From positions 124,001 through 188,000 of IMG/VR virus record IMGVR_UViG_3300020195_000009: a stretch of DNA of 64,000 bases; one strand, given 5' to 3'. This document shows, piece after piece, positions 1 through 64,000 of this stretch (positions within the stretch are counted from its first letter, which is position 1; the number at the start of each line of letters is the position of its first letter). The translations under genes and the position numbers were made by a program. This DNA is from a virus. The notes under the pieces were generated by a model. The model worked only from the letters and a program-made list of their open reading frames with translations. It searched no databases and was not told the origin of the DNA.

Positions 1-387
1 CGATTGCAACGGCCCGGTGAACGGGGGGAGCACCAAGGTTGCCGCCCCCGGTGCCGGAGTGACCATTTCGGCGCTTGCCCCATCGATGTAAACAAGCTTG
101 ATCCAAAACGCATCCGTATCCGACAGGGAGAAGTTGGAAGGCTTGAAAATCATCCGAACGTTCTCGCCCGGTTGAATCACATGCTGAGGGCCCGCTACCT
201 CAGGGTCCACCTTTCCTGTTCTGGGGACGGTCATCACCGTGGTCGCGAAAAGACCCCCTGGGTTGTTGGCGACATCCGCCTTGAGCCGGTACTGTTCAAC
301 CAGCTCCGATGCAGGTCGGATCGGAGTGATGAGATCGATCAGGCCGGGTTTGCGACGAAGGATTGAGAACAGGCGGGGGGCTGTCAT
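1..387 (-). CDS. Hypothetical protein, 3' end cut by window edge
   Basis: An open frame starts at ATG 387-385, two bases after the stop of the zinc-ribbon gene (TGA at 389-391), and stays open to base 1, giving 129 residues without a stop; the C-terminus is outside the window. The protein begins MTAPRLFSIL and contains a proline-rich, beta-type stretch (GENVRMIFKPSNFSL about residues 70-85 and FWIKLVYIDG after it). No family is recognised. The position at the end of the virion block suggests a structural or virion-associated protein, which is inference only. Confidence 0.7.
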   Translation of the reverse strand, partial: MTAPRLFSILRRKPGLIDLITPIRPASELVEQYRLKADVANNPGGLFATTVMTVPRTGKVDPEVAGPQHVIQPGENVRMIFKPSNFSLSDTDAFWIKLVYIDGASAEMVTPAPGAATLVLPPFTGPLQS

Positions 388-388
388 G

Positions 389-793
389 TCACTTCGACCC
401 GGCTACAAGATGATCATAGGTTGCAGCCGCCTCGTTACCCTTCTCGGTACGGGCCAGCTCTTGGGCCTCCCTCCAGGAGCCGGTCTCAACCCCCTCGTAG
501 TTTGCCTGAAGGTTGGCTTTGAAGACGTGGTCCTTCTCTTTTTTGGCCAGCATGTCCCGCCGCTTCGCCCGGTAGGCGTTCTCTTTGATGGACTTGCTAG
601 CCCACCCCCCAGACTCACCCTCCTTGAGAATGAACCCTAGGTTACCGGGGGCGAAGCCAATTTGAGCTGGAAGGCCGCAGGTCTTGCAGGCGAGGGCTTT
701 GGTGCCAGCTTTTACTTGGTCGTACTCCGAGTACGACAGGCGTTGGTCGTGGGTTTCACCGCATTCAAGGCATTCGATTTGGTACGTCGGCAC
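389..793 (-). CDS. Small zinc-ribbon protein (FmdB-like N-terminus)
   Basis: 134 residues. The N-terminus (MPTYQIECLECGETHDQRLSYSEYD) has a CxxC knuckle at C9/C12 and a second CxxC at about C36/C39 (CKTCGLP), the arrangement of the FmdB/CxxC_CXXC_SSSS type zinc ribbon found at the start of many small bacterial and phage proteins. The C-terminal two thirds is charged and helical, with no recognised domain. Such ribbons usually bind nucleic acid or protein, but no role can be assigned. It is followed two bases later by the partial gene at the window edge, so the two are probably co-translated. Confidence 0.8.
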   Translation of the reverse strand: MPTYQIECLECGETHDQRLSYSEYDQVKAGTKALACKTCGLPAQIGFAPGNLGFILKEGESGGWASKSIKENAYRAKRRDMLAKKEKDHVFKANLQANYEGVETGSWREAQELARTEKGNEAAATYDHLVAGSK

Positions 794-806
794 GGTCGAT
801 CTCCCT

Positions 807-1706
807 TCATTTCATTTTCATTTCACGCTGAATAGCGTGGCGGAAAGCATCCTCTGCGGCGGTCTTCTTCTTGGGGATCTCCCACTTACGAACATGACCA
901 ATGACAGCCGATACGTGTTTGCAAACCCGATTGATCCTCTCGGGGTCTTTAATGTTCGGAGTTGAAGCCGTACCCACGGGCTTACCGTCTATGTACGCCT
1001 CACCCTTCGCATGGAACTCGGAACCCAACCATCTCCAAGCATGGCAGGAGCATGAGAAGTGGGCGTCCATCTTGGTCAAGGCTTTCACTACCCCTTTGCG
1101 GGTTGCCTTAAGCTTGACCATCTTGGGGCCGTTACCGCAGTTGACAGAGAAGATCCAACGAAGATTGCCAACATCCACTCGTTTGACGGAAACAGCGCAA
1201 GTTTTGGATCGGTCGACGACCTTGGGGTTCAACCCCTCTTCAATCTCGGGAAACCGGGCAGCAATCCGCACCAAACCCTCAAGTGGTACCAAGACCTCAT
1301 GGGCCGTCCGTAGCAACCAGAGCTGCGTCACAGACTCAACGAGGTGGGCGTTGTGACGGTTGGGGATCTTGTCCCGGTACGGGTAACGGGTCTTGGAATA
1401 GTCGTTGTCGGGTCGTTCACCAAGCCCGTTGTAGCTAGGTTGGGCTTTCGAGTGGTCGATCTCGTCCGCCCGCCCTTGGTCCTTCAACAGATCGTCGGCG
1501 TTGTCGACATGGTAGATCGACTGGTTGTTCATGGAAGGCTCTCGGGGAGGCTCGCCGGGTGGCTTTGCAAACGTAGAGGACCCAGGGATAGCGGGGTCCA
1601 AAGACAAGCCCTTCCCCGCCGGGTCACCACTGGGGAGCTTGGACTCCGAAAGTGCCGACCCACCCGCTGTGCCGTAAGGCGGGCGAATAACAAGCGGCTG
1701 GATCAT
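807..1706 (-). CDS. Hypothetical protein with SWIM-type zinc finger
   Basis: 299 residues. The ATG at 1706 overlaps the TGA of the GIY-YIG gene (ATGA), and a GAAGG run lies just upstream, supporting this start. The C-terminal half carries the SWIM signature CxC...CxH: C219/C221 (HFSCSCHAW) and C262/H264 (RVCKHVSAVIGHV). SWIM fingers are DNA- or protein-binding zinc modules. The first 100 residues are proline- and glycine-rich and look disordered. A segment LVRIAARF near residue 145 resembles the RVxxRY/F peptide seen in other proteins of this block. Function unknown; virion association is possible from position. Confidence 0.75.
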   Translation of the reverse strand: MIQPLVIRPPYGTAGGSALSESKLPSGDPAGKGLSLDPAIPGSSTFAKPPGEPPREPSMNNQSIYHVDNADDLLKDQGRADEIDHSKAQPSYNGLGERPDNDYSKTRYPYRDKIPNRHNAHLVESVTQLWLLRTAHEVLVPLEGLVRIAARFPEIEEGLNPKVVDRSKTCAVSVKRVDVGNLRWIFSVNCGNGPKMVKLKATRKGVVKALTKMDAHFSCSCHAWRWLGSEFHAKGEAYIDGKPVGTASTPNIKDPERINRVCKHVSAVIGHVRKWEIPKKKTAAEDAFRHAIQREMKMK

Positions 1707-2458
1707 GGGGAGGCTGCCTTCCCCCGCGCTCTCTTCTCGGCCTTGTATATCCGATTCTGTTCTCGCCGTCTTGCTTTACGTGCCCGCTCCTCAGGGGGGA
1801 GATGAGCGTCTCTGGCGATTGCATTCGCAGCAACCGTTTCCCAAGCCTTGCGCAACCCCTCGGCGTTAGCCTTCTGCCACTCAGGATCAGCATGCTGCTT
1901 ACGAAGCTGCTCTAGGTTCTGCTTTCGCCACTCAGGATTGGCGAGCTTTGCTTGAGCACCCCTTGAACAAGCGTCCCTGTACTCAAGGTCAGCCGCTCTC
2001 TTCTTGGCCCCCTCCGCCACATTCTTCCGCCACTCAGGGTTAGCGGTTCGCTTGCGAACACCTTCCCGAAGCTTCTCTTGGCAAACAGGATCAGCCGCCC
2101 TTTTCAATGCGGCTTCTGCCACATTCCTCTGCCACTTGGGATTTGCCGACCGTTTGCGAGCCCCTTCTCTACTACGTTCCAGAATCTCAGGGATAGAAAA
2201 GTCCACACCTTCTCCGCCAGAGGTAAGGTTGTAGCCCTTAGGAGTGAGGCAGTCGTGGGTTGCTATCTGTCGGATTTCTGCCGCAAGGAGGTCTGCGCGA
2301 ACACCTTCAACGACCTCAAGGCAAACTACCGTAAAGTTTGGGACACCATACTTACGCATCGCCCTATGTAGGGGGTAAGAGCTGCCATTTTTGGCGGCGC
2401 TCAAATGCTCCCCCCAACGCTTTGCGATGAGCTTGGTGAGCCCAACGTACCTAGCCAT
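1703..2458 (-). CDS. GIY-YIG nuclease-like protein with 17-residue repeats, first motif missing
   Basis: 251 residues. Residues 4-85 match a GIY-YIG nuclease from its second motif on: RYVGLT (the YIG strand), KRWGEHL, an acidic helix with E61, and GYNLTSGGEG at 76-84. The GIY strand that normally lies about ten residues before YIG is absent, because the ORF starts only three residues earlier and an in-frame TAG (2468-2470) blocks any extension. Residues about 100-206 are six to seven tandem 17-residue units of the type KRxANPxWxxNVAEG, resembling the NUMOD3-like DNA-binding repeats of homing nucleases. Probably a degraded or divergent free-standing homing nuclease; activity is doubtful. Confidence 0.8.
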   Translation of the reverse strand: MARYVGLTKLIAKRWGEHLSAAKNGSSYPLHRAMRKYGVPNFTVVCLEVVEGVRADLLAAEIRQIATHDCLTPKGYNLTSGGEGVDFSIPEILERSREGARKRSANPKWQRNVAEAALKRAADPVCQEKLREGVRKRTANPEWRKNVAEGAKKRAADLEYRDACSRGAQAKLANPEWRKQNLEQLRKQHADPEWQKANAEGLRKAWETVAANAIARDAHLPPEERARKARRREQNRIYKAEKRARGKAASP

Positions 2459-2467
2459 CCGAGTGCC

Positions 2468-3214
2468 CTACTTGTGCTTGTCTTTGATGACCGATTTGTT
2501 CTTCTCCCAGTTGTCCGCGATCTCCTCCAATTGAGCGTCCGTGAGGGCCGGGTTGGACTTTTTGAAGCCATCCATCACGTCCTCACGTGAATCCGCTTGC
2601 ATCGGTCCCATCGCCTCGACAGCTTCCTGAGCTGTCTGGGATAGGGCCATCTTGACGTAATGGAGGCCAGCGATGACCACGTGCCGGTTGGGAGTGGCCG
2701 TCTTCTCGATGTAGTTCGCAAGTTGGCGGAGATGCGAGGCGATGCGATTGGTCGATGCGAGTTTGAACATGGCCTGCTTCCCTTGACCCATTTGAGGAGT
2801 CGTTTGAATCGGTTGGATGTACGGCGAACGACGATCGATATGCCGGATTCGGACGTCTTTGAGAACCCGCTCCAGCTCTTCAACCTTCTCTGGCTTGAGA
2901 GACTGCTTCAACTCCTCGTAGTCAAGACGAGAGGCCGCTAGAGCCGTAGCGTCCAGCGCCTTGTCAAGCCTGAAAAGAGCATCGGGGAGGCCATAGATGA
3001 CATCCCCGGCAACTTCGTAGAAGTGGTCTCGATGGCTGGATTGCGAGATGAGCCGCACAGCCTTGTCAACGAAGTCTTTGAGTTGAGCACAACGCATGCG
3101 AGCGTCGGTCAGCTCCTCCATTAAATAAACCGTTACCCCAGCCTCTTTTGAGAGGGCAGCCGTCACTAAATCGGGGAGGGAGATACCCTCTTCGAGCTTC
3201 TCGTCTGACGCCAT
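2468..3214 (-). CDS. Hypothetical helical protein
   Basis: 248 residues, predicted mostly helical, with no family recognised; it ends in a lysine-rich tail (NKSVIKDKHK). The ATG at 3214 has no Shine-Dalgarno run before it, and the same frame stays open and protein-like for twelve more codons upstream (ATSLVASRLA just before the ATG) to an ATA that overlaps the TAG stop of the 433-residue gene. The true start is therefore uncertain. It is the first gene upstream of the GIY-YIG reading frame, and both share one frame separated by the TAG at 2468. Confidence 0.75.
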   Translation of the reverse strand: MASDEKLEEGISLPDLVTAALSKEAGVTVYLMEELTDARMRCAQLKDFVDKAVRLISQSSHRDHFYEVAGDVIYGLPDALFRLDKALDATALAASRLDYEELKQSLKPEKVEELERVLKDVRIRHIDRRSPYIQPIQTTPQMGQGKQAMFKLASTNRIASHLRQLANYIEKTATPNRHVVIAGLHYVKMALSQTAQEAVEAMGPMQADSREDVMDGFKKSNPALTDAQLEEIADNWEKNKSVIKDKHK

Positions 3215-3249
3215 CGCAAGACGAGAAGCTACAAGAGAAGTAGCGGCAC

Positions 3250-4551
3250 CTATGCTGCGAAGGCTTCCGGGAACTCCTCCAGGAGAACCCGCTTGAAGTC
3301 ATCGGATTCCGCAGCGAAGATCGCCCGGATGACGTCCAGACGATCCTCAAAGTTCAGACGGATCATCGCCAACCGACGCTTCCAGTGGTCACTGAACTCG
3401 TACTCGGTTGGGAAATCCTTGCAGATAGCCTTGGCGATGCTCTTTCGGGCGTCCGCCGTCCCATCCTTATCGATCTTGGATTGACCCTCTTCAGGGCCTC
3501 CCTGAAGAGCCCCTTGCTGAGGCTGGACCATCTGCATGTTTCCGAAGGCCTTCTTGGGGCCATTCGTGTTGCGGAAGGTCATCCCTTCGGCTTCGACGAC
3601 GCTCTCCTTGGGCTTACCGCCCATACCCGAGAGGTCGGCAATCTCAGTCCCACCCCCCGTTGAAAGGGTAGTCTGGATGCCCTCGGTCTGGGAGACCCGC
3701 TGGCCTTGGGGGATCTGAGCTACCACCCTGGACTGAGCCGGTGCTGCTTGAACCCGCTGAGGTTGAGCCGAAGCTTGACGCTGGCCCATCCCCGGCTGGT
3801 TGTTGGCCGCCATGTTGTGCGACTGAGCTTGAGGGGGGACGTAGCCGACGCCTCGGCTCATCACGTCGCCCTTATGAGCCTCCTTCTCAGCGAGATACTG
3901 GGAACGCTGATCTTCGGTCATCCTAGCGAGGACCTCTTGCTCCGAGATGCCCTCCCCCGGTCGAACCTTCACCTGTTCGGCAGTTCGGATGGCAGAACCC
4001 ACGGTGTCCGGGGTCACCCTCGTCTCCATCCTGGCGGGAGTCATGAGGGTACGAGCCACGGGAACACCGAACTCCGCGCCCCCCATCTCGATGGCTCCAG
4101 GACCCCCGTTGAAAGAACGAGCAACCCCACCACCTCGGTTCTGCTGAGCCCGAACGGATTGAGTCTGCTGTTGAGCGGCGGCTGCCCGGTCCCCACGGGA
4201 CATCACGATGCGCTCATCCGACTCGACGGTCGTGATGGCGTTCCTCTTGACCGGCTGCATCGGGTTCTGGCCAAAATCGTTGGCCGACCGGACCTGGATG
4301 TTGGCTGAGGGTGCCGCTTGAATGGGGTCGCTCGGGTCGTAAGTCTCGGAGGGGACGAGCCACCCGAGCTTGAGAGCCCCCCGAAGGGTCGGGAGTACGA
4401 ACCTCTGACCGCCGACTTCCACGTTGGTCCCGTCGAACAGGACCTCCATCTCCGTAGCAACCGTGTAACCCGTGCTTCCTAGAGCAAAGGACCGGGTTGA
4501 AACGTACGAAATCATCTGGCCGGGTTTGAATTTGATCTGATCCATCATCAT
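3250..4551 (-). CDS. Hypothetical protein, probably virion-associated
   Basis: 433 residues. The start ATG at 4551 follows GAGGAG at good distance. The first 80 residues form a compact beta-rich region (FKPGQMISYVSTRSFALG ... GGQRFVLPTLRGALKLGW); residues about 90-330 are rich in Q, A, G and M and look disordered; the last 75 residues are again folded and helical (KDFPTEYEFSDHWKRRLAMI). No family is recognised. Its place downstream of the capsid genes suggests a virion or assembly role, by inference only. Confidence 0.8.
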   Translation of the reverse strand: MMMDQIKFKPGQMISYVSTRSFALGSTGYTVATEMEVLFDGTNVEVGGQRFVLPTLRGALKLGWLVPSETYDPSDPIQAAPSANIQVRSANDFGQNPMQPVKRNAITTVESDERIVMSRGDRAAAAQQQTQSVRAQQNRGGGVARSFNGGPGAIEMGGAEFGVPVARTLMTPARMETRVTPDTVGSAIRTAEQVKVRPGEGISEQEVLARMTEDQRSQYLAEKEAHKGDVMSRGVGYVPPQAQSHNMAANNQPGMGQRQASAQPQRVQAAPAQSRVVAQIPQGQRVSQTEGIQTTLSTGGGTEIADLSGMGGKPKESVVEAEGMTFRNTNGPKKAFGNMQMVQPQQGALQGGPEEGQSKIDKDGTADARKSIAKAICKDFPTEYEFSDHWKRRLAMIRLNFEDRLDVIRAIFAAESDDFKRVLLEEFPEAFAA

Positions 4552-4616
4552 TTGGAGGCTCCTCTATAGGGGTGCTTACCCCCTACTCATAGGGATCCCA
4601 TAAAAGGATTCATGCC

Positions 4617-5081
4617 CTAGCCAGCCCGGGGGCCACAAAACTCACACGAGGCTTTAGGAACTCGATGCCACCTTACGTGTGTGTGGTAGCGACCTAGCTT
4701 TGACGCCTCTAGGTTCACCTGAGAAGAATCGACGGATCGAGACCAAGGTAGAGGCCCCCCGAAGTCCCATAGCTGCACTTCCTCTATGGCTAGAAACCCA
4801 AGGGAGAGGCGACATTCGTTGATAAAGATGAGCAGCTCTGAAGAAATCCAAAAGAACTCTCTGGTGAGAGTAATGCGGTCCTTCTTAAACTGGAAGTGGA
4901 CCTCTTTTTCAGGGGTGTTGGTCCAAGCGAGGAGGGCGATTCTTCGGAACGTATTTGTTCGGAGGTTGTAGAGCCGAGTGGTGATTCGAGCACTAACTCC
5001 GATCTTTACCACATTTGGCTCAACGAGGGCGATGTAGGTGCCCTTAGTTGCCGGGGCCGGAAGGTCTACGAGGTGAACCAT
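4617..5081 (-). CDS. T5orf172/MUG113-like GIY-YIG superfamily protein
   Basis: 154 residues. Residues 13-90 fit the T5orf172 domain: GTYIALVEPNVVKIGVS (GxxY...VKIG), RLYNLRTNT, the conserved E-x-H in PEKEVHFQF and REFFW. These domains belong to the GIY-YIG nuclease superfamily and often sit in phage and virus regulatory proteins. The C-terminus adds a CxxC near the end (SCEFCG), a half knuckle that may pair with another protein or be vestigial. Ends in a short gap after the 433-residue gene start. No upstream partner; function in this phage unknown. Confidence 0.75.
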   Translation of the reverse strand: MVHLVDLPAPATKGTYIALVEPNVVKIGVSARITTRLYNLRTNTFRRIALLAWTNTPEKEVHFQFKKDRITLTREFFWISSELLIFINECRLSLGFLAIEEVQLWDFGGPLPWSRSVDSSQVNLEASKLGRYHTHVRWHRVPKASCEFCGPRAG

Positions 5082-5147
5082 GGCTCTACAAAACGAGCGG
5101 GGGTGGGCCCTCCTCAGGACCCACCCCTCGTATCGCCTCGTCGTCGG

Positions 5148-5477
5148 TCACTTCTTGCGGCTGGCTTTGCTCGTATCCGGGAGTTGCCCCACCGTCACCT
5201 TGAGGGCCTTCACGAACCGAGCCTTGAGCTTCTTGGACGCAGGCTTCGCTGGAACGGTCATCGTCGCTCCCGTTGCCGGGTTGCGGGCCTTCCGCTCCTG
5301 CTTCGGGGGGACCTTCACGAGGAGAAGCTTCGCGATCCCAGGGACAACGAACTTCCCATCCTTCTTGAGGGTCTTTCCGCAGACCAAGTTCAAGGCGTTG
5401 AGAAACGCCTTCACATGAGTCTTGGTCGTCCCGTCCATCTCTTCCGCGATTGCAGTGATGAGTTGCGTCTTTGTCAT
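5148..5477 (-). CDS. HU-family DNA-binding protein
   Basis: 109 residues, close to the usual 90-100 of HU/IHF proteins. The N-terminal helices (MTKTQLITAIAEEMDGTTKTHVKAF) and the beta-arm region with GKFVVPGIAKL, KARNPATGATMTVPAK and the final helix SKKLKARFVKAL follow the HU pattern, including the NPxTG that precedes the DNA-intercalating proline region. HU dimers bend and compact DNA; phage versions such as TF1 of SPO1 act in transcription and packaging. A short basic tail (TSKASRKK) is added. Two near-identical 16-base repeats lie just upstream of its start (5494-5509 and 5527-5542). Confidence 0.9.
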   Translation of the reverse strand: MTKTQLITAIAEEMDGTTKTHVKAFLNALNLVCGKTLKKDGKFVVPGIAKLLLVKVPPKQERKARNPATGATMTVPAKPASKKLKARFVKALKVTVGQLPDTSKASRKK

Positions 5478-5493
5478 CTGTTTCCTTCCGATC

Positions 5494-5542
5494 TAGCTAT
5501 CTTGAGTTAGGGGTACGCTCGTTAGTGAGCTATCTTAGCTTA
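5494..5542 (-). promoter_or_regulatory. Direct-repeat pair upstream of HU gene, candidate operator
   Basis: Two copies of a 16-base element, read on the coding strand as TAAgctAAGATAGCTc (5542-5527) and TAActcAAGATAGCTa (5509-5494), lie 33 bases apart, about three helical turns, in the 98-base gap before the HU start at 5477. The phasing and position suggest a binding site for a dimeric or cooperative regulator, or paired promoter elements. No standard -35/-10 pair is obvious. Confidence 0.4.
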
Positions 5543-5575
5543 CCTACACCAGCCGTGTCACGTAAAAGCAGAAAA

Positions 5576-6049
5576 TCAAACAGAAGATGTTTGCCCGTTC
5601 ATCGATTCAGCCGCTTCAAGCATTTCCTGAAGGGCCGAATCACCTGACCCGGTTTCAACAGTACCTTGGGCCGGGTCTTCCGTAGACCAAAGCCCAGTGA
5701 GGGCTCCTGAGCCGCTGAGCATCAAAAGAGCCTGCTCTGCAAAGACAGTCTCCGTCTCCCTCAGCCTGTGGAAACCTTGGATGTGCTCCTGGACGGCCTT
5801 GTACGAGTCCTTGATGGCTTCCTCGTCCGTAGGTCCTGTCCCCTCCCAAGATTGATCGAAGGAGACTTGAATCCCCCCAACATCGTCGATCCCCTTGGTC
5901 CCTTGGAGTGAGGCCCTAAATTTCCAACCCCCAAGCCCAATGTCTGAAGGCGAGTGTTGAAACTCGAAGAGTACCTTGGTGACCGATTGAGGATCGATCG
6001 ACTTTCCGAGGAAGAGTAGGGCGTCAGCAAGGACCGAGAGGTGGCTCAT
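5576..6049 (-). CDS. Hypothetical protein
   Basis: 157 residues, acidic, no family recognised. The central part looks globular alpha/beta (residues about 20-110, VLFEFQHSPSDIGLGGWKF ... IQVSFDQ), and the last 40 residues are S/G/T/E-rich and probably disordered. It lies between the lectin-like structural gene and the HU gene, 98 bases upstream of the latter. Confidence 0.7.
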   Translation of the reverse strand: MSHLSVLADALLFLGKSIDPQSVTKVLFEFQHSPSDIGLGGWKFRASLQGTKGIDDVGGIQVSFDQSWEGTGPTDEEAIKDSYKAVQEHIQGFHRLRETETVFAEQALLMLSGSGALTGLWSTEDPAQGTVETGSGDSALQEMLEAAESMNGQTSSV

Positions 6050-6072
6050 GCCGCCTCTCTACACCAGAAGCC

Positions 6073-6681
6073 TCAGACTAGGGCTTGGTTTCCGATCTGC
6101 ACCTTGTGGAAAGTCCCGTTGAAGTCGCTTCCGGTAGCGACCCCACCGACCCCAACGAACACGTAACTAGGCTGAAAAGGAGCCCATGTGGCCGTTGGGT
6201 TGGTCCCCCACGTGGTCGTAGCCGTTTCACTCTGCCGAAACTTGGCGAACCTTGCCCCATCGATGGCTTGCTCAGAGTTCCAGGAGTAGCGAAGCCTCAT
6301 CTGGGCTCCCGCTACCTCTGCGGCGAATTGGCCGGCAGCGACCAAGACCCCCGCAGCGGATCGTTGATGGACGATAGCTTGGTTGTCTGTAGTGAGATAA
6401 ATTTCAAGAAACCGCGTTGGAGAAACGGCGGCATCCGCAAGGACCACAAGAGACCTGGAGGAGCCCGTAGCCCCAGTCGTGATCCACAGGTCAATGGCCC
6501 CTTTGATCCCTGAGATTTGCGTTACCGCGTAACGACCAACCCCAAGACCCGTGAAGACAAGTCCGGGGAGAAGCTCGGTTACCCTCGGTGCCCTCTGAGA
6601 GGCACCAACCATGGGGAGCCCAGGGTTCATCGAGAGGTCCCCGATCATGCCGGTTGGGTAGAGAATGAAGGGCTCGGTCAT
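6073..6681 (-). CDS. Putative virion protein with concanavalin/LamG-like fold
   Basis: 202 residues, almost entirely beta. Features typical of phage jelly-roll modules are visible: GAIDLWITTG, RFLEIYLTTDNQ, QMRLRYSWN and a closing GTFHKVQIGN. Such domains occur in tail and head surface proteins and often bind glycans or each other. The assignment is by fold impression, not by a signature, so it is moderate. It is the next gene after the major capsid protein, separated from it by a terminator-like hairpin at 6739-6772. Confidence 0.65.
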   Translation of the reverse strand: MTEPFILYPTGMIGDLSMNPGLPMVGASQRAPRVTELLPGLVFTGLGVGRYAVTQISGIKGAIDLWITTGATGSSRSLVVLADAAVSPTRFLEIYLTTDNQAIVHQRSAAGVLVAAGQFAAEVAGAQMRLRYSWNSEQAIDGARFAKFRQSETATTTWGTNPTATWAPFQPSYVFVGVGGVATGSDFNGTFHKVQIGNQALV

Positions 6682-6738
6682 CGTACCCGAAGGCGGGATA
6701 CAAGAAGATCAGGCGGGAGGGGACGGTACCACAAAGCC

Positions 6739-6772
6739 GAAAGGCCACCCCGGTTTCCCAGGATGGCCTTTC
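6739..6772 (-). terminator. Hairpin downstream of the major capsid gene
   Basis: A perfect 9-bp stem (GAAAGGCCA at 6739-6747 with TGGCCTTTC at 6764-6772) sits 29 bases after the stop of the capsid gene in the transcribed direction. The 3' arm ends in TTTC and is followed by GGCTTT, so it is not a classical U-tract terminator, but its position fits termination or stabilisation of the capsid mRNA. Confidence 0.6.
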
Positions 6773-6800
6773 AACAGTGGCTTATTCAGCCTGCTTCGTG

Positions 6801-7673
6801 TCAGACGCGGGTGACGATCAACCGTGTGAGACCACGTGGGTTGAACGCCCCTATACCCACGTTCTCGAAACATGAGAAGCCGATTGTCCGGGCCTTCGGA
6901 TCGTCCGCGGAAAGCACGGTGAGTTCCGTGCGGACCGGGAAGCGGCCGAAGTTCTCCGGCTCGGCGCAGATGTACACGAACCCGGCTGGAACCAGCCGCG
7001 ACGTGATGATCTGAGCACCCCAGAGAGTGGCCTGGAGGCCAGTCTTGAGGAGGACTGCCTGGCTCTCGATGTCCAGGATGTCCCGACCGAACTTGCGGAT
7101 GTCCGCGTAGTCCGTCGCATTCATGTAGATACGAGCGACCCGGAGGTCGTGACGTTCCACTTCTGCGAAGGCGTCCGCGAGGACCGAGGGGCTGATCGGA
7201 GCCACGACGTTGATGTCGGGGTTCGTCTGGCCGGGGAGGGTGTCGAAGCCCGAGACAGCGATGCTGTCGAGGACGGCGAACACACGCTCATCTTCGGCTG
7301 CCTGGATCTGCGCCTTGGCGAGGTCCTGGCTGCGTTCGATGAGGTCGAAGCGGCGCTCCTTGATCTGCGTGAGCGGGATCTCCGGGTTCGAGGCGATCTC
7401 GAACAGCGGGAAGATCACGCGACGAGGCTTCTGGATGGCGAGAATGTTCTCGCCCTCTTCGCCGACGACGTAGGCCGTGACGTCCGGGTCCTTGTCGTAG
7501 ATCGGAAGGGCTCCGTCCGGGAGCTGCTCCACCAAGAAGGTCTTACGACCCACTGCCGTGTAGTCACGGCGAAGGCGAAGCGGTTGGATCATGGAAGCAG
7601 CGAGCTTCGCTCGGCCAGCGGCCGTTTTGATGTACTCGCTGATGATCTGCTGCTTGATGTCGTTGGATACCAT
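6801..7673 (-). CDS. Major capsid protein (HK97 fold)
   Basis: 290 residues, the usual size of a non-extended HK97-type capsid subunit. The order is typical: an N-terminal helix, an E-loop region with acidic VVGEEGE, a P-domain spine helix (RRFDLIERSQDLAKAQIQAAED), an A-domain with AFAEVERHDL, YMNATDYADIRKFG, and a closing GFSCFENVGIGAFNPRGLTRLIV, which is the usual end of A-domain/P-domain strands. The gene is preceded by a candidate decoration protein and, further upstream, scaffold, protease and portal, the standard head order. A hairpin follows it. Very likely the most abundant virion protein. Confidence 0.92.
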   Translation of the reverse strand: MVSNDIKQQIISEYIKTAAGRAKLAASMIQPLRLRRDYTAVGRKTFLVEQLPDGALPIYDKDPDVTAYVVGEEGENILAIQKPRRVIFPLFEIASNPEIPLTQIKERRFDLIERSQDLAKAQIQAAEDERVFAVLDSIAVSGFDTLPGQTNPDINVVAPISPSVLADAFAEVERHDLRVARIYMNATDYADIRKFGRDILDIESQAVLLKTGLQATLWGAQIITSRLVPAGFVYICAEPENFGRFPVRTELTVLSADDPKARTIGFSCFENVGIGAFNPRGLTRLIVTRV

Positions 7674-7696
7674 GTTCGTGCCTTTCTTCCTTCCGC

Positions 7697-8347
7697 TCAG
7701 ATCCGAAGATCCAGCACGAGCATGGGGGTGCTGGCGTCAGGGGCAGCCTTGACGATGCCAACAACAGTTGGGGCGGTCGGAGTGGTGGCGTACGCTACCG
7801 CTGCGAAGAGCTGCTCATAGGCGTCGTCCGGGTTGTTCGTGAGAAGCCCGTTCGCCGAGGCGTAGAGACGGTCACCCGCCGCGTAGACGAGGTCGTCACC
7901 AGCATTGCCGGGACCCGTCGCCTGTTGGATCTTGGTCTCGTAGATCGTGACCCCGATCGTCGAACCCGCCCCACAGACGTAGGAGCCTCGACCAGAAGCC
8001 GGACCTGGGGTGTTCTCGAAGGCGTTGCCGACAGCATCGTTGAGATAGATGCCGAGAGGCATGATGCCAGCGAGGAACACCGGGCCAGCGGTGGTGAACG
8101 CACCTCCGTGGAGGTTGTTGCCGACTTGAGGTCGCGTGAAAGCGACCGATCCACCCAGAACGCCGACCTTGGTGATGCCGGCGAGAGTGGTGCTCTTGGT
8201 TGTTGCGCCCGTGTAGACGACAGGGTTCGCCTGGGTGAAGGCATCTGCCGTGAGGGCACCAACCGCGTTGCGGGTGACCACATGAAACAGATGAACTCGA
8301 CCAGAGGTTTCCTTGAAGTCACCCGAGCTTTGTCCGCGCATGCTCAT
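7697..8347 (-). CDS. Putative capsid decoration/stabilisation protein
   Basis: 216 residues, glycine-, alanine- and threonine-rich and beta-predicted, starting at ATG 8347 behind AGGAG. It sits directly upstream of the major capsid gene (23 bases), the common position of head decoration proteins of the phage lambda gpD or L-type. Sequence contains many short hydrophobic strands (VGVLGGSVAFTRP, FLAGIMPLGIYL, MLVLDLRI at the end). The assignment rests on gene order and composition; no signature is recognised. Confidence 0.6.
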   Translation of the reverse strand: MSMRGQSSGDFKETSGRVHLFHVVTRNAVGALTADAFTQANPVVYTGATTKSTTLAGITKVGVLGGSVAFTRPQVGNNLHGGAFTTAGPVFLAGIMPLGIYLNDAVGNAFENTPGPASGRGSYVCGAGSTIGVTIYETKIQQATGPGNAGDDLVYAAGDRLYASANGLLTNNPDDAYEQLFAAVAYATTPTAPTVVGIVKAAPDASTPMLVLDLRI

Positions 8348-8433
8348 TGAATGCGTCTCCTATGGGCGGGAAAGCGTTGGGGGTCTTCACATCTACATTT
8401 GCATCTAGGCAACCACCGAAGTGATTGAGAGAG

Positions 8434-8451
8434 TCACCCAATGAAGGGTGA
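8434..8451 (-). other. Short hairpin in the leader of the decoration/capsid genes
   Basis: TCACCC (8434-8439) and GGGTGA (8446-8451) form a 6-bp stem with a 6-base loop in the 155-base gap between the scaffold and decoration genes. It lies between the strong hairpin at 8472-8496 and the AGGAG of the decoration gene, so it could be part of a 5' untranslated region or processing site. Confidence 0.35.
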
Positions 8452-8471
8452 TTGAAGGATTATTGAAGACC

Positions 8472-8496
8472 GGAGGGCTTCAAGTTGAAGCCCTCC
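8472..8496 (-). terminator. Strong hairpin after the glutamine-rich gene
   Basis: A 12-bp perfect inverted repeat (GGAGGGCTTCAA at 8472-8483 with TTGAAGCCCTCC at 8485-8496) begins seven bases after the stop of the 482-residue gene. In the transcribed direction it is followed by GGTCTTC rather than a long U run. It separates the portal-to-scaffold genes from the decoration/capsid pair and probably acts as a partial terminator or mRNA stabiliser. Confidence 0.65.
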
Positions 8497-8502
8497 TAAT
8501 CC

Positions 8503-9951
8503 TCAGCGGTCGGGAAGGCCGAAGGCCTCCTTGACGTTGGGTGCCGAACCCCAGAGCGACGAGAGCTTGCCGATCTCGTTGCCGCCACTGGGAGCTGGGC
8601 CGCCACCAATGTGGCTCACACCCTGAGTGGGGCGTGTTCCGACGGTACGGCTGGAAGCTGTACGAACGGCATGAGCCTGCTTCTGTTGCTGCTCACCACC
8701 GTCCTGAGCCTGCTGGGCCTGTTGAGCCTCATCGTTGGAGAAGAGCTGACGAAGGACATCATCCTCCGGTCCGAGTTGAACCTCACCGACGTCCATCGAG
8801 GGGGTTTCGAGTTCGATCTCCATCTCCGCTTTCGGAGCTTGGATGCCACCATCCGAAGCGAGCATCTGATCGATGAGAGCATCATCGCCCATCATCGGCA
8901 TTTGCTGCTGCTGACCCTGCTGAGCAGGCATCTGCTGCTGGTTGCCCTGCTGCTGCATCTGTTGAACGATCTGCTGAGCCGCTTGAACAGGATCCTGACC
9001 CTGTTGAATGGCGGACTGGATGGCCTGCTGCATCTGCTGAGCCTGTTGCTGCTGCTGGGCAAGCTGCTGCTGCTGGGCAAGCTGCTGCTGGTTCGCTTGA
9101 ACCGGCATCTGCCCCTGCTGCTGAGCGAGCTGTTGCTGTAGCTGGGCAACCTGCTGCTGTAGCTGGGCAACCTGCGGGTTCTGCTGAGCCTGCTCCTGCT
9201 GCTGAGCCATCTGTTGCTGCATGGCCTGCTGGACCATCTGCTGAGCAGACTGAGCGTCGCCCTGTTGGAGGGCGAGGACGGCCTGAAGAGCCTGGTTGGC
9301 TTGCTTCTTCTTGTCGTCGTCCTTCTTGGCGGCGGCTTCTTCCTTCTTCTTTTCCGCGTTCTCTTTGAACTGCGGAGGCATCTGACCGGCCTGCTTCTGG
9401 TCCTGCTGACCTTGGGCTTCCTTGTCGTCCTCGCCTTCCTTCTTGTCCTGGGCCTGCTTCTGCTGGTCCTGACCCTGGGCTTCCTTGTCCTTGTCGTCGC
9501 CTTCCTTGTCCTTGTCCTGACCGGCAAGGCGGGTGTACGTCGACATGACCTCCGCATCGGGGAGGTGCATGAAGGAAATCGACTGCTCCTCAACGTCCAG
9601 CTCGGACGCCGTCTTGGGGAGCATCGCCCGAGCGATGGCGACACAGAGGGCCGCCTTCTTGGTGAGGACTTCCTCACTCGCTGTCTTCTCGGGATGATTG
9701 AAGGTGTCGCCCCTCATCTCCGGCATGCCGATCTCGTTCCGCTTCACTTGGCCGCCGCTGTACTCGGCCTCCCAGGTGGAGCCGGAGGGGTGGATGTCCT
9801 CGGCAAACGAGGAGGGGTCACCAGACACGTACTTGTCAGCCGGGGGCTGAACCTTCACGTGATCCTGATTCATCAGGTAGGGGTCCGCCGTTTTGATTGT
9901 CGCCCGCTTGGCGATCTCATCACGGTTCCAGGTTGAACGCTCTCGGGGCAT
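8503..9951 (-). CDS. Glutamine-rich putative scaffold/internal head protein
   Basis: 482 residues, start at ATG 9951 behind AGGA. Residues 1-150 are ordinary (including a helical TASEEVLTKKAALCVAIARAML); residues about 155-215 are K/D/E/Q-rich; residues about 215-360 are a very glutamine-rich array with QQLAQQQ and QMQQA repeats, likely helical coiled coil; the end is short and folded (GKLSSLWGSAPNVKEAFGLPDR). Location between protease and capsid is where scaffolding proteins are encoded, and such proteins are often helical and low in complexity. Scaffold is an inference from order and composition. Confidence 0.6.
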   Translation of the reverse strand: MPRERSTWNRDEIAKRATIKTADPYLMNQDHVKVQPPADKYVSGDPSSFAEDIHPSGSTWEAEYSGGQVKRNEIGMPEMRGDTFNHPEKTASEEVLTKKAALCVAIARAMLPKTASELDVEEQSISFMHLPDAEVMSTYTRLAGQDKDKEGDDKDKEAQGQDQQKQAQDKKEGEDDKEAQGQQDQKQAGQMPPQFKENAEKKKEEAAAKKDDDKKKQANQALQAVLALQQGDAQSAQQMVQQAMQQQMAQQQEQAQQNPQVAQLQQQVAQLQQQLAQQQGQMPVQANQQQLAQQQQLAQQQQQAQQMQQAIQSAIQQGQDPVQAAQQIVQQMQQQGNQQQMPAQQGQQQQMPMMGDDALIDQMLASDGGIQAPKAEMEIELETPSMDVGEVQLGPEDDVLRQLFSNDEAQQAQQAQDGGEQQQKQAHAVRTASSRTVGTRPTQGVSHIGGGPAPSGGNEIGKLSSLWGSAPNVKEAFGLPDR

Positions 9952-9996
9952 CGGGGGATCCTTTCCTTTGACTGAAGGACTCGTATAGAAACTTCT

Positions 9997-11664
9997 TTAG
10001 AGTCCGAGGGAGTACAAACGGCCCTTCTCAACGAGTTGGGCTTTTTCGGACTCCATGAGTTCACGACCCACTACCTTCCGACAAGCCGAGAGGTAGAGAT
10101 TTACATCTGAATACTGACCCGTCCCGCCAACGGCGATCACGGTTCGGTAGATCCGAGCATCCCCCGCCATCGAGGAACGTTTGGTTAGCCGATCGATCAA
10201 CCTGGACATCACCAGAATCTCACGGCCAGAGAAGCGATTTGCTCGTCGAACAGCTTCCCAACCACCCAGGTCGTGAAGGATCAACCCAGCCAGAACGGAC
10301 CTTGAAGTTGAAGGCGTCTTGACAGACGCCATGATCACCTTCGCCCGCTCTCGCCACTTGGCGTATCGAAGAGCAGACTTGATGAGAGACTCGTTGGAGC
10401 GGTTCTCATCCAAGATATCTTTGACGTTCCCTGCTTCGTCTTTGGAGATGTCGTCTCTCACACGAGTGACAACATGGTCCTTCAAGACCTTGTAGAGATC
10501 GTCCACGACCTTCTTGAGGGGGTCTTCGGGTTCGGCAGGAGCCACTTGCTCTCCACCCCCCGTATCACTCTCACCGGGGAAGTCCTGTTCGGCCGTTCTA
10601 TTCTCGTACACAGACTGAACTTCTGCGTGACGCTCGGCTCGAAGCTGTTCGGCCTTTGCTTGAGTAGAGAAGGCTGGGGGGGCGTGTAGGGTCCCGATGG
10701 GGGCGCCATCGAACAGGTACGCAAGGTAGTCTGAAGGGACCGCTCGGCTACCAACCCCAATGGGGGCCAACCTAGCTGCCTTCTGAAGCATGGTCGGATC
10801 TGCAACCCGAGTCGGATGAGAGAAGGCTACTTGAATCTTCTTCCGAGTAAGCTCCGCCATCTGGGCCGAAGCTGGGTCCAAGATGTTACGAAGGACAGCT
10901 CCAGTGAAGGCTGGGTTAGCTACCCACGAGCCTTCAATGAACTTGACAGACCCCGGCTCACGGTCGATATGACCGCATAGCTCGGCGATCTTCCGTCTCT
11001 TCCCCATCGGGTCGAGGAAGAAGTTGCCCTTCTGGTACTTGATGTGCCGGCAGAGCTGGAGTTCATCCTCCGCTACGTTGCCGCACTTGGTGCAAACAGT
11101 GAACCCAACGTGGCAACCCATCGAGAGGGTGGCAAGCGAACCGTTGGTGATCGCATCGATCAGAGCCTTGTGTTTCTTATCGGTCGCAACGAGGATGTCG
11201 ACGTAGATTGAGTCTCCAATGTCCCGAGCGGCGGCATCGATGATCTTGCCCTTGCTTAGCTCCGGGATTTGAATGTGCTCGACGTAGTTCTCTGCTCCGA
11301 TGAACGTCTTGTAGGCTGCAAGGAGGAGTTTGCGCTCCCAAGCATCCTGGTTGTTGTTGACGTACTTGGAGGTCCCGACCGTGATGTAGTAGTCGGGGAA
11401 CTGACGATCAATCTGAACCCCATCGAACATCTGCTTCCCGAGCGGCTGCCCAGGCTTCTCGGTATCCACCGAGGCGATGATCGAACAATGGGACAGAAGG
11501 TACTTCGACGGGTCGTACTTCTGGAGGATGACTTGCGCTTGAGTGCCGATTCGTTCATCGAAGTTCGGCCCTAGACCGACAGCCGCATGGCGGATGTCGT
11601 CCCAACCTGCCTTGTTGATGGCGGGTTGAACTACAGAGGCGTTGGCGAACTTCGCGAACCCCAT
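9997..11664 (-). CDS. Capsid maturation protease with zinc-ribbon insert
   Basis: 555 residues. Its start ATG overlaps the TAA of the upstream gene (TAATG) behind AGGAG. Residues 85-210 look like the herpesvirus-assemblin-type prohead protease of large phages: H130 in the ENYVEH segment before PELSKGKIIDAA, and S181 in ATLSMGCHVGF as the probable nucleophile. A zinc site follows at once, C191/C194 (CTKCG) with C205/H207 (LCRH). Residues after about 290 are an extension with a helical tail that may act as internal scaffold. Position between portal and capsid genes agrees. Catalytic residues are assigned by pattern, not by alignment. Confidence 0.72.
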   Translation of the reverse strand: MGFAKFANASVVQPAINKAGWDDIRHAAVGLGPNFDERIGTQAQVILQKYDPSKYLLSHCSIIASVDTEKPGQPLGKQMFDGVQIDRQFPDYYITVGTSKYVNNNQDAWERKLLLAAYKTFIGAENYVEHIQIPELSKGKIIDAAARDIGDSIYVDILVATDKKHKALIDAITNGSLATLSMGCHVGFTVCTKCGNVAEDELQLCRHIKYQKGNFFLDPMGKRRKIAELCGHIDREPGSVKFIEGSWVANPAFTGAVLRNILDPASAQMAELTRKKIQVAFSHPTRVADPTMLQKAARLAPIGVGSRAVPSDYLAYLFDGAPIGTLHAPPAFSTQAKAEQLRAERHAEVQSVYENRTAEQDFPGESDTGGGEQVAPAEPEDPLKKVVDDLYKVLKDHVVTRVRDDISKDEAGNVKDILDENRSNESLIKSALRYAKWRERAKVIMASVKTPSTSRSVLAGLILHDLGGWEAVRRANRFSGREILVMSRLIDRLTKRSSMAGDARIYRTVIAVGGTGQYSDVNLYLSACRKVVGRELMESEKAQLVEKGRLYSLGL

Positions 11665-12428
11665 TACCTAGCTCCTCGTTGCGAAACCACGGGAGGAGCA
11701 AGAGCGGGTGAGGTCTTGAACCAATCGTGGGGCTCTCCCGTCGGACCCAGGATGGAAGGAGGGTCGATCAAGTAGAGGCACTTGGGGCAAGCGAAAACCG
11801 AGTGCTTGGCTCCTTTGTTCATCTTGTAGGTCGCCTTGCGCATCCGAGAGCCACACTTTGGGCAAGTCGGCTTACCGATCTTGAGATCCTCACCCGTGGC
11901 TCGGTACTGCCGGTTCTGGGCGACCCAGTAAGCGCCTGCCTTTTGAATCGCCTGTTGAATCCGAAGCTCCCCTGCGTTGCGGGCGAGACGGTAGAACTTC
12001 CTTACCTCATCTCGGAGGGCTTCATCATCAACGTTGGGTGAGAGGGTTCGGTAAAGGTCATCGTAGGCGATGACCTCCCCGGCTCCCTTATGCCATTGAC
12101 GGGCGAGGTCGATGTAGACCGAAGGCTGAAACTGAGCGTTCCGCCAGAGGGGAGCGGATGCCTTCCGCGCCTTTTCGATCTCGACCGTCGAGTAACTTTG
12201 ATCGAAGGCAGGGGGTAGGTACCGAAGGAAATCCGGGCTGACCCTGACAACGTCATCAGGGAAGACTCGCTCGTTGCCGAACGGCCACTGAACATCCAAG
12301 CAACCGATGCCCCGGTGGACGGCGGTTACGGACCCAACGTAGGGTGAGAGCTGTCCCGTGTTGACGTCGATCTTTTGGACCGCATCCCCTTGGGAGTACT
12401 CTTTTGTCAGCTTCCAGTAATCAATCAC
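11664..12428 (-). CDS. Hypothetical protein with C-terminal zinc ribbon
   Basis: 254 residues, GTG start at 12428. The N-terminus (residues 1-65) has an SH3/KOW-like beta pattern: GDAVQKIDVNTGQLSPYVG, VTAVHRGIGCLDVQWPFG and NERVFPDDVVRVSP. Residues about 65-180 are helical. Residues about 188-222 form a four-cysteine ribbon, PTCPKCGSRMRK ... FACPKCLYLI. This is a plausible nucleic-acid or protein-binding factor in head assembly, since it lies between the 1310-residue protein and the protease. No family is recognised. Confidence 0.7.
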   Translation of the reverse strand: MIDYWKLTKEYSQGDAVQKIDVNTGQLSPYVGSVTAVHRGIGCLDVQWPFGNERVFPDDVVRVSPDFLRYLPPAFDQSYSTVEIEKARKASAPLWRNAQFQPSVYIDLARQWHKGAGEVIAYDDLYRTLSPNVDDEALRDEVRKFYRLARNAGELRIQQAIQKAGAYWVAQNRQYRATGEDLKIGKPTCPKCGSRMRKATYKMNKGAKHSVFACPKCLYLIDPPSILGPTGEPHDWFKTSPALAPPVVSQRGAR

Positions 12429-12473
12429 GAGCGCCCCACGAAGGGTTAGGGTTGCTTTTGAAGAACCCGAACC

Positions 12474-15400
12474 TCAGGGAGCGAGGGGACGGCCGTTCTC
12501 GGCCTTGCCTGTCTGGACCGCCTGCGACTGGTCATCCTTGTATTGACCCATGTAGGGCTCGTCCGAGTCCGTCTGCTTGGGGGCCGTGGGGGCGTTGAAC
12601 GTCGGCATGTACTTCTCATCCGAGTCCTGCTGGATGACCTTCGCAGACTTGAGGACTTCCACCTGGCGCTTGGCGAGAGACTCATCCCCGTAGGTCGCCT
12701 TCTCGATGTCATCGGCCGTCCGATCGAGATCGTTGACGATGTTCTTGGCGGTCTCGAAGTCCATCCCCCACTTCGTGTGGTTCTCCTGAATGTAACCGGC
12801 GACCTTGTCGAGCCGGTCCAGGATGACGTTGGCTTGCTCCTTGGCGAATTTGACGGTCATGGCGTTTCCCTCTGTCTCTTCCGTTGAGGAGGTCTTTCGG
12901 ACCCCTGGTTTGGTTCCCGAAGTGGCTTTCTCCACCTTGAACCCGAACTTCTTACCTACGTCTTGAAGGGCTTTGAAAGCCTTATCGATGTCCGCTTCGG
13001 GGACTTGAACCCAAACAAGGGTCTCCACACGAAGGCCTTCCTTCTCTTGATGGAAGGTGAGGAAGCCGCCGCCACGGGTGTCCACGACCCGGAGATTAAC
13101 GTCGTGCTCCTTACCGTCGTCACCTTCGGTCGGGATCCACGTCTTGTTGATGGCGTTGATCGTGTCGATGTTGAAGGGAACCGGCTTACGGGTGGGGACA
13201 AAGAGCACGGTGATCGTGTCCACGCCGTAACCGAAACCAGCCGTGTGGACCGTCAACAAGGTCTCGCCCGCAGGTTGCGAGGCCAGTTTGGCGAGCATCA
13301 TGTTGTACAACGGAGCGGAGATCGCTCCGTTGTACTTGCCATCCTCAGCTCGTTGAATCGCGAGGTCCAAAGCGGCTCGGAATCGAGCATCAGGAACCAT
13401 CCCTTCGACGGACTTCGACAGGATGGGGGACTTGAGCCAGTCCTTGGCGGCTGCCAAGAGAGTTCCAAAGTCACTCGGCCCGAGGTCTCGTTGGTGAACC
13501 TGATGCCACTCGGGGTACGAGGCAAACCCCTCGTGACCCTTTGGGTAAGGCTCAACGCCATGATAGATGGCCGTACGGACCGCTTGGCGAGCGTCATCGA
13601 TGGAAAGCGGAGGGGTGCCCATCTGCCAATTTCGGTCCCGATAAGAAGAATAGAGAGAAGCGACCCGTAACGAACGAAGCTCGTCAAATTGCTCCTGACG
13701 GGCCGCTCGCTCCGCCTTGGAGGGCTTACCTTCGTAACCAAGAGGCTTCACTGGAGGCTCCGGGGCGAGCGGGGGTTCAGGTTCAGGAACCTCAAAGGGT
13801 TTTGAGGGGGTCCGATAAGGATCTCCTTTGGCCAACTCCTTCTCATGCTTGATTTTCGCCTTAGTCCACTCGGTGTGCTCTCGTTCAAAGGCCCTGTAGG
13901 CCTTTTTCTGTTCTGCTTCCGCAGCTTTGAACTCACCAATAGACTTCTCGTACGCCTCACCTTCTGCTTGTTTGAGGAACTCCTGGACCTGAGCTTCCTT
14001 TTTGGGATCAAGCCCGCGTAGGGACTGACGGACCCGAACTCGGAAGACCATAGATGGGTCATCAAGCGCAGCCTTTACCTCGGCTGGGTAACGCTTACCT
14101 GCTTTGCGGATCATCTCCGTTGCAGCGGTTAGCTTGTTGGCTATTACTCTCGGGTGGTCCCGCTCGGAGATGACGTCGTTGGACTTTGGATCCAAGAAGC
14201 GCTCATGAGCGGCTCGGTAGTCCTCCCCTTGGAGGTTGGCTACCGCCACCATCTGCGTGTGGGGATCCAGCTCCTTAAGGTTGGATAGGAGCTTATTTCG
14301 CTCTTGGTCCTTCAACGCCTCGCGTTTGGTATTTCTTGAGACCAAGCCAAACCTCTCATCAGGATCCTCACTAACTTGAGGGAACCCGGCAGATGCTTTA
14401 CTAAAGAGGTTTTGAGCTGCCTCTTTAGCTTTGGACTCTCGTTCTTCAGGTGGGAGTGAAGCAGAGGTCAGCGATAGATGAGCGAGGCTGGGTGCTAGGT
14501 GACTGGGAACACCAGACGATTTGAGGGCGTGTGAAACACGCATTTGGGTCGTAACACTAGCCGCTACAACTGCTACCCGATGCTCTTGTACAGCTTGAGC
14601 CTGCTCTTCTTTAGACAGCTCCTCAAATGGCTTTTCAATGCCGTCCGAAGCCTTCCCCTTCTTAGGGAGGGTCTTCACCAGAGCGGGATCCGTGGTGAAT
14701 GAAGCCCCACCATTTTGAATCTCATCTTGCACACTTCGAGGAGCTGGGAGGGACTTGAAGTCTAGGTAGTTCGCAACGACAGCCTTTACATCCTCTGGGT
14801 GCATCAACCTTAATTGAACACGGACCTGAGGAGGTAGGTCTGTGGTAAAGAGTAACTCTGTAGCCTCATGTATCTGTTGCTGAGTGGGGGGCTTTCGCTT
14901 CGGCGGGGGGAAGTCTTGGGCGCTCGTAGGCTTCTTCTCGGGAGCCTTCTCCTTCTCAGGGGCCTTCTCACCTTCAGGAGTCTTCTCACCTTCAGGAGTC
15001 TTCTCGGGGGTTTTCTCTTCCTCGGGGGGTTTCTTGGTGTCGACCTCAGCGGGAGCTTCCTGAGGTCTCTTCGTCCGCTGGGCTTTAGCTACAGGCTTTG
15101 GAACAAGCTCAAGAGCCTTCTTGAGGTCACCAAGGGTTTTGATTTCAGGTGGGAAATCTGCCTTGGGGAAGACCTCTTTTACAGGCTTGCCTGGGTTGCT
15201 ATCGGCGACAGCTTGCAACGCGGTAGCTGGATTTGAAAACGTACCTATGGCGCTCTTTAGGGCCGGGTCGTTCTTCGCTCGCTCTTGAAGCTCTTCCCCT
15301 CCGATACGAGCATCCAATTCCTTGATTGGCTCGTAGGGTGCCTTCGGCTCAGGGTTGAACTTGTCTCGCTTCTTGGGGGCCTCTTGTTTCGATTTAGGCT

Positions 15401-16406
15401 CCTCGGGCTTCTTGGGGGCCTCTTGTTTCGCAGGTCCAGGCTTTTTTTCAGTGTCTTCTGCTGCGGGATCTTCGGGTTTCTCAGTCCCAGGCTTGGGCTC
15501 TTCCTTGGGCTTCTCCTCTTCCTTGGGCTTCTCCTCTTCCTTGGGCTTCGGACCCATCAACTTAGGTGGTGGCTTCCCGTCTCTCTCCGCATCCTCGACC
15601 GCCTCAAAGTGATCATTGATCCACTTCGGGATCGACTTCGACCATGTGACCGCATCCCCCACGGTTTTGAACTTGGCAAGCTCAGGGTGACCTTCGAGCC
15701 CCTTCACCTCCGAAATGGGTGTGTCCTGCGGTAGATCGGAGATCGTTGACAGAGCCTTTTGAAAGACAGGATCCTTCTGGGTCTTTTCAAGAATCCCCTG
15801 GACGAAATCAAATTCCTTACGGTGCTCAGGAGCTAGGGGATCCGGCTCAGTTCCAGGTTTTTCCTCGCGGGTCTCTGGCTTACCCCCCTCGGGCTTATCT
15901 TCAGGCTTCTTATCTTCAGGCTTGACCGGCTTGTATCGGGAGGGGTTGTTCTTCGCCGTCGTCTCGGGAACCGAGACGACCTTTTTCTCCTCCGAATCGA
16001 AGACCGAGACGTACTTCTTGGGACCGGATTGAGCCGGCTTGCGCTCTTTGAGGTCTTTGCGCTTCTGGGTCCGCTTCTCTTTACGTCGCTGTTGGAACTT
16101 CGGGTTGGACTTAGCCTCCAGGTAGCGGCTCACCACCCGGTCCTCGATGGCCGGCTCCAGAAACCGATCCACAACCCTAGCAATCAGACCAACGGAACCC
16201 CCGACCCTTTTGTAATTGAGGGATAGGTCTGGGTCGCTCTTGGTGTCCGGGTCCCCCTCTACATCTGGATCTCGATCCGGCTGCATATCGTCACGACGAC
16301 GATCCCTGCGAGGGGGCTTCTTCTTGGGTTGAGGACGGACAAGGCGCTCCGCCTCATCATCCTCTTTCTCCCCATGCGTCTTCGTGGCCAGAAAATCCAT
16401 GCCCAC
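12474..16406 (-). CDS. Giant low-complexity protein of the head gene block
   Basis: 1310 residues (frame opens at GTG 16406; ATG at 16400 is the likelier start). Order: basic N-terminus with RVVDRFL and RVVSRYLEAK at about residues 78-100; a long K/E/P-rich region (about 120-500) made of EEKPKEEEKP- and PEGEKTPE-like repeats; two similar folded modules beginning DPVFQKAL and DPALKSAI; a long helical region; a globular region near 990-1190 that ends VQVPEADIDKAFKALQDVG; and a C-terminal 130 residues (MTVKFAKEQANVIL on). An ATG at 12860 with GAGGG before it could give a separate short product. Between portal and protease, so probably an internal head or assembly protein. Confidence 0.75.
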   Translation of the reverse strand: MGMDFLATKTHGEKEDDEAERLVRPQPKKKPPRRDRRRDDMQPDRDPDVEGDPDTKSDPDLSLNYKRVGGSVGLIARVVDRFLEPAIEDRVVSRYLEAKSNPKFQQRRKEKRTQKRKDLKERKPAQSGPKKYVSVFDSEEKKVVSVPETTAKNNPSRYKPVKPEDKKPEDKPEGGKPETREEKPGTEPDPLAPEHRKEFDFVQGILEKTQKDPVFQKALSTISDLPQDTPISEVKGLEGHPELAKFKTVGDAVTWSKSIPKWINDHFEAVEDAERDGKPPPKLMGPKPKEEEKPKEEEKPKEEPKPGTEKPEDPAAEDTEKKPGPAKQEAPKKPEEPKSKQEAPKKRDKFNPEPKAPYEPIKELDARIGGEELQERAKNDPALKSAIGTFSNPATALQAVADSNPGKPVKEVFPKADFPPEIKTLGDLKKALELVPKPVAKAQRTKRPQEAPAEVDTKKPPEEEKTPEKTPEGEKTPEGEKAPEKEKAPEKKPTSAQDFPPPKRKPPTQQQIHEATELLFTTDLPPQVRVQLRLMHPEDVKAVVANYLDFKSLPAPRSVQDEIQNGGASFTTDPALVKTLPKKGKASDGIEKPFEELSKEEQAQAVQEHRVAVVAASVTTQMRVSHALKSSGVPSHLAPSLAHLSLTSASLPPEERESKAKEAAQNLFSKASAGFPQVSEDPDERFGLVSRNTKREALKDQERNKLLSNLKELDPHTQMVAVANLQGEDYRAAHERFLDPKSNDVISERDHPRVIANKLTAATEMIRKAGKRYPAEVKAALDDPSMVFRVRVRQSLRGLDPKKEAQVQEFLKQAEGEAYEKSIGEFKAAEAEQKKAYRAFEREHTEWTKAKIKHEKELAKGDPYRTPSKPFEVPEPEPPLAPEPPVKPLGYEGKPSKAERAARQEQFDELRSLRVASLYSSYRDRNWQMGTPPLSIDDARQAVRTAIYHGVEPYPKGHEGFASYPEWHQVHQRDLGPSDFGTLLAAAKDWLKSPILSKSVEGMVPDARFRAALDLAIQRAEDGKYNGAISAPLYNMMLAKLASQPAGETLLTVHTAGFGYGVDTITVLFVPTRKPVPFNIDTINAINKTWIPTEGDDGKEHDVNLRVVDTRGGGFLTFHQEKEGLRVETLVWVQVPEADIDKAFKALQDVGKKFGFKVEKATSGTKPGVRKTSSTEETEGNAMTVKFAKEQANVILDRLDKVAGYIQENHTKWGMDFETAKNIVNDLDRTADDIEKATYGDESLAKRQVEVLKSAKVIQQDSDEKYMPTFNAPTAPKQTDSDEPYMGQYKDDQSQAVQTGKAENGRPLAP
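13305..13335. repeat. 13-bp perfect inverted repeat inside the 1310-residue gene
   Basis: GTACAACGGAGCG (13305-13317) and its exact complement CGCTCCGTTGTAC (13323-13335) are separated by five bases. It lies inside coding sequence (protein KYNGAISAPLYN), where such a long perfect hairpin is unusual. Confidence 0.8.
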
Positions 16407-16436
16407 CCCGGCTGGGCGAAAAGACGAGTATCGGTC

Positions 16437-18245
16437 CTAGAACCGGCCTTCTTCTGCGGCGGCTGGTTCTTCTTTGACGCTAAGGTTGAGGTACTTGGCG
16501 ATCTTGTCCATGATGTCGGTCTTTTCCGCGAGCATCCGGCCGACCTCCCCATAGATCCCGCGAATGACCTCGTTGAACACGGAGTCGTTGACCGAGAACA
16601 TGTCTCGCTCGATCTTCTCTTTCGTATCCGCTGGGTCGATGTTGAACATCTCCAGAATGAGGTCGATGGAGATGCTCCCCTTCTGGTACAAATTGAAGAG
16701 GGCGTCGTAGGTGTCCTGGCTGTCCCGAAGGGCCAGACGAGTGAAGGAGAGCCTTGGGATGAGGACAACCTCATCCCCCCAATCATCCTTCTCCACGAAC
16801 CCCTTGCGTCTTGCTACGGGCTTGAAGAGGTACTCCTCCACATACTCCTGGAGCATCTCTCTGAAGAGCAGATAGCGGGTGTTGAGGACCTCCAGCTTGA
16901 CTCGGTCTCCGGAGAACGTGCTCTCTCCGTTGAGAAGACTCTCGGTCACACCAAGGCCTGCGAAGAGCTGCTTATCCGTGATCTCGTATTCACCAGACAG
17001 ATCAAGGAGACGGTCACGGGCTCCGATCTCTTCCCAGTGGACCTCGTAGTTGGTGACGATCGAGTAGTCCGGGTCCACGAGAGCCAAGTCGACCTGCTCA
17101 CGAAGATCATCCGTATCAATGTCCGAAAGGTTCTCACCCCACACGAGACGCTTGGGCGTCATCGCTCGGTCGGCGATGAGCGTCTGGGCCTGCCGGAGCT
17201 TCTCTCGGTAGTACAGGATACGAAGACAACGATCGAGGAGGCTGGCCCCAAGCTCCTCACCAGCTCCACGTCGGGCCGTGAGATGGTAACAGAACGAACC
17301 CTCATCAGGATCCGTCCCAAGTGGGATCAACTGGCCAGATTCGATGTAGTCCCGCACTTCTTGGGGGATTTCTTCGACCATCCGCTGGGCCTTATCGTCC
17401 CCGATTTTGGCCTGCTCGATGAGGGCTCGGTCCCGGTCTGACGGGATTAGGTCGAGTTGAACCTTGTCCGTGAAGCTAAAAGAAGCGAGCTTGACCTGGT
17501 CGATAGGGAGGATGATGAGCTTGTCCCACCCCTTGTAATGCTGCTGATAGTACGCCAGCTCAAGGTCTTCTCGATCGTTAAGTTCCGTGATCGACTCTTC
17601 GACTTCCTCCACCCCGTTGCCGTCGTCATCGAGGGAAGACTTGACGTTCTTTTCGATCTTGTGCCCAACCTCGGGCGGTACGTCTACGGTCCCATCCTCA
17701 GCAAACAAGAACACGTTTCCATCGAGATGGTAGTGGTGAGCCCCCGTGATCAGCCGTTGAAACAGCTTGATCCGCTTGCACATCTTCTCAAAAAACGAGA
17801 GAATGTAACGGCCGTAATCTTCGGGGCTCTTGAACCTATCCGGGTGTGTCCGAGGGGTCGGTTTCGCTAGGCGAACCTTGGAGAGCGGAAGCTCTGTATG
17901 TAGGTCGATGGCCTGCCCTACAATAGGGTCTGTGTTGTAGAAGTGGCGATAAATCTCTCGCTTCTCACGAAGCGATTGGGGCAGTTGGAGGAAGTCTGTC
18001 GAGAGTTGGGGCGAGAAAAACGCCCCCTGACCCGACAATGTTGTGTGTCCACCACCGGCCCCACCCGTTGGAAACGCCCCGGCCGTCTTGTTCTGGCTCT
18101 GGCTGGCTCGACGAGCCATACGCTCCTTTTCGGTCAAATTGGTGATCCCACCCTTTGCCGAATAGGGGGCATGCAAGTAACGACCGATCTGCGTGTTCGC
18201 TAGAACGATGCCGTTTCGAGCATTGGTGAACCGATCAGCGGGCAC
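16437..18245 (-). CDS. Portal protein
   Basis: 602 residues, GTG start at 18245. It has the size and organisation of large-phage portals: residues about 75-130 (SLREKREIYRHFYNTDPIVGQAIDLH) form the usual entry of the wing, a mid part with NVFLFAEDG and LIILPIDQVKL, and a long helical stem and crown with RILYYREKLRQAQTLIADRAM, then GLGVTESLLNGESTFSGDRV near residue 440, a pattern frequent in phage portals. Portal forms the dodecameric DNA channel at one capsid vertex and docks the terminase. The terminase lies upstream and protease and capsid downstream, in the expected head order. Confidence 0.88.
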   Translation of the reverse strand: MPADRFTNARNGIVLANTQIGRYLHAPYSAKGGITNLTEKERMARRASQSQNKTAGAFPTGGAGGGHTTLSGQGAFFSPQLSTDFLQLPQSLREKREIYRHFYNTDPIVGQAIDLHTELPLSKVRLAKPTPRTHPDRFKSPEDYGRYILSFFEKMCKRIKLFQRLITGAHHYHLDGNVFLFAEDGTVDVPPEVGHKIEKNVKSSLDDDGNGVEEVEESITELNDREDLELAYYQQHYKGWDKLIILPIDQVKLASFSFTDKVQLDLIPSDRDRALIEQAKIGDDKAQRMVEEIPQEVRDYIESGQLIPLGTDPDEGSFCYHLTARRGAGEELGASLLDRCLRILYYREKLRQAQTLIADRAMTPKRLVWGENLSDIDTDDLREQVDLALVDPDYSIVTNYEVHWEEIGARDRLLDLSGEYEITDKQLFAGLGVTESLLNGESTFSGDRVKLEVLNTRYLLFREMLQEYVEEYLFKPVARRKGFVEKDDWGDEVVLIPRLSFTRLALRDSQDTYDALFNLYQKGSISIDLILEMFNIDPADTKEKIERDMFSVNDSVFNEVIRGIYGEVGRMLAEKTDIMDKIAKYLNLSVKEEPAAAEEGRF

Positions 18246-18249
18246 TTAT

Positions 18250-18753
18250 TTATACCTCTTCCCCGTACAAATCATCCACTTCGCCAGGGGTAACCAAGTC
18301 CGGAGACAAGGAGACCGGAGGGGAGGGATGGTCAGGGCCAAACAGAGCGGAAAGAGGATCTACTTCTACCTTCTTGCCTTCTTTGGCAGCCTTGGCTTCT
18401 TTGCGAGCTTGTTTTACCTGCTCTTCTTGAGCCAGATCAGCCATGGTTCGCTTGGCCTCAGCCAAGACACGATCAAACGCAGCGGTCCGTTTCAACCCCT
18501 GCGAGACCATGCCCGTAAGGCGTTTTCCCACGTTGGCCAAGTTGAGGTACGTCGGCGTTGCGTAGTCGGGGGTTCCACGACGGACCGTGTGGTACAGGAC
18601 CTCGTAAACCTTATGGAGGCGCTCCGCAGCAACAGACATCTCCTTCTGGAGACGCCGGCCCTCAACACAAAGCTCATCGGGGGTCATCCGCTCAACGGGC
18701 ACCCCCGCTCTGGACCCCGAACGAGTCGGGAGAATTTCATCTAGGTTTGGCAT
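18250..18753 (-). CDS. Hypothetical helical protein upstream of portal
   Basis: 167 residues, helical, with a lysine/alanine-rich stretch (QEEQVKQARKEAKAAKEGKK about residues 108-127) and an acidic end. It ends five bases before the portal start, so translation is probably coupled. No family is recognised; possible head-neck or chaperone role is only positional. Confidence 0.7.
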   Translation of the reverse strand: MPNLDEILPTRSGSRAGVPVERMTPDELCVEGRRLQKEMSVAAERLHKVYEVLYHTVRRGTPDYATPTYLNLANVGKRLTGMVSQGLKRTAAFDRVLAEAKRTMADLAQEEQVKQARKEAKAAKEGKKVEVDPLSALFGPDHPSPPVSLSPDLVTPGEVDDLYGEEV

Positions 18754-18758
18754 TTGAT

Positions 18759-19271
18759 TTACATAGAAGTCTGAATTCCCAAGAAGTTTCGATTACTTGT
18801 CTTGGGAATTTGAGCCACGAACCCGGTGAAAAAGGCGGGGGCTAGAGGGTGCCCGGATAGGGTCATCTCGTCCTCCTTCGTCCACAAACCACGAAGTGAT
18901 AGATAGAGTATGTCCTGGACTTGGTAGACGAGCGGGACGAGGGGTCCCCCAAGACGGGAGGCATACGTGTACTGCTCGTAGCTGCTCGTAGAGATGAGGC
19001 AGCCTCCCGAGAACATCGTGGCGTAGCGATAGTGGGGTTGCTGGCGGGTGATCGCCGTGAAGCGGTCCCCCTCTTCATCCGAGCCCCAAACAAGGAAACC
19101 CCCGTAGAGACCCTCTGAGTAGGTGACCAACCGTTCATCGCCCGTTGACCCTGCCCATTGAACACCTTGACCCCCAGGCCAACCACCCGTGACCATAGCT
19201 TGAGACACCGCCACGGTCTGAGTGTCGCCTTTGAAAAAAACGACGCAGTCTCGGGAGCGTAGGATCTCCAT
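18759..19271 (-). CDS. Tandem paralogue 3 of a putative virion protein family
   Basis: 170 residues. It shares clear sequence with the two genes upstream: RSRDCVVFFKGD at the start, GGWPGGQGVQW, VTYSEGLYGGFLVWGSDE in the middle, STSSYEQYTYASRLGGPLV and SLRGLWTKEDEMTLSG later, ending in FLGIQTSM. Predicted beta-rich, no signal or membrane segment. The family is not recognised. Position between topoisomerase/terminase and portal suggests a virion component. This copy is the most diverged of the three in its middle third (YATMFSGGCLIS). Confidence 0.8.
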   Translation of the reverse strand: MEILRSRDCVVFFKGDTQTVAVSQAMVTGGWPGGQGVQWAGSTGDERLVTYSEGLYGGFLVWGSDEEGDRFTAITRQQPHYRYATMFSGGCLISTSSYEQYTYASRLGGPLVPLVYQVQDILYLSLRGLWTKEDEMTLSGHPLAPAFFTGFVAQIPKTSNRNFLGIQTSM

Positions 19272-19273
19272 GG

Positions 19274-19801
19274 TCAGATTGAGGTCTGGAGGGTGATGAA
19301 AAAGTTGTTGTCAGCCGACGGAGCCTGCACCACGCTCGCTACAAAGAAGTTGTTGGGGGCTCTAGGGTCGGCCGTGATCGTCCATTCGTCTTCGCGAGTG
19401 AAAAAACCTCGAAGGGAAAACACGACCCGTTCCCCAACGACGTAGTTGTTTTCGACGAGCGGCCCACCAAGCCTGGAGGCGTAAGTGTAACGCTCGAACG
19501 TTCTCGTAGAGATGAGCCAACCGCCAGCGCAAAGGGTTCCGAATCCGTAGAGGGGTTGATTGCCCGTGAGGGAGGCGAATTTGTCGGAGTCTTCATCAGA
19601 CCCCCAGAGAAGAAAGCCCCCATAGAGCCCATCGGAATACGTGACGATGAACTCATCCAAGGAGGAGTCGATCCACTTGACTCCTTGCCCACCTTGCCAA
19701 CCCCCAGTCTTCATCGCCTGGGATACAGCAACGGGGTACGCATCACCCTTGAAAAGGACGTAGCAGTCTCGCTCACGGGGGAAGCTTTTGATGAAGGCCA
19801 T
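19274..19801 (-). CDS. Tandem paralogue 2 of a putative virion protein family
   Basis: 175 residues, start ATG at 19801, which coincides with the stop region of the first copy (one-base overlap), so the pair is translationally coupled. Same pattern as its neighbours: RERDCYVLFKGDAYPVAVSQAM, GGWQGGQGVKW, VTYSDGLYGGFLLWGSDEDSD, YTYASRLGGPLV, SLRGFFTREDEWTI and NFFITLQTSI at the end. Copies 1 and 2 share the KGDAYPV and TREDEWT variants and seem the closest pair. Function unknown. Confidence 0.8.
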   Translation of the reverse strand: MAFIKSFPRERDCYVLFKGDAYPVAVSQAMKTGGWQGGQGVKWIDSSLDEFIVTYSDGLYGGFLLWGSDEDSDKFASLTGNQPLYGFGTLCAGGWLISTRTFERYTYASRLGGPLVENNYVVGERVVFSLRGFFTREDEWTITADPRAPNNFFVASVVQAPSADNNFFITLQTSI

Positions 19802-20316
19802 CAGATGCTCACCTGAATTCCCATAAAGAATTCAGTCGAGGCGCTGGGGATCTGTGACACGAATCCGATGAAGTAGCTGTTGGAGCCTCTTGGGTCGCCT
19901 GAGAGCGTCCACTCATCTTCGCGGGTCCAGTAACCCCTTAAACTGAAAACGAGTCGATCACTTGGGGAGTAGACGATCTGAACTAGCGGGCCAGCTTGTC
20001 TGGAGGCGTAGGTGTACTTCTCGTAACTTCGAGTAGAGATATGCCAACCCCCGGCTCCACATGTGGCAAACCTGTAGAACGGTTGGCTTCGGGTTGTAGC
20101 AGTGAACTGATCCGCAGATTCATCCGAACCCCAAAGCATAAATCCTGCGTAGAAGCCGTCCGAGTAGGTGACGAGAAACTCGTCTTTCAGCGGGGGGGCC
20201 CATTGAACCCCTTGGCCCCCTTGCCACCCACCGACAGACATCGCCTCAGAGATCGTGACCGGATAGGCGTCTCCTTTCACGAGAATTATGCAATCTCGGC
20301 TCCTGGGGAGTTCCAT
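19801..20316 (-). CDS. Tandem paralogue 1 of a putative virion protein family
   Basis: 171 residues. First of three head-to-tail related genes: RSRDCIILVKGDAYPVTISEAM, GGWQGGQGVQW, VTYSDGFYAGFMLWGSDESAD, YTYASRQAGPLV, SLRGYWTREDEWTLSG and FFMGIQVSI. It follows the topoisomerase gene directly (two bases). Spacing and coupling imply the three are made together, perhaps as subunits of one hetero-oligomeric virion ring or spike. No known fold is recognised. Confidence 0.8.
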   Translation of the reverse strand: MELPRSRDCIILVKGDAYPVTISEAMSVGGWQGGQGVQWAPPLKDEFLVTYSDGFYAGFMLWGSDESADQFTATTRSQPFYRFATCGAGGWHISTRSYEKYTYASRQAGPLVQIVYSPSDRLVFSLRGYWTREDEWTLSGDPRGSNSYFIGFVSQIPSASTEFFMGIQVSI

Positions 20317-20317
20317 C

Positions 20318-21388
20318 TCAAGCCGACTCCGTCTCCTGTTTGCGGCCCGGCATCTTGCTCCAAACCGTCACGACGGTCTTGAGTAGTTCGTTGTGAATGG
20401 GATCCCCATTGAGGAACTTCTCCCAACTACCCCCACTCTGACGGAAGACCGACCTCATCACTTTGAAGTCGGTCTCTTCTGTAACGGTATCTTCCGACAC
20501 CATGTGATCCACAAGTTGACGGATGACGCGATCCCCAAAATTCAAAGGAACCTCAGGCGGGCAATCGAAGGAAGCTGCCTTCTCGTTCAACTTCTCGATG
20601 ACCGAGCCGTCATGAAGGTAAGCTTCCTCCATGGAAGGCACGAGGTACTGACTACGAAGCGTAGACGCCTCGTGCCCTACCGCTTCGGCAGCCCCTTCGA
20701 TGGCCTTCTTGAACTCGGCCTTGAGGATCTTGTCCTTCTCTTTGCGACCGGCTGGAAGCTTCGGACCCCCTGACCGAATCTTCCTCAGGCGCTCTTGGAC
20801 CTCCGTGTTCGCGTGAAGACCCCGGATGTCCTTGGCCGTGATGTCGAAGTCGGTCAGGTAGGCGTTGACTTCTTTCGCTCCCACGCACCCATCATCGTGG
20901 GAGAAGATGCAGGTCTCGCCCCCCTCCACAGAGTCGTAGGCCTTGCGGAGCGCCTTGAGGATCTGGCCGTCCGAGACCTTTTTCTCGTGCTTGACTCCAG
21001 ACTTGCCAACGTACTTGACCGTTGCTGTCCCCTTGCCGAACGACAAGTGACGCTTCTGCCAGCCTGTCACCCCAAAGTGGCCCTCATCGGCGGACCCGTC
21101 GTTTCCGACTCGCTCGTAGGTGTGGTCAATCAAGGCAACCGCAAGAGCCGTCAGCTTGGTGGACAGGTCCTTGGAACCCATGTCGGATTTGACTTTAGTT
21201 CGGAGCTTCCCCATCGATTGACGAAGCTTCTCGACACGATTGGCCTTCTCGTTGTTGCGGTTCGCGATCTGACGATCGCTATACTCGTAGACCGTCATGT
21301 CCTCACCGGACTCGGTCTTGATCTTCTTCTTGGACTTGTACCTAGCCACAACGCGAAGGGCTATCGGGTCTAGCTGGGGAATCCTCAT
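20318..21388 (-). CDS. Type IB DNA topoisomerase
   Basis: 356 residues. The catalytic set of bacterial/poxvirus type IB topoisomerases is visible in order: R93 in DHTYERVGND, K129 in KYVGKSGV, R189 in KDIRGLHAN, H239 in VGHEAST and nucleophile Y248 in RSQYLVP. The GHFGVTGWQKRHLSFG segment is the usual strand before the lysine. These enzymes relax supercoils by a 3'-phosphotyrosyl intermediate. The N-terminus bears LRVVARYKSKKK (residues 11-22), a peptide like those on other packaging-block proteins. The gene overlaps the terminase stop by four bases. A topoisomerase in this position suggests action during packaging or ejection, which is inference. Confidence 0.88.
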   Translation of the reverse strand: MRIPQLDPIALRVVARYKSKKKIKTESGEDMTVYEYSDRQIANRNNEKANRVEKLRQSMGKLRTKVKSDMGSKDLSTKLTALAVALIDHTYERVGNDGSADEGHFGVTGWQKRHLSFGKGTATVKYVGKSGVKHEKKVSDGQILKALRKAYDSVEGGETCIFSHDDGCVGAKEVNAYLTDFDITAKDIRGLHANTEVQERLRKIRSGGPKLPAGRKEKDKILKAEFKKAIEGAAEAVGHEASTLRSQYLVPSMEEAYLHDGSVIEKLNEKAASFDCPPEVPLNFGDRVIRQLVDHMVSEDTVTEETDFKVMRSVFRQSGGSWEKFLNGDPIHNELLKTVVTVWSKMPGRKQETESA

Positions 21389-23394
21389 CGTGTTCTCCCC
21401 AAGGGCTTTACAAGACGATCCCGGTGGACCCCGTGTTGACGCATCCGAGCCATCTGGAAGTGCTGCAAGGACCTCGGCCCACCACTCTGCCGTGGGTCAT
21501 TAGGGTTCCTCGGGGCCGTGATCTTCATGGTGCTGATCCGCTCCATTGAGAGCCAAATGGCTCGAATGAGAGCGTCGGATACATCGTCATGAGCCCCGCT
21601 GATCTGCGGCGCCTCCACGACAATCTGGTTACGTGCCGTCTGCTTGGCTTGGAGGCTCAGCATCTCTTCAATGAGAGGAGAATGCTTGGATTGCGACTCA
21701 CCCACCTTGGGCAGCGGGTAGTCGTAGAGGATCACTCGCTTGTCGAAGATGAGAAGCTTCGCCGCCTGGAACATCCGGCTTGTCGCATCACGGTTGTAGA
21801 ACTCACTCTTGAACTGCTTTAGGCCCTTCTTGTGGAGGGCCTCCTCCAAAGGGAGCCCATTCCAACGATCGAACGATCCGGCTGTGATATAGAAACGTTT
21901 CGTGAGGAGAACGATCCACTTGGCGATCTCCTCGAAGTCCAAACGCTCCGCCATCTCCAGCGTCTTTGCGTAATCACATAGAGGGTTCGTGAGGTGCGGG
22001 TTGGACTCCTTCCACGGGACCCCGGCGTACCAAGCCTCGTGGTAATCAAGGATGATCTTCGGACCCTCGGTATGCGTAATCGCAATCGCGGTCCCGTCTC
22101 CTATGAGCCCAACGTCGATCCCCATTTGGTGAGGGAACCTAGGCGGGCCGTACGTTTTGGGCCGTAGGTCTGGGCGAACGCATTCGATGAGGTCGGTCTC
22201 TCGTTCAATCCAACCTCGAACACGATCGGAGAACAGAGCCCCATGCTCCGTCATGAAGACCGTCGGGTCCTCATGGTACTTCTCACGGTAGTAGCTCGTT
22301 GGGATGGTCGGGTTGACCTCCCACGTCGGAGCCTGAATGACGAGCATGTTCTCCGAGCCGGGACCCCGACTCATTCCAAGGTGGAACAGCTCGTAGAACT
22401 TACCAGCCTTGTTCAAGGGAGACGAAATGCAAATGACGCGGGCTTCGGACTGAGTCTCCGATCCGTGAATAGGGAGTCCCGTGTCGAGGTCCTTAGCGGA
22501 GAAGGCAGCCACGGACGGAGTGATAGCGTCGTAAATGTCCTTAGCGCTGGACTTACCTTTATCCTGAAAGTGGGCGATCTCGTCCAGGATGATGACGATG
22601 TTACCAGAGCCTCGAAGGCCCTTTGAAATGCTCGCCTTGAAGGTAACCCGGATACTCGCCTTACCGTTGAACGAGGTGAACTTTCCGTCCGTATGTCGGA
22701 CTGTAGGACCGTAACGCTCGATATCATAAGGGGTTCGGAGCTGAACGTAGGAGAGTGTGTTGTTGGCGATGTACGGTTGGAAGAACTCGCACTTCGCCAT
22801 GTGCGAAGTCACGTCATTAAAGAGAAGGCCTGCTTGGTCCTTATCGGTAGCGACCGAGATGATTTGAATGCGGTTGCCGTTTGGGAGCCCGTAGTACTCC
22901 TGGGGGTTACCAAGAGAGAGCAGGCGGTACAGCTCGTAGCTAGCGAAAACAGCGGACAATGTCGTCTTGCCAGCCCTCCTACCGATGGGAAGCGTGAGCT
23001 GACGACGAAGATGGTCTTGTTCCCCGATGTTGCAACGACCCTCGTTGTAGAGGTAGCTCAGGTACTCCTTCTCCGTGAAAGTGTAGAGCGTTTTTGTGTT
23101 GAACATGTCCGAGATCCGAATCCTTCGGGTCTCGTCTTCTGGAAGCTTATCGTCAAGAGGCAGGTGGTAGTACAGCTTCACGATGAAGCGTTGTACCGGG
23201 AACAACCTCATATTGAGGCCCCAGGCAGACTCAACGTAGTTTAGAACGTTGAAGATACGGGTGGTCCGGCCGCTAGATCCAACAGAGGCTAGATCCCCAT
23301 TACCCGACTGTTCATCAGAGATGACCCGAGCACGATGCCCGGCACTCCGAATCAGATGGGAAATGCTTGACGATGACTTTTGCTCCCGAGCCAC
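21385..23394 (-). CDS. terL: Terminase large subunit
   Basis: 669 residues, a full-length packaging motor. ATPase: Walker A GRRAGKTT at 138-145, Walker B IVIILDEIAHF with D271/E272, and a coupling region CISSPLNKAGKF near 322. RNase H-like nuclease: D427 in GIDVGLIGDGTA, an aspartate in SFDRWNG near 500 and the last acidic cluster AHDDVSDALIRA near 600. TerL docks on the portal, pumps DNA into the prohead with ATP and cuts the concatemer. The N-terminal 50 residues are S/R-rich and variable. The putative small subunit is just upstream. Confidence 0.95.
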   Translation of the reverse strand: MAREQKSSSSISHLIRSAGHRARVISDEQSGNGDLASVGSSGRTTRIFNVLNYVESAWGLNMRLFPVQRFIVKLYYHLPLDDKLPEDETRRIRISDMFNTKTLYTFTEKEYLSYLYNEGRCNIGEQDHLRRQLTLPIGRRAGKTTLSAVFASYELYRLLSLGNPQEYYGLPNGNRIQIISVATDKDQAGLLFNDVTSHMAKCEFFQPYIANNTLSYVQLRTPYDIERYGPTVRHTDGKFTSFNGKASIRVTFKASISKGLRGSGNIVIILDEIAHFQDKGKSSAKDIYDAITPSVAAFSAKDLDTGLPIHGSETQSEARVICISSPLNKAGKFYELFHLGMSRGPGSENMLVIQAPTWEVNPTIPTSYYREKYHEDPTVFMTEHGALFSDRVRGWIERETDLIECVRPDLRPKTYGPPRFPHQMGIDVGLIGDGTAIAITHTEGPKIILDYHEAWYAGVPWKESNPHLTNPLCDYAKTLEMAERLDFEEIAKWIVLLTKRFYITAGSFDRWNGLPLEEALHKKGLKQFKSEFYNRDATSRMFQAAKLLIFDKRVILYDYPLPKVGESQSKHSPLIEEMLSLQAKQTARNQIVVEAPQISGAHDDVSDALIRAIWLSMERISTMKITAPRNPNDPRQSGGPRSLQHFQMARMRQHGVHRDRLVKPLGRTR

Positions 23395-23397
23395 GGA

Positions 23398-24006
23398 TCA
23401 CCTCAGAGCGTTCGTGGCTCGGTCCTCCCAGCCTTCCATCACCGAAGCAAATCGGTTGAAGAAGAGGTTCATCACTTCCTGAGGGAGAGTCTCTTGCGCA
23501 ACTTCACGCATGGTCTCCACCCAAAGGGTGAACAGCTTTTGCATCCGCTCGCTGCTCAAGTTGACGGAGGCCGAATCCAGCTCTTTGATCTTCAACTCGA
23601 TGTCAGCGATCTTCTTGAGGGCTTCGATGCGTCTGGTCGAGACCTGACCCGTTTCCTTTCCGCGCTTCGCAACTTCGAGGCGCTCGAAGTTGAGGCTAGC
23701 CGCTTCGGACGCGACCTCCTTCTTGATGAGGTAGAGGATTTCTAGGGGTGCCCCCTTAGCTTCGATCTTCTGTACAAGAGGGTCGGAGGCGATGAACTTC
23801 TGGCGCTCCCGGACCATCTCAGCATGGTATTCGAGGTCACTCGTTGTTGGCTTTCGCTCGATCTTACGGGGGCGACCTACCCCTCGCTTGACGCTGGCAA
23901 GTTGGTGACCCTCCGAAGTGTTCGGAGCATCCTGTTCCGGGAGGAGACGCAGGACTGCGTCGACACGCTCTTCTTCGGAGTTGGGGTTTGTTCCGTCCTT
24001 CTTCAT
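23398..24006 (-). CDS. Putative terminase small subunit
   Basis: 202 residues, ending three bases before the TerL start. It has an AT-hook-like KRGVGRPRKIER at about residues 40-51, which binds the DNA minor groove, followed by long helices (residues about 60-160, EKIADIELKIKELDS-type heptads), a make-up common in small terminases. Position immediately upstream of terL is where terS is normally found. The identification is by context and composition. Confidence 0.6.
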   Translation of the reverse strand: MKKDGTNPNSEEERVDAVLRLLPEQDAPNTSEGHQLASVKRGVGRPRKIERKPTTSDLEYHAEMVRERQKFIASDPLVQKIEAKGAPLEILYLIKKEVASEAASLNFERLEVAKRGKETGQVSTRRIEALKKIADIELKIKELDSASVNLSSERMQKLFTLWVETMREVAQETLPQEVMNLFFNRFASVMEGWEDRATNALR

Positions 24007-24013
24007 TGTATCC

Positions 24014-24403
24014 TCACTTCACAGGCTTGGTGCCGCCGCCCCCACCTGTCTCGATGAGATATTGGGAGAGGTTCTTCACTGTAGCATAGCCTTTGTCTTT
24101 GGGAATTTGCTTCTCAATGACTTTGGCAAGGTCTTTACCCGTCTCAGCCAAATTGCGAACACTCGTTTGATTCGGCTTGGGGACGAACACATCCTCAGGT
24201 CGGATGTCACGACGATTGGGTGAGACGGTTTCGTCGTGACCATCACCCATGGGCTTGCCGTGCTCTTTGAGGATCGAACGATCAATACCCTTGGGGCGGT
24301 TCACGGGCTTGACCATGTCCTTGTCCTTCTTCCGTTGACCAGGGGGTTGGTCACTTTGAAGGAATCTGGCAGCCACCCGGAGGATGAGAACATCGTCGAT
24401 CAT
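24014..24403 (-). CDS. Hypothetical protein with N-terminal RVAARFL peptide
   Basis: 129 residues, basic and proline-rich in the middle (GQRKKDKDMVKPVNRPKG), start ATG overlapping the stop of the 683-residue gene (ATGA type). The first 15 residues, MIDDVLILRVAARFL, match the RVxxRY/F peptide seen near the N-terminus of the topoisomerase and of the 1310-residue protein. No family is recognised. Confidence 0.7.
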   Translation of the reverse strand: MIDDVLILRVAARFLQSDQPPGQRKKDKDMVKPVNRPKGIDRSILKEHGKPMGDGHDETVSPNRRDIRPEDVFVPKPNQTSVRNLAETGKDLAKVIEKQIPKDKGYATVKNLSQYLIETGGGGGTKPVK

Positions 24404-26412
24404 AGGTCGATCTTGGCTCTCCCCAGCTCGACAGATACGGTAGCCGCCTTGGTGGGCTCCGGGTTCAAGTCGATGGTCATCGACTTCATCCCGAACTCCG
24501 CCACGATCGACTTGTTGTTGATCATGAGGTCGGCGAGAGACACCTCATTGGCCTTCCCCGAGTTCAGAATCTCTTGCTGTTGGGCCTTTTTGTCCGCGTA
24601 CGGAGGCTCGATGACGAGCGGCTTGGCATACTTGGAGCAGTGCCCTGGGCTCGTCTGGAGGACACAGCTCCCGCACTTGGATCCCATCTTGACGTAGGGG
24701 ACGAGACGGGAGCGGTGGAGACGGGCTCCTTCGTCGCAGCCCCTACCGTAGTCATCATAGACCGCTGCATTGACGTAGTAGATCCCCTGGAGCCCTTGCT
24801 CGGAAAGGAGCGGCTTCAACTCCGGCCCGGCCGCCACGATGTCTCGGGGATCGAACTGGCGCTTGAGGAGGGCCCCGAGCTGAGACCCGTAGAGGCCCTC
24901 GTTCAAGTACCGAGAGGCGGTCTTCACGATCTCACGCTTGGTGATACCAGCCGTAACGTGGCCGTGGCCCTGACCGTTGAATGCCTGCTCCAAGTAGGAA
25001 CGGACTGTAGTGGTTTCCTGCTTCCCAGCCTTGGATGCAACCCTGTAGATTGCCTTGAGAGCCTCTTTGGGAGTTGACCCCCAAGCCACCTTGTCCGAAC
25101 CCGTCTCCAGCTTACCAGCCAGACGATGCTCCCAGATGACGTTTTTGACGACATCTTCGGTGAAGGCCGCATCGGAAGTTGCCACGAGCGGGCGTCCGTA
25201 GAGGAGACATCGAGCCATCTTGTTGTAGATGCACCCGTTGCACTTACCTCCCGCTACGATCGATTTAACGGATGGGTTGTGCTTGGCGAGGAAGTCGGCT
25301 CCGACGTGGCAATCATCGAACGAAGTCTGTGTGGAGTAGACGGTCCCGTAGTAACCTGCCTCCTTGAAGAGAGGACCCCATGCTTCACGGGTGTTCTTCA
25401 GGTCCTCCGTGGTGAAGGACAGCTTGAGAGCTTGAATCAGCTCAGCTTCCCCTCGACCCTTGAGCATCTCTCGACGAAGGAGGTTAGCGACCTCGAAGCC
25501 CTTCTTGTCCTGGGATGTCTTGATCCCAGCGGTCTTTCCCTCCACGGGAGGCTGCCACGCCTGCTCTGCTTGGGTGAAGCTCTGAGCCTGGCTGTGAAGG
25601 ACCGGAAGGTGAACCTTCCCCGGAGCCTGATTGGCCCGGATGAACTGAGCAGGATTGACGATCGGCTTGGGGGTCTCGTGAGGCCCTGCGATCTTCCCAT
25701 CACCAGCCAAGAACGCCGCTTGGATTCGACCCTTGGCGTCCGTTGTGGACGCTTGGATCTGCTTCCCCTGAGAAGCTTGCGAACGCTCGACAGCATCGGC
25801 CAAGGCTGGCGTGTACGGAACTTCCAGGACAATCTGCTTTTGGAAGACGCCGCAGGTGCTCCCAGAGCTGTGGACGCACCCGGAGCACTGGTCCTTCGCT
25901 TCCACGAACTTCGCATCCGAAGCAAAGCGACGAACGAACGCTACGACCTTCTTGGATCCTTGAGCGCAATCGGTGAAGTCCGAGGCAGAGATGTAGTGTC
26001 GACCAAGAAGCCCACGCTCTTGAAGAAGAGCGGCGAGGACCGGCTTGGCGGCGAGGATGGTGTCCGAGTCGAACCGGGAGGTGAGGGCATGCTTTAGACG
26101 CCTCAGATCCGGCGACTGCATGAGGGCGTATCGAGCCACCCTAACCAATTGCTCGGTGGCTGCTGCTGCCTGCTTGGCATGAGCTTGGCTCAGGTCCGCC
26201 ATCGCGGGGACCTTGTCCTTGTTGGGAACCAGGTAGGCGCTTGCCGGCTTGTCCTTGTGATCCCACATGGCCTGAAGATCAGGTGCAATGTCGAGGTTTT
26301 GCTTCGGGAGCTTGTCCAGTTCTCGATACTGCGTCTCGTTGACGTCGAGCCAGTCGAGGTCGGCGACCGCGCCCTCTTTCAAGAAGTCCGAGATGTCGCC
26401 GAGATCAGCCAT
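24400..26412 (-). CDS. Protein with three cysteine-cluster repeats, putative virion protein
   Basis: 670 residues from the ATG at 26412 (MADLGDIS); the frame is open to 26451 but 26412 gives the usual short overlap with the upstream stop (ATGGCTGA). Three copies of one module occur: a helical part (LRRLKHALTSRFD; ANLLRREMLKGRG; GSQLGALLKRQFD), then GLxGxxY...DDC/DYGRG, and a cysteine cluster CSGCVHSSGSTC, CNGCIYNKMARC, CGSCVLQTSPGHC followed by a conserved basic PLV stretch. The clusters are likely zinc or iron-sulfur sites. Linkers are Q/A-rich. Not recognised as a known family; location suggests virion or packaging. Confidence 0.8.
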   Translation of the reverse strand: MADLGDISDFLKEGAVADLDWLDVNETQYRELDKLPKQNLDIAPDLQAMWDHKDKPASAYLVPNKDKVPAMADLSQAHAKQAAAATEQLVRVARYALMQSPDLRRLKHALTSRFDSDTILAAKPVLAALLQERGLLGRHYISASDFTDCAQGSKKVVAFVRRFASDAKFVEAKDQCSGCVHSSGSTCGVFQKQIVLEVPYTPALADAVERSQASQGKQIQASTTDAKGRIQAAFLAGDGKIAGPHETPKPIVNPAQFIRANQAPGKVHLPVLHSQAQSFTQAEQAWQPPVEGKTAGIKTSQDKKGFEVANLLRREMLKGRGEAELIQALKLSFTTEDLKNTREAWGPLFKEAGYYGTVYSTQTSFDDCHVGADFLAKHNPSVKSIVAGGKCNGCIYNKMARCLLYGRPLVATSDAAFTEDVVKNVIWEHRLAGKLETGSDKVAWGSTPKEALKAIYRVASKAGKQETTTVRSYLEQAFNGQGHGHVTAGITKREIVKTASRYLNEGLYGSQLGALLKRQFDPRDIVAAGPELKPLLSEQGLQGIYYVNAAVYDDYGRGCDEGARLHRSRLVPYVKMGSKCGSCVLQTSPGHCSKYAKPLVIEPPYADKKAQQQEILNSGKANEVSLADLMINNKSIVAEFGMKSMTIDLNPEPTKAATVSVELGRAKIDL

Positions 26413-27982
26413 TGGAACCCGTCCTGTTTTCGTCTTCGTGTCGGAAGACATCTTGAATGTCGTTGCGGTAGTTGTGCGTGTTCCAGTCGTACTTCACGTA
26501 GGGAGCATCCTGGCGTTCCACCTTATGCCCTACGTCCATGACATCTCGGTCGTAGTTGTAAAGGGCGGGGGCTTGATCCCCAGGCATACGAGACTCACCC
26601 TCAAGGGCGGGCCTCCACGCCTGCCGAGCCCGAGCCCGAAGGTCATTTTCCGTGACGAAGCTACCAGGCCCCTCGGCTTCCAGCTTCGCTCCTCCAAACA
26701 TGTGTTCGTTGTTGTGGGCGGGCCGGGGCTTGAGCGGGGCATCAGGGCTTTGCGGTCCTGAACCAGGAAGCCCGGACTCCCCACGAAGATTCACGTTGAA
26801 TTGGTTTCCCTTGTTTCCCTCGAAGTAGTCCGACCTCGCTATGGGATCCGGGCCGTCAACGGGAAGCTGAGACTCCCCACACGCATGATCGCAAGCCCAA
26901 ACGTTGCGTTCAATTCCGTCCAAGTATGGCCCAGTGCCTTCTTCCGTGTCCCTCGTCGGAGCACCAGGGTTGTTGGGGAGACCGCTGGAGGGGCCAAACA
27001 CCCCACGACCATCAGGAGCTACCGTCCCGTAACCCTCAGACCCACGACCCTTGGCCCCGTAACCGATCCCAAAATCACGAGCTTCCGTCTCCGTAGGCTC
27101 GCTGTTGGCGTCAGGGACCGCAGACTCACCCCAAGTGACCTTCCCGGTCTTGTCGAGGACGTTGTTGGCCCAGTCGGACTCGTAGAGGTAGTCATCTCCT
27201 ACCCCTTCGGTCTGCCCCCATTCATCCTGCGTGAGAGGCTCGCCTTTGTTGTAGGAACCGTAAGGTCCCGTCTGCTCACCACGGTCAAGATGGTCAACAC
27301 GTGGCCCAGGGAGGGTCGTTACAGGAAGCGAGCTGTTGGCGTTGACGCTCCACTTGGAAGTGGCGGTTTTCTGAGGGATCTTACCGAAAGGTTTAGTCTC
27401 AGACGGGATATCCCCACCCTCAGGAACCTGAGAGGCTTCGTCCTTCTTGTTGGGGGTTCCGCCCGGACCATCGTTTTTCTTCTCGATTTGGTCGAGCTTC
27501 TTCTCCCCAAAGCCCTCAGGGTCCTCCAGAACCTCCTCAGCCTCGTCCATGAACTCCGTGACGTCTTCGGCATCGTTCTCCCCAAGATCAGCAAGCTTCG
27601 GCTGCCAGTAGGGGGCATTCATTTCATCATGAATCGTGTCCGTGATGGAGGAGAGAAGCTCGCAAGCTTGCTGGAGCTTTGCTCGCACATCCTTGACCTT
27701 GAGGACGTAGCCCCGACCCCCAAGCATCCCATCCGGGGAGATGCTTGAAGACTTGATTCGAGTAAACTCCTTGTAGGCCGTAACCGCATGCCCCAGTGAA
27801 ACGCTGGATGAGAACAACATCCGAGCCATCGGCTTGAGGGCCTTAGGGTCGAAGTCATGGTTCTTGGGGATGTTTCGCTGGAGAGTCCCATCCGTGACTC
27901 CCCCACCAAATGCCGGCGGCGGGGAGGGATCAAAACCCTCCTCCCTGGCGACAATCATGCGGACTTTTTGGTGTGCCTTCAC
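26405..27982 (-). CDS. Hypothetical protein with GES-P repeats
   Basis: 525 residues. Residues 1-135 are helical (SITDTIHDEMNAPYW). The rest is proline-, glycine- and aspartate-rich and probably disordered, with four short motifs WGESAVPD, CGESQLPVDGP, RGESGLPGSGP and EGESRMPGD spaced through it. This is unusual for a soluble enzyme and more like a virion linker or tether. It precedes the three-cluster protein, with an 8-base overlap at the preferred start of that gene. No family is recognised. Confidence 0.75.
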   Translation of the reverse strand: MKAHQKVRMIVAREEGFDPSPPPAFGGGVTDGTLQRNIPKNHDFDPKALKPMARMLFSSSVSLGHAVTAYKEFTRIKSSSISPDGMLGGRGYVLKVKDVRAKLQQACELLSSITDTIHDEMNAPYWQPKLADLGENDAEDVTEFMDEAEEVLEDPEGFGEKKLDQIEKKNDGPGGTPNKKDEASQVPEGGDIPSETKPFGKIPQKTATSKWSVNANSSLPVTTLPGPRVDHLDRGEQTGPYGSYNKGEPLTQDEWGQTEGVGDDYLYESDWANNVLDKTGKVTWGESAVPDANSEPTETEARDFGIGYGAKGRGSEGYGTVAPDGRGVFGPSSGLPNNPGAPTRDTEEGTGPYLDGIERNVWACDHACGESQLPVDGPDPIARSDYFEGNKGNQFNVNLRGESGLPGSGPQSPDAPLKPRPAHNNEHMFGGAKLEAEGPGSFVTENDLRARARQAWRPALEGESRMPGDQAPALYNYDRDVMDVGHKVERQDAPYVKYDWNTHNYRNDIQDVFRHEDENRTGSNG

Positions 27983-27994
27983 GGGACCTCCGGC

Positions 27995-28264
27995 TCAGTA
28001 ACGAAGAGGCTTTCCGTTGTCGTCAAACTGACGCTCGATGACCATCGAGCCGTCCGCTTCACGTTTGATGGCCCACAGATCCTTCTCCGACTTGTGGATG
28101 AGGGTGTCGTTGCTCAGGCGGATGAAGTTGGAGAGATCCTGGAGGGAACCCACCTTGCGCCTCCCCGAGGGGGTGATCATCTGAGGCTCCCTTGCGAAGA
28201 AGGAGTCCAGGCCGTAGGAGCCTTGGACTTGGAACATGGAGCCGATGTCGAAATCTTTACTCAT
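27995..28264 (-). CDS. Hypothetical small protein
   Basis: 89 residues from ATG 28264 (MSKDFDIGSMFQ), which has GAGGGTCAGG just upstream; a GTG at 28276 in the same frame is less likely. Folded-looking alpha/beta protein with SLQDLSNFIRLSNDTLIHKSEKDLW in the centre. No family recognised. Sits in the run of virion-block hypotheticals between the Ig-like protein and the 525-residue protein. Confidence 0.7.
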   Translation of the reverse strand: MSKDFDIGSMFQVQGSYGLDSFFAREPQMITPSGRRKVGSLQDLSNFIRLSNDTLIHKSEKDLWAIKREADGSMVIERQFDDNGKPLRY

Positions 28265-28272
28265 CCTGACCC

Positions 28273-29199
28273 TCACGTAATCACAAGATGAATGTCAATA
28301 TCCAGGTAGCTGTTGGAGCTGTACCCGGAGACCCTGAGTTTCTCCGTGTAGGTCCCCTGGAGGAAGTTGTCTGGGGGCACTGCGGTCACCGTGATGACGT
28401 CCGACCCCAAAGAGGCAAGCGTCCCGGAGGCCGGTAGGAAGCTGGTAAGCCAATCCGAAAGCCCCGTAAGCTTCTGGATTTGGTAATCGAGGATGGACCC
28501 CGCTGGTCCCGAGTTCTGCACCGTGAACGTCTGGACCGGAATCGACGGGAACGGGCCCGAAATAGGCTTCACGACCGAGAAGGTCAGGAGCGTGGGGAGC
28601 AGGAAGATGGTGGCCTTGGGTCGAACCACAATCGTGACCGGGAACATCTGGGGGTTGTTGACCGCCGCAGGATCTTGAACCGCGATGCTTTCAACGTACG
28701 GGCTTGAGGCCGCAAGGAGGTTAGTTGCATCCACTTCAACTTGGAACTGGCCCGATTCATTCAACGCTAGGTTGCCTACGTTGGCCGGGGTGACCCGTAC
28801 GTAGGCCGCTGAGGTGGTGAGAGTCACTCCAAGGATAGACCCGTACACCCCGTCGTTGGTGAGAAGAACAAACTCCCCAGGCCCGAACCCACGGCCCTCG
28901 TCCACGTTGAACGTGAGAGACGAAGGCGGCCCAAGCAGGATGCTCGGGGAGAAGTTGGCTCGAAGCTCGTCGATGGACTCGGCCATCGCGGCCACAACCT
29001 CCCCTGGGATGGGGATGGAGTCTCTCAGCAGGCCATAGGGAGAAACAATGTCGAGCACCGAGTAGACCGGGTTCGACTGCGACACATCCAGCCGTGTTGT
29101 CCATCGCCACTTACCGGCAGCAACGGGCAACTCGAACTTGTAGTCGTGGACCTTCAGGTTCGAGACTAGCGGCACTTGCAGTTCCCTCTTGAACCACAA
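28273..29199 (-). CDS. Putative virion protein with Ig/BACON-like domains
   Basis: 308 residues from a TTG at 29199; GTG 29175 with AGAGGG eight bases upstream is the likelier start. Beta-rich throughout. The C-terminal 110 residues have the pattern of Ig-like/BACON modules: TFTVQNSGPAGSILDYQI, LTGLSDWLTSFLPASGTL and LGSDVITVTAVPPDNF ending in YTEKLRVSGYSSN. Such domains decorate tail fibres, baseplates and capsids and often mediate adhesion. The N-terminal half has no recognised motif. First gene after the sigma-like factor, so it may open the late gene block. Confidence 0.7.
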   Translation of the reverse strand: MWFKRELQVPLVSNLKVHDYKFELPVAAGKWRWTTRLDVSQSNPVYSVLDIVSPYGLLRDSIPIPGEVVAAMAESIDELRANFSPSILLGPPSSLTFNVDEGRGFGPGEFVLLTNDGVYGSILGVTLTTSAAYVRVTPANVGNLALNESGQFQVEVDATNLLAASSPYVESIAVQDPAAVNNPQMFPVTIVVRPKATIFLLPTLLTFSVVKPISGPFPSIPVQTFTVQNSGPAGSILDYQIQKLTGLSDWLTSFLPASGTLASLGSDVITVTAVPPDNFLQGTYTEKLRVSGYSSNSYLDIDIHLVIT

Positions 29200-29220
29200 G
29201 CCATAAGAAGAAACGGGGCG

Positions 29221-29386
29221 TTAGGCGGCCTTCGAGCGAAAACTACCCAGATAATCGGCCGCTCCCTGGAGCACCCGGAGGCTCTCCCTGGCATGCCCCA
29301 AGCCGAAGTTGCAGCCTCGACAAAGGAGCCCTCGGACAGCTAGGCCCGAAGGGTCCTGAGCCGCCGCAAGTCGTACAGGCTTTCAC
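29221..29386 (-). pseudogene. Frameshifted endonuclease VII-like zinc protein remnant
   Basis: A GTG frame from 29386 encodes VKACTTCG; one base further on, the next frame continues with AQDPSGLAVRGLLCRGCN and FGLGHARESLRVLQGAADYL to a TAA at 29221. Joined by a one-base shift these give about 54 residues with two CxxC pairs and the VRGLLCxxCNxxLG signature of the recombination endonuclease VII family (T4 gp49 type). The catalytic D-H of the family is not seen. No start codon is available for the second frame alone. Either a decayed nuclease, a sequencing error, or a shift site. Confidence 0.5.
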
Positions 29387-29398
29387 GTTGATAACCTA

Positions 29399-30028
29399 TC
29401 AGAAACAACCATCCCCACCGCGGTTTGACCACTGCGGCAAGCGAACTTCGCGCAAGATGTTGAACTTCTTGGAAGCTATACTGGAGAAAACCTTGTGGTA
29501 AGGGACGAACTTGCCCTCTTCGCCGGCACGTTTTTCCAGTGTCTTGACGGCCCCAAAGAAACGATGACGCACTCGACCTTGCGTGAGCCCGAGTCGCGTA
29601 GCGACTTCACTCTGGCAGGTCGTTTGCCACATCCCCACGAGGATATCGACGTCGATAGGTTTGAACGGAACGTCGGGGAGGTCCTGACGCATCTCATCTT
29701 CGCTGATTTGCGGAATTGAAAGAAGGAACCGTATGCGTTGTAAGCCCCGATCCAGCCGATAGCTGATCGCCGCTTGCGTGACGCCGAAAATCTCAGCGAT
29801 GTCGGCTTGGCGCTTCTTTTGGATGTAGTAGAGGAAGATGAGATCAGCCTCTCGCTCTGGGATCCGATCCAGTAGGGGCTTGACCTGGTTCTCGTAGTTG
29901 AGGGTTGATAGGAGGGGCTCTACGTTGGGCTCCTCTTCCTCATCAAGATCATCAAAGAGCCGGTCTGGGGCTGCGAATCTGTTGGCGAGTTCTGCCGGGT
30001 CAACCGAAATAGTGAAGCCGCCACTCAT
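29399..30028 (-). CDS. Sigma-like transcription factor with two helix-turn-helix regions
   Basis: 209 residues, start at ATG 30028 behind GGAGG. Residues about 45-105 match sigma region 4 and related HTH modules: LLDRIPEREADLIFLYYIQ (the P-R-E-x-x-V-L type turn) and ADIAEIFGVTQAAISYRLDRGLQRIRFL. A second HTH follows (SEVATRLGLTQGRVRHRFFGAVKTL). The acidic N-terminus (FDDLDEEEEPN) is unstructured. It probably directs RNA polymerase to late phage promoters or replaces part of a sigma factor. Encoded between the NusG-nuclease fusion and the virion genes, the right place for a late switch. Confidence 0.75.
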   Translation of the reverse strand: MSGGFTISVDPAELANRFAAPDRLFDDLDEEEEPNVEPLLSTLNYENQVKPLLDRIPEREADLIFLYYIQKKRQADIAEIFGVTQAAISYRLDRGLQRIRFLLSIPQISEDEMRQDLPDVPFKPIDVDILVGMWQTTCQSEVATRLGLTQGRVRHRFFGAVKTLEKRAGEEGKFVPYHKVFSSIASKKFNILREVRLPQWSNRGGDGCF

Positions 30029-30049
30029 GGATTCTTCCTCCCGTCAAAG

Positions 30050-32095
30050 TCACTCGGAAAAGGCGAGTTGTTCTTGTCGCTTCGCAAATCCTCGTGAAGC
30101 GGTCTGAAAGAAGGGTTCCACTATCGAGTCGGCTTGGATGCTGAGCCCACCGATGACTTCGGAGGCGATCTTTGCATCAGGACTCGGAGCGATCTCATCA
30201 AACGAGAGATCGTCGCGTAGCTGCATGAGATTCAAATTGAGGCGGACCTGAGCTTCGGCCGCACGGATCTTCGCGTACTGCCCGGCGGTGATGCCAGACA
30301 AGTTGGATGCGAAGACCTCATCAACTGAACCGTAGTTTTTCAAGAGCGCCGTCAGAACTTTCGTAGGTACCCGGCCACCGACACCCGGTACCTCATCTGA
30401 ATCGTCCCCGAGTAACGCCCGAAGTTGGACCATGCGTTCGGGTGTGACTCCATATTCTTCCACAACTTTGTCCCGGTCGTAAAGGGTCTCCTGTCGATTT
30501 CCGACCTTGGGTGATAGCACGATGTCAGTCAATGTCACCAACTGTAAGAAGTCTTGGTCCGTAGAGAGGATGACGTTCCTCTGACCTTTGAGCTTGCCTC
30601 GGACAAGACAAGCGATGACGTCATCCGTTTCTTCCTCGGCGTTGAATGCTTGGGTGACACCCAGGAGGGGGAGGATGTTTCGCAGGCGACTCATCTGGCT
30701 CTCAGGGCCAACAGAGGCACCATTCAAGGACCCGTTGGCCGCTCGCTCGGCTGCTCGCTTCTCACGCCGCTTAATCTTGTACCCCTCAAAGAGGTTGATA
30801 CGACGCTGCGGGGATCCGTCCCAAACAACGTAAATTGAGGCATTTGCAAATCTCTTCTTGAGACTAGCCAGGCTTTTCAAGAACCCAAACACGAGGGAGG
30901 TGGGGTTCCCTTCTGCGTCCGTGAGGGGTTTCTTCATGGCCCCGAGGGCATGAGAGACTCGGTACGCGAGGTTGTGCCCATCGATGATGACGTTCTCGAA
31001 CATGTCCGATCTCCCTGTTAGCGCCTCAACGTTACCCACGTTACGGGCCAGCCCATTCAATCTCTGTACGATGTCTTGGAGCCACTGAGACTCAAGCATT
31101 TTTGCTTCTACTTGAGCGTTGAGTGTCGGTAAGGTGGCGAGAGCTGGGGCCGCTTGGAGGTATTGAAACCAAGCTGGACCTCGTTCTATCAACGAGTCCA
31201 TTTGATGCACAAGGCCGTATTTTTCAGCGACCTTGTCCATCACTGGAGTGGGCTTTACTTGGAGACCGAGCTTACGACTACGATCCAACCAACCACCAAA
31301 GAGTTGAACCCCTTGGTGACTATGCAACAAAAGGGTGATTGGAGGAGGGCCTGAGGGGAGCGTCATCTGACGGCGGATGTGTTTGACGCGATCCAACCGT
31401 ACAAGGCCTAGCTCGATATTACCGAGGTCTCGGACGGCCTGCTCGACCTCCCTAAACCCAGAGGGAACCCACGACAGAATGGGTTGAACCAACCGACTCC
31501 ACTCTCGGATCCGTTCGATCTTCGTCATGAACGGAGAGAATGTGGGAAGATCCGACTGGTCCTTCGAGACGAATCGGAGAAACGACCTGGGGAGCGTGAC
31601 TATGGCTTCTTTGGATCGAAGCTTGATATAGACCTGAACTGAATCGGTCTCTGGGATCTCCTCGATGATCCGGCCGTTGATGCCCTTGTAGGGGCCGTTC
31701 ATCACCTGAACTTCATCCCCTACTTCAATACCTTGTTCTGTTTCAACGTGTATTTGACGACGCATCTTGTCGATGTCCACGTCTCGAACAGTCGCCATCT
31801 CACGGTAGGTGGTCTTTCGGTCCAAAGCCCGAGCTACCGTCAGAACCGAAGCGACGTACCGCGTACCCTCAAGCCGCATATACGCAGAGTCAGGGAGGGT
31901 CCTACGTACAAAGACGTAGTTGTCGATCAGCTTGTGGATGACACGGCTATCTCCGACGATGGACACGGAGGCAGGGATGAAAATCTCGACCGTCTTGTCT
32001 CGGAATACACGAGCTAGAGCGGAGGCGAGGACCTCTGGGTCTTCGTCTTCTCCTTGAGGGGAAAGCTCTAAGACGACCCAATCACGCGTCGCCAC
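30050..32095 (-). CDS. Fusion of NusG-like transcription factor and flap endonuclease
   Basis: 681 residues, GTG start at 32095 (14-base overlap with the tau gene). Residues 4-90 resemble a NusG NGN domain (DWVVLELS, then LIDNYVFVRRTLPD, LEGTRYVASVL); residues 122-176 are a KOW domain (GIEVGDEVQVMNGPYKG, GRIIEEI). A 190-residue linker follows. Residues 368-640 are a FEN/5'-3' exonuclease: D372 in IIDGHNLA, D426 in VVWDGSPQRR, acidic E488/E489/D491/D492 in EEETDDVI, D513/D515 in STDQDF, and GDDSDEVPGVGG at 563-574 (helix-hairpin-helix). All catalytic acids appear present. The first part should contact RNA polymerase; the second should cut flaps or RNA-DNA hybrids. Confidence 0.85.
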   Translation of the reverse strand: MATRDWVVLELSPQGEDEDPEVLASALARVFRDKTVEIFIPASVSIVGDSRVIHKLIDNYVFVRRTLPDSAYMRLEGTRYVASVLTVARALDRKTTYREMATVRDVDIDKMRRQIHVETEQGIEVGDEVQVMNGPYKGINGRIIEEIPETDSVQVYIKLRSKEAIVTLPRSFLRFVSKDQSDLPTFSPFMTKIERIREWSRLVQPILSWVPSGFREVEQAVRDLGNIELGLVRLDRVKHIRRQMTLPSGPPPITLLLHSHQGVQLFGGWLDRSRKLGLQVKPTPVMDKVAEKYGLVHQMDSLIERGPAWFQYLQAAPALATLPTLNAQVEAKMLESQWLQDIVQRLNGLARNVGNVEALTGRSDMFENVIIDGHNLAYRVSHALGAMKKPLTDAEGNPTSLVFGFLKSLASLKKRFANASIYVVWDGSPQRRINLFEGYKIKRREKRAAERAANGSLNGASVGPESQMSRLRNILPLLGVTQAFNAEEETDDVIACLVRGKLKGQRNVILSTDQDFLQLVTLTDIVLSPKVGNRQETLYDRDKVVEEYGVTPERMVQLRALLGDDSDEVPGVGGRVPTKVLTALLKNYGSVDEVFASNLSGITAGQYAKIRAAEAQVRLNLNLMQLRDDLSFDEIAPSPDAKIASEVIGGLSIQADSIVEPFFQTASRGFAKRQEQLAFSE

Positions 32096-33602
32096 GAGAT
32101 ATCACTCCTCGATTCAACCAGAGTGTTTCAAAACCCCTTCGCCAAACGGATGGGCTAACGATGTCTCTCCCATCCCTCAACCGATGCTCATCCCAGAGGA
32201 TGGGCGCCTTTGCGTGTTTGTTCGCCGGTAAAGGGCCGGGAACTGCAAAATGATCAAACTCCCCGAGCGCACACGGATCTTGACCTGAAGGGCCCACTCC
32301 ATCGGCACGGACATCCGGCCCAACGGATCTTGGTTGAGGTATGAATTTCTGAGGTGGGGCTGGAGCTGCCAAGACCTGCGGTAGTGGAGCCTGAGCTGGG
32401 GCCGCCACTGGGAGTACAGGGGCCTGCACGGGGACCTCAGGGGTTGAGGCTGGCTCGGGTGAGATTTGTAGAGGTGCTGGGACCGCTACTGGACTTGGAG
32501 CTGGACCCAACGGTTGAAGCGGTGGGGGTTGCTGCTGTTGACGTGGAGCGATTGGGTGCTCTGAGGTGAGTTCCTCTGCCGCCATCAACACATCACAGAT
32601 CAAGCCGACTTTGGTTACATACCTTGACCGAAGGAAGCGTTCTGCGAGGCGAACAAGCCTTTGCCCCCCGTACGCCTGGAAAGCCTTTTGACCGAGATCC
32701 TTGTCGGCGAATGTGAAGTCAGCGGTCATCCCGGTTGCCAACCGGAACGAATTCATCGCGGCTTCTGCGAGACCGGAAGCCACTTCTTCGGGGGTGACTC
32801 GATCACAAGCCTTGTCTACGTAGGACAAAGCCTCTTTGGTGTCCGAGGCGATGCGCAGAAGGATCTCGTAGTAGGTCGATACAACGGAGAGGTTGAGGTT
32901 GGCTCGTACGCTCTCCACCGTTACAGGACCCATCTGGGCAACCATCTCCAGACGGTTGATTACGTCACGTACGTGACCCCCAGAGAAGTCGATGACGATG
33001 AGAAGGGCATCATCCTCGTGCTCAACCTTCTCTGACGTGAGGATGCTCTTCACCCGAGCAAGGATATCCTCTCGGGTCACCTTACGGATTGCGTACTCCT
33101 CACACCTCGACCGGATGGCGCCACGTACCTTCTCAGGTTCCGTCGTACAGAACATCCCAACGAGCTTCTTTTCCTCCAAGGGTTTGAGAAGAACGTCTTG
33201 GGCGTCCTTGCTCATCCGGTGGCACTCGTCGATGACGTAGATGCGCTTCTTGGCTCCGAAGACAGCGAAGGGGAGGTCGTCTACGATCTTTCGTACGTGT
33301 TCGATCGTCCCACGGCTAGCCGCATCCAGTTCGACGAAAGCACCGAGGTTATCATCCAAGACCCCCTTGCAGTTCTCACACTCGTTACAAGGCTCAGGGT
33401 TCGCAGGGTCGAGCTGTTGACAAAGCACGGCCCTCGCAAGGATCCGGGCTAGGGTAGTCTTCCCTTGTCCCGGACCCCCGCAAAAGATGTAGCTCGTGTC
33501 TAGGGCCGTCCCGTTACGAAGCCTCGATTTGAGGACTTGAACGGTGCCTTCTTGACCGAGGACATCGGCGAACTTGAGCGGCCTATACTTCGTATCCCAC
33601 AC
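32082..33602 (-). CDS. dnaX: Clamp-loader subunit tau/gamma (DnaX-like)
   Basis: 506 residues. N-terminal AAA+ ATPase: YRPLKFADVLGQE, Walker A GGPGQGKTT at 42-50, a zinc site C61, C72, C75, C78 (CNECENC), Walker B YVIDECH with D125/E126, and sensor region FCTTEPEKVRGAIRSRC with the SRC arginine finger. Residues to about 370 cover lid and collar. The tail (370-506) is Q/P/A-rich and unlike host tau polymerase-binding domains. It opens the sliding clamp with delta and delta-prime, both also encoded here, so the phage brings a complete bacterial-type loader. Confidence 0.92.
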   Translation of the reverse strand: MWDTKYRPLKFADVLGQEGTVQVLKSRLRNGTALDTSYIFCGGPGQGKTTLARILARAVLCQQLDPANPEPCNECENCKGVLDDNLGAFVELDAASRGTIEHVRKIVDDLPFAVFGAKKRIYVIDECHRMSKDAQDVLLKPLEEKKLVGMFCTTEPEKVRGAIRSRCEEYAIRKVTREDILARVKSILTSEKVEHEDDALLIVIDFSGGHVRDVINRLEMVAQMGPVTVESVRANLNLSVVSTYYEILLRIASDTKEALSYVDKACDRVTPEEVASGLAEAAMNSFRLATGMTADFTFADKDLGQKAFQAYGGQRLVRLAERFLRSRYVTKVGLICDVLMAAEELTSEHPIAPRQQQQPPPLQPLGPAPSPVAVPAPLQISPEPASTPEVPVQAPVLPVAAPAQAPLPQVLAAPAPPQKFIPQPRSVGPDVRADGVGPSGQDPCALGEFDHFAVPGPLPANKHAKAPILWDEHRLRDGRDIVSPSVWRRGFETLWLNRGVISRGDA

Positions 33603-33612
33603 GTGGTGAACC

Positions 33613-34122
33613 TCAGTGGGCTGCTGGGGCTCCAGCGGAACGGGTGGTTGTTCGGGTCGGGTCGGCCTCGGTCACACCAGCCGTCATGAAGCTGAGGTCG
33701 AGGGTTTGAGCCACGGAGACGAAACCAACGAGGTCCTCGTTCCAGGTCCCATGTCGACGAAGGATGGAAGAGAACTCTTGGACGTCCGGCTCCCGGAGCT
33801 TCCACTTCATCTCTGCCGTCTCTTCATCTTCTTCCCCGAGGCAACGCTCCAGAAGATGATCGACCAGGGCGGTACGCTTGCTCGCATCGAGAGGGGTCCA
33901 AGAGTCGAGTGCGATCTCAACTAGGTAATCAGCGTCGATGAGGAAGATCATGAGATCGCTCATCTTCTTGACCGTACCGTACACGGTCTTCCCGCCTTTT
34001 TTACCGGCCTTCTCCTTGAAGACGTACCGGAATCGTGCCGTTGCAAGTTCCGGGTGGTGCGACGGGATGAGGGTCTTGGCGAGGGCTTCGACAGCCTCGG
34101 CATTTTCGTAGGTCTGAGGCAT
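33613..34122 (-). CDS. Phage metallopeptidase-like protein with degenerate active site
   Basis: 169 residues. It follows the putative phage metallopeptidase pattern: PELATARFRYVFKEKAG, KKMSDLMIFLIDADYLVEIALDSWTPL and ALVDHLLERC, then VQEFSSILRRHGTWNEDL. In active members the third segment reads as an HExxH (DHELxH); here it is D-H-L-L-E-R, so the catalytic glutamate and second histidine are lost. Likely inactive as a peptidase. Immediately upstream of the tau gene and downstream of primase, so it is made with replication proteins. Confidence 0.7.
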   Translation of the reverse strand: MPQTYENAEAVEALAKTLIPSHHPELATARFRYVFKEKAGKKGGKTVYGTVKKMSDLMIFLIDADYLVEIALDSWTPLDASKRTALVDHLLERCLGEEDEETAEMKWKLREPDVQEFSSILRRHGTWNEDLVGFVSVAQTLDLSFMTAGVTEADPTRTTTRSAGAPAAH

Positions 34123-34128
34123 GGTCTC

Positions 34129-34830
34129 TCACTCCATTTGGGCTTGAAGAAACGACTTGAAACGATCATCACCCCAGGCTTCCCAGAGGTCACCAGGGTC
34201 CTTAATAGCTTTACCGTTCGGTAGTTTGACTCCTATCGGGTAGCCCACCGACCGGACTTCTTCAAATTGACCTCCGTACTCTTTAACGAAGGCCGAGTAA
34301 ACACGAATGCCGATCGCATCGTTATCATAGAAGAAGCGCCACCGCTTTACAATACGCCGGCAGGCTCGGAGGAGGTTCCCACTCACCTTGGCCGTGAGCG
34401 TTGACACTGAGTACGGCACAACGCGCTGCGTTGGGAAGTAATCAAACACACCCTCTACGGGCATGATTGCCTCATGCTCCCAGATCGAAGGCATCGCTTG
34501 CCCCAACCCAAAGTAGACGGGCTCCGCTCGGGTGAGGAAGTAGTCCGAGTAGGTCGAGGACCTCTCAACCCCTCGAAATTGAAACCCCAGCACTTCACCA
34601 AGAGGGTTGGTCAGAGGGAAGACGAAGGAGTCAGCCAGCTTCCTCCCGTGCCAGCACCATTCCAAGAAGTCGGCGGGATACTCGGCCGGGGGCAGCTCTT
34701 TGTTTAGGTACCCGATCTGGAGGAGATCGATTTGGTCCTCTGACGCCCCACGAGTCCAAAGGGCTTCCCGGACTCGCTCGTCCAGGCCACCCTTCGCGTA
34801 GTTCACCAGAGTTTCAACCCAAGCTGCCAT
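34129..34830 (-). CDS. DnaG-type primase catalytic core (TOPRIM)
   Basis: 233 residues. N-terminal part resembles the DnaG core before TOPRIM (IGYLNKELPPAEYP, DSFVFPLTNPLGEVLGFQFRG); TOPRIM follows: EAIMPVEGVFDYF with the catalytic glutamate in VEG, and FYDNDAIGIRV with the DxD of the domain, then KDPGDLWEAWG. No N-terminal CHC2 zinc finger and no helicase domain are present, so it is shorter than bacterial DnaG. It synthesises RNA primers for lagging-strand replication, probably with a helicase outside the window. Confidence 0.85.
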   Translation of the reverse strand: MAAWVETLVNYAKGGLDERVREALWTRGASEDQIDLLQIGYLNKELPPAEYPADFLEWCWHGRKLADSFVFPLTNPLGEVLGFQFRGVERSSTYSDYFLTRAEPVYFGLGQAMPSIWEHEAIMPVEGVFDYFPTQRVVPYSVSTLTAKVSGNLLRACRRIVKRWRFFYDNDAIGIRVYSAFVKEYGGQFEEVRSVGYPIGVKLPNGKAIKDPGDLWEAWGDDRFKSFLQAQME

Positions 34831-35437
34831 TCGGTCGGACCACCATCAACGTTCGGGGAACGTTGTAAAGTTGGAGCCCGAGATGGTCCCCAACCCTCGT
34901 ATAGACACCGAGGGCGGGTGGACTTGCAGCAACTAACGCAGATCCTTCAGGAAGTGAGGGGGAGGTCACAACTTGGACTCCCTCCACAGAAGCGTACCCT
35001 TCGGGTAACTCCTGCCCTGTAGGTAGAACCACGGTCTTCGGTTGGACTGGAGAGGCTTTCATCGAGGCAAGAGCCTCTGGGATTGAAGCGAAAACGTTGG
35101 GCCAGTTGAGTTCAAGAGCCAGGTTCAACACCCTCAAGAAAAGGCGGTTCAGTACTTCCCCCTCCTCGGCCGGAGGGCAGGGGAAGAATCCGTACCTAGC
35201 GACCCCCTCGGAGCCACGCCGAACCTGGAGAAAGGCCCCCCGCATACTCGATGCCAGGATGGGTTCGGCACTCGCAGGGACCGCCCGCTCCTCCATCGCT
35301 GGTACAGAGAACCCACCCTGGCTCGTCGCCCGTTGACGAAGACGCTCCGTCACCAGCAAGTAGGAGAGAGGTGAGAAGTTCAACTCAACCTCTTGGGCTC
35401 CGCCCCAAGAAGCCGGAGAAGCCAAGCCTTCCACCAT
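34814..35437 (-). CDS. Hypothetical protein
   Basis: 207 residues as listed, ending in RPNGSLG. No family recognised; globular with hydrophobic core stretches and little charge bias. The ATG at 35437 overlaps the upstream gene by 58 bases and lacks a clear ribosome site. A TTG at 35383, with AGAGG upstream and a TTGA overlap with the upstream stop, is an equally good start and would remove 18 residues. The gene overlaps the primase start by 17 bases. Confidence 0.65.
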   Translation of the reverse strand: MVEGLASPASWGGAQEVELNFSPLSYLLVTERLRQRATSQGGFSVPAMEERAVPASAEPILASSMRGAFLQVRRGSEGVARYGFFPCPPAEEGEVLNRLFLRVLNLALELNWPNVFASIPEALASMKASPVQPKTVVLPTGQELPEGYASVEGVQVVTSPSLPEGSALVAASPPALGVYTRVGDHLGLQLYNVPRTLMVVRPNGSLG

Positions 35438-36039
35438 GGAACCGGCGAGGCTGCTGTACCTGTCGAGTCGTACGGATCCGCAGGCGGGGTGATCGGATCT
35501 GGCTCAGGCGGATCTGGCTCAGGCTTAGGGGCCGGAGGCTTAGGGGCCTCTTCCTGTTGAATCAACCTCTCTATCTTCTCTTGAGTTTCGACGATCTGTG
35601 GCTGATCCTTGGCCTCAGCCTCTTCCAAGAGCCAAAGTAGGGAGAATACTTCGGGTAGGTTCCCCCGTGTCCACGACTCATCTCGAAGCTGCTCCCGGAA
35701 CTCTTTGAGTAGATCAGCCTTCTTTCGGGCGGGCTCAAAGACAGGACAACGGATGGCGTCAAGGGGCTCTTCGCAGATGGTACCACCCCACATCTCCGGG
35801 TCCTTGGATCCGAGCATGCAGAGCCCGATCGTCTGGAGGACAGGGAGCCCACGATTGTCCGTGATGCGGTTGTAAGTCTCGTTAGACTCCCCATCGACCT
35901 TCTTTCGTTGGTCCAAAGGATGCCGGTAGTTGTGAACACAACGACACGGAAGCTTCTCTGTGGCTGACGCGATGCGGCGATTCAACTCTTCGCTGAGGAG
36001 TTGGTTCAACCTACCTCGGATTTCGGTTTCACCTTTCAT
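35380..36039 (-). CDS. Hypothetical cysteine-cluster protein
   Basis: 219 residues. Five cysteines fall in the first half: CRC near residues 32-34 (LPCRCVHNYRHPLD), one in IGLCMLGSKDPEMW, one in GGTICEEP and one in IRCPVF, a spacing that looks like a metal-binding site. The last 60 residues are P/E/D-rich (PEPDPPEPDPIT) and end in a hydrophobic SPVPWWKAWLLRLLGAEP, possibly amphipathic. No function can be given. The start overlaps the split ATPase gene by four bases. Confidence 0.65.
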   Translation of the reverse strand: MKGETEIRGRLNQLLSEELNRRIASATEKLPCRCVHNYRHPLDQRKKVDGESNETYNRITDNRGLPVLQTIGLCMLGSKDPEMWGGTICEEPLDAIRCPVFEPARKKADLLKEFREQLRDESWTRGNLPEVFSLLWLLEEAEAKDQPQIVETQEKIERLIQQEEAPKPPAPKPEPDPPEPDPITPPADPYDSTGTAASPVPWWKAWLLRLLGAEPKRLS

Positions 36040-36725
36040 GCCCCTCGCAACCTCTTCACCACGAACTCACTCTTTACACCTACCGGCTTGGAGTCCCCTT
36101 GATATGAGACGCTAGCGTGCTCAAGGAACGCCGGCTTGTGAGTCACCATGAGAAGGGAGAGGTTGCTTGTGTCGGCTAACTTCTGGAGGAAATGCCCCGT
36201 CGCCTCGATGTAGTCGTCCGAAACTGCCGCAAGAGTCTCATCCAAGAGCAGGATCTTCTTACGCTTCAATCGGAGAAGAGTGAGGATTCGCAGGATGAGG
36301 CTAGCGATGCTAGACGGACCTCCGCCGAACGAATCCAGCGGGGAACCCTTGATCCCACCATTGTCAGGATCCCCTTGGCAGATGTAGAACTCGACGCTGA
36401 TTTTGTTGTACTTCTGCGACACTTCCGCTCGGAAGCTGAGGTCTTGATCGAAGAAGATGGTTCGCAGCCCTTCCGATACGATCGTTTCGATCATACGGAC
36501 TTGCCCCATCACCATCTGATCCATGAGGACCCGGTACAACTCAGAGACCTTCGTGAGGATCTCTTGCCGACGCGTAAGCTCCTCAATCTCTTCTTCCTTG
36601 ACGGTCAGCTCGTCAGCGAGTTGGTCCCTAACCACCCTCAGCCGAATGGCTGAGTTTTGGAGATGTTGAACACGCTGAGACCAGCCGTTTACTCTTTCGA
36701 CGGCATGAAGCGTGTCACTCTGCAT
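36036..36725 (-). CDS. Rad50/SbcC C-terminal ATPase half (split gene)
   Basis: 229 residues. A short helical N-terminus (about 1-65) leads into the C-terminal ABC-ATPase lobe of the Rad50/SbcC family: signature-like FGGGPSS at 133-139, a helix LILRILTLL, Walker B KILLLDETLA around 157-166 and the H-loop VTHKP with H196. There is no Walker A and no CxxC zinc hook; both lie in the separate gene at 40199-41422. Together with Mre11 (39229) the two halves should form the DNA-end processing complex, the counterpart of T4 gp46/gp47. The gene overlaps the clamp gene by 37 bases. Confidence 0.8.
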   Translation of the reverse strand: MQSDTLHAVERVNGWSQRVQHLQNSAIRLRVVRDQLADELTVKEEEIEELTRRQEILTKVSELYRVLMDQMVMGQVRMIETIVSEGLRTIFFDQDLSFRAEVSQKYNKISVEFYICQGDPDNGGIKGSPLDSFGGGPSSIASLILRILTLLRLKRKKILLLDETLAAVSDDYIEATGHFLQKLADTSNLSLLMVTHKPAFLEHASVSYQGDSKPVGVKSEFVVKRLRGA

Positions 36726-37939
36726 TTGTACGTGTCCTCTGGCTCGAAGACGGACTTCCCGGCGGCATCCAGGCGGAAGTCGTCGAGGGTTCGGAACATT
36801 CCGACCTCCTTCCTACCTCCTTCTGGGGCCAGAATCAAAACGTGAAGCTCTACGTCGACCGATTTCACCCGCTCGATCAGGTCGATCATGTGGTCGATGT
36901 TGATACTGAAGGCCCAGTCGCGAGCCTCCATCCAGTCCTTGCCGTCGATCTGCTTCGGTCGGACCGTAACGGGTAGGCTGTCGGTCTTGGAAGTACCTTC
37001 GGAAACCCCGAACTGAACCCGTCGCAGCTCGTGGTTGAACTGGATCTTGATCTTGTCCCGGCTCTTCTCAAGCTCACTTCGCGTGTACTTGAGGGAGTTC
37101 AAGAGCTGCACCTTGTCGATGAGAAAGATGTTCTTGTCACTCTTGAGCGGGTAGTACTTGAACTGAGCGTGAACCTTGGCGTGTTTCGGCCAGCCAAGGA
37201 CGTGCCCCTTTGCGTTCTCGACAAACGTGAAGTGTGCCCCCATGCGGAAGGTCACCTCCTTATCAGCACTCTTGCTGAGGAACGAGATCAAAGCAGGCAA
37301 GTGTTGGGAGTGGATTTCGAGCCCCTTACCCGCAAATGCCTCGCACCAGAAGTAGTAGGCTCGGACACTGTCCGAAGCCAACAGGTGCCCATCTCCCTTG
37401 ACGTACTCCGGCTTTGAGGCGTCGAAGACCTGAAGGGCCTTGTACTGCTCCTCGATCCGGGTGTCCGTAGTCTTCGCCAGGAAGGGGCGGCTCATGTCGA
37501 TCGCCTCCTTCAAGATGGCCGTGGGGTAGTTGTGCGTCGTCGTTGTGGCGTTGAGATCATCGTCACAGGTGGACAGGAGCTTCGGGTTAAACGAGGTTCG
37601 CTCCGTACGGGCTCCATTGGACGACTCGTATCGAACAATGAAACGCTCATCTTCCTTGGCTTCGGCCTCAAACGTGAGGGTCTGGCCATCCAGGTACCTG
37701 AGCGCGTCGATGAACTCTGCCGGATATACGAAAGACCCGTCCTCATCCACCTCGACAAGATCGAAACTCGCTCTTGCCACGCACTGGTCGTCACGGGAGT
37801 AGACGTGGCACTTGGTACCTTGGACCATGAAAAGGTACCCAGCTCCGCCTTGTGCCGTCACGGCCCGAGGGGTGACGATCTTCACCACGTCGAGAGCGGC
37901 GATCAGGTCTGACGCGTTTAGCTTGAATTTCATCTTCAT
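36689..37939 (-). CDS. dnaN: DNA polymerase sliding clamp (DnaN-like)
   Basis: 416 residues, longer than the 366-380 of bacterial beta clamps. The N-terminus (MKFKLNASDLIAALDVVKIVTPRA after a leading MK) and the three-domain pattern, with FIDALRYLDGQTLTFEAE, FLSKSADKEVTFRMG and a last strand YKCRVTRFMPSKE that resembles the usual C-terminal MPMR, identify it. Dimeric rings hold the polymerase on DNA. In T4 the clamp also activates late transcription, of interest because a sigma-like factor is encoded downstream. Insertions of about 40 residues occur in the middle domain. Confidence 0.85.
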   Translation of the reverse strand: MKMKFKLNASDLIAALDVVKIVTPRAVTAQGGAGYLFMVQGTKCHVYSRDDQCVARASFDLVEVDEDGSFVYPAEFIDALRYLDGQTLTFEAEAKEDERFIVRYESSNGARTERTSFNPKLLSTCDDDLNATTTTHNYPTAILKEAIDMSRPFLAKTTDTRIEEQYKALQVFDASKPEYVKGDGHLLASDSVRAYYFWCEAFAGKGLEIHSQHLPALISFLSKSADKEVTFRMGAHFTFVENAKGHVLGWPKHAKVHAQFKYYPLKSDKNIFLIDKVQLLNSLKYTRSELEKSRDKIKIQFNHELRRVQFGVSEGTSKTDSLPVTVRPKQIDGKDWMEARDWAFSINIDHMIDLIERVKSVDVELHVLILAPEGGRKEVGMFRTLDDFRLDAAGKSVFEPEDTYKCRVTRFMPSKE

Positions 37940-37943
37940 CTCC

Positions 37944-38219
37944 TCATTTCTTGTCGTAGGAGGTCAGGCTGTTTTCAGCCTCGATGAGACCTCGCTCGAA
38001 CTCATCCATGAGGGATTCGAGTTCCTGTTGCGCCTTGTTGCGGTCTTCGACGAGCGTTTTGGGGTTGTACCCTGCTGCCTGGATCTCCTTTACGAGAGAT
38101 TGCAGCTCGTCCTTCTTGGACTTTAGCTCCCCACCCAGCTCCGCCTTTCGTTTGAGAACGCGAGCATGTCGGGTTTGAAGGTCTTGGATCTTGGTGTTCA
38201 ACTCTTCAGGGGAGAGCAT
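37944..38219 (-). CDS. Small coiled-coil protein
   Basis: 91 residues forming two amphipathic helices: residues about 5-47 (EELNTKIQDLQTRHARVLKR onward) and 58-88 (DRNKAQQELESLMDEFERG), joined at GYNPKTL. Heptad leucines are clear. It lies four bases before the clamp gene and between the two parts of the split Rad50, so it may supply coiled-coil bulk missing from the split ATPase. That is speculation; otherwise unknown. Confidence 0.7.
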   Translation of the reverse strand: MLSPEELNTKIQDLQTRHARVLKRKAELGGELKSKKDELQSLVKEIQAAGYNPKTLVEDRNKAQQELESLMDEFERGLIEAENSLTSYDKK

Positions 38220-38228
38220 GCTGGTTCC

Positions 38229-39224
38229 TCACTCGTCATCGTCCAAACTCAAACCAGGTTCTACTACACCGGGGTCTGGAAGTGGTGTTCGGGGTTTGCG
38301 GCTCATCGCAGCGACCTTCTTAGTCCCGGCTTCACACTTGCTCACGTAAGAGCAAAGACGGCAATGACCTCCTGCTTGAGCTGGGAAGCGCTCTTGACGG
38401 AGTTCATCATAGCTCTTCGATTGACCAGAGAGCTTATCCAGGGAGGTAACAGAAGACGCGATTCGATCCGCCGCCGCTAGTACCTCTATTTGCGTGTTAT
38501 CTAAATCACCATTGTCGAACGAGATCCATTCCATGGCTTCAAAGGACTCGCTGTACTTATCGGTCCACCACTCGGGACGGGTACCATCAAAATGCCAGAA
38601 GATGTACCCCAACCTATCAGGAACGATTCCAGTCTTGGCTCGATAGAGGGCCGCATACAGCTTGAGCTGCACCCCTTCGACCCTCTGGCCTGACTTCTTG
38701 GGGTCCCCATCGACGTACTTTTCGCGCCATTTGGACCCCTTCCCATCAAGGATCACCAGGTCCTCATAGGGAGCAATCCTACGGATCACGAAGTCCGCTC
38801 GACCCCCAATCAGATGATTCCCAAACTGCGTGTCCAGTTTCAACTCAGCAGAAGCATCCGACCCAAGAAGGCGGTTCTTTCGTATCGTTTGAATCCCTCG
38901 GGGGATCGCTAACCGTACGTCTGCAACGACGTCTTCTCTACTGTGATAGTTCGACTTCTCGTCGGCCCAGTCATAGACACGACCTCTCTGGTCCCGGATA
39001 GCCTTGTCGAAACAGGGCTCCACAATGGATTGAAGGAAGTCGAGATAGTCGACCTTACGCCATAGGCGATCTCGGTAGAAGGTCTCGAAGACCAACCCTA
39101 CAACGCTGCCATAGAGGGCGTTGACCCCGTTGTCCGGGGGGATCGACGTCTTGTTCACATACTTGTGCCAGTATTCGTAGGGGCACTGACCGTAGGTCTT
39201 GAATCCAGAGTAGGACAGGTACAA
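38229..39224 (-). CDS. Cas4/RecB-like PD-(D/E)XK nuclease with iron-sulfur cysteines
   Basis: 331 residues. LSYSGFKTYGQCPYEYWHKY at the start holds the first cysteine (C14); the nuclease core has GGRADFVIRR and LVILDGKGSK (the D...DxK motif) and a downstream QxxxYAALY helix, as in RecB/AddB/Cas4. The end has CRLCSYVSKC, completing a four-cysteine set for a 4Fe-4S cluster as in Cas4 and AddB. Likely a 5'-3' or structure-specific exonuclease in recombination, beside Mre11-Rad50 and RecA. A disordered tail closes it. Confidence 0.85.
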   Translation of the reverse strand: MYLSYSGFKTYGQCPYEYWHKYVNKTSIPPDNGVNALYGSVVGLVFETFYRDRLWRKVDYLDFLQSIVEPCFDKAIRDQRGRVYDWADEKSNYHSREDVVADVRLAIPRGIQTIRKNRLLGSDASAELKLDTQFGNHLIGGRADFVIRRIAPYEDLVILDGKGSKWREKYVDGDPKKSGQRVEGVQLKLYAALYRAKTGIVPDRLGYIFWHFDGTRPEWWTDKYSESFEAMEWISFDNGDLDNTQIEVLAAADRIASSVTSLDKLSGQSKSYDELRQERFPAQAGGHCRLCSYVSKCEAGTKKVAAMSRKPRTPLPDPGVVEPGLSLDDDE

Positions 39225-39228
39225 AGGA

Positions 39229-40212
39229 TTACCCCACAGCTTCTACGAGTTCTAGGTAACGAAGAGCCTCACGACGAACATCATCAGCAAAGTTGAGGCC
39301 GTGGATGTTGGCTTCGATGCTGGCCGTAGGATCAATCCCACCATCCGCAAGAAGCTGGAGGACGAACTGATCGATATCGTGACGCTCCTTCTCTTGAGCG
39401 GCCTTTTTCTCCAGATCAAACACATCCTCGGCTGGTGCAACTGACAAGGCGATGGGGGTGATTCGCACATCACCCCCATCGATCTCGATCAGGGCGACTT
39501 TGGGGATTCGCTGGAGGTTCTCGCGAACCAGAGCCCCACGAGACACGGCCCCAAGGTTCACGAAATGCTTGCCTCTGATAACCTCGATGCCTTGATCCCT
39601 ATGCCAGTGCCCAAAACACCAGACATCGGGTCCATTTCTGGTCACCAAGGCTTCGTAGGGGAAGACCGGCTCGTTGAAGAAGTCTTCTACTTGAGGGGGA
39701 GGGTTCTTAGCGGCTAGAGCATGGACAATAGCGATGAGGTGCGTGTCCCCAGGCTGCTTCTGGATGCGATGCAGGTCCTCCATGGTCCGCGTGGGATTGT
39801 AGGGGACTCCGACAATCCGGACCTGGAGGTTTCCGTCCTTGAAGACTTGATCACGTAGTTGGTGGAACACCCCGCTGGTGTAGAGAACCCCAAGAGGCTG
39901 CTTTCCAATGGATTCCAGGTTGTTGTAGGCAAGATCGTGGTTACCCTCGACCTCATACGTCTCACACGGGTACGCTTTCTGAATCCTGGCTGAGCGCTCT
40001 ACAAGGTGATGGGGGTTCTTTGAGGACGCTTTGACGTGGAAGTAGTCACCTCCATCCAGCACGGCGTTAGCCTCGTGTTGCCTCGCAAACTGGCCGATCT
40101 GCTCCAGGTTGGACCAAATTTCGGCCGGGTAGTCACCCTTCCACGAGATCGGACTTCGATCCGTGACGTGCGTGTCCGTTCGGTACAAGAAGGCGAGTCT
40201 AGGCATGGGCAT
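39229..40212 (-). CDS. Mre11/SbcD-like nuclease
   Basis: 327 residues from ATG 40212 (MPMPRLAFLY); the frame opens at a TTG at 40254, but the ATG gives the normal short overlap with the stop of the Rad50 half. Metallophosphoesterase motifs in order: DTHVTD, GGDYFH, GNHDL, VHALA, GHWHRD. These bind two Mn ions and cut DNA ends with Rad50. The capping region is small (about residues 250-327). Part of a T4 gp47-like repair complex with the split ATPase genes on either side. Confidence 0.88.
   Translation of the reverse strand: MPMPRLAFLYRTDTHVTDRSPISWKGDYPAEIWSNLEQIGQFARQHEANAVLDGGDYFHVKASSKNPHHLVERSARIQKAYPCETYEVEGNHDLAYNNLESIGKQPLGVLYTSGVFHQLRDQVFKDGNLQVRIVGVPYNPTRTMEDLHRIQKQPGDTHLIAIVHALAAKNPPPQVEDFFNEPVFPYEALVTRNGPDVWCFGHWHRDQGIEVIRGKHFVNLGAVSRGALVRENLQRIPKVALIEIDGGDVRITPIALSVAPAEDVFDLEKKAAQEKERHDIDQFVLQLLADGGIDPTASIEANIHGLNFADDVRREALRYLELVEAVG
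39450..39481. repeat. 13-bp perfect inverted repeat inside the Mre11 gene
   Basis: CGATGGGGGTGAT (39450-39462) and its complement ATCACCCCCATCG (39469-39481) flank a 6-base loop. The G/C-rich stem lies within coding sequence (protein IDGGDVRITPIAL) and could be an internal pause, processing or recombination site. Confidence 0.8.
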
Positions 40213-41422
40213 GTCCGGTCTGAACGGGTTGCGTACAGGTAGGACAGACACCAAGGGCTTCTACTTCTCCTTGAACTAGCCCCTCTTCCTTTGAAACTCC
40301 TTCAAGATCAGCTTGGACTTGCTGGATGGCCTTAGCGATGGCCATCTGACGAGAGGTAAAACGAGCCAGGTCCCGAAGCCGGTCCTTCTTGTTTTCAAGA
40401 GAGACCACGGCCGGAAGGGTGATGGCTCCAGCCGCCTCCAGGGCTGCGAAGCGAGCCCGGTACGATCGAAGCCGGTGAATCCAAAGGTCCAACTGCTGGA
40501 GTCTTTTAGCAGCCTCCTGGAAGGCTTCGATCGCAGGGATCAAATCCAGGAACTTCTCAACCCAGGCGATCGACTTGTAACCTTCTACTCGGCGAGTAAG
40601 ATCGCTGACGAAACGAACCAGAACCCCAACCTTGACGGCCCCTTTGGCAAGGGGGGTGACATCCGGGACAAGGATAGAACCTACCTCCCACAAGCCTCTG
40701 ATTCGCTTGACGAGGTCCTCCGTCGTTGCGACGTAGTGACTCAGAGCGTTGACCCTACGGAGGGCCTTCTCCACACCACCGAGGGTGACCGCAGCTTGAG
40801 TGGCCATCGTGAGAGCCGTATCTAAGCCCTCGTAGGCGGTAAGCCGAAGGCGTAACCCCTCGGCATCCTTCTCTCGGATCTTCTTGGTCGAGACAACCTC
40901 GCGACGGTCTTTCTCGACAAGCTTCGTGGCTGCACTGACACGATCAAGCCGTGCCACGTCCGAGATGGCTTCGGCAATCGCTGGACCTGATTGGTTGAGC
41001 AGGAAGATGGGGAAGAACTGGTCAGCAACTTGAATGCTACCGACCTCATCTCCTACTTTGATAGGGGCAAACCCATGGCTTAAGAGAAACTCTGGGATCC
41101 CTTGCCCTGGCTTATCATACCGTTCACCGTTGAACGTGTACCTGTTGATCGCATCCCCCTTCTCCCACCGAAGGTCGAACCCTTCGGTTTGAAGGCGGAC
41201 CGTCGATTGACACTTGCAGGCTTTAGCCTTGCGAAGGGTTCGAGCACAGTCATCCCCGTGACGAACGAAGGAGGTACCGAGGGAGTTGGTGAGGGCGCAT
41301 TTGATGGCCCTCACCACGGCACTCTTACCGATGTTGGATCGCCCAACAAGAGCAGTAAAGCCGTCAATCTGAATCGAGAGGTGCTCGATTGATTGAAACC
41401 CTCTGATCTCAACTTCAATCAT
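40199..41422 (-). CDS. Rad50/SbcC N-terminal ATPase half ending in zinc hook
   Basis: 407 residues. Walker A VGRSNIGKS with G27-S34 opens the ATPase lobe; LLNQSG near residue 146 fits the Q-loop; a long helical arm runs to the end; the protein closes with VCPTCTQPV, a CxxC zinc hook at C393/C396, only eleven residues before the stop. The normal second coiled-coil arm and the signature/Walker B lobe are missing here and are encoded at 36036-36725. The split therefore falls exactly at the hook. The stop overlaps the Mre11 start. Confidence 0.85.
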   Translation of the reverse strand: MIEVEIRGFQSIEHLSIQIDGFTALVGRSNIGKSAVVRAIKCALTNSLGTSFVRHGDDCARTLRKAKACKCQSTVRLQTEGFDLRWEKGDAINRYTFNGERYDKPGQGIPEFLLSHGFAPIKVGDEVGSIQVADQFFPIFLLNQSGPAIAEAISDVARLDRVSAATKLVEKDRREVVSTKKIREKDAEGLRLRLTAYEGLDTALTMATQAAVTLGGVEKALRRVNALSHYVATTEDLVKRIRGLWEVGSILVPDVTPLAKGAVKVGVLVRFVSDLTRRVEGYKSIAWVEKFLDLIPAIEAFQEAAKRLQQLDLWIHRLRSYRARFAALEAAGAITLPAVVSLENKKDRLRDLARFTSRQMAIAKAIQQVQADLEGVSKEEGLVQGEVEALGVCPTCTQPVQTGHAHA

Positions 41423-41425
41423 TGA

Positions 41426-42667
41426 CTAGCTGGCCTCAGCCTCCGCACTGCCACCCTCGGTTTCCATATCGGCGAGGATGTTTTCGATCTCTTCGACATC
41501 CACCCCCTCAGCGATATCATCATCAGTGATGCCTTCCCGATCATCCGATTGGATGTCCTCATCCTCAACCGTGCCGGTGACCGCCTGCGGAGCTTCAGAG
41601 GTCAAAGCGGCGATGACCTTGGCTCGGAGATCAGCCATAACCTTGGGGTTGTCGATGAGATACTTCCGAACCCGCTCCTTGCCTTTGATGGCCTCACCGT
41701 TGAGGGTGTAGTTGGAGCCATCCTTTTTGATGAGCTTCCGAGGGATGGCGGACTCGATGAGCGAGTGATATTCATCGATGCCGTACCCGAAGCGAATGAA
41801 GACTTGAGCGCTGTGACCTTGCTTGCCGTCAAGTTTGTTCTTGACGACCTTCACCTGAACCACGTTGCCGTAGGGGATGCGCTTCTTGATGAGGCTCACC
41901 GGGTCTTTTTGCTCCACTACATCCGCCCGAATCTTCGTGAGCTTGAGCCGGTGGGTTGCGTAGAACTTGACGGCTTTACCTCCAGACGTGTTGTCATCCT
42001 CTCCGGCGTGACTACCGGCCTTGATGACAGCACGCGTCTGGTTGATGAGCATGACGCACGTGGGGGAGTCCTTGAGCCACTGAACCATCTTGGAGAGGTT
42101 TTGACTCATCGCTCGGGCAAGGGCTCCGATACGGGCCTCTTCCCCGAGTTTTCGCTCCAACTCCAACTTGGGCACCATCGCGGCAACAGAGTCAACAACC
42201 ACGAGGTCGTAGATCCCACTTGTGATGGCGATGTAGAGCATCTGGTATCCCATCTCTAAGGTATCCGGGGAGAAGAGGATGCACTTGTCCTTGTTGAAAT
42301 TCACACCAATAGCCTTGGCGTAGGGGTGGGCGATGGCGTTCTCGAAGTCGAGGAACATAGACAGACCACCTTGCCTCTGGACCGCAGCAAGAGCCCCCAA
42401 GGCTAGGGTCGTCTTCCCGCTCGACTCGGCCCCGAAGACCTCGATGACGCGACCACGGGCGTAACCGGGACACACCATACCTCCCCCATTAGGGAGAGGC
42501 GTACCCCCGAGAAGGTTGTCGATCTGGATGATCCCTGACGGGATGTGAGGGAACGTTGTGTTCTGGCCCCCGAGCGGCTTCTGACCCGTGACCTTCTCGA
42601 TCAAAGCGAGGGTTTTGGCGAGGATTTGGTCTCTTGTTTCCTTCTTAGCTGCTGCCGCTTTGCTCAT
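41426..42667 (-). CDS. recA: RecA recombinase
   Basis: 413 residues, longer than E. coli RecA (353) because of an acidic C-terminal tail (about 360-413, with DDDIAEGVDVEEIENI). Walker A GAESSGKTT at 79-87, LDFENA, Walker B LVVVDSVAAMVP, loop L1 region RIGALARAMSQ, L2/INQTRAV. Insert around GTPLPNGGGMVCPGY is unusual and somewhat like T4 UvsX or archaeal versions. Catalyses strand exchange in recombination-dependent replication. Preceded by a RuvC-like gene (four-base overlap). Confidence 0.92.
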   Translation of the reverse strand: MSKAAAAKKETRDQILAKTLALIEKVTGQKPLGGQNTTFPHIPSGIIQIDNLLGGTPLPNGGGMVCPGYARGRVIEVFGAESSGKTTLALGALAAVQRQGGLSMFLDFENAIAHPYAKAIGVNFNKDKCILFSPDTLEMGYQMLYIAITSGIYDLVVVDSVAAMVPKLELERKLGEEARIGALARAMSQNLSKMVQWLKDSPTCVMLINQTRAVIKAGSHAGEDDNTSGGKAVKFYATHRLKLTKIRADVVEQKDPVSLIKKRIPYGNVVQVKVVKNKLDGKQGHSAQVFIRFGYGIDEYHSLIESAIPRKLIKKDGSNYTLNGEAIKGKERVRKYLIDNPKVMADLRAKVIAALTSEAPQAVTGTVEDEDIQSDDREGITDDDIAEGVDVEEIENILADMETEGGSAEAEAS

Positions 42668-43314
42668 TGGGACTCCGGGAGTTGAGAGAATCTGTAGAAA
42701 CGCTCACCTTCACGGAACAAAGTCCCGCGTTGGTGAGTCTCGCCCGCATGCTTGCCCTTGGAGAAGGTCTTTTCATTGAAGAAGACGTGTTGCTCTGAAG
42801 GTAGAAGCACGTCTTTATCAATCCTTCCTGTCAAGAGGAGCCAGAACCGGGCAGCAAACCTTGAGATATGGTAGGCGTCAGCTTCGTCCCCATTCCACCG
42901 GGCGATCCCAGTGTCGGCCTTCGCCATCGCCACCATATCAGCCTTGAACATCATTCCTTTACGGACCGTGGGGTCCTCCTTTGCGAGGAGCTTCACGGTC
43001 AGAGGATCGAAGTACACCACATCCTTACGACGTGTGAAGATCGCCTCATTTACATAGAGAAATAGACCATACAGACCCTCAGACCAGAGTTCCCCAAATG
43101 GCGGAGATTCGACCCCTACGATTTGAATCTCTGGCCAGTCGTCGAGCAGGTTCTCTACGCACTCACGTAGACCTATATATCTTGCGACGAATACATCTGA
43201 AGCGGGGCTCGCAAAGCGACCTTTATCCACGACACGCTTCTTTCCAGAAGCATTCGCATCATGGATGCACCAACCGAACCCCGTTAAAGACGGATCCAAC
43301 CCAAGAGACAGCAT
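42664..43314 (-). CDS. RuvC-like Holliday junction resolvase
   Basis: 216 residues. RNase H-fold acidic residues: D7 in LGLDPSLTGFG, glutamate in VGVESPPFGE near residue 69, and an aspartate pair in WNGDEADAYHIS near 141. The order and the KADMVAMAKADTG helix before the last acids match phage RuvC. The protein has a C-terminal extension of about 60 residues (VLLPSEQHVFFNEKT onward). Overlaps recA by four bases, so resolvase and recombinase are made together. Confidence 0.85.
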   Translation of the reverse strand: MLSLGLDPSLTGFGWCIHDANASGKKRVVDKGRFASPASDVFVARYIGLRECVENLLDDWPEIQIVGVESPPFGELWSEGLYGLFLYVNEAIFTRRKDVVYFDPLTVKLLAKEDPTVRKGMMFKADMVAMAKADTGIARWNGDEADAYHISRFAARFWLLLTGRIDKDVLLPSEQHVFFNEKTFSKGKHAGETHQRGTLFREGERFYRFSQLPESQ

Positions 43315-43376
43315 CTCGTGTCGAGGGGAAAGGGAGCCGAAGGCCGCAACCTGCGGCCCCCTCCACCCCGCCTCAA

Positions 43377-44246
43377 CTAGACGTTACCCAGGATGTTCGA
43401 GAAGTCCTCGCCTGAGATGTCGGATCCGGGAGCTGCGGTTCCACCACCACCAGGCATCAAGCCGAGCTTCTCACGAATCTCATCGACACTCAGCTCGCGG
43501 AACGGGCTCATCTTCTTGTAGAAGGTGACGGCCTTCTCCAGGATCTTGCGCTTGAACTGCTCGTTCTTGGAGTACAGCGCCGGACCGGCCTGGGTGATCG
43601 TGATCTTCTGGAACTGGGTATCCGAGCACGACATGTGAAGGTCGATGCCCGAGAGGGAAGTGCTGCTCTCCAGAAGCCCTCGGTTGATCTTCCGAAGCAC
43701 TTCGTACTTGTCCGGCGAGAAGCGCCAGGGTTTGATCTGCCACTTACGGGCGAGCGCTTCCTTGTCAATCTCCCCATCCCGGTCGGTCGGGTAGATGAGC
43801 AGGAGCGAGATCACGTAGTCCTTCTTCTCCCCCAGCTTCGCAAAGACCTTCTGGTCTTCGGTGGAGATTGGACCCTTCGGCGCCGCAACGTAACCGACGT
43901 CCTTCTTGTAGTAGCCGGAGGCGGTTCGGAACCTCGCCTCACTCAGGTCGAGAAGGTCCACCTGGTCAAGCTGGTCGGCCGATTTGTTGAGCTTCGTAGC
44001 GACGGCAACCCGAACCTTTTCGACGAGGTCCTTCTTCTGAGCGGGGGTGAGGTCAGGCTTCGCAAGGACCGCCTTGCGCAACTGTGATTGCTCGTGGCTG
44101 TTGAAATACACGAAGGCAACCCGGTCCGTACGACCCTTCTCACCCTTGTACCAATCGGTCTGGTTGGACTGGACCTTACCCTTGTCCTCTTCGCCGAGAC
44201 CGATTTCGTTGTCGTCGAGTTCAATCTGAGATTCGCTGTCACTCAT
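43377..44246 (-). CDS. Putative single-stranded DNA-binding protein
   Basis: 289 residues. No OB-fold signature can be proven, but the organisation fits a gp32-like SSB: charged N-terminus, a central alpha/beta region (DYVISLLLIYPTDRDG, KWQIKPWRFSPDKYEVL, IDLHMSCSDTQFQKITI) and a short glycine-rich, acidic C-terminal tail (SDISGEDFSNILGNV). A long structured leader precedes it (44247-44414), reminiscent of autoregulated SSB genes. Flanked by resolvase/RecA and RecD2. The gp32 gene of T4 is similarly regulated through leader RNA. Identification is moderate. Confidence 0.6.
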   Translation of the reverse strand: MSDSESQIELDDNEIGLGEEDKGKVQSNQTDWYKGEKGRTDRVAFVYFNSHEQSQLRKAVLAKPDLTPAQKKDLVEKVRVAVATKLNKSADQLDQVDLLDLSEARFRTASGYYKKDVGYVAAPKGPISTEDQKVFAKLGEKKDYVISLLLIYPTDRDGEIDKEALARKWQIKPWRFSPDKYEVLRKINRGLLESSTSLSGIDLHMSCSDTQFQKITITQAGPALYSKNEQFKRKILEKAVTFYKKMSPFRELSVDEIREKLGLMPGGGGTAAPGSDISGEDFSNILGNV

Positions 44247-44414
44247 TGGAATGGCTCCTTAAACATGCCGCCCGGATACATCACTACGGATAGGTATTGC
44301 CGGGAACAGGCTGGTTAGTGGAGTACGGACACTGGACAGTGTGTGAGGTTGCCCTCTGACATGGTCGTGTGCCGTACCCCACTTGGATATACACCACTCC
44401 AACTTTGATGGCCG
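44247..44414 (-). promoter_or_regulatory. Structured leader RNA upstream of putative SSB gene
   Basis: This 168-base intergenic region folds, on the transcribed strand, into a junction: a 12-bp closing stem (44383-44372 with 44328-44317, one G-U pair), a hairpin GAGG-GCAA-CCTC (44356-44345) with a GNRA tetraloop, and a hairpin CACT-GTCC-AGTG (44341-44330). A second hairpin (44304-44294 with 44279-44271, 9 bp, two-base bulge) follows, then AAGGAG and the ATG at 44246. The closing G-U is an A-C mismatch and the tetraloop is not GNRA on the other strand, so the RNA is read from the minus strand. Class unknown; autoregulatory leader or ligand-binding RNA are both possible. Confidence 0.7.
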
Positions 44415-45494
44415 TTAGATGTTCTTGAGAAGGTCAGAGAAATCAAAGTCCCCATCCTCACCCGCGGGTGAGGATTTAGCCTCATTCAATTGAGGTTTGG
44501 GCTTCTCTTCCTTCTTCTTGGCTTTGACGTCAGACTTTGATGTCGAGCCATTCGCCTTATCACTGATTTCAGAGCCAAGGAAGCGGTTGATGTCCGCTTC
44601 TTCTGTAGAAGGGGTGGCTGCTGGAATAGGACTGCCGGAAAGCAGCATATCTGCAAGGTCAAGAGCAGACTCTTCCTTCCCGGACGGAGCCATAACGACA
44701 GGCTCTTCTTTCATAGGAGGGGCGGCCGGAGGCTCGACCTTTGGGGATGACGCTACCACTTCTGGCTTGGGATCTGGTACCGGCTCAGGCTTGGCTTCAA
44801 CCACGGGGAGCTTGGGTTCCGAAACCTTGGGCTCGGGCACGGGTAGCTTAAGCTCAGAGGCTTCCGCCTCGACCACGGGAGCTTCGGAGCTATCGCTGCA
44901 ACCCGCCCCTAAGTTCCCTGCTTCGGCTCGCATGAGTCGATCAATTTCACCCTCGTCGATACCATTATCTTCCATTGGAAGGGCTCGACCTTTGCCGTCT
45001 CTGGGGCCGTCAAACTCATCACCGTAGCCCGCACCTGACACACGATCCGCAAGAAGAAGAGAGCGCTGCGTCTTGATGTTGTCGCTCGTCCGTACAAGCT
45101 CCTTGTGCCTCAGGAGGACTGCCTTCTCGATCGTATCAAGGTCACTGATCTCTTGCTTGAGCGTCACGACTCGACTGATCCGATCCCGTAAGGCCATGTT
45201 GGCCGAAGCTTCGCGATCCTTGATGTTCGGGAGCCTACGGATGGTCTCGTTCTCAGATAAAAGCTGGTTCAGTTCGATCTGGTAAGCCGCTTCTTGTCCC
45301 GCGAGGTCCTGACTGAAGCCACGCTTCTCCCTTTGAATCTGAAGAAGGAGCATCGTGGCCCGGTTCAAGTAGTTGCGGCACTGGGAGATGACTTGGTTTA
45401 GGTACCTCGGACCCAAGACCGTCGGGTCGGGCTCCAGCTCGATCCCCATACCCAAGATTTCTTCGTAGATCGCATTGACTTGTTTCAGGTCCAT
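44415..45494 (-). CDS. Hypothetical coiled-coil protein with acidic tail shared with SSB
   Basis: 359 residues. Residues 1-150 are helical with heptad-like stretches (RYLNQVISQCRNYL, KQEISDLDTIEKAVLL). Residues about 190-330 are P/E/K-rich, disordered repeats of the kind VPEPKVSEPKLP. The last residues, GDFDFSDLLKNI, resemble the tail of the putative SSB (GEDFSNILGNV). A shared C-terminal peptide may dock on the same partner. The gene directly follows the RecD2 gene and precedes the structured leader. No family known. Confidence 0.7.
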   Translation of the reverse strand: MDLKQVNAIYEEILGMGIELEPDPTVLGPRYLNQVISQCRNYLNRATMLLLQIQREKRGFSQDLAGQEAAYQIELNQLLSENETIRRLPNIKDREASANMALRDRISRVVTLKQEISDLDTIEKAVLLRHKELVRTSDNIKTQRSLLLADRVSGAGYGDEFDGPRDGKGRALPMEDNGIDEGEIDRLMRAEAGNLGAGCSDSSEAPVVEAEASELKLPVPEPKVSEPKLPVVEAKPEPVPDPKPEVVASSPKVEPPAAPPMKEEPVVMAPSGKEESALDLADMLLSGSPIPAATPSTEEADINRFLGSEISDKANGSTSKSDVKAKKKEEKPKPQLNEAKSSPAGEDGDFDFSDLLKNI

Positions 45495-45503
45495 AGGGGC
45501 GCC

Positions 45504-47765
45504 TCAAGGTTTGGTCGGCGCCTCCTCTGAAGAGTCACCGGACCCCCTACTCACACCGGAAACCGTGTTCGCGATCAACTTACCCTGGATATCGTTGAAA
45601 GCTCTCGTGATAGCCCGCTCGAAACCCGTGTTGCGTTGGACCACCTGGTCGTTAGCGATAGCCTTGGAAACGGCGATGTTGTCCCCAAGCAACCAAACTC
45701 GCTTACGAGCCCTTGTCACAGCCGTATAGAACAGGTTTCGTTGAAGCATCCTGCCTTGGGCTCGAACGATTGGAAGGATGACCGTATCGAACTCAGAGCC
45801 TTGGCACTTGTGGACGGTGATCGCGTAGGCCAACCGGAGCTTCTGAGGGATCTCCTTGCGGGGGAACTCAACGAGCATATCAAGCCCATCCTCACCGGCT
45901 CCGTGAACTTTGACGATCACGTGATCGGTACGAATGGTCATGAGTTTCCCCATGTCCCCGTTGTAGACGCCAAGTTCGTAATCGTTCCTGATGACCATGA
46001 CACGGTCACCCTCTCTGAATCTGAGCGCACCGATGACAAGCTCCTTCTTCCCTGGGGAGCTTGGGTTCAACGCCTCACGCAGCTTGTCGTTGAGGTTGCT
46101 TACCCCCACGGTTCCTTCATACTTTGGCGAAAGGACCTGGAAGTTGGCATCCCTGTCTTTCAACTTAAGAGCCATACGGACAACCAAGTCGACAAGCTTT
46201 TCTTCGTCTCCGATAGACACGAAGCGGAAATCGGAGCCTTCAACCCCTGGGACGATCGCCTCCCCTCGGTTGATTCGATGGGAGTTCAGGATGATGTCGC
46301 TGGTCTCTGCCTGACGGAAGATTTGAGTCAGCCGGACCGTTGGGACCTCGGGGCACCGAATCAGCCCCCTAAGGACATTCCCTGGCCCTACCGAGGGGAG
46401 CTGAGCGTCATCCCCCACGAGGACCAAGATGGTACCTTCTTCCAGAGCATCGAGGATGCGGAAGAACAGCTCTTGGTCCACCATCGACATCTCATCGACG
46501 ATGACAGCTCCGACGGGGAACTTGTTGTTGACGTTGTACCCCCAGCGTTCCCCATCGTAACGGAACGTACGGTGAATCGTTGCGGCTGAGTGTCCCGTCA
46601 CCTCGGACAGACGCTTTGAGGCAATGCCCGTGGGTGCCATGAGCGTGAACGTGATCCCGGCCTGCTGGAACAAGCTCACGAAGGTCTTCACCACAGTCGT
46701 CTTGCCTGTCCCAGGCAGCCCCGTGAGGACCAGGACCCGGCTGCTCAAAAGCTTCTCTACGGCTCCCCGCTGAGCCTCTGAGAGGCTGATCTGGTGGATG
46801 GTCTCGTACGACCTCAAGAACTCGTGAGGCTCTACGTCAAGTTGAACGGGCGTAAGGAACCTAGCAAGGTACTCCGCTGACTGGCGTTCGTGACGGAAGT
46901 GGTTGGGGAGGTAGACCCCGACATCGGGGTCCACTCGAACCCCCTCTCGATCTTGAAGCCGGAGAACCGCTTTGTTTAGCTCCTCCGTGAGGCTCCCATC
47001 TCCGAAAGCATCAACGTCCGTCCCCTGGAGCAACTCTCGAAGCTGAGCTGAGATGTCCCCACGACGAACACAGAGGTGCCCTGACTTGGCCGCCTCTCGT
47101 AGGACCCATAGGACAGCCCCTTCAAATCGTCGGGGGTCTCCTCGTTCGACTCCCATGCTATCAGCGACCTCATCGACCTCCCCAAAAGAGAACCCTTCGA
47201 CCTCTAACAGCCGGTAGGGGTTCTCTTGCAGGACCTTCTTGGCCTCGGACCCGAAGGCTTCAAAGAGAGCCTTCATTTGGGTTGAGGAGACCGTATGGTG
47301 AGAGAAGAAGGCAGATAACTCAGAGCTGGTTCGAGCGTAAGCCCAGTCTTCCAGTAGAGAGATGATTGAATCGTCCGTGAGGCCGGGGAGATCCCGAAGC
47401 TTGTCCGGCTCCTCGGAGAGAACGCGGAACAAGTCCACCCCGAACGCATCCACAAGGGTGACTGTTTGGATCTCATCCAGCTCCAAACAGACCCGAAGAA
47501 ACGTATCTACCCCCGCATCCGTGTCGGCCCAAGGCCCCCACCCATGAAGGTCGAACTGACGCCCAAACTTGGGGTGGGAAGTCCATTTCCCAAAGACCTC
47601 AAGAGAGACGCCAGCCGTTATCTGCTGTACACCAAAGATTCGACCCTTGCAGACGATCTTGCGTCCATAGTTGAGAGCATCTCGACCCGAAGGCTCAAGA
47701 GAGAAAATGTAGAAGTCGTCGGTCTTGTGGATGACACTCCACACCCGACCTCGAAGAGACTCCAT
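45504..47765 (-). CDS. RecD2-type superfamily 1 helicase
   Basis: 753 residues, near the usual size of RecD2. N-terminal OB and HhH-like region (residues about 1-250: VCKGRIFGVQQ, ENPYRLLEVEGFSFGEVDEVA), then the helicase core: Walker A LTGLPGTGKTT near 352, motif Ia APTGIASKRLSE, motif II VIVDEMSMVD, motif III LVGDDAQLPSVGPG, motif IV LTQIFRQ, and SH3-like with motifs V/VI near the end (AITVHKCQGSEFD, YTAVTRARK). A 5'-3' helicase in recombination or replication restart. Ten bases separate it from the coiled-coil gene, and five from ligase. Confidence 0.92.
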   Translation of the reverse strand: MESLRGRVWSVIHKTDDFYIFSLEPSGRDALNYGRKIVCKGRIFGVQQITAGVSLEVFGKWTSHPKFGRQFDLHGWGPWADTDAGVDTFLRVCLELDEIQTVTLVDAFGVDLFRVLSEEPDKLRDLPGLTDDSIISLLEDWAYARTSSELSAFFSHHTVSSTQMKALFEAFGSEAKKVLQENPYRLLEVEGFSFGEVDEVADSMGVERGDPRRFEGAVLWVLREAAKSGHLCVRRGDISAQLRELLQGTDVDAFGDGSLTEELNKAVLRLQDREGVRVDPDVGVYLPNHFRHERQSAEYLARFLTPVQLDVEPHEFLRSYETIHQISLSEAQRGAVEKLLSSRVLVLTGLPGTGKTTVVKTFVSLFQQAGITFTLMAPTGIASKRLSEVTGHSAATIHRTFRYDGERWGYNVNNKFPVGAVIVDEMSMVDQELFFRILDALEEGTILVLVGDDAQLPSVGPGNVLRGLIRCPEVPTVRLTQIFRQAETSDIILNSHRINRGEAIVPGVEGSDFRFVSIGDEEKLVDLVVRMALKLKDRDANFQVLSPKYEGTVGVSNLNDKLREALNPSSPGKKELVIGALRFREGDRVMVIRNDYELGVYNGDMGKLMTIRTDHVIVKVHGAGEDGLDMLVEFPRKEIPQKLRLAYAITVHKCQGSEFDTVILPIVRAQGRMLQRNLFYTAVTRARKRVWLLGDNIAVSKAIANDQVVQRNTGFERAITRAFNDIQGKLIANTVSGVSRGSGDSSEEAPTKP

Positions 47766-47770
47766 GGGTT

Positions 47771-49663
47771 CTACCCTTCTACCAACCCAAGGAACTCGTC
47801 TTCCGTGAGGATCTTGGTTCCGTTTTTCTGAGCCGCTGCCGCCTTCGTCGTCGAAGCAGCACTAGCTACGAGGTATGTCAGCTTCTTTGACACCGACGCT
47901 TTCACCTCCCCGCCGTTGCTCGTAACGAGAGCCTCCAACTCAGGACGCTTACGACTCATCGAACCCGTAAAACAGAAGCTCATCCCGGTCAGTTTGCCCC
48001 GGATCTTATCTTGGATAGCCACACCTGCAAGCTCCAAGTCCTCTACGATCCGACCGTGCGTTTGCAACCACTTGAACAAGGACTCAGCCTTTACGGGGCC
48101 GATACCATTCACCTTGACGAGCTGCTCCAGCGTGGCCGATTTGAGAGTCGCGAACGTGTCGTACCCGGCGTCCATCGCCATCTTGATCGTGCTAGTTGCT
48201 ACGCCGGGAATCGAGAGAGCCCCGAGAACCGTCTCCAAGGGGAGGTCTTTCTTCTCGTTGAGGTTTTCAAGAACCTTGGCCGCAACCTTAGGTCCCATGC
48301 GGTCGAGTCCCGCGATCTGCTCTTCCGTGAGTACATAGAGATCGGGGACCGACTTCACGAGACCGGAAGTCACCAACTTCTCCAGAAGCACGTCACCCCA
48401 TTCCAGAATGTTGAGCGTCGAGATCCATTGGGCGAGGCGCCCGACCACCTGAGCCGGACAAGCCCCCCAGTTCGGGCAAACATGGTACTCCCCGTCTTGA
48501 ACCACCTTCACCCCGCAAACGTCGCAGGTCTCTGGAGGTTGGTTGAGGGTGTCGACACCTCGAACCAGAGCCACAACCCGAGGGATCACATCGTTTGCCC
48601 GAGCCACAAGGACCCGAGCCCCAACGTCGATCTTGAGGTCTCGGATGTACTTCCAGTTGTAGAGGCTAGCGTTGGTGACGACCGCACCCATCAGGTTAAC
48701 GGGATCAAACACGGCCACGGGGGTGATGCGTCCAGTTCCTCCGGTCTGCCGTAGAATCTGACGGAGCACTGTCTCCCTCGTGATGGGAGCGAACTTGAAG
48801 GCAACGGCACCTTTAGGTCGGAGGTCCTTCTCTCCCAAGGAAATCTGCTTGGTGAGGTTGTTGATGCGAACAACCAGGCCGTCAATGTCGTAATCAAGCC
48901 GGTCCCGCTTCGACTGCTGGTAGTCGACCCAGATGTCATGGGGGGTTTTGATCCCCACCCACATCCCTGAGAGCGTCCACCATGGCGTCAAAAAACCAAA
49001 CTCCTGAATGAACCGGAACTGGTCTTCTTCCGTTGTGAAGCTGACGCCGTCCGTCACCTGATAAAACATGACCGACAGGTGTTCACACCCTCGACCATCG
49101 TACCGTTTGGCGATTCCACTCGCAGCATTACGCGTGTTGGCGTAGTCGTCTTTGAACCACGCTTGGTGGTCGCTCTTGAGAAGGACGATCTCACCCCGAA
49201 GGGAGAACGAGAGCCTCTTTTGGAGCTTCTCTTTGATCCCCTTCATCTTCAAGACGTTGAGGGTGATGTCCTCGCCAGTATACCCGTCCCCTCGGGTAGT
49301 CGCTTGCGTGAGCTTGCCGTTCAGGTAGCGAACGTGAAGGCTGATCCCATCGAGCTTCTCGGTGACGAAGAGAGACTCCCCACGAGCGTAAGAGTTCACC
49401 CAATCAGTCATCTCTTCAAGGGCGTTCACCTTGTCGAGGGATCCCATCGGGTTCTCGTGTTTGACTTTTTTCCACTCGGAAACAGGGGCGGCCCCGATCG
49501 AAATGACGACCCGATTGATGGCGTCCAACTCCGATAGTTCATCTAACCAAGCATCGTAGACGTCGTCTGTAACTGCCGGTTGCTTGTTGTAGTAGTCGTC
49601 TTTCGCTTTCGCGATGAGACCCTCCAACTCTGCAATCCGAGCCCGCCGCTCCTCGTCAGTCAT
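47771..49663 (-). CDS. ligA: NAD-dependent DNA ligase
   Basis: 630 residues, slightly short of the bacterial 670. Domain order intact: Ia region (residues 1-65), adenylation domain with K103 in TEKLDGISL as the nucleotidyl acceptor, OB fold (VGARVLVARANDVIPRV), four-cysteine zinc finger CDVCG ... CPNWGAC, HhH repeats (GIGPVKAESLFKWL) and a C-terminal BRCT (GMSFCFTGSMSRKRPELE). Uses NAD rather than the ATP typical of many phages, so it looks bacterial in origin. The stop-start with the 108-residue gene is a four-base overlap. Confidence 0.95.
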   Translation of the reverse strand: MTDEERRARIAELEGLIAKAKDDYYNKQPAVTDDVYDAWLDELSELDAINRVVISIGAAPVSEWKKVKHENPMGSLDKVNALEEMTDWVNSYARGESLFVTEKLDGISLHVRYLNGKLTQATTRGDGYTGEDITLNVLKMKGIKEKLQKRLSFSLRGEIVLLKSDHQAWFKDDYANTRNAASGIAKRYDGRGCEHLSVMFYQVTDGVSFTTEEDQFRFIQEFGFLTPWWTLSGMWVGIKTPHDIWVDYQQSKRDRLDYDIDGLVVRINNLTKQISLGEKDLRPKGAVAFKFAPITRETVLRQILRQTGGTGRITPVAVFDPVNLMGAVVTNASLYNWKYIRDLKIDVGARVLVARANDVIPRVVALVRGVDTLNQPPETCDVCGVKVVQDGEYHVCPNWGACPAQVVGRLAQWISTLNILEWGDVLLEKLVTSGLVKSVPDLYVLTEEQIAGLDRMGPKVAAKVLENLNEKKDLPLETVLGALSIPGVATSTIKMAMDAGYDTFATLKSATLEQLVKVNGIGPVKAESLFKWLQTHGRIVEDLELAGVAIQDKIRGKLTGMSFCFTGSMSRKRPELEALVTSNGGEVKASVSKKLTYLVASAASTTKAAAAQKNGTKILTEDEFLGLVEG

Positions 49664-49986
49664 GCGTTCATCTTCCCTTTGCCACCAGACATGGCAGAGG
49701 TGATCTCGATCTTTCGACCCCCATTCGGGGACTCTCCGACCTCGACCTTCTCACCTTGAGCTTGCTGTTCTTTGACGATCCGCTCCATCTCCTCGATGGT
49801 CGCCAATGGCGCCAGAACCACCCGAACCTCACGGCCCTTGAAGGTACCCAAGGCTTGTTGGACGTCGAAAGAGAACGGCTTTCCTGCCTGGTCTACCGTG
49901 CGAAGGATGAACCGATCCGACATCGGGTCTTGCTCCACAAGACCTTCGACGAGAAAGACACCCATACCGACTACACCTTGCGTCAT
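49660..49986 (-). CDS. Hypothetical protein
   Basis: 108 residues, start ATG 49986 behind GGAGG. Beta-rich first half (VFLVEGLVEQD, RFILRTVDQ, REVRVVLAPLA), then a helical stretch (TIEEMERIVKEQQAQ) and a short glycine-rich end. No family recognised. It sits just after the terminator hairpin that closes the RNR transcript and just before ligase. Confidence 0.7.
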   Translation of the reverse strand: MTQGVVGMGVFLVEGLVEQDPMSDRFILRTVDQAGKPFSFDVQQALGTFKGREVRVVLAPLATIEEMERIVKEQQAQGEKVEVGESPNGGRKIEITSAMSGGKGKMNA

Positions 49987-50005
49987 TTACGCCTCCAAAA
50001 TGGCC

Positions 50006-50036
50006 AAGCCCCCTCTAGTAACACCAGAGGGGGCTT
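50006..50036 (-). terminator. Terminator hairpin after the RNR gene
   Basis: AAGCCCCCTCT (50006-50016) and AGAGGGGGCTT (50026-50036) form a perfect 11-bp stem with a 9-base loop, 25 bases past the stop of the ribonucleotide reductase gene. Transcribed from the minus strand, the 3' arm runs into GGCCATTTT, a weak U-tract. Best terminator-like element in the window. Confidence 0.8.
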
Positions 50037-50061
50037 AGTAGGAGAGGTTGTTCGCAAAAAG

Positions 50062-52002
50062 TCAGCGGACCGGGCAGATTCCACCCTGACACTCTTCAAC
50101 TTCGATCTCCCCGCCTCGAACAAGCGGGTGATCGTGTTTGATCTGAGCGTAGAGGTTCTGGAACTTGTCTTGCTGAATCTCCTCGTACGGAGCCTGCTTG
50201 TAGCCGTGCTTCTTTGGAAGGCAGCTCGTTGATTTGAGGAACGGTACATACTCCTTCAAGCAGCCGGCCAACTCGTCCTTCTCTTCGTCGGTGAACGAGA
50301 GGGTTGCACTGACCGCATTGTCGGCCCAAGAGTCCTGAACGTCCTTCTGGCGCTCGAACTGCTGACGGATGGTCTCGGATTGAACCGTGACCTCCGTATG
50401 AGCTGACTTCGTGGGGAACGCGAAAACCCAGGTGTGTCCAGACTTGTCGTAGATGTCCTCCTCGTAAGGTACTCCCGCTTCCATCATGGCTCCCGCCATG
50501 GGGTCGTTCTTTGCGATGCGGGTCCGACGAAGGTAGTAGGCGGCGTAGGGAGCGTGAATCCCAGGGCTTGAGCCATTCAAGAGGGAGATGGTCCCTGAGG
50601 GCTTGACTGTTGTGACCGTGATGGGGGCGTTGACGCCAAGCTCCTTGGCGTAGCGGCTCGCCTCATCCCGACAGGCGCCATACCAGTGACGAAGCTGGGG
50701 CTTGTTCCACGCAAAGTCGCAGAGACCCCCAAGGCCGACTCCGACACGCATGTTGTTGAACCCGACTTCTTGGCTCCTTGGATCCGTGAGAGGCGAGAGC
50801 CGCTGCCGGAGACAGTACCTCGTGATGAGGCGGAAGACCGTATCCGGGTCGGTTGAGTCCTCAAACTTGGCCGGGAAGACCTCAGCAAGGTTACAGGCCT
50901 CACGATCATGTAGGAGCTGCTCTCCGCACGGATTTACGCCTTTTGCGCCAGGATCCGTCTTCCAACCAAGAGGGAGATTCAGGATACCCGGCTCCCCGAA
51001 GATGGCGTTGTCCTCCACGAGGGACTTCCAGTCGAACTTCTCGATCTGCTCCCACGACCGGAACGCAAGGGAGTTGTTACTCGTGTGCCGGTGGCTCGTG
51101 ACCTTGTCCCAGTCCTTCTTCGCATCCCGGAAGGGTTGGTCCTCCGCATCCCCAAGAACGATGAGAGCGGATCGACGAACGTTGCCGGCCTTGATGCAGA
51201 GCCCGATGTAGTTGGTGATGTCCAAGCACTCTACAGAGTTGAGGTGGCGTCCCACCGCTCCCCGAATGATGTTCCAGGCAGATCGAAGAAGGTGGGTGAG
51301 GGGGCCGGGGCCGCAAGCGATCCCACCAAACGTCTTGATGGGGAGACCACGAGCCCGAACCTGAGAGACATCCACGATGAGACCCTTGGCCGTGAACGCC
51401 GCCTGTAGGACCTGGCGAAGGGCTTCGACCCACCCCTCACGAGAGTCAGGCACCGTGTAGATCGGGGTCTGGCCGTTGAGAACTTCTTTGCCGTCTGGCT
51501 TGACTTCAGTGATGTCCGGGTGATGCTCAAAGCACCGAACTGCGAGCCTCGCAGCCGGCTCACGTTGAACTATAGGGAGGGTCCTGATGTCGCTCAAACC
51601 GACACCCACGCCGCCTCCGAGCATGAGGCAGTTTGTCGTCCAGCACCAGTCATCGATGCTGTAAAGAGTCGTGAACCAGCAATTGAAACGAGCGTCGGCC
51701 GGGATACCATCGACCCCACCCGTCCAAAGCCCACGACCCGGAGGGAGGGCTTGCCCGGTCCAGAAGAGGTGGAAGAGAAGCTCCGCCTCTTTCTCATCCG
51801 TATGTGATGCGAACGAGATGTTAGACTCGACAACTCGACGAATCGTATCCGTCCACGTCTCTCCACCGCGACAGTACTTGGTGAGGTAAGTCGACCTCGC
51901 CAGGAGGGACTGAAACGGATCCCCCTTGCGGTAGTATGGGCTCAGAAATTCTCTTGAGAACCGAAAGGGGTTCGGTTGCGGCGTCTTTGAGACGATCATC
52001 AT
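50062..52002 (-). CDS. Class II (B12-dependent) ribonucleoside-triphosphate reductase
   Basis: 646 residues, the size of the monomeric adenosylcobalamin RTPR type, with no separate small subunit. N-terminal substrate region with GRGLWTGG, active-site loop NPCGEQLLHDREACNLAEVFP (cysteine plus glutamate), the redox CPVR-type C-terminus CQGGICPVR (CxxGxC) and ARFNCWFTT near residue 105. Converts ribonucleoside triphosphates to deoxy forms with a cobalamin radical, oxygen-independent. The phage therefore depends on host B12. A terminator follows it. Confidence 0.9.
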   Translation of the reverse strand: MMIVSKTPQPNPFRFSREFLSPYYRKGDPFQSLLARSTYLTKYCRGGETWTDTIRRVVESNISFASHTDEKEAELLFHLFWTGQALPPGRGLWTGGVDGIPADARFNCWFTTLYSIDDWCWTTNCLMLGGGVGVGLSDIRTLPIVQREPAARLAVRCFEHHPDITEVKPDGKEVLNGQTPIYTVPDSREGWVEALRQVLQAAFTAKGLIVDVSQVRARGLPIKTFGGIACGPGPLTHLLRSAWNIIRGAVGRHLNSVECLDITNYIGLCIKAGNVRRSALIVLGDAEDQPFRDAKKDWDKVTSHRHTSNNSLAFRSWEQIEKFDWKSLVEDNAIFGEPGILNLPLGWKTDPGAKGVNPCGEQLLHDREACNLAEVFPAKFEDSTDPDTVFRLITRYCLRQRLSPLTDPRSQEVGFNNMRVGVGLGGLCDFAWNKPQLRHWYGACRDEASRYAKELGVNAPITVTTVKPSGTISLLNGSSPGIHAPYAAYYLRRTRIAKNDPMAGAMMEAGVPYEEDIYDKSGHTWVFAFPTKSAHTEVTVQSETIRQQFERQKDVQDSWADNAVSATLSFTDEEKDELAGCLKEYVPFLKSTSCLPKKHGYKQAPYEEIQQDKFQNLYAQIKHDHPLVRGGEIEVEECQGGICPVR

Positions 52003-52017
52003 GAGTGCCCAACTCCT

Positions 52018-53001
52018 TCAACTTGCAAGGTCGAGAATAGCCAGCTCAAGGAGCGTCCTCCGAGAGTGGCTCGTTCGTTTCAGGTCTACATCTAATTTAC
52101 ATAGGTTCTGCATCACGGAGGACAGCCTCCGTTTACTGTGCTTCCCGACTTGCTGGAGAAGAGTCAGTTTGAATCGGTAGGGGTGCATCCCGATACGAGC
52201 GGCGATGTCATCTGGAGCTACACCTGAGTCGAGCATCGTCCGGGTGACGAACAGCTTTTCAGCCTGTTTCATCATGGAATACAATACAGGCATGGCCGGA
52301 TCCTCCGCCACGTGCCGGTACATAGAGGAAAGGGCGTTCAGAGCTTTCTTCGAGTTCTTCTCGAACGCAGCTTCGGCGACGGTCCAAGGTTCTGCCGTGG
52401 ACCCAGGCGACATGACCAACTTGAGGTGGTCGACCGTAACGGGAACCCCAACCGGAACAATGAGCCGAAGCTTCTGAAGCTCACTGGCTAGCCGATAGAG
52501 ATCACCACCCCCGGCTTGGAACATGACACTAGCGGTGCGGTAGTCGATCAAAAGACCAAGCGGCTTGGCCTCCTCTTGGATCCACTTGACGACTTCGTTG
52601 TTGGTGTCGAACGTCTTGAGTTTCTTGAACTCGCGAATCGTTATCTTGTCCCCAAGCTTGGACCAGAAGGCCAACAGCTTTTCGTCTCGAACGATGAAGG
52701 CAAGAACACACCCTAGGTCCCTAGGACCTTTGCCTTCCAGGTACGCCTTCATTGCCTTTTCAGGCTTGAACTTGTTGGCGTTATCAACGACGATGACCCT
52801 TGGCTTAGTGCTAGCCGGATCGTCCAGGTCGACGATCATCGTGGCGCAGATTGAAGCTAGGGCGCTGTCATCTACCGACGGACCATCAACGACCACTACA
52901 GTCCTGGTGGGTTGATCCCGGAAACTGTTGAAGTCGCGATCGAGGAAGTATTCCTCTTCCCCATAGGTCGCAACAACAGGCGTAGTGAATCGGAAGCCCA
53001 T
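52018..53001 (-). CDS. holA: Clamp-loader subunit delta (HolA-like)
   Basis: 327 residues. Typical delta pattern: N-terminal Rossmann-like part with VVVVDGPSV, VIVVDNANKF, a region LIDYRTASVMFQAGGGDLYRLASELQKL (HolA signature-like), then TVAEAAFEKNSKKALNALSSM and a helical C-terminus with AILDLAS. No Walker motifs, as expected for delta. Delta opens the beta clamp in complex with delta-prime and tau. Encoded next to delta-prime (five bases). Confidence 0.85.
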   Translation of the reverse strand: MGFRFTTPVVATYGEEEYFLDRDFNSFRDQPTRTVVVVDGPSVDDSALASICATMIVDLDDPASTKPRVIVVDNANKFKPEKAMKAYLEGKGPRDLGCVLAFIVRDEKLLAFWSKLGDKITIREFKKLKTFDTNNEVVKWIQEEAKPLGLLIDYRTASVMFQAGGGDLYRLASELQKLRLIVPVGVPVTVDHLKLVMSPGSTAEPWTVAEAAFEKNSKKALNALSSMYRHVAEDPAMPVLYSMMKQAEKLFVTRTMLDSGVAPDDIAARIGMHPYRFKLTLLQQVGKHSKRRLSSVMQNLCKLDVDLKRTSHSRRTLLELAILDLAS

Positions 53002-53005
53002 GCCC

Positions 53006-53953
53006 TTACCCGCAAAATGCGGCAGCGATGGCCGACTTCAGTTGGAAGGACAGGTTAACGTAAGAGGATTCGTACCTCTCGCTGAGAGTTTTTAACTCCC
53101 CCCACAATTGAAACCATCTGTCGGATTTTGCTCGGTTTCGCATTGTAGTTAGGTCTTCAAGCACGTCCTGGTTGATAGCTCTTTGAGGGTCGACTCGGAC
53201 CACCAGCACGTCATGAACGAGGAAACAAAGGAATCGAAACGCTAGAGGCAACTCTTTGCTAAGTTCGTCGATAGACGCGAAAGAGGACGAAAAGTCCCCC
53301 GTCGCACCCGCAAGCAAAAGCCCGAGTACGGAGTCACGAATTGCGATCCGGTTCGAGCCCCAATACCGGGCGGCTCTACCTACCGAACCTTCTCCCATAC
53401 GGGTGTAGACAAGAGCTTTATCGGGATCCGACTCGAACCTAGAAATTCGCTCAAAGATGAACGAATCACTGAGTTTTCGGAAGGGGACTCTCCCGCAACG
53501 CGACCGGATGGTGGGGAGTACACGCTCGTAGGATTCGGCAAGCATGAAGAAGCGGGAAGCTGCTGGGGGTTCCTCCAAGGTCTTGAGGATTGCGTTAGCT
53601 GCCGGGATCGTCATTCGATCGGCACCATCCACGATGAAGAAGCGGTATGGTGCCGAGGTCGGGTACGAGAAGGATTGCGTAACAATCGCTCGGATTGCGT
53701 CGACTCCTATCTCTTTGTCTGATGGGGCGGACACGACGACTACGTCCGGGTGGGCTCCATGTTCTACTTGAACGTACTCCGGGCTGCCCACACCCCGTTG
53801 CTTGCTGATCAGTTCTTTGACAGCGGAGGTGACCGAGAACTTACGACCCGTACCCTCTTCCCCGATGAGGAGTAACGGAGAAGAGATTTGACCCTCGATC
53901 ACTCTCCGCAGGTAACCCACGGCCTCGTCTTGGCCCACCACATCACTCAACAC
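53006..53953 (-). CDS. holB: Clamp-loader subunit delta-prime (HolB-like)
   Basis: 315 residues. AAA+ fold related to tau but with a modified P-loop (IGEEGTGRKFSVTSA, lacking the GKT of an active site), as typical for delta-prime; FIVDGADRM in place of Walker B, a sensor and arginine-finger region (ANAILKTLEEPP, LPTIRSRCGRVPF with SRC). With delta and tau it forms a complete clamp loader. The start overlaps the zinc-ribbon gene by eleven bases. Confidence 0.88.
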   Translation of the reverse strand: MLSDVVGQDEAVGYLRRVIEGQISSPLLLIGEEGTGRKFSVTSAVKELISKQRGVGSPEYVQVEHGAHPDVVVVSAPSDKEIGVDAIRAIVTQSFSYPTSAPYRFFIVDGADRMTIPAANAILKTLEEPPAASRFFMLAESYERVLPTIRSRCGRVPFRKLSDSFIFERISRFESDPDKALVYTRMGEGSVGRAARYWGSNRIAIRDSVLGLLLAGATGDFSSSFASIDELSKELPLAFRFLCFLVHDVLVVRVDPQRAINQDVLEDLTTMRNRAKSDRWFQLWGELKTLSERYESSYVNLSFQLKSAIAAAFCG

Positions 53954-54140
53954 GACCCACCGGAAGACTGTTTGGCGCAGACTTGGGTTCCACGGGCTCG
54001 ATGACGAGACGAACGAAGTAGTTCTGCTCGCATTGACCGCAGATCATCCTGAAGACTTCCTGCCCGCTTTGACCTAGAACCCCCGCACATCCTGTACGGG
54101 TACACCGCATCATACCTACACGGGAGTCAGAGCCATCCAT
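53943..54140 (-). CDS. Small zinc-ribbon protein
   Basis: 65 residues. Four cysteines: C13 and C18 (RCTRTGCAG) and C34/C37 (MICGQCEQNYF), forming a CxxxxC...CxxC ribbon. It overlaps delta-prime by eleven bases and the stop-start junction with the membrane protein upstream is one base, so it is part of one operon. Function unknown; one of several such small ribbons here. Confidence 0.75.
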   Translation of the reverse strand: MDGSDSRVGMMRCTRTGCAGVLGQSGQEVFRMICGQCEQNYFVRLVIEPVEPKSAPNSLPVGRVE

Positions 54141-54826
54141 TAGAGCTTCACTTTACCCCGAGACTGCAAGAATCGAAGAACCGAACCGTAGACCTCATCC
54201 CCAGCAGCAAGGGTACCGTTGCGGATAGATCGGTCGGTTGCATCCAACCACTTGTCGATGGTTTCTTGGCTCCACGACATCTTGTAGTAGGCCATGCTGA
54301 GGAATTGTTTGCGGATTGAATCCTTCCGCTCGAAGGGGATGTTCCCCGTAAGCCAGAACAGAACAGCCATCGACATGGCGTAGCCCCGCTGCTCCAGGCG
54401 GACTCTCCCTGGGGAGGGCCAAGGGATCAGGCAGGCTAGACCCAAACCAAAGGCGATGAGGGACCACCAACCAAAGAAAAAAGCGAGCACCATCCCCGTG
54501 ATGAGGAACGGGATCAGAAGTACTTGGGGGAGGGCGTAGCTCAGGCGAAACCAAAGCGGGCTCGCCTTCGTGTCGAGAAGGTGGACCCGCTCATGAGCCA
54601 GCGTGATGAGAGATCGGCCCGGATCCTTCTCGTAGGACTCCTGGGTGGGGAACCAGACCATCGGGTAGAAGGTCGTCGTGTACGACGTCATATAGCCGGG
54701 GTTGAACGGCTTCATGATCAGACCAAGCAGCTTGTGGAAGTTCGACGTGTTCTTCCAGTCGAGCTTGAAGCCCGGTACCACTGCGGCTGTGTCTGCTTCA
54801 AATGCCCGAAGGTCGGTCAGGTCCAT
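54140..54826 (-). CDS. Membrane protein with HExxH motif
   Basis: 228 residues. An H-E-x-x-H at about residues 78-82 (LITLAHERVHLLD) is the zinc-binding signature of metallopeptidases. After it, two hydrophobic segments: about 95-120 (ALPQVLLIPFLITGMVLAFFF) and 122-140 (WSLIAFGLGLACLIPW), likely a membrane hairpin. A possible third ligand E lies in VRLEQRGYAMSMA near 150. Rest is soluble and helical. A membrane-anchored protease is plausible but not shown. Encoded just upstream of the clamp loader genes. Confidence 0.65.
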   Translation of the reverse strand: MDLTDLRAFEADTAAVVPGFKLDWKNTSNFHKLLGLIMKPFNPGYMTSYTTTFYPMVWFPTQESYEKDPGRSLITLAHERVHLLDTKASPLWFRLSYALPQVLLIPFLITGMVLAFFFGWWSLIAFGLGLACLIPWPSPGRVRLEQRGYAMSMAVLFWLTGNIPFERKDSIRKQFLSMAYYKMSWSQETIDKWLDATDRSIRNGTLAAGDEVYGSVLRFLQSRGKVKL

Positions 54827-54856
54827 TGCGGCAAGGGAGCCTTGCCCAAAAGGAGA

Positions 54857-55090
54857 TTAGAGGTTGACCGACCCCCCTACCGACAGGTGCCATGTGTGGT
54901 TGCACTTGACGCACTGATACAGGCGTTGATGAGACGCTCCTGACCCTTCAGGCGCAGCACCAGAGGTGATTTCGGTTGCTTGGATCGAAGTGCAGCTATC
55001 GTTGCGGCACTTCATGTGGATCATCTTCGGTCCTGGCTTGGCTTCCGGCACCAAACCGGGGCTCACACCTGTTTTGTCGAAGCTCATCAT
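54857..55090 (-). CDS. Small zinc-ribbon protein
   Basis: 77 residues. CRNDSC (about residue 28-33) and CVKCNHTWHL near residue 60-63 provide a four-cysteine ribbon resembling the zinc finger of RNA polymerase-associated TFIIS-like folds (QCxxCxHxW). First 22 residues are flexible. No function known. Thirty bases upstream of the membrane protein gene. Confidence 0.72.
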   Translation of the reverse strand: MMSFDKTGVSPGLVPEAKPGPKMIHMKCRNDSCTSIQATEITSGAAPEGSGASHQRLYQCVKCNHTWHLSVGGSVNL

Positions 55091-55095
55091 GACTC

Positions 55096-55503
55096 CTAGA
55101 GGTTTGAAATTGGGAACTCAATCGTGAAGAGATCCCGCAGTATCATCAACACTCTCTCGTAAAGCTCAGGTTCCCATATCTCTGAAGCCGAGGGATCGAA
55201 GAAGTTGTTGGGGTAGAGAACAACAGAGGTGTCTACTGGAAATTGCCTCGTATCCAGCGTCCCATCTTTGAGAAATGGGACGATTTTGGCCCAATCGTCC
55301 GACCTCACGAGGATGTTGATCCCCCCGCTAGGGTTGAAAAGTCGGATGCACGGGGTGTCGTAAACAACATGACAATCTACCCTTGCCCGACCTCGAAGAA
55401 CCGCCACGATACCCCTAGCTAAGGCCGGGACCTCATTGCGTGTAAGTCGTTGTGGCCTTGACCCATAAACCTGGGAAAGTCGATTGTCCACGCTCAAGAC
55501 CAA
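55096..55503 (-). CDS. Hypothetical protein
   Basis: 135 residues. The frame opens at TTG 55503 (VLSVDNRL), just after the GroEL stop; other TTG/GTG codons follow within five residues, so the precise start is uncertain. Alpha/beta pattern with GINILVRSDDWAKIVPFL and SVVLYPNNFFDP. No family recognised. No cysteine cluster or membrane segment. Confidence 0.65.
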   Translation of the reverse strand: MVLSVDNRLSQVYGSRPQRLTRNEVPALARGIVAVLRGRARVDCHVVYDTPCIRLFNPSGGINILVRSDDWAKIVPFLKDGTLDTRQFPVDTSVVLYPNNFFDPSASEIWEPELYERVLMILRDLFTIEFPISNL

Positions 55504-55515
55504 GGATAACTAGAT

Positions 55516-57572
<2,057 letters not shown>

Positions 57573-57586
57573 GGAGGACCCCTAGC

Positions 57587-57790
57587 TTACACCCGCTCCA
57601 GCCTGGACTTCACCTGGAGGTGCTCCAGATACCCCCGCTGCTCCGTGGCGTCCTTGACCGCCTTGCGGCACATCCGGCAAAGACCGTCAGGGGGAGGTGG
57701 CATGTCGAAGCCGACTTCTTCCCATTCCGCGAAGGGCCTGGGCTTGAGAAGGGGGACGCAGATGGAGCACTTGACCTCGTGACCCATCAT
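57587..57790 (-). CDS. Small zinc-binding protein
   Basis: 67 residues with CSIC near residue 8-11 and CRMC near residue 38-41 (GLCRMCRKAV), a four-cysteine set separated by a proline-rich linker. Ends with a helix (YLEHLQVKSRLERV). Lies four bases after RtcB. Function unknown. Confidence 0.7.
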   Translation of the reverse strand: MMGHEVKCSICVPLLKPRPFAEWEEVGFDMPPPPDGLCRMCRKAVKDATEQRGYLEHLQVKSRLERV

Positions 57791-57793
57791 GGA

Positions 57794-59200
57794 TCATTCG
57801 GCCCCTTTGATGTTCGCGACCGGCATCATGCGGTGGGCGATCTTGGCGATGCCTTCATCTTCGAGAACCGCAAGAACGGCATCGAGGTCCTTGTAGACGT
57901 GCTTGCATTCGTCGACCGGGATGTTCTTGTGGTTCGAGATGATCCCTTCGATCGTCACACCTGCAAACGTTCGCTGGACGTCGTGCATCTCAGCGTTGAT
58001 TCGATCCTGCTTGGGACCCAGGCTCTTCTTTGCCTTGCTTCGCCCAAGAGTCCGACCCGACCCGTGGTTGACGGAGTACCCGGACTTGGAGGCTCCAGCC
58101 TGAGCGAATAGGATCGCAGCTCCGTCGTACATCGAACCGGGGATGCAGCACGGGTGTCCTGTGTCCGCCCACTTCGTCCCCACGAGATCGGGATGCCCAG
58201 CCGGGAAGGCACGGGTTGCCCCTTTACGGTGGACGAAGCCCTTCTTCGTGGTGCCGTCGGGGAGGACCAGGGTTTCCTCTTGGACGAGGTTGTGGCTGAT
58301 CTCGTAGTAGACCTCGCCCTCAACGTTGAAAACCTCTTGGAGAGCCTCCTGGATGCCTTTGACGATGACGTGGCGGTTGGCCACGGCAAAGTTGGCAGCG
58401 CTGTTGTGGTAGCGCCAGTAGTCCTTCCCAACCTGCTCGTCCATCCGAAGCCAGGACTCTTCACGTCGGTTACTGGGAAGACCACGGGCCTTGGCCCCCT
58501 CGAAGAAGAAGTGATCGGCGGTTTGCCAGCCGTACCCCCGGCTCCCGCAATGGATCATCACCCAGACTTCTGCTGTGTCCCGATCCACCTGCATCTCGAT
58601 GAAATGGTTGCCTCCGCCGACACTACCAAGCTGAGGGATGACCTTCGAGTAGGCCTTCTGGACCATCTTGAAGTCGGTACCCTCCGGGATCGGGATGTAC
58701 TGACGTTCGCATAGGTCGGCTGAGACCCCCAAGGCCTTGGCTCCGAACCGGAGGATCTCATCGGCCTGGTTCTGGTTGAAGTGGGGCATGAGGTTGGGTC
58801 GTTCGGACCCAACCCCGGTCGCGATTCGCTTCTCGACCTCCTTGACCCAACGCTCCCGAGGGTACCGACCCCGAACCCCACTCGCCGTGAGCCCAGGGAC
58901 CTTCATGTAAAGGACCCCACACGAAATGTCGTAACCAGAACCCGACTGGATGATCGTGTCCTCGGTTACAACGACCCCACCGACAGGAATTCCGTATCCG
59001 ATATGACAATCGGGCATAAGGTAGGCGCCGATGACTCCCTCATAGGAGGCGCTCGTCTTGATCTGCTCCCACATGTTCTCTTCCGAGGAGTTGTAGAGAT
59101 CCTCGGACAAAAAGGCGTGCGCCTCCACCTTCATCTCGCCGACTTTTGGCAAGACATAGTGGTTGGAGCCGACCTTTTGCGCTGTGTACTTGAGGGACAT
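57794..59200 (-). CDS. rtcB: RNA ligase RtcB
   Basis: 468 residues, near the E. coli 408 plus an extension. RtcB motifs: PDCHIGYGIPVGGV, GSGYDISCGV with the Mn-binding aspartate and cysteine, GGNHFIE, MIHCGSRGYG, ISHNL and the catalytic histidine in VNHGSGRTL, then SNHKNIPVDECKHVYK. RtcB joins 2',3'-cyclic phosphate or 3'-phosphate RNA to 5'-OH with GTP and Mn, repairing tRNAs cut by anticodon nucleases. Together with tRNA genes and tmRNA upstream it forms an RNA repair and rescue group. Terminal motif AHRMMPVANIKG matches the family end. Confidence 0.93.
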   Translation of the reverse strand: MSLKYTAQKVGSNHYVLPKVGEMKVEAHAFLSEDLYNSSEENMWEQIKTSASYEGVIGAYLMPDCHIGYGIPVGGVVVTEDTIIQSGSGYDISCGVLYMKVPGLTASGVRGRYPRERWVKEVEKRIATGVGSERPNLMPHFNQNQADEILRFGAKALGVSADLCERQYIPIPEGTDFKMVQKAYSKVIPQLGSVGGGNHFIEMQVDRDTAEVWVMIHCGSRGYGWQTADHFFFEGAKARGLPSNRREESWLRMDEQVGKDYWRYHNSAANFAVANRHVIVKGIQEALQEVFNVEGEVYYEISHNLVQEETLVLPDGTTKKGFVHRKGATRAFPAGHPDLVGTKWADTGHPCCIPGSMYDGAAILFAQAGASKSGYSVNHGSGRTLGRSKAKKSLGPKQDRINAEMHDVQRTFAGVTIEGIISNHKNIPVDECKHVYKDLDAVLAVLEDEGIAKIAHRMMPVANIKGAE

Positions 59201-59368
59201 GTGTGATCCGATTTACGTGATGTTACTAGAGAAGCGGGAAGTTTGAGATTCGCTAACGTTGGGTTGGTTCTGCAACCAGCGGAAGATGGAGGTCCCGACC
59301 CCCTAAGCCTTTCAGCTCTCATCCGATTTCAAATCGGCTCCCGGCCCTGCCGAGTTCATCTTCCAGTT
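59201..59368. other. 168-base gap between exonuclease and RtcB genes
   Basis: No supported ORF. It contains a 7-bp inverted repeat CCGATTT-C-AAATCGG (59323-59337) and GGTTG...CAACC (about 59264-59279). Probably leader and terminator sequence; nothing more specific can be supported. Confidence 0.5.
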
Positions 59369-59839
59369 TCAGGCCACCCCGCGTGGGTTGCCCCAGGACT
59401 CGGAGAGCCGAGCCTTGAGAATGTTCATGAATAGACCACCCTGCTCCTTGGCATCATCGAGGGCGATGTGTGTGTGTCTGGCGTCCGGGAACCAGACCTT
59501 GGGCATGTTCCGCTTCGTGGACTGGCGGAACTCGATGCCAAGATACGCCGCCACGTAGGTCTTGATGTCCAAGGCGGAGAAGCTGAAAGGGCTCTCCAGC
59601 CCGCAGTTGACGATATACCAGTAGATGAACATGAAATCGAAGGTGGCTGGGTACCCGACGAACACAGGCTTCCCAGGCAAGGACTTCACCCAATTCACGT
59701 ACCGCTTCATCGTCTCCCCGATCGGCATCGGGTCTTTCCGGCAAGCCACCCAAGCGTTCGGGTTCTTGTCCCAAAACTCGCTCTTCGTGAGCGGGTGCAT
59801 CGAAGCCCCCGGAAAGTGCAACCCCCTCTCCCGTTTCAA
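59369..59839 (-). CDS. DEDD 3'-5' exonuclease fragment lacking its first motif
   Basis: 156 residues from a TTG at 59839; an in-frame TAA lies just upstream so it cannot be extended. ExoII motif in VFVGYPATFDFMFIYWY and ExoIII in HTHIALDDAKEQGGLF match DnaQ/RNase T-like proteins, along with SFSALDIKTYV. The ExoI D-x-E, normally about 60 residues before ExoII, is absent, and only about 30 residues precede HPLTKSEFWDKNP. It is therefore probably inactive or needs another polypeptide. Directly follows the VWA gene by 17 bases. Confidence 0.75.
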   Translation of the reverse strand: MKRERGLHFPGASMHPLTKSEFWDKNPNAWVACRKDPMPIGETMKRYVNWVKSLPGKPVFVGYPATFDFMFIYWYIVNCGLESPFSFSALDIKTYVAAYLGIEFRQSTKRNMPKVWFPDARHTHIALDDAKEQGGLFMNILKARLSESWGNPRGVA

Positions 59840-59855
59840 CTTTGGTTACGCTGAT

Positions 59856-61445
59856 TTACCAGCGCTTGCTGCGGACCTTACCGACTTTTGCCTTGGAGGG
59901 CTCCGCAGGTGAGGCCGAGAGGGGCTCCCCTGAGGGTGCTACTAGGGACGGCCCCAGAGAGACCCCCCCAAGCAAGATGCTACCTCCGGCGCCATCCCCC
60001 ACCCCGCCGCTCCACGAGCCCCCTACGAGACCCCCAAGGTCGACGGGCGGGGCCGGGACTGCCGGGACTGCCGGGTCTGGTACCACCGGACCCGTGAACT
60101 CCTGGACCATCATGTCCTGCTGGGCGTTCGAGACCGAGTAGTTGTTCGAGACGAGGACCTCTTGATCCTCGGATGCCAGGCCGGAAGCTCGAAGGCCCCG
60201 CGTCATGGCCCTCCTCATCCCTGCCCGGTTTCCAGAGGTATCTCGATAGGAATCCTGGTTCAGATACATGGCGTTGACGTGCCCAGCAACAGCGGCAACA
60301 CCGACATGCCCTCGGGTATTAATCTCACCCCGAACATCCGCTAGAGCCGCCGCAGCCGCCACGAAGTTGCCACCACGGGCAAACTTCTCGGCTTCGACCT
60401 GAGCTTCCACGAGTTGGGCTCGGGCCACGACCTCATCGACTTCCTTCGTGGGGGTCTTCTGCTCGTCCCCGGCCTTGACGAACTGAACTTTAGCCTTGGC
60501 TTCGGCCGTCTTTGTGACGAGCTTCCCATCGGCGTCGATGACCTGGTACTTGAGCTTCACGTCAACAGCGTTGACCTGACGAGGCCCTGGTTGCTTCTGG
60601 GAGGCCAGCTTCACCATCAAGACGAGGTTCACATTCTCCTCGCTGAGAATGTGTGGAATCTTGACCTGAACTTCACCCGTGGTCTCCTCTTCGACATCGG
60701 CATCCGAGAGGACTTTTGTAACGAGGTGCCCGTTGTGAGGAATCACCTCAATCACGACGTCTTGAGCGTAGGTGGAAAGCAGACCCCCAAGCTCCTTCCC
60801 GAAGGCGGCAAGAGCCCCATCCGGGTCTCGGACGTAAGCGTAGTTGCCGTTCCCCTTCGTGGAGAGAGCCTGTAGGAGGTCTTGGTTGGCGTCGTCGCCG
60901 TACCCGAAGGCGGACACAGACGCCCTCCCAGCCTGCTTCTCCAGAAGACCATTCAAGCCCACAGGGTCCGTCACGCCATGGGTAGGCTGACCGTCCGTGA
61001 ACATGATGACCCGGACGAGGGTAGCCTCGGGAAGGTCCATCTCGTTCGCCGTTTGGAGACCGAGGAGCATCCCCGACGAGAAGTTGGTACCGCCTTCGAC
61101 CTTGAACCGGCCGACGAGGGCTTTGAGAGCCTCCTTGTTCTCGGGGATCATCTTCACCGGCTTGGCGTCGACACGAGCCGAATTGGAGAAGCTGATAATA
61201 CCGAGGTAATCCTCGGAGGAGAGGTGCTCAATGAGCTTCAGGATTGACTGCTTGGCGTAGGCCAGCTTGTCACCACCCATCGACCCCGAGATGTCGAGGA
61301 CCGGGAGGATGCAAAGCGGTGGGCGCTTGGCCTGCCAGTCGCCCTTGGGGGCGGTAAGGGAGACGACCAGGTGGAGGTCGTTGTCCTTGTCGTGGCGGAC
61401 GGATTCGTACGTGAATTGGGGCTTGATTTCCATGGGCTTCACCAT
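59856..61445 (-). CDS. VWA-domain protein with intact MIDAS
   Basis: 529 residues. VWA domain about residues 35-235: D51-x-S53-x-S55 in LDISGSMGGDK, the threonine in EGGTNFSSGM and an aspartate in MFTDGQPTHG complete the MIDAS for Mg/Mn. The region 250-400 is beta plus helical (VIEVIPHNGHLV). The tail is P/G/S-rich and disordered, ending KVGKVRSKRW. VWA domains mediate protein contacts; bacterial TerF/Ter-like and AAA-linked versions exist, but no MoxR-type ATPase is visible here. Role unknown. Transcribed just after a terminator. Confidence 0.85.
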   Translation of the reverse strand: MVKPMEIKPQFTYESVRHDKDNDLHLVVSLTAPKGDWQAKRPPLCILPVLDISGSMGGDKLAYAKQSILKLIEHLSSEDYLGIISFSNSARVDAKPVKMIPENKEALKALVGRFKVEGGTNFSSGMLLGLQTANEMDLPEATLVRVIMFTDGQPTHGVTDPVGLNGLLEKQAGRASVSAFGYGDDANQDLLQALSTKGNGNYAYVRDPDGALAAFGKELGGLLSTYAQDVVIEVIPHNGHLVTKVLSDADVEEETTGEVQVKIPHILSEENVNLVLMVKLASQKQPGPRQVNAVDVKLKYQVIDADGKLVTKTAEAKAKVQFVKAGDEQKTPTKEVDEVVARAQLVEAQVEAEKFARGGNFVAAAAALADVRGEINTRGHVGVAAVAGHVNAMYLNQDSYRDTSGNRAGMRRAMTRGLRASGLASEDQEVLVSNNYSVSNAQQDMMVQEFTGPVVPDPAVPAVPAPPVDLGGLVGGSWSGGVGDGAGGSILLGGVSLGPSLVAPSGEPLSASPAEPSKAKVGKVRSKRW

Positions 61446-61677
61446 CGAGAACGTGGGAGGTGCCGAGACGCGGAGGGTTGGACAAACCTCCCAAATCTCA
61501 ACGGTTTTCCGTTACGTCCGCGACTTCGCCCAAACCCTAAGGTGCGGCTCCGTCGAAATGAGACCCCAAGCCGAGGCGCGGTCCCGGATGATCATATTAC
61601 ACCGAAATGACGGCAGGGCTCCACCTTTTTCAAAGTGGAGCCCTGCCGGGGCCAGTAGGTCTCCCTTTCAGGAGTTG
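61446..61677. other. Intergenic stretch between HNH and VWA genes
   Basis: Contains the terminator hairpin at 61612-61647 and, on the coding strand just after it, an AT-rich TAATATGAT block near 61590-61600 that could be a -10 box; no convincing -35 was found. Nothing else is evident. Confidence 0.5.
61612..61647 (-). terminator. Terminator hairpin after the HNH gene
   Basis: GGCAGGGCTCCAC (61612-61624) pairs perfectly with GTGGAGCCCTGCC (61635-61647), a 13-bp stem with a loop of CTTTTTCAAA. It lies 31 bases after the HNH stop in the transcribed direction and precedes the VWA gene. Strong enough to terminate or protect mRNA. Confidence 0.8.
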
Positions 61678-62241
61678 TTACGCTGCGTGAGCGCCTACCA
61701 CGTAGTAGCCGTCACCGTGCTTGTGGGCCTTCGAGAGGTCCAGGTACGGCCCCCACGCTTCCGGGATCTTCCCCGCATCAATGAAGACCGGGTGAAGGGG
61801 GAGTGCATGAGGCTTGGCCGGCTTGCGGAGGAGGGTCATCTTGGCCTGCTCTGGTGTGCGCCCGCCCTTTCGGTCGTTGCACGGATAGCAGGAGGTCACG
61901 ATGTTGTCCCAGACCGTCTTTCCACCCTGCTTACGCGGGAGGACGTGGTCGTAGTTCAACTCCCTCATGGTGTACCGACCGCCGCAATACTGGCAGCGGA
62001 AGCCGTCACGGGTGAAGACGTTGATGCGGGAGAACTTGACACCCTTCTTGAAACCGCGAACCTGCTCTTTGAGCTGGAGTACGGCGGGGATGAAATACGA
62101 GGTCGACGGAGAACTGACCGTCTCTTCGTAATCCTCCAACACGGTGGCCTTCTCCTGGTACATGAGGCAGATCGCCTCCTCCCAGTTCAGGATCGCGTGG
62201 GGGAGTCCCCAGGAATTCAGAAGCAGTGTACGAGTCTCCAT
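61678..62241 (-). CDS. HNH endonuclease
   Basis: 187 residues. The C-terminal half is an HNH nuclease of the C-HNH-C type: CQYCGGRYT, then NYDHVLPRKQGGKTVWDNIV with catalytic histidine, and CYPCNDRKGGRT with the second zinc pair. N-terminal half (1-80) is helical and of unknown role. Such genes occur as free-standing homing nucleases or McrA-like enzymes. Position after tmRNA and a small gene suggests no structural link. Start ATG is behind AGGTAGG. Confidence 0.85.
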   Translation of the reverse strand: METRTLLLNSWGLPHAILNWEEAICLMYQEKATVLEDYEETVSSPSTSYFIPAVLQLKEQVRGFKKGVKFSRINVFTRDGFRCQYCGGRYTMRELNYDHVLPRKQGGKTVWDNIVTSCYPCNDRKGGRTPEQAKMTLLRKPAKPHALPLHPVFIDAGKIPEAWGPYLDLSKAHKHGDGYYVVGAHAA

Positions 62242-62307
62242 GACACACCTACCTTCGCCTTCTCTTCCTCATGACAGGCCTTCTTTCTGTTCGATGGCCA
62301 CCGAATT

Positions 62308-62332
62308 GAAGACGCTCACCATGAGCGTCTTC
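62308..62332 (-). terminator. Hairpin after the 69-residue gene
   Basis: GAAGACGCTCA (62308-62318) pairs with TGAGCGTCTTC (62322-62332), an 11-bp stem with a 3-base loop, 18 bases after the stop at 62351. On the minus strand it runs into AATTCGG, so it is likely a stabiliser or weak terminator. Confidence 0.7.
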
Positions 62333-62350
62333 TGACATTGAAGGGGGCGT

Positions 62351-62560
62351 CTAGGACGCTCGACCACTTGTCTGCTTACCCCTCGGGCGTCGGTACCAGA
62401 CAAAGAGCGCCTGACCGTAGGGGGTAGGGACCACATCCCTACCTAAGACCCTCACGCGGGTCTTCTTCTTCCAGTCAGCGTAGGCCCGGAACAGGTCCGG
62501 GGTCACCGGGAAGGGCTCCATCCCATCCGCAGGAGGGTTGAAGGAGGAGAGCAGTTTCAT
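62351..62560 (-). CDS. Hypothetical small basic protein
   Basis: 69 residues from ATG 62560 (MKLLSSFNPP). The frame continues to an ATG at 62632, but that part overlaps the 3' end of the tmRNA (62579), so 62560 is the better start. Basic C-terminus (WYRRPRGKQTSGRAS). No family recognised. Confidence 0.7.
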   Translation of the reverse strand: MKLLSSFNPPADGMEPFPVTPDLFRAYADWKKKTRVRVLGRDVVPTPYGQALFVWYRRPRGKQTSGRAS

Positions 62561-62578
62561 GACTTTAGACCTAATTTG

Positions 62579-62925
62579 TGGAGCTGCGGGGTACTGCCCC
62601 CCGGTCCTCCAGAAGTCCGATGACGCCTTCATTCACGTACGTAGTCGAAGTATCCCCCTCGACTGAGTTCGTAGATTCGGCCACGACCTATTCCCGCTGT
62701 TCCTCTCGACCTTTGCACCGCAAGACACGTGCTCGGTCCAGCCCTAGTGGTTGACAGGCTCTCCGCTACCAGGACGATCTGGCGGGAACCCGGCCTTCAG
62801 GCCGCCTTGAGAGCGGTGAAAGCGAAAGCGTTGTCGTTGGCGACTAGCTTGTGCTCGATTGAACAGGTCGAGCGCTGTTGTACGCAGATGTCACTTCTTT
62901 CCAGAGTCGAATCTATTTCAGCCCC
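62579..62925 (-). ncRNA. ssrA: tmRNA (one-piece)
   Basis: The 5' end GGGGCTG (62925-62919) followed by ATTCGACTC matches the conserved tmRNA start, and the 3' end CAGCTCC-A (62586-62579) pairs with it, including the G3-U70 wobble used by alanyl-tRNA synthetase. A 6-bp GCTCGA/TCGAGC helix fits PK1. The resume codon GCC at 62841 follows TAGTCGC; the tag is ANDNAFAFTALKAA, ending at TGA 62797 within a GGCC/GGCC helix. The 5-bp T-stem (CGGGG/CCCCG) has the loop GGCAGTA rather than TTCRANN. CCA is not encoded. Length 347, as expected. Rescues stalled ribosomes and tags proteins for proteolysis. Confidence 0.92.
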
Positions 62926-62973
62926 TTTCGTACTCCTACCCTACACCAAGAAGCATCGAAGAGCTAGTGCTAG

Positions 62974-63058
62974 TACCCGTAGAGGGAGTCGAACCCTCAG
63001 CGCCCACAAGGAGCCGCGAATTTTAAATTCACTGCGTCTGCCATTCCGCCACACGGGC
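62974..63058 (-). tRNA. tRNA-Leu (anticodon TAA)
   Basis: 85 bases. Acceptor GCCCGTG/TACGGGT with two G-U pairs, a typical leucine long variable arm, T-arm GAGGG-TTCGACT-CCCTC, anticodon loop TTTAAAA giving TAA. CCA not encoded. Shares a near-identical D-arm with the next tRNA. Confidence 0.93.
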
Positions 63059-63062
63059 CTAG

Positions 63063-63143
63063 TACTCAGGAAGGGGATCGAACCCTCACGGTTTTACCCG
63101 GTGGATTTTGAATCCACTGCGTCTGCCATTCCGCCACCTGAGC
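63063..63143 (-). tRNA. tRNA-Leu (anticodon CAA)
   Basis: 81 bases. Acceptor GCTCAGG/CCTGAGT, variable arm of class II type, T-arm with GGTTCGATCC, anticodon loop TTCAAAA giving CAA. CCA not encoded. Four bases separate it from the TAA leucine tRNA, with highly similar 5' halves. Confidence 0.93.
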
Positions 63144-63152
63144 AAGAAACAG

Positions 63153-63224
63153 TGCGCCATCTAGGAGTTGAACCTAGCCACCCCGCATATCAGACGGGGC
63201 CGTTCACCGGAAACATCATGGCGC
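63153..63224 (-). tRNA. tRNA-Ile (anticodon GAT)
   Basis: 72 bases. Acceptor GCGCCAT/ATGGCGC perfect, anticodon stem CCCGT/GCGGG around CTGATAT giving GAT, T-arm CTAGG-TTCAACT-CCTAG. CCA not encoded. Reading GAT supports isoleucine AUC/AUU codons. Confidence 0.9.
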
Positions 63225-63422
63225 AAACGGGAAGGGAACAGGAGCAAGAACAACTCTGCCCGACGTGACTTGCCTTGTTCGCCGATGCTTGGGAGAACCC
63301 AAGAACTCACGGAGAGCTAAGCCGGCCGTCACGTGACGGAGTGAGTCGGCCAACGGTTTTACCCGTTCCAGGTAGGCCCCTTCCCGAAACGAGGCTCCAG
63401 AAGAAGCCTCGTCCTAGACCCA
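63225..63422 (-). ncRNA. Candidate structured non-coding RNA region
   Basis: No ORF covers these 198 bases between the 172-residue gene and tRNA-Ile. Four hairpins follow each other: 63288-63303 (CTTGGG...CCCAAG), 63326-63339 (a perfect CCGTCA-CGTGACGG palindrome), 63352-63367 (AACGG...CCGTT) and 63389-63412 (ACGAGGCT...AGCCTCGT). The last is likely the terminator of the 172-residue gene. The others may be tRNA-processing signals or a small RNA. Confidence 0.5.
63389..63412 (-). terminator. Hairpin after the 172-residue gene
   Basis: ACGAGGCT (63389-63396) pairs with AGCCTCGT (63405-63412); on the transcribed strand the stem is followed by TTCGGG. It starts eleven bases past the stop at 63423. 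Confidence 0.6.
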
Positions 63423-63941
63423 TCACTCGAAGAGCGACGGATCCAAGTCTTCTACCTCGATCTCCCTGCCGTTGGCGACTGCAATAGCCGCCCTCAGCGA
63501 GCCGGCCTTCTTGCCGGTCTGGATGGCGAGCTTCACCGCATCTGCGGCGGTGATGGTGCGGATCGCACGGATCTGGTTTGGATCCCGCGTATCCACATCG
63601 TCCATATAGGACGGACGGCTGTTCTTCTCACTGACGGTGCTCTTCCACATCTTCTCGATGCGACCGACACCACCGATGCGCTTGATGGCCTCAGCGAGAG
63701 ACATCCTCTCCCCGTTCGCCTCAACCTGCACAGCGAGGTTGTACCTCATTTGAACGACCTGGAGCTTGGCCAAGGCCGCTTCCGCCTTGGCAAAGGTCTC
63801 GATCACCTCTTGAGGTGTCTCCTTTTGCTCGTCGGGGAACTTCTTGAGAGACTGATTGAAGGTCCCGGACGCCGTATCCCTTCTCAGCTCGTACTGTTTG
63901 ATCGCCTCTCTCAAGGCGTACCCTGACGTTTTCATCTTCAT
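63423..63941 (-). CDS. Hypothetical protein
   Basis: 172 residues, helical, K/E-rich in the first half (ALREAIKQYELRRDTAS, KAEAALAKLQVVQMRYNLAV) and globular in the second (LAEAIKRIGGVGRIEKMW). It is unlike any family I recognise, although several segments look conserved. It begins after the partial tRNA at the edge and is followed by hairpins and the tRNA cluster. Confidence 0.7.
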   Translation of the reverse strand: MKMKTSGYALREAIKQYELRRDTASGTFNQSLKKFPDEQKETPQEVIETFAKAEAALAKLQVVQMRYNLAVQVEANGERMSLAEAIKRIGGVGRIEKMWKSTVSEKNSRPSYMDDVDTRDPNQIRAIRTITAADAVKLAIQTGKKAGSLRAAIAVANGREIEVEDLDPSLFE

Positions 63942-63967
63942 CTCTCCGTTCCAAGTTACTACACCAG

Positions 63968-64000
63968 TACGAGGTGCGGGACTCGAACCCGCCTGGTCTA
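63968..64000 (-). tRNA. Partial tRNA, 5' end beyond the window
   Basis: The last 33 bases give, on the minus strand, the T-arm GCGGG-TTCGAGT-CCCGC followed by ACCTCGT and discriminator A, an acceptor 3' strand that would pair with ACGAGGT outside the window. The anticodon is not visible. Confidence 0.8.

Follow-up and report, generated by a model that had tools for sequence, protein, structure and literature searches.

A single gene of a very large phage raises the question of whether one protein can carry both a transcription elongation factor and a flap endonuclease (FEN) and, if so, what the union serves. FEN is a core replication enzyme, and no transcription factor family other than NusG/Spt5 is, to our knowledge, universally conserved. 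The gene lies at 30050..32095 (-) of the window, the 64,000-nucleotide stretch of an IMG/VR virus record analysed here, and is present in a single copy in the parent 286-kb record. It encodes 681 amino acids from a GTG start, and the frame runs open from its GTG to its TGA; neither a stop nor a frameshift separates its two halves, as a first-pass annotation had read it. In order, the protein comprises an NGN domain (residues 5-112; 31760..32083 (-)), a KOW domain (residues 125-176; 31568..31723 (-)), a variable helical linker (residues 178-366; 30998..31564 (-)) and a FEN/PolA-type 5'-3' exonuclease domain (residues 368-663; 30107..30994 (-)).

The NGN and KOW pair, placed by the first-pass annotation at residues 4-176, is recovered by profile searches of Pfam, PHROGs and NCBIfam, a PDB sequence search, AlphaFold and Foldseek. 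The NGN domain scores 19.8 bits against Pfam NusG in the protein scan, just under the cutoff of 22.2, and 23.7 bits, over the cutoff, in the genome scan, while the KOW domain exceeds its Pfam cutoff. Among the NCBIfam profiles, TIGR00922 (nusG) matches residues 6-168 (E=2.3e-10), and the NusG of T. maritima matches the NGN part in the PDB search (E=7e-8). An AlphaFold model of residues 1-367 has pLDDT values near 93 for NGN and near 90 for KOW; searched with this model, Foldseek returns NusG, RfaH and Spt5 in its top 30 ranks (best E=1e-9). The order of NGN followed by KOW, which is that of the NusG/Spt5 family, is supported by TIGR00922, AlphaFold and Foldseek, and residues 1-176 adopt the corresponding fold. 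None of the NCBIfam equivalog cutoffs is reached by the NGN-KOW part. Identity as RfaH is ruled out by a score of 20 bits against the RfaH model, far under its cutoff of 144.5. Among viral structures, the NGN part is matched best in fold by BFVD A0A8S5LRJ5, annotated as an RNA polymerase (RNAP) alpha subunit, an annotation that may be wrong.

The NGN residues W6, E10, P41, Y60 and F62, which correspond to the RNAP-binding surface of NusG and RfaH, are invariant. Y60 and F62, conserved in all 46 sequences, align with Y54 and F56 of RfaH, which sit on the face that meets the beta' clamp helices (PMC2871177). The protein thereby shares with NusG, RfaH, UpxY and LoaP the order NGN then KOW, the fold and the Y-x-F on the RNAP-binding face; unlike them, it is encoded by a phage, adjoins a clamp loader gene and adds a FEN of about 300 residues after a long linker. 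In E. coli NusG, the KOW loop I164-F165-G166 contacts Rho (PMC7593976). The window protein has L-R-S (159-161) instead of IFG, and across the family these positions read L/F-R-S, the R and the S being the same in 46/46 sequences; the Rho-contacting loop of housekeeping NusG is thus absent at the aligned KOW positions in all 46. RfaH has likewise lost this loop (PMC7593976). AlphaFold models the KOW domain as a beta barrel and not as the RfaH hairpin, in a prediction that shows one state only. Because the Rho-binding loop is lost while the RfaH-type Tyr and Phe are kept, the NusG half is predicted to act as an antiterminator and not to assist Rho-dependent termination. The phage records searched yielded no gene for RNAP beta or beta', and so the NusG half should act on the RNAP of the host.

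The carboxy-terminal half is a full FEN, with all the acidic motifs that had been claimed for it. Both Pfam domains are over cutoff (5_3_exonuc_N, PF02739, 2e-26; 5_3_exonuc, PF01367, 5e-12), and nine catalytic acids (D372, D426, E489, D491, D492, D513, D515, D564 and D567) are invariant in 22 sequences, as is the arch lysine K440. A PDB sequence search likewise identifies this half, and its best fold match is the M. smegmatis flap endonuclease (6c33). Compared with the N-domains of Taq and M. smegmatis Pol I, 6c33, ExoIX, T5 D15 and T4 RNase H, the domain resembles PolA-type FENs in having an N-terminal resolvase-like domain, a C-terminal SAM domain and all catalytic acids, but it is joined to a transcription factor and not to a polymerase. 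A C-terminal I-[VL]-x-x-F-F stretch (window 30107-30133) is conserved before a disordered tail; its role may be structural, as it is in PolA, or it may bind the clamp. The region resembles the PolA 5' nuclease at what we take to be its conserved end, and a PIP-like clamp-binding role was dropped on account of this likeness.

Exactly one FEN is present in each of the 28 fused or split contigs searched. The phage also encodes a family-A polymerase (PolA) of 1023 amino acids without a 5' nuclease domain, in a separate gene (G000:C1:22372-23586), and the fusion chain contains no DNA_pol_A domain. PolA matches are interrupted in the huge phage LR745208.1 and in contig G008, possibly by inteins. Since this is the sole FEN, the PolA lacks a 5' nuclease domain and an NAD ligase is encoded, the FEN half is probably the primer and flap remover of the phage. 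In T4 this role belongs to T4 RNase H (PMC3012046).

An AlphaFold run of the whole chain on a 22-row family alignment gave confident NGN, KOW and FEN domains, with pLDDT near 88, 82 and 90, respectively. The linker is helical and poorly modelled (pLDDT mostly 40-60), and contacts between the domains are never predicted with confidence. With the full chain, Foldseek retrieves FENs at 3e-17 and also NusG at 4e-9; the match is carried by these E-values and the probabilities, global TM-scores being low, as expected where domain orientation is free. The linker has 187 residues in the window protein and 99-190 across the fused family.

The architecture extends well beyond the window. IMG/VR scans and open reading frame comparison identified the same fusion in 43 other viral contigs, the largest of 512 kb; these include near-copies, and all fused members are metagenomic contigs. 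The most distant fused relatives share about 35% identity. NGN-KOW and FEN each have a mean pairwise identity of 0.53 and the linker one of 0.21, and dN/dS, among pairs with estimable dS, is 0.03-0.08 for NGN-KOW, 0.05-0.11 for FEN and 0.08-0.23 for the linker. Both domains are under purifying selection. A chance or assembly artefact is ruled out by the many independent contigs and the equal conservation of the halves. No fusion was found among the INPHARED cultured phages in a search with NGN, plasmids gave no match to the NGN part, and the 80 loci retained from a scan of host genome contigs contained ordinary FENs only.

Of the FEN-bearing contigs found, only two lack the fused form. In those two, the NGN with its linker and the FEN are separate open reading frames cut at the start of the FEN. 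In L054, a 320-amino acid NGN protein with linker is followed by the FEN gene with a clean 4-nucleotide ATGA overlap; in L026 the two frames overlap by 26 nucleotides at an A7 run at the junction, a split that is possibly a sequencing error. In both, the NGN protein still ends in a long C-terminal extension. Standalone NGN-KOW proteins of 172-207 amino acids occur in L074, L075, L077-L086 and LR745208.1. A midpoint-rooted tree was built from NGN-KOW plus a neighbouring sigma-like protein, with 35 distinct fused NGN-KOW sequences as input, that of the window included. In this tree the FEN-bearing members group together (96/96), the standalone forms fall outside, and the two splits lie at different places within the fused clade. 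Because the splits nest separately, the simplest history, given a correct root, is a single fusion followed by two splits, and the position of the splits inside the fused clade implies that some members can do without the covalent link.

These data bear on the main rival to a bifunctional coupling protein, namely a passive operon fusion in which adjacent genes for a NusG paralogue and a FEN were joined by stop loss or a frameshift, so that each domain works alone and the union gives no more than equal dosage and co-expression. Such an origin would fit the two independent splits, which share a boundary, as well as a linker variable in both length and sequence, the existence of standalone relatives without a FEN and a start codon at the FEN boundary. 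However, one indel or stop would be enough to undo the fusion, yet the fused form persists among relatives as distant as about 35% identity, and the split members have kept the long extension of their NGN protein. A passive fusion is possible, if somewhat unlikely.

The start codon at the boundary points to a further alternative. In the window, an in-frame ATG (Met365; 31001..31003 (-)) lies three codons 5' of the first conserved FEN residue, Asn368, and is a candidate internal start. ATG, GTG or TTG is found at this position in 17 of 28 representatives, whereas no other linker position tested has such a codon in more than 7 of 28, and the split members begin their FEN at or beside it. Since both splits fall at the FEN start, where most fused members keep a start codon, a free FEN may also be made; the case for an internal start, drawn from codon positions, is suggestive. 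In the fullest form of this alternative, the gene would yield two products, with most of the nuclease free and a minority of full-length NusG-FEN tethered to RNAP. A strong Shine-Dalgarno match precedes the boundary in the window and in some relatives, but Shine-Dalgarno strength overall is not above that expected from the encoded amino acids (Fisher P=0.44), and a start codon is missing at this position from one large subclade. A two-product gene of this kind seems distinctly unlikely.

The fusion gene belongs to a run of genes in the order sliding clamp homologue (36689..37939 (-)), three small proteins, primase-like (toprim) protein (34129..34830 (-)), metallopeptidase, DnaX-like clamp loader (32082..33602 (-)), NusG-FEN and sigma-70 region-4-like protein (29399..30028 (-)). 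The clamp loader is directly upstream, and the sigma-like gene directly downstream, in nearly all relatives, and the GTG start of the fusion overlaps the clamp loader stop by 14 nucleotides. With the relatives lacking a FEN included, the clamp loader lies within 60 nucleotides of the fusion or NGN gene in 50 of 52 loci, and in 48 of the 52 the sigma-like gene is no more than 120 nucleotides away. The clamp loader, NusG and sigma gene unit is conserved among very large phages of several lineages. The sigma-like protein has two helix-turn-helix (HTH) stretches and no region 2 match, and is probably a phage promoter- or RNAP-targeting factor. It is 53-86% identical across most fused relatives, which exceeds the conservation of the fusion itself. 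The clamp loader of LR745208.1 (L013 4185-6071) contains an intein-like insert, with Pfam Intein_splicing/HINT matches near residues 153-280.

The window also encodes a large replication and repair set at 20318-21388 and 38229-59200, which includes clamp-loader delta and delta' subunits, topoisomerase IB, RecA, RecD2 and the NAD ligase. The same intervals further contain a PD-(D/E)XK nuclease, an SbcCD-like pair, a B12-type ribonucleotide reductase, a chaperonin and RtcB. The position of the fusion beside the clamp loader and the sigma-like protein suggests, as judged from gene content and order, a physical link between DNA copying and RNA synthesis.

The same neighbourhood could be read in another way, with NGN-KOW as a recruiter that binds the clamp loader or ribosomal S10 in place of RNAP and delivers the FEN to replication forks or to a combined transcription-translation-replication factory. 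Adjacency of the clamp loader and NGN is the most conserved feature of the locus, and it is also found without a FEN in a cultured phage of Acidobacteriota, Tunturiibacter phage Tunturi_5; the KOW loop, moreover, is invariantly changed. Nevertheless, the linked sigma-like gene points to RNAP, as do the invariant Tyr and Phe of the RNAP-binding surface, and such a recruiter is very improbable.

Tunturi_5 resembles the window in that its clamp loader gene (gp24) directly precedes a NusG-like gene (gp25), but the C-terminal extension of gp25 is not a FEN and the genes that follow are unrelated. No FEN was found in this genome. A terminase match at 27% identity also connects the present phages with Tunturi_5 and draws attention to Acidobacteriota. 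The extension in gp25 (L187 10260-11294) spans about 165 residues and is of an unassigned kind. The next product, gp26, was considered as a split FEN and rejected, having no nuclease match and the look of a membrane-anchored, low-complexity protein. LR745208.1, L074, L075 and L077-L086 share the order of clamp loader, NGN-KOW and sigma-region-4 protein with the window, but their NGN-KOW proteins stand alone and no FEN was found in the records searched (0/7 of the standalone-NGN records, contigs that may be incomplete). Bacillus phage G gp582 and the annotated phage NusG-like antiterminators (phrog_6386) are also phage-encoded NusG-like proteins; none of them, however, has a nuclease domain, and the FEN of phage G is separate, about 64 kb away. 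Both modules are thus known, and their joint architecture is apparently undescribed within the literature searched: no description of a fusion of NusG with a flap endonuclease or other nuclease was found, in agreement with the first-pass annotation, although the thin coverage of subscription journals makes this weak evidence.

The closest functional parallel is T4 late transcription (gp45 clamp, gp55, gp33; rnh, ligase), in which the host RNAP is likewise tied to replication proteins and nick sealing (PMC2988020, PMC3012046). This transcription can hinge on ligation and on loading of the clamp at unsealed nicks (PMC2988020). By analogy, a FEN that is joined to an elongation factor and has control over such nicks would be a sensible regulator. 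The proteins are different, T4 has no NusG-FEN, and coupling in the present phages is a proposal.

The first-pass annotation had proposed that the protein directly links transcription and replication on one phage genome. The fusion underlying that proposal is present on this genome and in the 43 further contigs, while physical coupling is only plausible. Conserved neighbours, the lack of detected RNAP beta/beta' genes and a sole FEN make the link more credible; the two members split at the FEN start, and the start codon kept there in most fused ones, weaken it. R-loop removal, also proposed, is one option among several, and primer and flap removal is the default role for the sole FEN of a phage.

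The preferred reading, with a probability of roughly one half, is that of a bifunctional jumbo-phage protein in which an RNAP-binding NusG paralogue is joined to the sole FEN within a transcription-replication hub. It is based on the domains, their conservation, the catalytic residues, synteny and the lack of another FEN or of RNAP beta/beta' in the searched contigs, from which we infer RNAP binding, antitermination, nuclease activity and a role for the covalent link. The NusG paralogue would bind host RNAP through its NGN domain and promote processive, Rho-resistant phage transcription, and the FEN half would clear flaps and the RNA primers of Okazaki fragments ahead of sealing by the phage ligase. 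The tether of about 190 residues and the shared gene run would put nuclease and elongation factor in one hub. The likeliest benefit would be local coordination, with RNAP kept running on a replicating template, and the RNAP-bound form would gain access to 5' flaps, nicks or RNA:DNA hybrids where the two machineries meet. A stricter version, which is rather doubtful, gives a widespread group of jumbo phages a dedicated coupling factor; bound to RNAP as an antiterminator, the protein would carry the sole FEN and act with the clamp loader and the sigma-like protein; host RNAP on replicating phage DNA would then itself remove primers, flaps or R-loops, and phage transcription would be coupled to lagging-strand maturation by a mechanism unrelated to that of T4.

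For the bifunctional protein as for its alternatives, the fusion, its two natural splits and the relatives without a FEN constitute a natural experiment for transcription-replication coupling, through which such coupling in jumbo phages, beyond the T4 system, can be tested directly.

Follow-up and report, generated by a model that had tools for sequence, protein, structure and literature searches.

The 64-kb window, by which we mean the whole stretch of DNA analysed here, belongs to a 286-kb record of an uncultured virus (phage). On its minus strand, the genes run in the order NAD-dependent DNA ligase, RecD2 helicase, gene X, the leader under study, an ssb-like gene, a RuvC-like resolvase and RecA. 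The leader (44247-44414, minus strand, 168 nt) separates gene X (44415..45494, minus strand; 359 aa, unknown) from the ssb-like gene (43377..44246, minus strand; 289 aa) and constitutes the widest intergenic gap of the recD2/gene X/ssb/ruvC/recA cassette. The same cassette is carried by many other virus contigs, with gene X as a neighbour in nearly all relatives. Close relatives have a ruvC that is 57-86% identical to that of the window, and a distant group has an ssb that is about 30% identical; contigs of bacterial genomes returned one weak protein match only. No multisubunit RNA polymerase genes were found in the 286-kb record.

Several minor features accompany the cassette and its surroundings. 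Directly after the ssb stop codon lies a GGCCGCA..UGCGGCC hairpin without a U-tract (43315-43376), a possible 3' structure. In the 485-kb phage LR745208.1 (L003), an HNH gene is found between ssb and ruvC, and the RecD-like gene (L003 3-1973) contains an intein-like insert that starts with C after ...VIDE and ends ...HNYVAGNVIVSN-C. A tmRNA gene and two tRNA genes occupy 62576-63143 on the minus strand of the window, slightly upstream of an RtcB-like RNA ligase gene (57794-59200).

The SSB-like protein has no sequence match in Pfam, PHROGs or PDB. A family model derived from 59 homologues reached a pLDDT of 87.6, the modelled protein being a 243-aa relative and not the window protein. Compared with the PDB, this model matched the core of T4/RB69 gp32 with Z 8.5-10.0 over 159-166 aligned residues, and the next fold scored 4.4. 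The first prediction for the window protein itself, from nine sequences, was poor (pLDDT 47). The ssb family is predicted to adopt the gp32-core OB fold, and its members carry an acidic tail at the C-terminus, as does the window protein. This predicted fold strengthens the assignment of the downstream gene as an SSB, which had been made earlier from the letters alone. The SSB-like protein and the product of gene X share an acidic C-terminal ending with the pattern D-F-x-(D/N)-(I/V/L)-L-x-N-(I/V/L), which is kept in relatives; this common ending is perhaps a docking peptide for one partner.

Folding of the leader favours the transcribed strand, for which the z-score against shuffles is -3.58 and none of 200 shuffles folds as well; for the opposite strand, the values are -1.87 and 8/200. 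The 5' part of the transcribed leader forms a ladder hairpin, P2 (44317..44383, minus strand), with a 12-bp base stem, 3-bp helices including GAC/GUC between 2x2 internal loops, and a GNRA tip. The base stem pairs AGUGGGGUACGG (44383-44372) with CCGUACUCCACU (44328-44317) on the minus strand through 11 Watson-Crick pairs and one G-U, and a stem of this length was matched in 0/200 shuffles. The tip is the hairpin GAGG-GCAA-CCUC (44356-44345). Both elements had been described in the sequence-only reading and are present as it described them. That reading also placed a second hairpin (ACACU/AGUGU) inside the closing stem, but its pairing probability is about 0; the three-way junction with two inner hairpins was rejected at -27.7 kcal/mol, 8.8 worse than the single ladder hairpin at -36.5 kcal/mol, in which the GAC/GUC helix has a pair probability of 0.97. 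A short upstream ORF within P2 was also considered and set aside, being present in the window and, by eye, unconserved.

The GAC/GUC core of P2 is shared by homologues. Most relatives have stems of 10-17 bp at the same place with unrelated sequences, and these stems exceed shuffles at P<=0.02 in 9 of 17 leaders. Since hardly any sequence is common to the stems, P2 could not be usefully aligned with MAFFT. L025, L023, L028 and L081 either lack the hairpin or have a short one, so it cannot be essential everywhere.

The second element, P3 (44262..44316, minus strand), adjoins the ribosome site and consists of AAC/GUU, GCC/GGC and CCCGG/CCGGG helices with a conserved CAA-UAC...GUA-U internal loop. 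A hairpin ahead of the ribosome site had been proposed earlier as a 9-bp stem; the hairpin exists, but it is an interrupted one of 14 pairs (3+3+5+3 bp, 44316-44262). A plain MAFFT alignment of eight leaders (A8: the window, L001, L023, L024, L025, L026, L040 and L043) yields the same 14-pair structure in RNAalifold. In this alignment, 97.3% of cells are paired, compared with 25-42% in slid controls, compensatory changes occur at 5 of the 14 pairs, and the covariation score is reached by 0/500 shuffles. Across the window's clade (clade A), P3 keeps the unpaired letters CAA/CUC-UACC..GUA-U. Model R1 has a single P3 match in this genome and one in each of six same-clade relatives, always before ssb. 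In two pattern scans covering 2.9 million viral contigs, no additional R1 match exceeded the chance level.

Analogous hairpins precede ssb in more divergent cassettes. An alignment of four leaders from a second clade, clade B (A15), contains a comparable hairpin with compensatory changes at 10/15 pairs. Model R3, built from these four leaders, finds further ones precisely where they are expected (L027, E 0.0097; L028 and L031, E 0.04). In the distant group, a variable-sequence outer stem surrounds a conserved GUC..GAC, and 83-84% of cells are paired in alignment A12 and the model-fitted A14 versus 27-45% when slid. The leader sets were picked by protein homology, and the search for the GUC..GAC form covered 49 distinct upstream regions. 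The hairpin stands upstream of 22/49 distant ssb genes, a count that is not blind, as the form was spotted by eye before counting; shuffles scored with the same rule average 0.75, with a maximum of 3. Under that rule it also occurs in 9/245 coding windows and in 8/136 regions upstream of gene X, ruvC, recA and recD in the same cassettes. The strict form is absent from the other 27/49 distant leaders. Generic stems of at least 5 pairs were discarded as a signal, since coding windows reach 80% and the measure is uninformative. The P3 of the window is found by neither R3 nor R2. Because no single model spans the three hairpin groups, their unity is inferred from shared position and layout.

In the most distant ssb leaders (L221 to L246), the GUC/GAC core is swapped for other small apical hairpins, for example, GCUU/AAGC and GCCG/CGGC. 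These replacements sit inside GGCGC/GCGCC-like stems.

Such comparative data bear on the possibility that the pairing merely reflects chance in a G+C-rich leader. Taken by itself, P3 shows no exceptional stability (mean z -0.60 over the last 88 nt), so that its ordinary z-scores would suit a chance origin, and folding energy alone was dropped as proof of the hairpin. Compensatory changes in three alignments, together with the excess of GUC..GAC hairpins over shuffles, refute this explanation, to which we give almost no weight. The strong evidence for selection on RNA is this comparative covariation. The G-U pair and the GNRA loop, which had been cited for that purpose, both exist, but are too weak alone to carry the claim. 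The sequence-only reading had itself named covariation among homologous leaders as its test, and the alignments bear out its view that selection acts on the RNA of this leader ahead of an SSB gene. Its statement that no known RNA class is involved also agrees with the Rfam 15 search of the leader, in which nothing exceeded the gathering threshold. We are highly confident that the leader functions as a conserved RNA.

Between P3 and the start codon lies a short A-rich stretch that contains the putative Shine-Dalgarno sequence AAGGAG (44255..44260, minus strand; read from sequence). Over 28 leaders, the interval averages about 19 nt, with 44% A and 12% U. In the window, the GGA of the Shine-Dalgarno sequence is predicted to be partly to mostly paired, and hence the ribosome site may not be open there; this modelled pairing may be a local addition. 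The idea that Shine-Dalgarno sequestration is conserved was rejected, as the long-range 5'-3' pairing appears in the full-leader fold of the window, is weaker in L001 (by eye) and is found in none of the other relatives. The 5' arm of that pairing precedes the point at which transcription is presumed to begin. A pseudoknot between loop and Shine-Dalgarno sequence was likewise rejected, the complementarity in 28 leaders being not above that of shuffled loops.

A short motif in the leader, GGTGTA (44390..44395, minus strand), is a promoter-like element or transcript start that appears early in 17 leaders (the window and 16 homologous ones). It is the top hexamer for sense-strand intergenic enrichment over 184 kb of the record. 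The excess was reproduced in 120 kb beyond the window that had played no part in its discovery, where 9 of 35 occurrences are intergenic against about 1.6 expected. No sigma-70-like promoter was seen at the leader. GGTGTA appears to be a promoter or start element, and it probably serves these phages as a promoter element that has no recognisable -35 box. Given the enrichment and the recurrence in leaders, transcription starting downstream of 44317, which would undercut the sequence-only reading, is unlikely. With stems chosen by inspection, the distance from GGTGTA to the first base of P2 is 6-10 nt in 12 of 13 scored leaders and 14 nt in L043. If GGTGTA marks the promoter or start, the ladder hairpin would lie at or near the mRNA 5' end.

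This geometry would also suit a role in mRNA stability or processing only, with P2 opposing 5'-end-dependent decay, P3 acting as a barrier or ribosome standby, and no specific protein involved. The ssb mRNA must be abundant, P2 begins close behind the presumed 5' end, and it keeps a long stem while the sequences are unrelated. However, a simple barrier would not require the specific unpaired letters that P3 keeps in clade A, or its GUC/GAC core in the distant group, and the element is specific to ssb. We regard stability as the sole function as a tentative alternative that deserves some weight, though it is improbable overall.

The strong stem in the biggest gap of the cassette would also fit a terminator or attenuator placed between gene X and ssb, or a means of insulating ssb from upstream translation. 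Neither hairpin is followed by a U-tract, though, no terminator-like site was found at the leader, and covarying internal loops beside the ribosome site are not needed by terminators, which leaves this explanation very improbable. Somewhat less remote, but still doubtful, is another ligand for the leader, either another protein, of phage or host origin, or a small molecule acting through a riboswitch. Conserved internal-loop letters inside variable stems, and the lack of an Rfam class, would be in keeping with such a ligand. On the other hand, the element is found only before ssb and not before metabolic-pathway genes, and the motif drifts fast between groups, unlike a metabolite-binding core.

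The closest functional parallel is offered by gene 32 of T4 and RB69. In T4, gp32 acts as its own repressor, first nucleating at a 5' pseudoknot and then extending over an unstructured ribosome site; the T4 and RB69 operators have diverged, but each functions with the gp32 of either phage (PMC535899, PMC3014915). As in those operators, the present leaders place a folded RNA 5' of a less structured ribosome-site stretch in the mRNA of a (here predicted) gp32-fold SSB, and sequence differs between relatives while structure is kept. The details differ. The T4 operator is an H-type pseudoknot, whereas hairpins account for the covariation here and the loop-to-ribosome-site comparison detected no pseudoknot. 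T4 has UUAAA/UAAA repeats in an A+U-rich ribosome-site stretch, whereas none occur here and the stretch is A-rich but U-poor; it spans more than 40 nt in T4/RB69 gene 32 and about 19 nt here. The huge-phage leaders further possess the additional 5' ladder hairpin and share no sequence homology with the T4/RB69 operator. The leader is not a member of the gene 32 operator RNA family. It may nonetheless work like that operator, because the outline anatomy is the same: a gp32-like protein, a folded element, an A-rich ribosome-site stretch and fast divergence.

Two other systems invite comparison. In the T4/RB69 gene 43 (DNA polymerase) operator, a plain hairpin upstream of the ribosome site is likewise found, and there it is bound by the encoded replication protein; that hairpin has 16-18 nt and a conserved loop, whereas those described here have about 30-55 nt, conserved internal loops and a different protein (PMC3014915). 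The STAXI motif is also a candidate structured element that sometimes occurs near ssb genes, but it consists of tandem pseudoknots near many DNA-manipulation genes, in contrast to a single hairpin at the ssb ribosome site (PMC2864571).

Taking as established the structures, their covariation, their restriction to ssb, the predicted gp32-like fold and the GGTGTA spacing, we lean slightly towards SSB autoregulation after the manner of gp32, with the leader as a cis-acting element of the ssb mRNA across a large group of huge phages, an analogy that the sequence-only reading had raised. Transcription would begin at or just after GGTGTA (44395-44390), so that P2 would form at the extreme 5' end of the transcript and P3 would directly precede the A-rich ribosome site. 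The SSB would most likely recognise P3, perhaps together with the weakly paired P2 ladder, as its nucleation site, and would then spread cooperatively over the adjacent A-rich Shine-Dalgarno stretch. Initiation would be blocked once ssDNA stops taking up SSB, resulting in repression. In this scheme, P2 would probably also shield the 5' end of the mRNA.

The leaders could represent a new and widespread class of phage cis-regulatory RNA, a proposal whose chances we consider evenly balanced. The class would comprise a pseudoknot-free, fast-evolving hairpin operator for self-control of the gp32-fold SSB of huge phages, coupled with a 5' ladder that keeps a constant spacing to a new promoter element. 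The existence of dozens of ssb leaders in huge phages with conserved but different structures would point to SSB autocontrol as a general phenomenon. They would also offer a natural series of co-diverged RNA-protein pairs for asking how a sequence-blind SSB recognises one mRNA.

The GGTGTA motif recurs beyond the ssb leader. On the minus strand of the window it is present at 63965, 61603, 44395, 6065 and 5550, and it also occurs in L253-L258. Some intergenic copies directly follow a terminator-like hairpin or a tRNA. One such site lies in the 232 nt that separate an HNH gene from a VWA-domain gene (61446-61677), where a terminator-like hairpin is succeeded by GGTGTA and then, by eye, by what appears to be a further structured leader.

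Follow-up and report, generated by a model that had tools for sequence, protein, structure and literature searches.

The window, a 64,000-nucleotide stretch comprising positions 124001-188000 of a 286,005-base viral record, carries a tmRNA gene on the minus strand at 62579-62925. Just upstream, also on the minus strand, three tRNA genes (Leu-TAA, Leu-CAA, and Ile-GAT) occupy 62973-63224 at the end of an array that continues beyond the window with 41 more. The tmRNA is the last gene of a 44-tRNA array covering nearly all amino acids. Other phage genes in the window encode GroEL, RtcB, an NAD-dependent DNA ligase, and a ribonucleotide reductase. Two large minus-strand reading frames (12474-16406, 1310 aa; 24400-26451, 683 aa) have no PHROG match.

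The initial annotation described a complete phage tmRNA with these ends, a reading that a covariance-model score below threshold would have overturned. With cmscan, RF00023 aligns over model positions 1-374 to 62925-62576 on the minus strand, scoring 76.9 bits (E 4.1e-28) against a gathering score of 47 bits, and 62579 is the discriminator base, which bears out the claim. ARAGORN missed this tmRNA and listed only the three tRNAs in the window. An RF00023 profile search of the whole phage genome likewise returned tRNAs but not the tmRNA, a result that is no evidence of absence. The RNA folds with a z-score of -2.78, and none of 100 shuffled sequences was equally stable.

From its 5′ end at 62925, the gene begins with the acceptor strand GGGGCTG (62919-62925), which pairs at all seven positions with CAGCTCC (62580-62586) and includes G3-U70; the discriminator is A73. 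The three bases that follow (62576-62578) are CAA, so that CCA is incompletely encoded, as it is in most of those tRNAs of the same phage that were read. The D-loop, AAATAGATTCGAC (62906-62918), has A12 (62914) where standard tmRNA has G. PK1 (62853-62879) consists of the helices AACAG/CTGTT and GCTCGA/TCGAGC, and one of 200 shuffles gave an equally good pseudoknot. The resume codon GCC (62841-62839; RNA position 85), the tag ANDNAFAFTALKAA, and the stop codon TGA (62799-62797) span 62797-62841 and align to the RF00023 tag region. The tag, PK1-like helix, and alanine-specifying G-U pair named in the initial annotation are therefore all present. No pseudoknot above chance was found for PK2-PK4 in the window tmRNA; one downstream pseudoknot occurs in each of three relatives described below (L132, L133, and L141). 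The T-arm, CGGGG-GGCAGTA-CCCCG (62587-62603), closes the loop (62592-62598) with a five-pair stem, as placed by the RF00023 alignment and by the same loop in relatives and Alphaproteobacteria.

The window gene resembles standard tmRNA (RF00023) in gene order, acceptor, PK1, resume codon, tag and stop, 3′ half, and covariance score. Standard tmRNA, however, has a UUCRANN T-loop with a GG D-loop, whereas the window tmRNA has GGCAGUA with AG and is invisible to ARAGORN. The UUCRANN/GG pair varies across tmRNAs and is not strictly defining, and it has also been lost in Alphaproteobacteria. The two-piece tmRNA of that class (RF01849; RF04321) shares with the window gene the GGCRGUA T-loop, the ANAYAG D-loop, and an ANDN tag start. 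The RF01849 consensus has the T-loop GGCgGUA and the D-loop GCGAAAuAGGAUCGAC, and it is the consensus pair of GGCgGUA with GAAAuAGGAUCGAC that backs the assignment of the window's elbow to this type. Alphaproteobacterial genes are circularly permuted, while the window gene is in one piece with its 5′ half upstream, in unpermuted order over the full RF00023 model. The permuted model RF04321 gives only partial matches to it, all below cut-off. The initial annotation was correct that the T-loop departs from TTCRANN; the loop is no isolated oddity, as it is the alphaproteobacterial consensus accompanied by the matching D-loop change. For the same reason, weak binding of EF-Tu or SmpB is unlikely to result from the loop itself. 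What the initial annotation missed is the unusual point, namely the occurrence of GGCAGTA inside an unpermuted gene.

In cellular genomes, a GGCRGNR T-arm was found in 327 of 385 sampled alphaproteobacterial genomes. Related changes have been reported for the mitochondrial tmRNA of R. americana, whose T-loop has GG, and for Caulobacter, with U342 replaced by G (PMC1168896). A T-arm pattern with the loop GGCAGTA matched at least 120 viral contigs, nearly all of them true tmRNA 3′ ends. Among the 120 matches listed, the 5′ acceptor strand lay downstream, as in a permuted gene, in 100 and upstream in none; Rfam named those of the loci that were scanned alpha_tmRNA and tmRNA_permuted. The permuted form is also found in all the phage isolates read, which are DSS3_MAL1 and phages of Phaeobacter, Mesorhizobium, Erythrobacter, and Rhodobacter. 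In two Erythrobacter phages (L146 1815-2032; L147 1749-2031), a gene annotated as a proteasome-subunit or HslV-family peptidase follows the permuted tmRNA at a distance of about 0.8 kb, and it is conceivable that it encodes a phage protease for tagged proteins. Several permuted viral tmRNAs (L013, L043, L047, L081, and L085) have long spans, with RBS-like and reading-frame-like text after CCA in the intervening piece. Another (L052) is immediately followed by a glutamine riboswitch at 778-828, as reported for phage Melnitz.

The alphaproteobacterial elbow in an unsplit gene was found only in viral contigs, mostly large, and in one small, possibly misassigned bacterial contig. Eight unpermuted GGCRG genes were found in addition to the window gene, seven on viral contigs (six of them 181-260 kb long) and the eighth in an acidobacterial MAG. 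Those matching a gap pattern are on viral contigs of 198 kb (L132), 204 and 130 kb (L133 and L137, with identical tmRNAs), 19 kb (L136), and 194 kb (L141). Three with loop variants are on viral contigs of 257 kb (L220), 181 kb (L222), and 260 kb (L223). The one-piece scans required an exact GATTCGAC or TTCGAC motif at a set spacing, so that genes of other layouts would escape them. Seven of the 12 gap-pattern matches in viral contigs, as well as L221, were permuted genes with the upstream motif by chance, and the GATCGAC one-piece pattern gave no real case in viral contigs. A further one-piece scan returned mostly chance matches, and only those with a paired acceptor were retained. In bacteria, no real one-piece case was found among the 385 Alphaproteobacteria and 249 Pseudomonadota scanned; four matches came from permuted genes in which the upstream motif occurred by chance. 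Across the genomes of 84,980 species, a pattern scan gave a single genuine one-piece gene (L142); it lies on a 3.2-kb contig in a MAG assigned to Candidatus Sulfotelmatobacter. This contig may be a misplaced phage contig, although proof from its proteins was not obtained. The other match in that scan (L143) was again a permuted gene with a chance upstream motif.

Six one-piece genes, including that of the window, were read in detail. Each has the acceptor, G3-U70, PK1, a resume codon, and a stop-terminated tag of 10-14 codons, and PK1 differs in sequence in the five relatives. Their tags mostly start with AND and end in AA, and G3-U70 is present in every case. ARAGORN overlooked all nine one-piece genes of the GGCRG type, the window gene among them, but it did detect standard tmRNAs in control loci, some permuted tmRNAs with the same loop, and seven of 11 one-piece genes with a TGCRA loop. 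A viral contig (L240 8629-8905) combines a one-piece tmRNA of the TGCRA type with nine tRNA genes and an RNase P RNA of bacterial class A (187.7 bits). The large structured RNAs GOLLD and ROOL were observed near tmRNA and tRNA genes in related phage records (L128 899-1362; L129 742-1209; L222 1-486).

In tRNA and tmRNA, the elbow is held by the contacts G18-Ψ55, G19-C56, and U54-A58. All 20 one-piece phage genes with G55 (nine GGCRG and eleven TGCRA) have A12, while standard U55 one-piece tRNA-like domains with a TTC.A loop, taken from Acidobacteriota genomes, have a GG D-loop in 14 of 14 parsed; five other TTC.A rows most likely reflect the parser picking up chance matches downstream. Positions 12 and 55 thus change together. 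The combination of a GGC.G loop with a D-loop AG occurs in 68 distinct tRNA-like domains (63 permuted and five one-piece, duplicates removed). AG is present in 64 of the 66 distinct permuted domains parsed, two with GGC.G parsing otherwise, and Rhodobacter phage RcSimone-Hastad pairs a TGC.A loop with AG. Positions 54 and 58 also covary, as U-A or G-G, and G13 and C56 are constant. Since related sequences are not independent, these covariation counts are not counts of events; a stronger point is that the link between positions 12 and 55 holds in both gene layouts, permuted and unpermuted, and in two loop classes. As judged from sequence, the coupled change fits an elbow that has been re-formed rather than broken. 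A contact between the D-loop and T-loop is reported to be necessary in tmRNA (Barends 2002, as cited in PMC3968760).

The locus probably encodes a working one-piece phage tmRNA with an alternative tRNA elbow, that of alphaproteobacterial tmRNA, and it likely relies on the host's SmpB, EF-Tu, and AlaRS for trans-translation of the ordinary kind. Its sequence, pairings, covariation, and distribution are observed, whereas its tertiary contacts, processing, charging, SmpB binding, and tagging are predictions. The RNA would be transcribed as the last member of the tRNA array; host RNase P would trim its 5′ end, and the host would also supply CCA. G3-U70 and A73 would direct charging with alanine. 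Host SmpB and EF-Tu would then bind the charged tmRNA, which would enter ribosomes stalled on non-stop mRNA and add Ala plus ANDNAFAFTALKAA to the protein, the AA end marking it for host proteases. The exchange at positions 12 and 55 predicts that an A-G contact (D-loop A12, T-loop G55) takes the place of G18-Ψ55, so that pseudouridine at 55 would be unneeded; G54-G58 would replace U54-A58, and G13-C56, the equivalent of G19-C56, would be retained. No SmpB was found in the phage's own record, in a search with positive controls, or in five related records, so that the host would have to provide an SmpB compatible with this elbow. Several observations count against this reading of the locus. The tag ends in KAA rather than LAA, PK2-PK4 were not found, and two of the nine one-piece GGCRG genes (L220 and L222) fall below the RF00023 cut-off, both with fully paired acceptor and T-stem. 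In addition, the phage tRNA-His has a templated G-1 and C73 (L151 10987-11060, in record positions 188001-207000), unlike the type found in the RRCH group of Alphaproteobacteria, comprising Rhizobiales, Rhodobacteraceae, Caulobacterales, and Hyphomonadaceae (PMC3937112). The phage type fits other Alphaproteobacteria or other phyla.

How the elbow came to be in a one-piece gene is a separate matter. The permuted tmRNA of an alphaproteobacterial phage may have been rejoined, or its elbow spliced into a standard phage tmRNA, a tentative explanation that concerns origin and is compatible with a working tmRNA. Donors exist, as permuted tmRNAs with a GGCRG loop are common both in viral contigs and in alphaproteobacterial phages. 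However, TGCRA, a half-way loop, occurs in one-piece genes, which suggests stepwise change, and the D-loop differs in detail, being AGATTCGAC in the window tmRNA and AGGATCGAC in permuted genes. A somewhat more speculative proposal is that the form from which alphaproteobacterial (and mitochondrial) tmRNA descends persists, still unpermuted, in large phages. The elbow would then have passed from UUCRA/GG through UGCRA/AG to GGCRG/AG before permutation, with one-piece intermediates surviving in phages and perhaps nowhere else. The one-piece GGCRG form is probably carried by at least two phage lineages. L132 and L133/L137 have flanking genes in common, and their terminases, on inspection, differ widely from that of the window's phage. 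One PHROG family matches terminases in this phage's record and in two others (G001 and G002), and by eye its own looks very unlike those two. No relatives were found through the protein encoded nearest to the tmRNA (529 aa), and no ribonucleotide reductase common to the phage and the tmRNA relatives was found.

An improbable alternative is a decoy role like that proposed for the tmRNA of phage DS6A, in which the RNA would titrate away host SmpB, EF-Tu, or AlaRS and block the rescue of host ribosomes. That phage likewise carries a tmRNA tRNA-like domain, and RNA of this type inhibits tmRNA (PMC4131195; PMC11915505); the variant T-loop and the failure to find SmpB in the record would suit such a role. 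The DS6A RNA, however, has little beyond the tRNA-like domain (PMC4131195), whereas the window gene has a full mRNA-like part. The resume codon, the 10-14-codon tag with its stop, and a PK1 diverged in sequence are kept in six genes and would be needless for a decoy. Taken with tags that are mostly of the AND...AA kind and with G3-U70 in every case, they favor a working trans-translation RNA. It is very improbable that the gene is a decaying copy of a host gene or an integration-site remnant with a damaged T-loop, even though ssrA is commonly an integration site (PMC11915505), CCA is incompletely encoded, and the covariance score is modest, because the gene is complete, its loop type recurs in eight one-piece genes and most Alphaproteobacteria, the D-loop change is coupled to the T-loop, most of the phage's own tRNAs that were read share the incomplete CCA, and the species-genome scan found no unequivocal bacterial chromosome with a close one-piece counterpart.

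The preferred reading, a functional tmRNA, places the window gene beside those of Bxz1, Wildcat, and other mycobacteriophages, Bacillus phage G, Melnitz, and DSS3_MAL1, which are likewise complete, occur in large phages, and often lie beside tRNAs. In the comparison, which covers the alphaproteobacterial phage isolates, it differs from these in that they carry the permuted form. The view that phage tmRNA is known only in some large phages is too narrow, as 402 of 18,146 phage genomes were positive as of 2021 (PMC9004378); a 2025 tmRNA database holds 79 phage sequences (PMC11915505). ARAGORN, the program of the huge-phage survey (PMC7162821), missed all nine one-piece GGCRG genes, a class that is therefore probably undercounted among phage tmRNAs. 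No published account of the alphaproteobacterial elbow in an unpermuted gene was found in the openly readable literature, which is weak evidence since subscription papers were outside the search. In the cellular genomes sampled, the elbow is seen only together with permutation, and the two steps are therefore inseparable there. The phage genes separate the elbow change from permutation and include half-way T-loops, so that the order of events can be tested.
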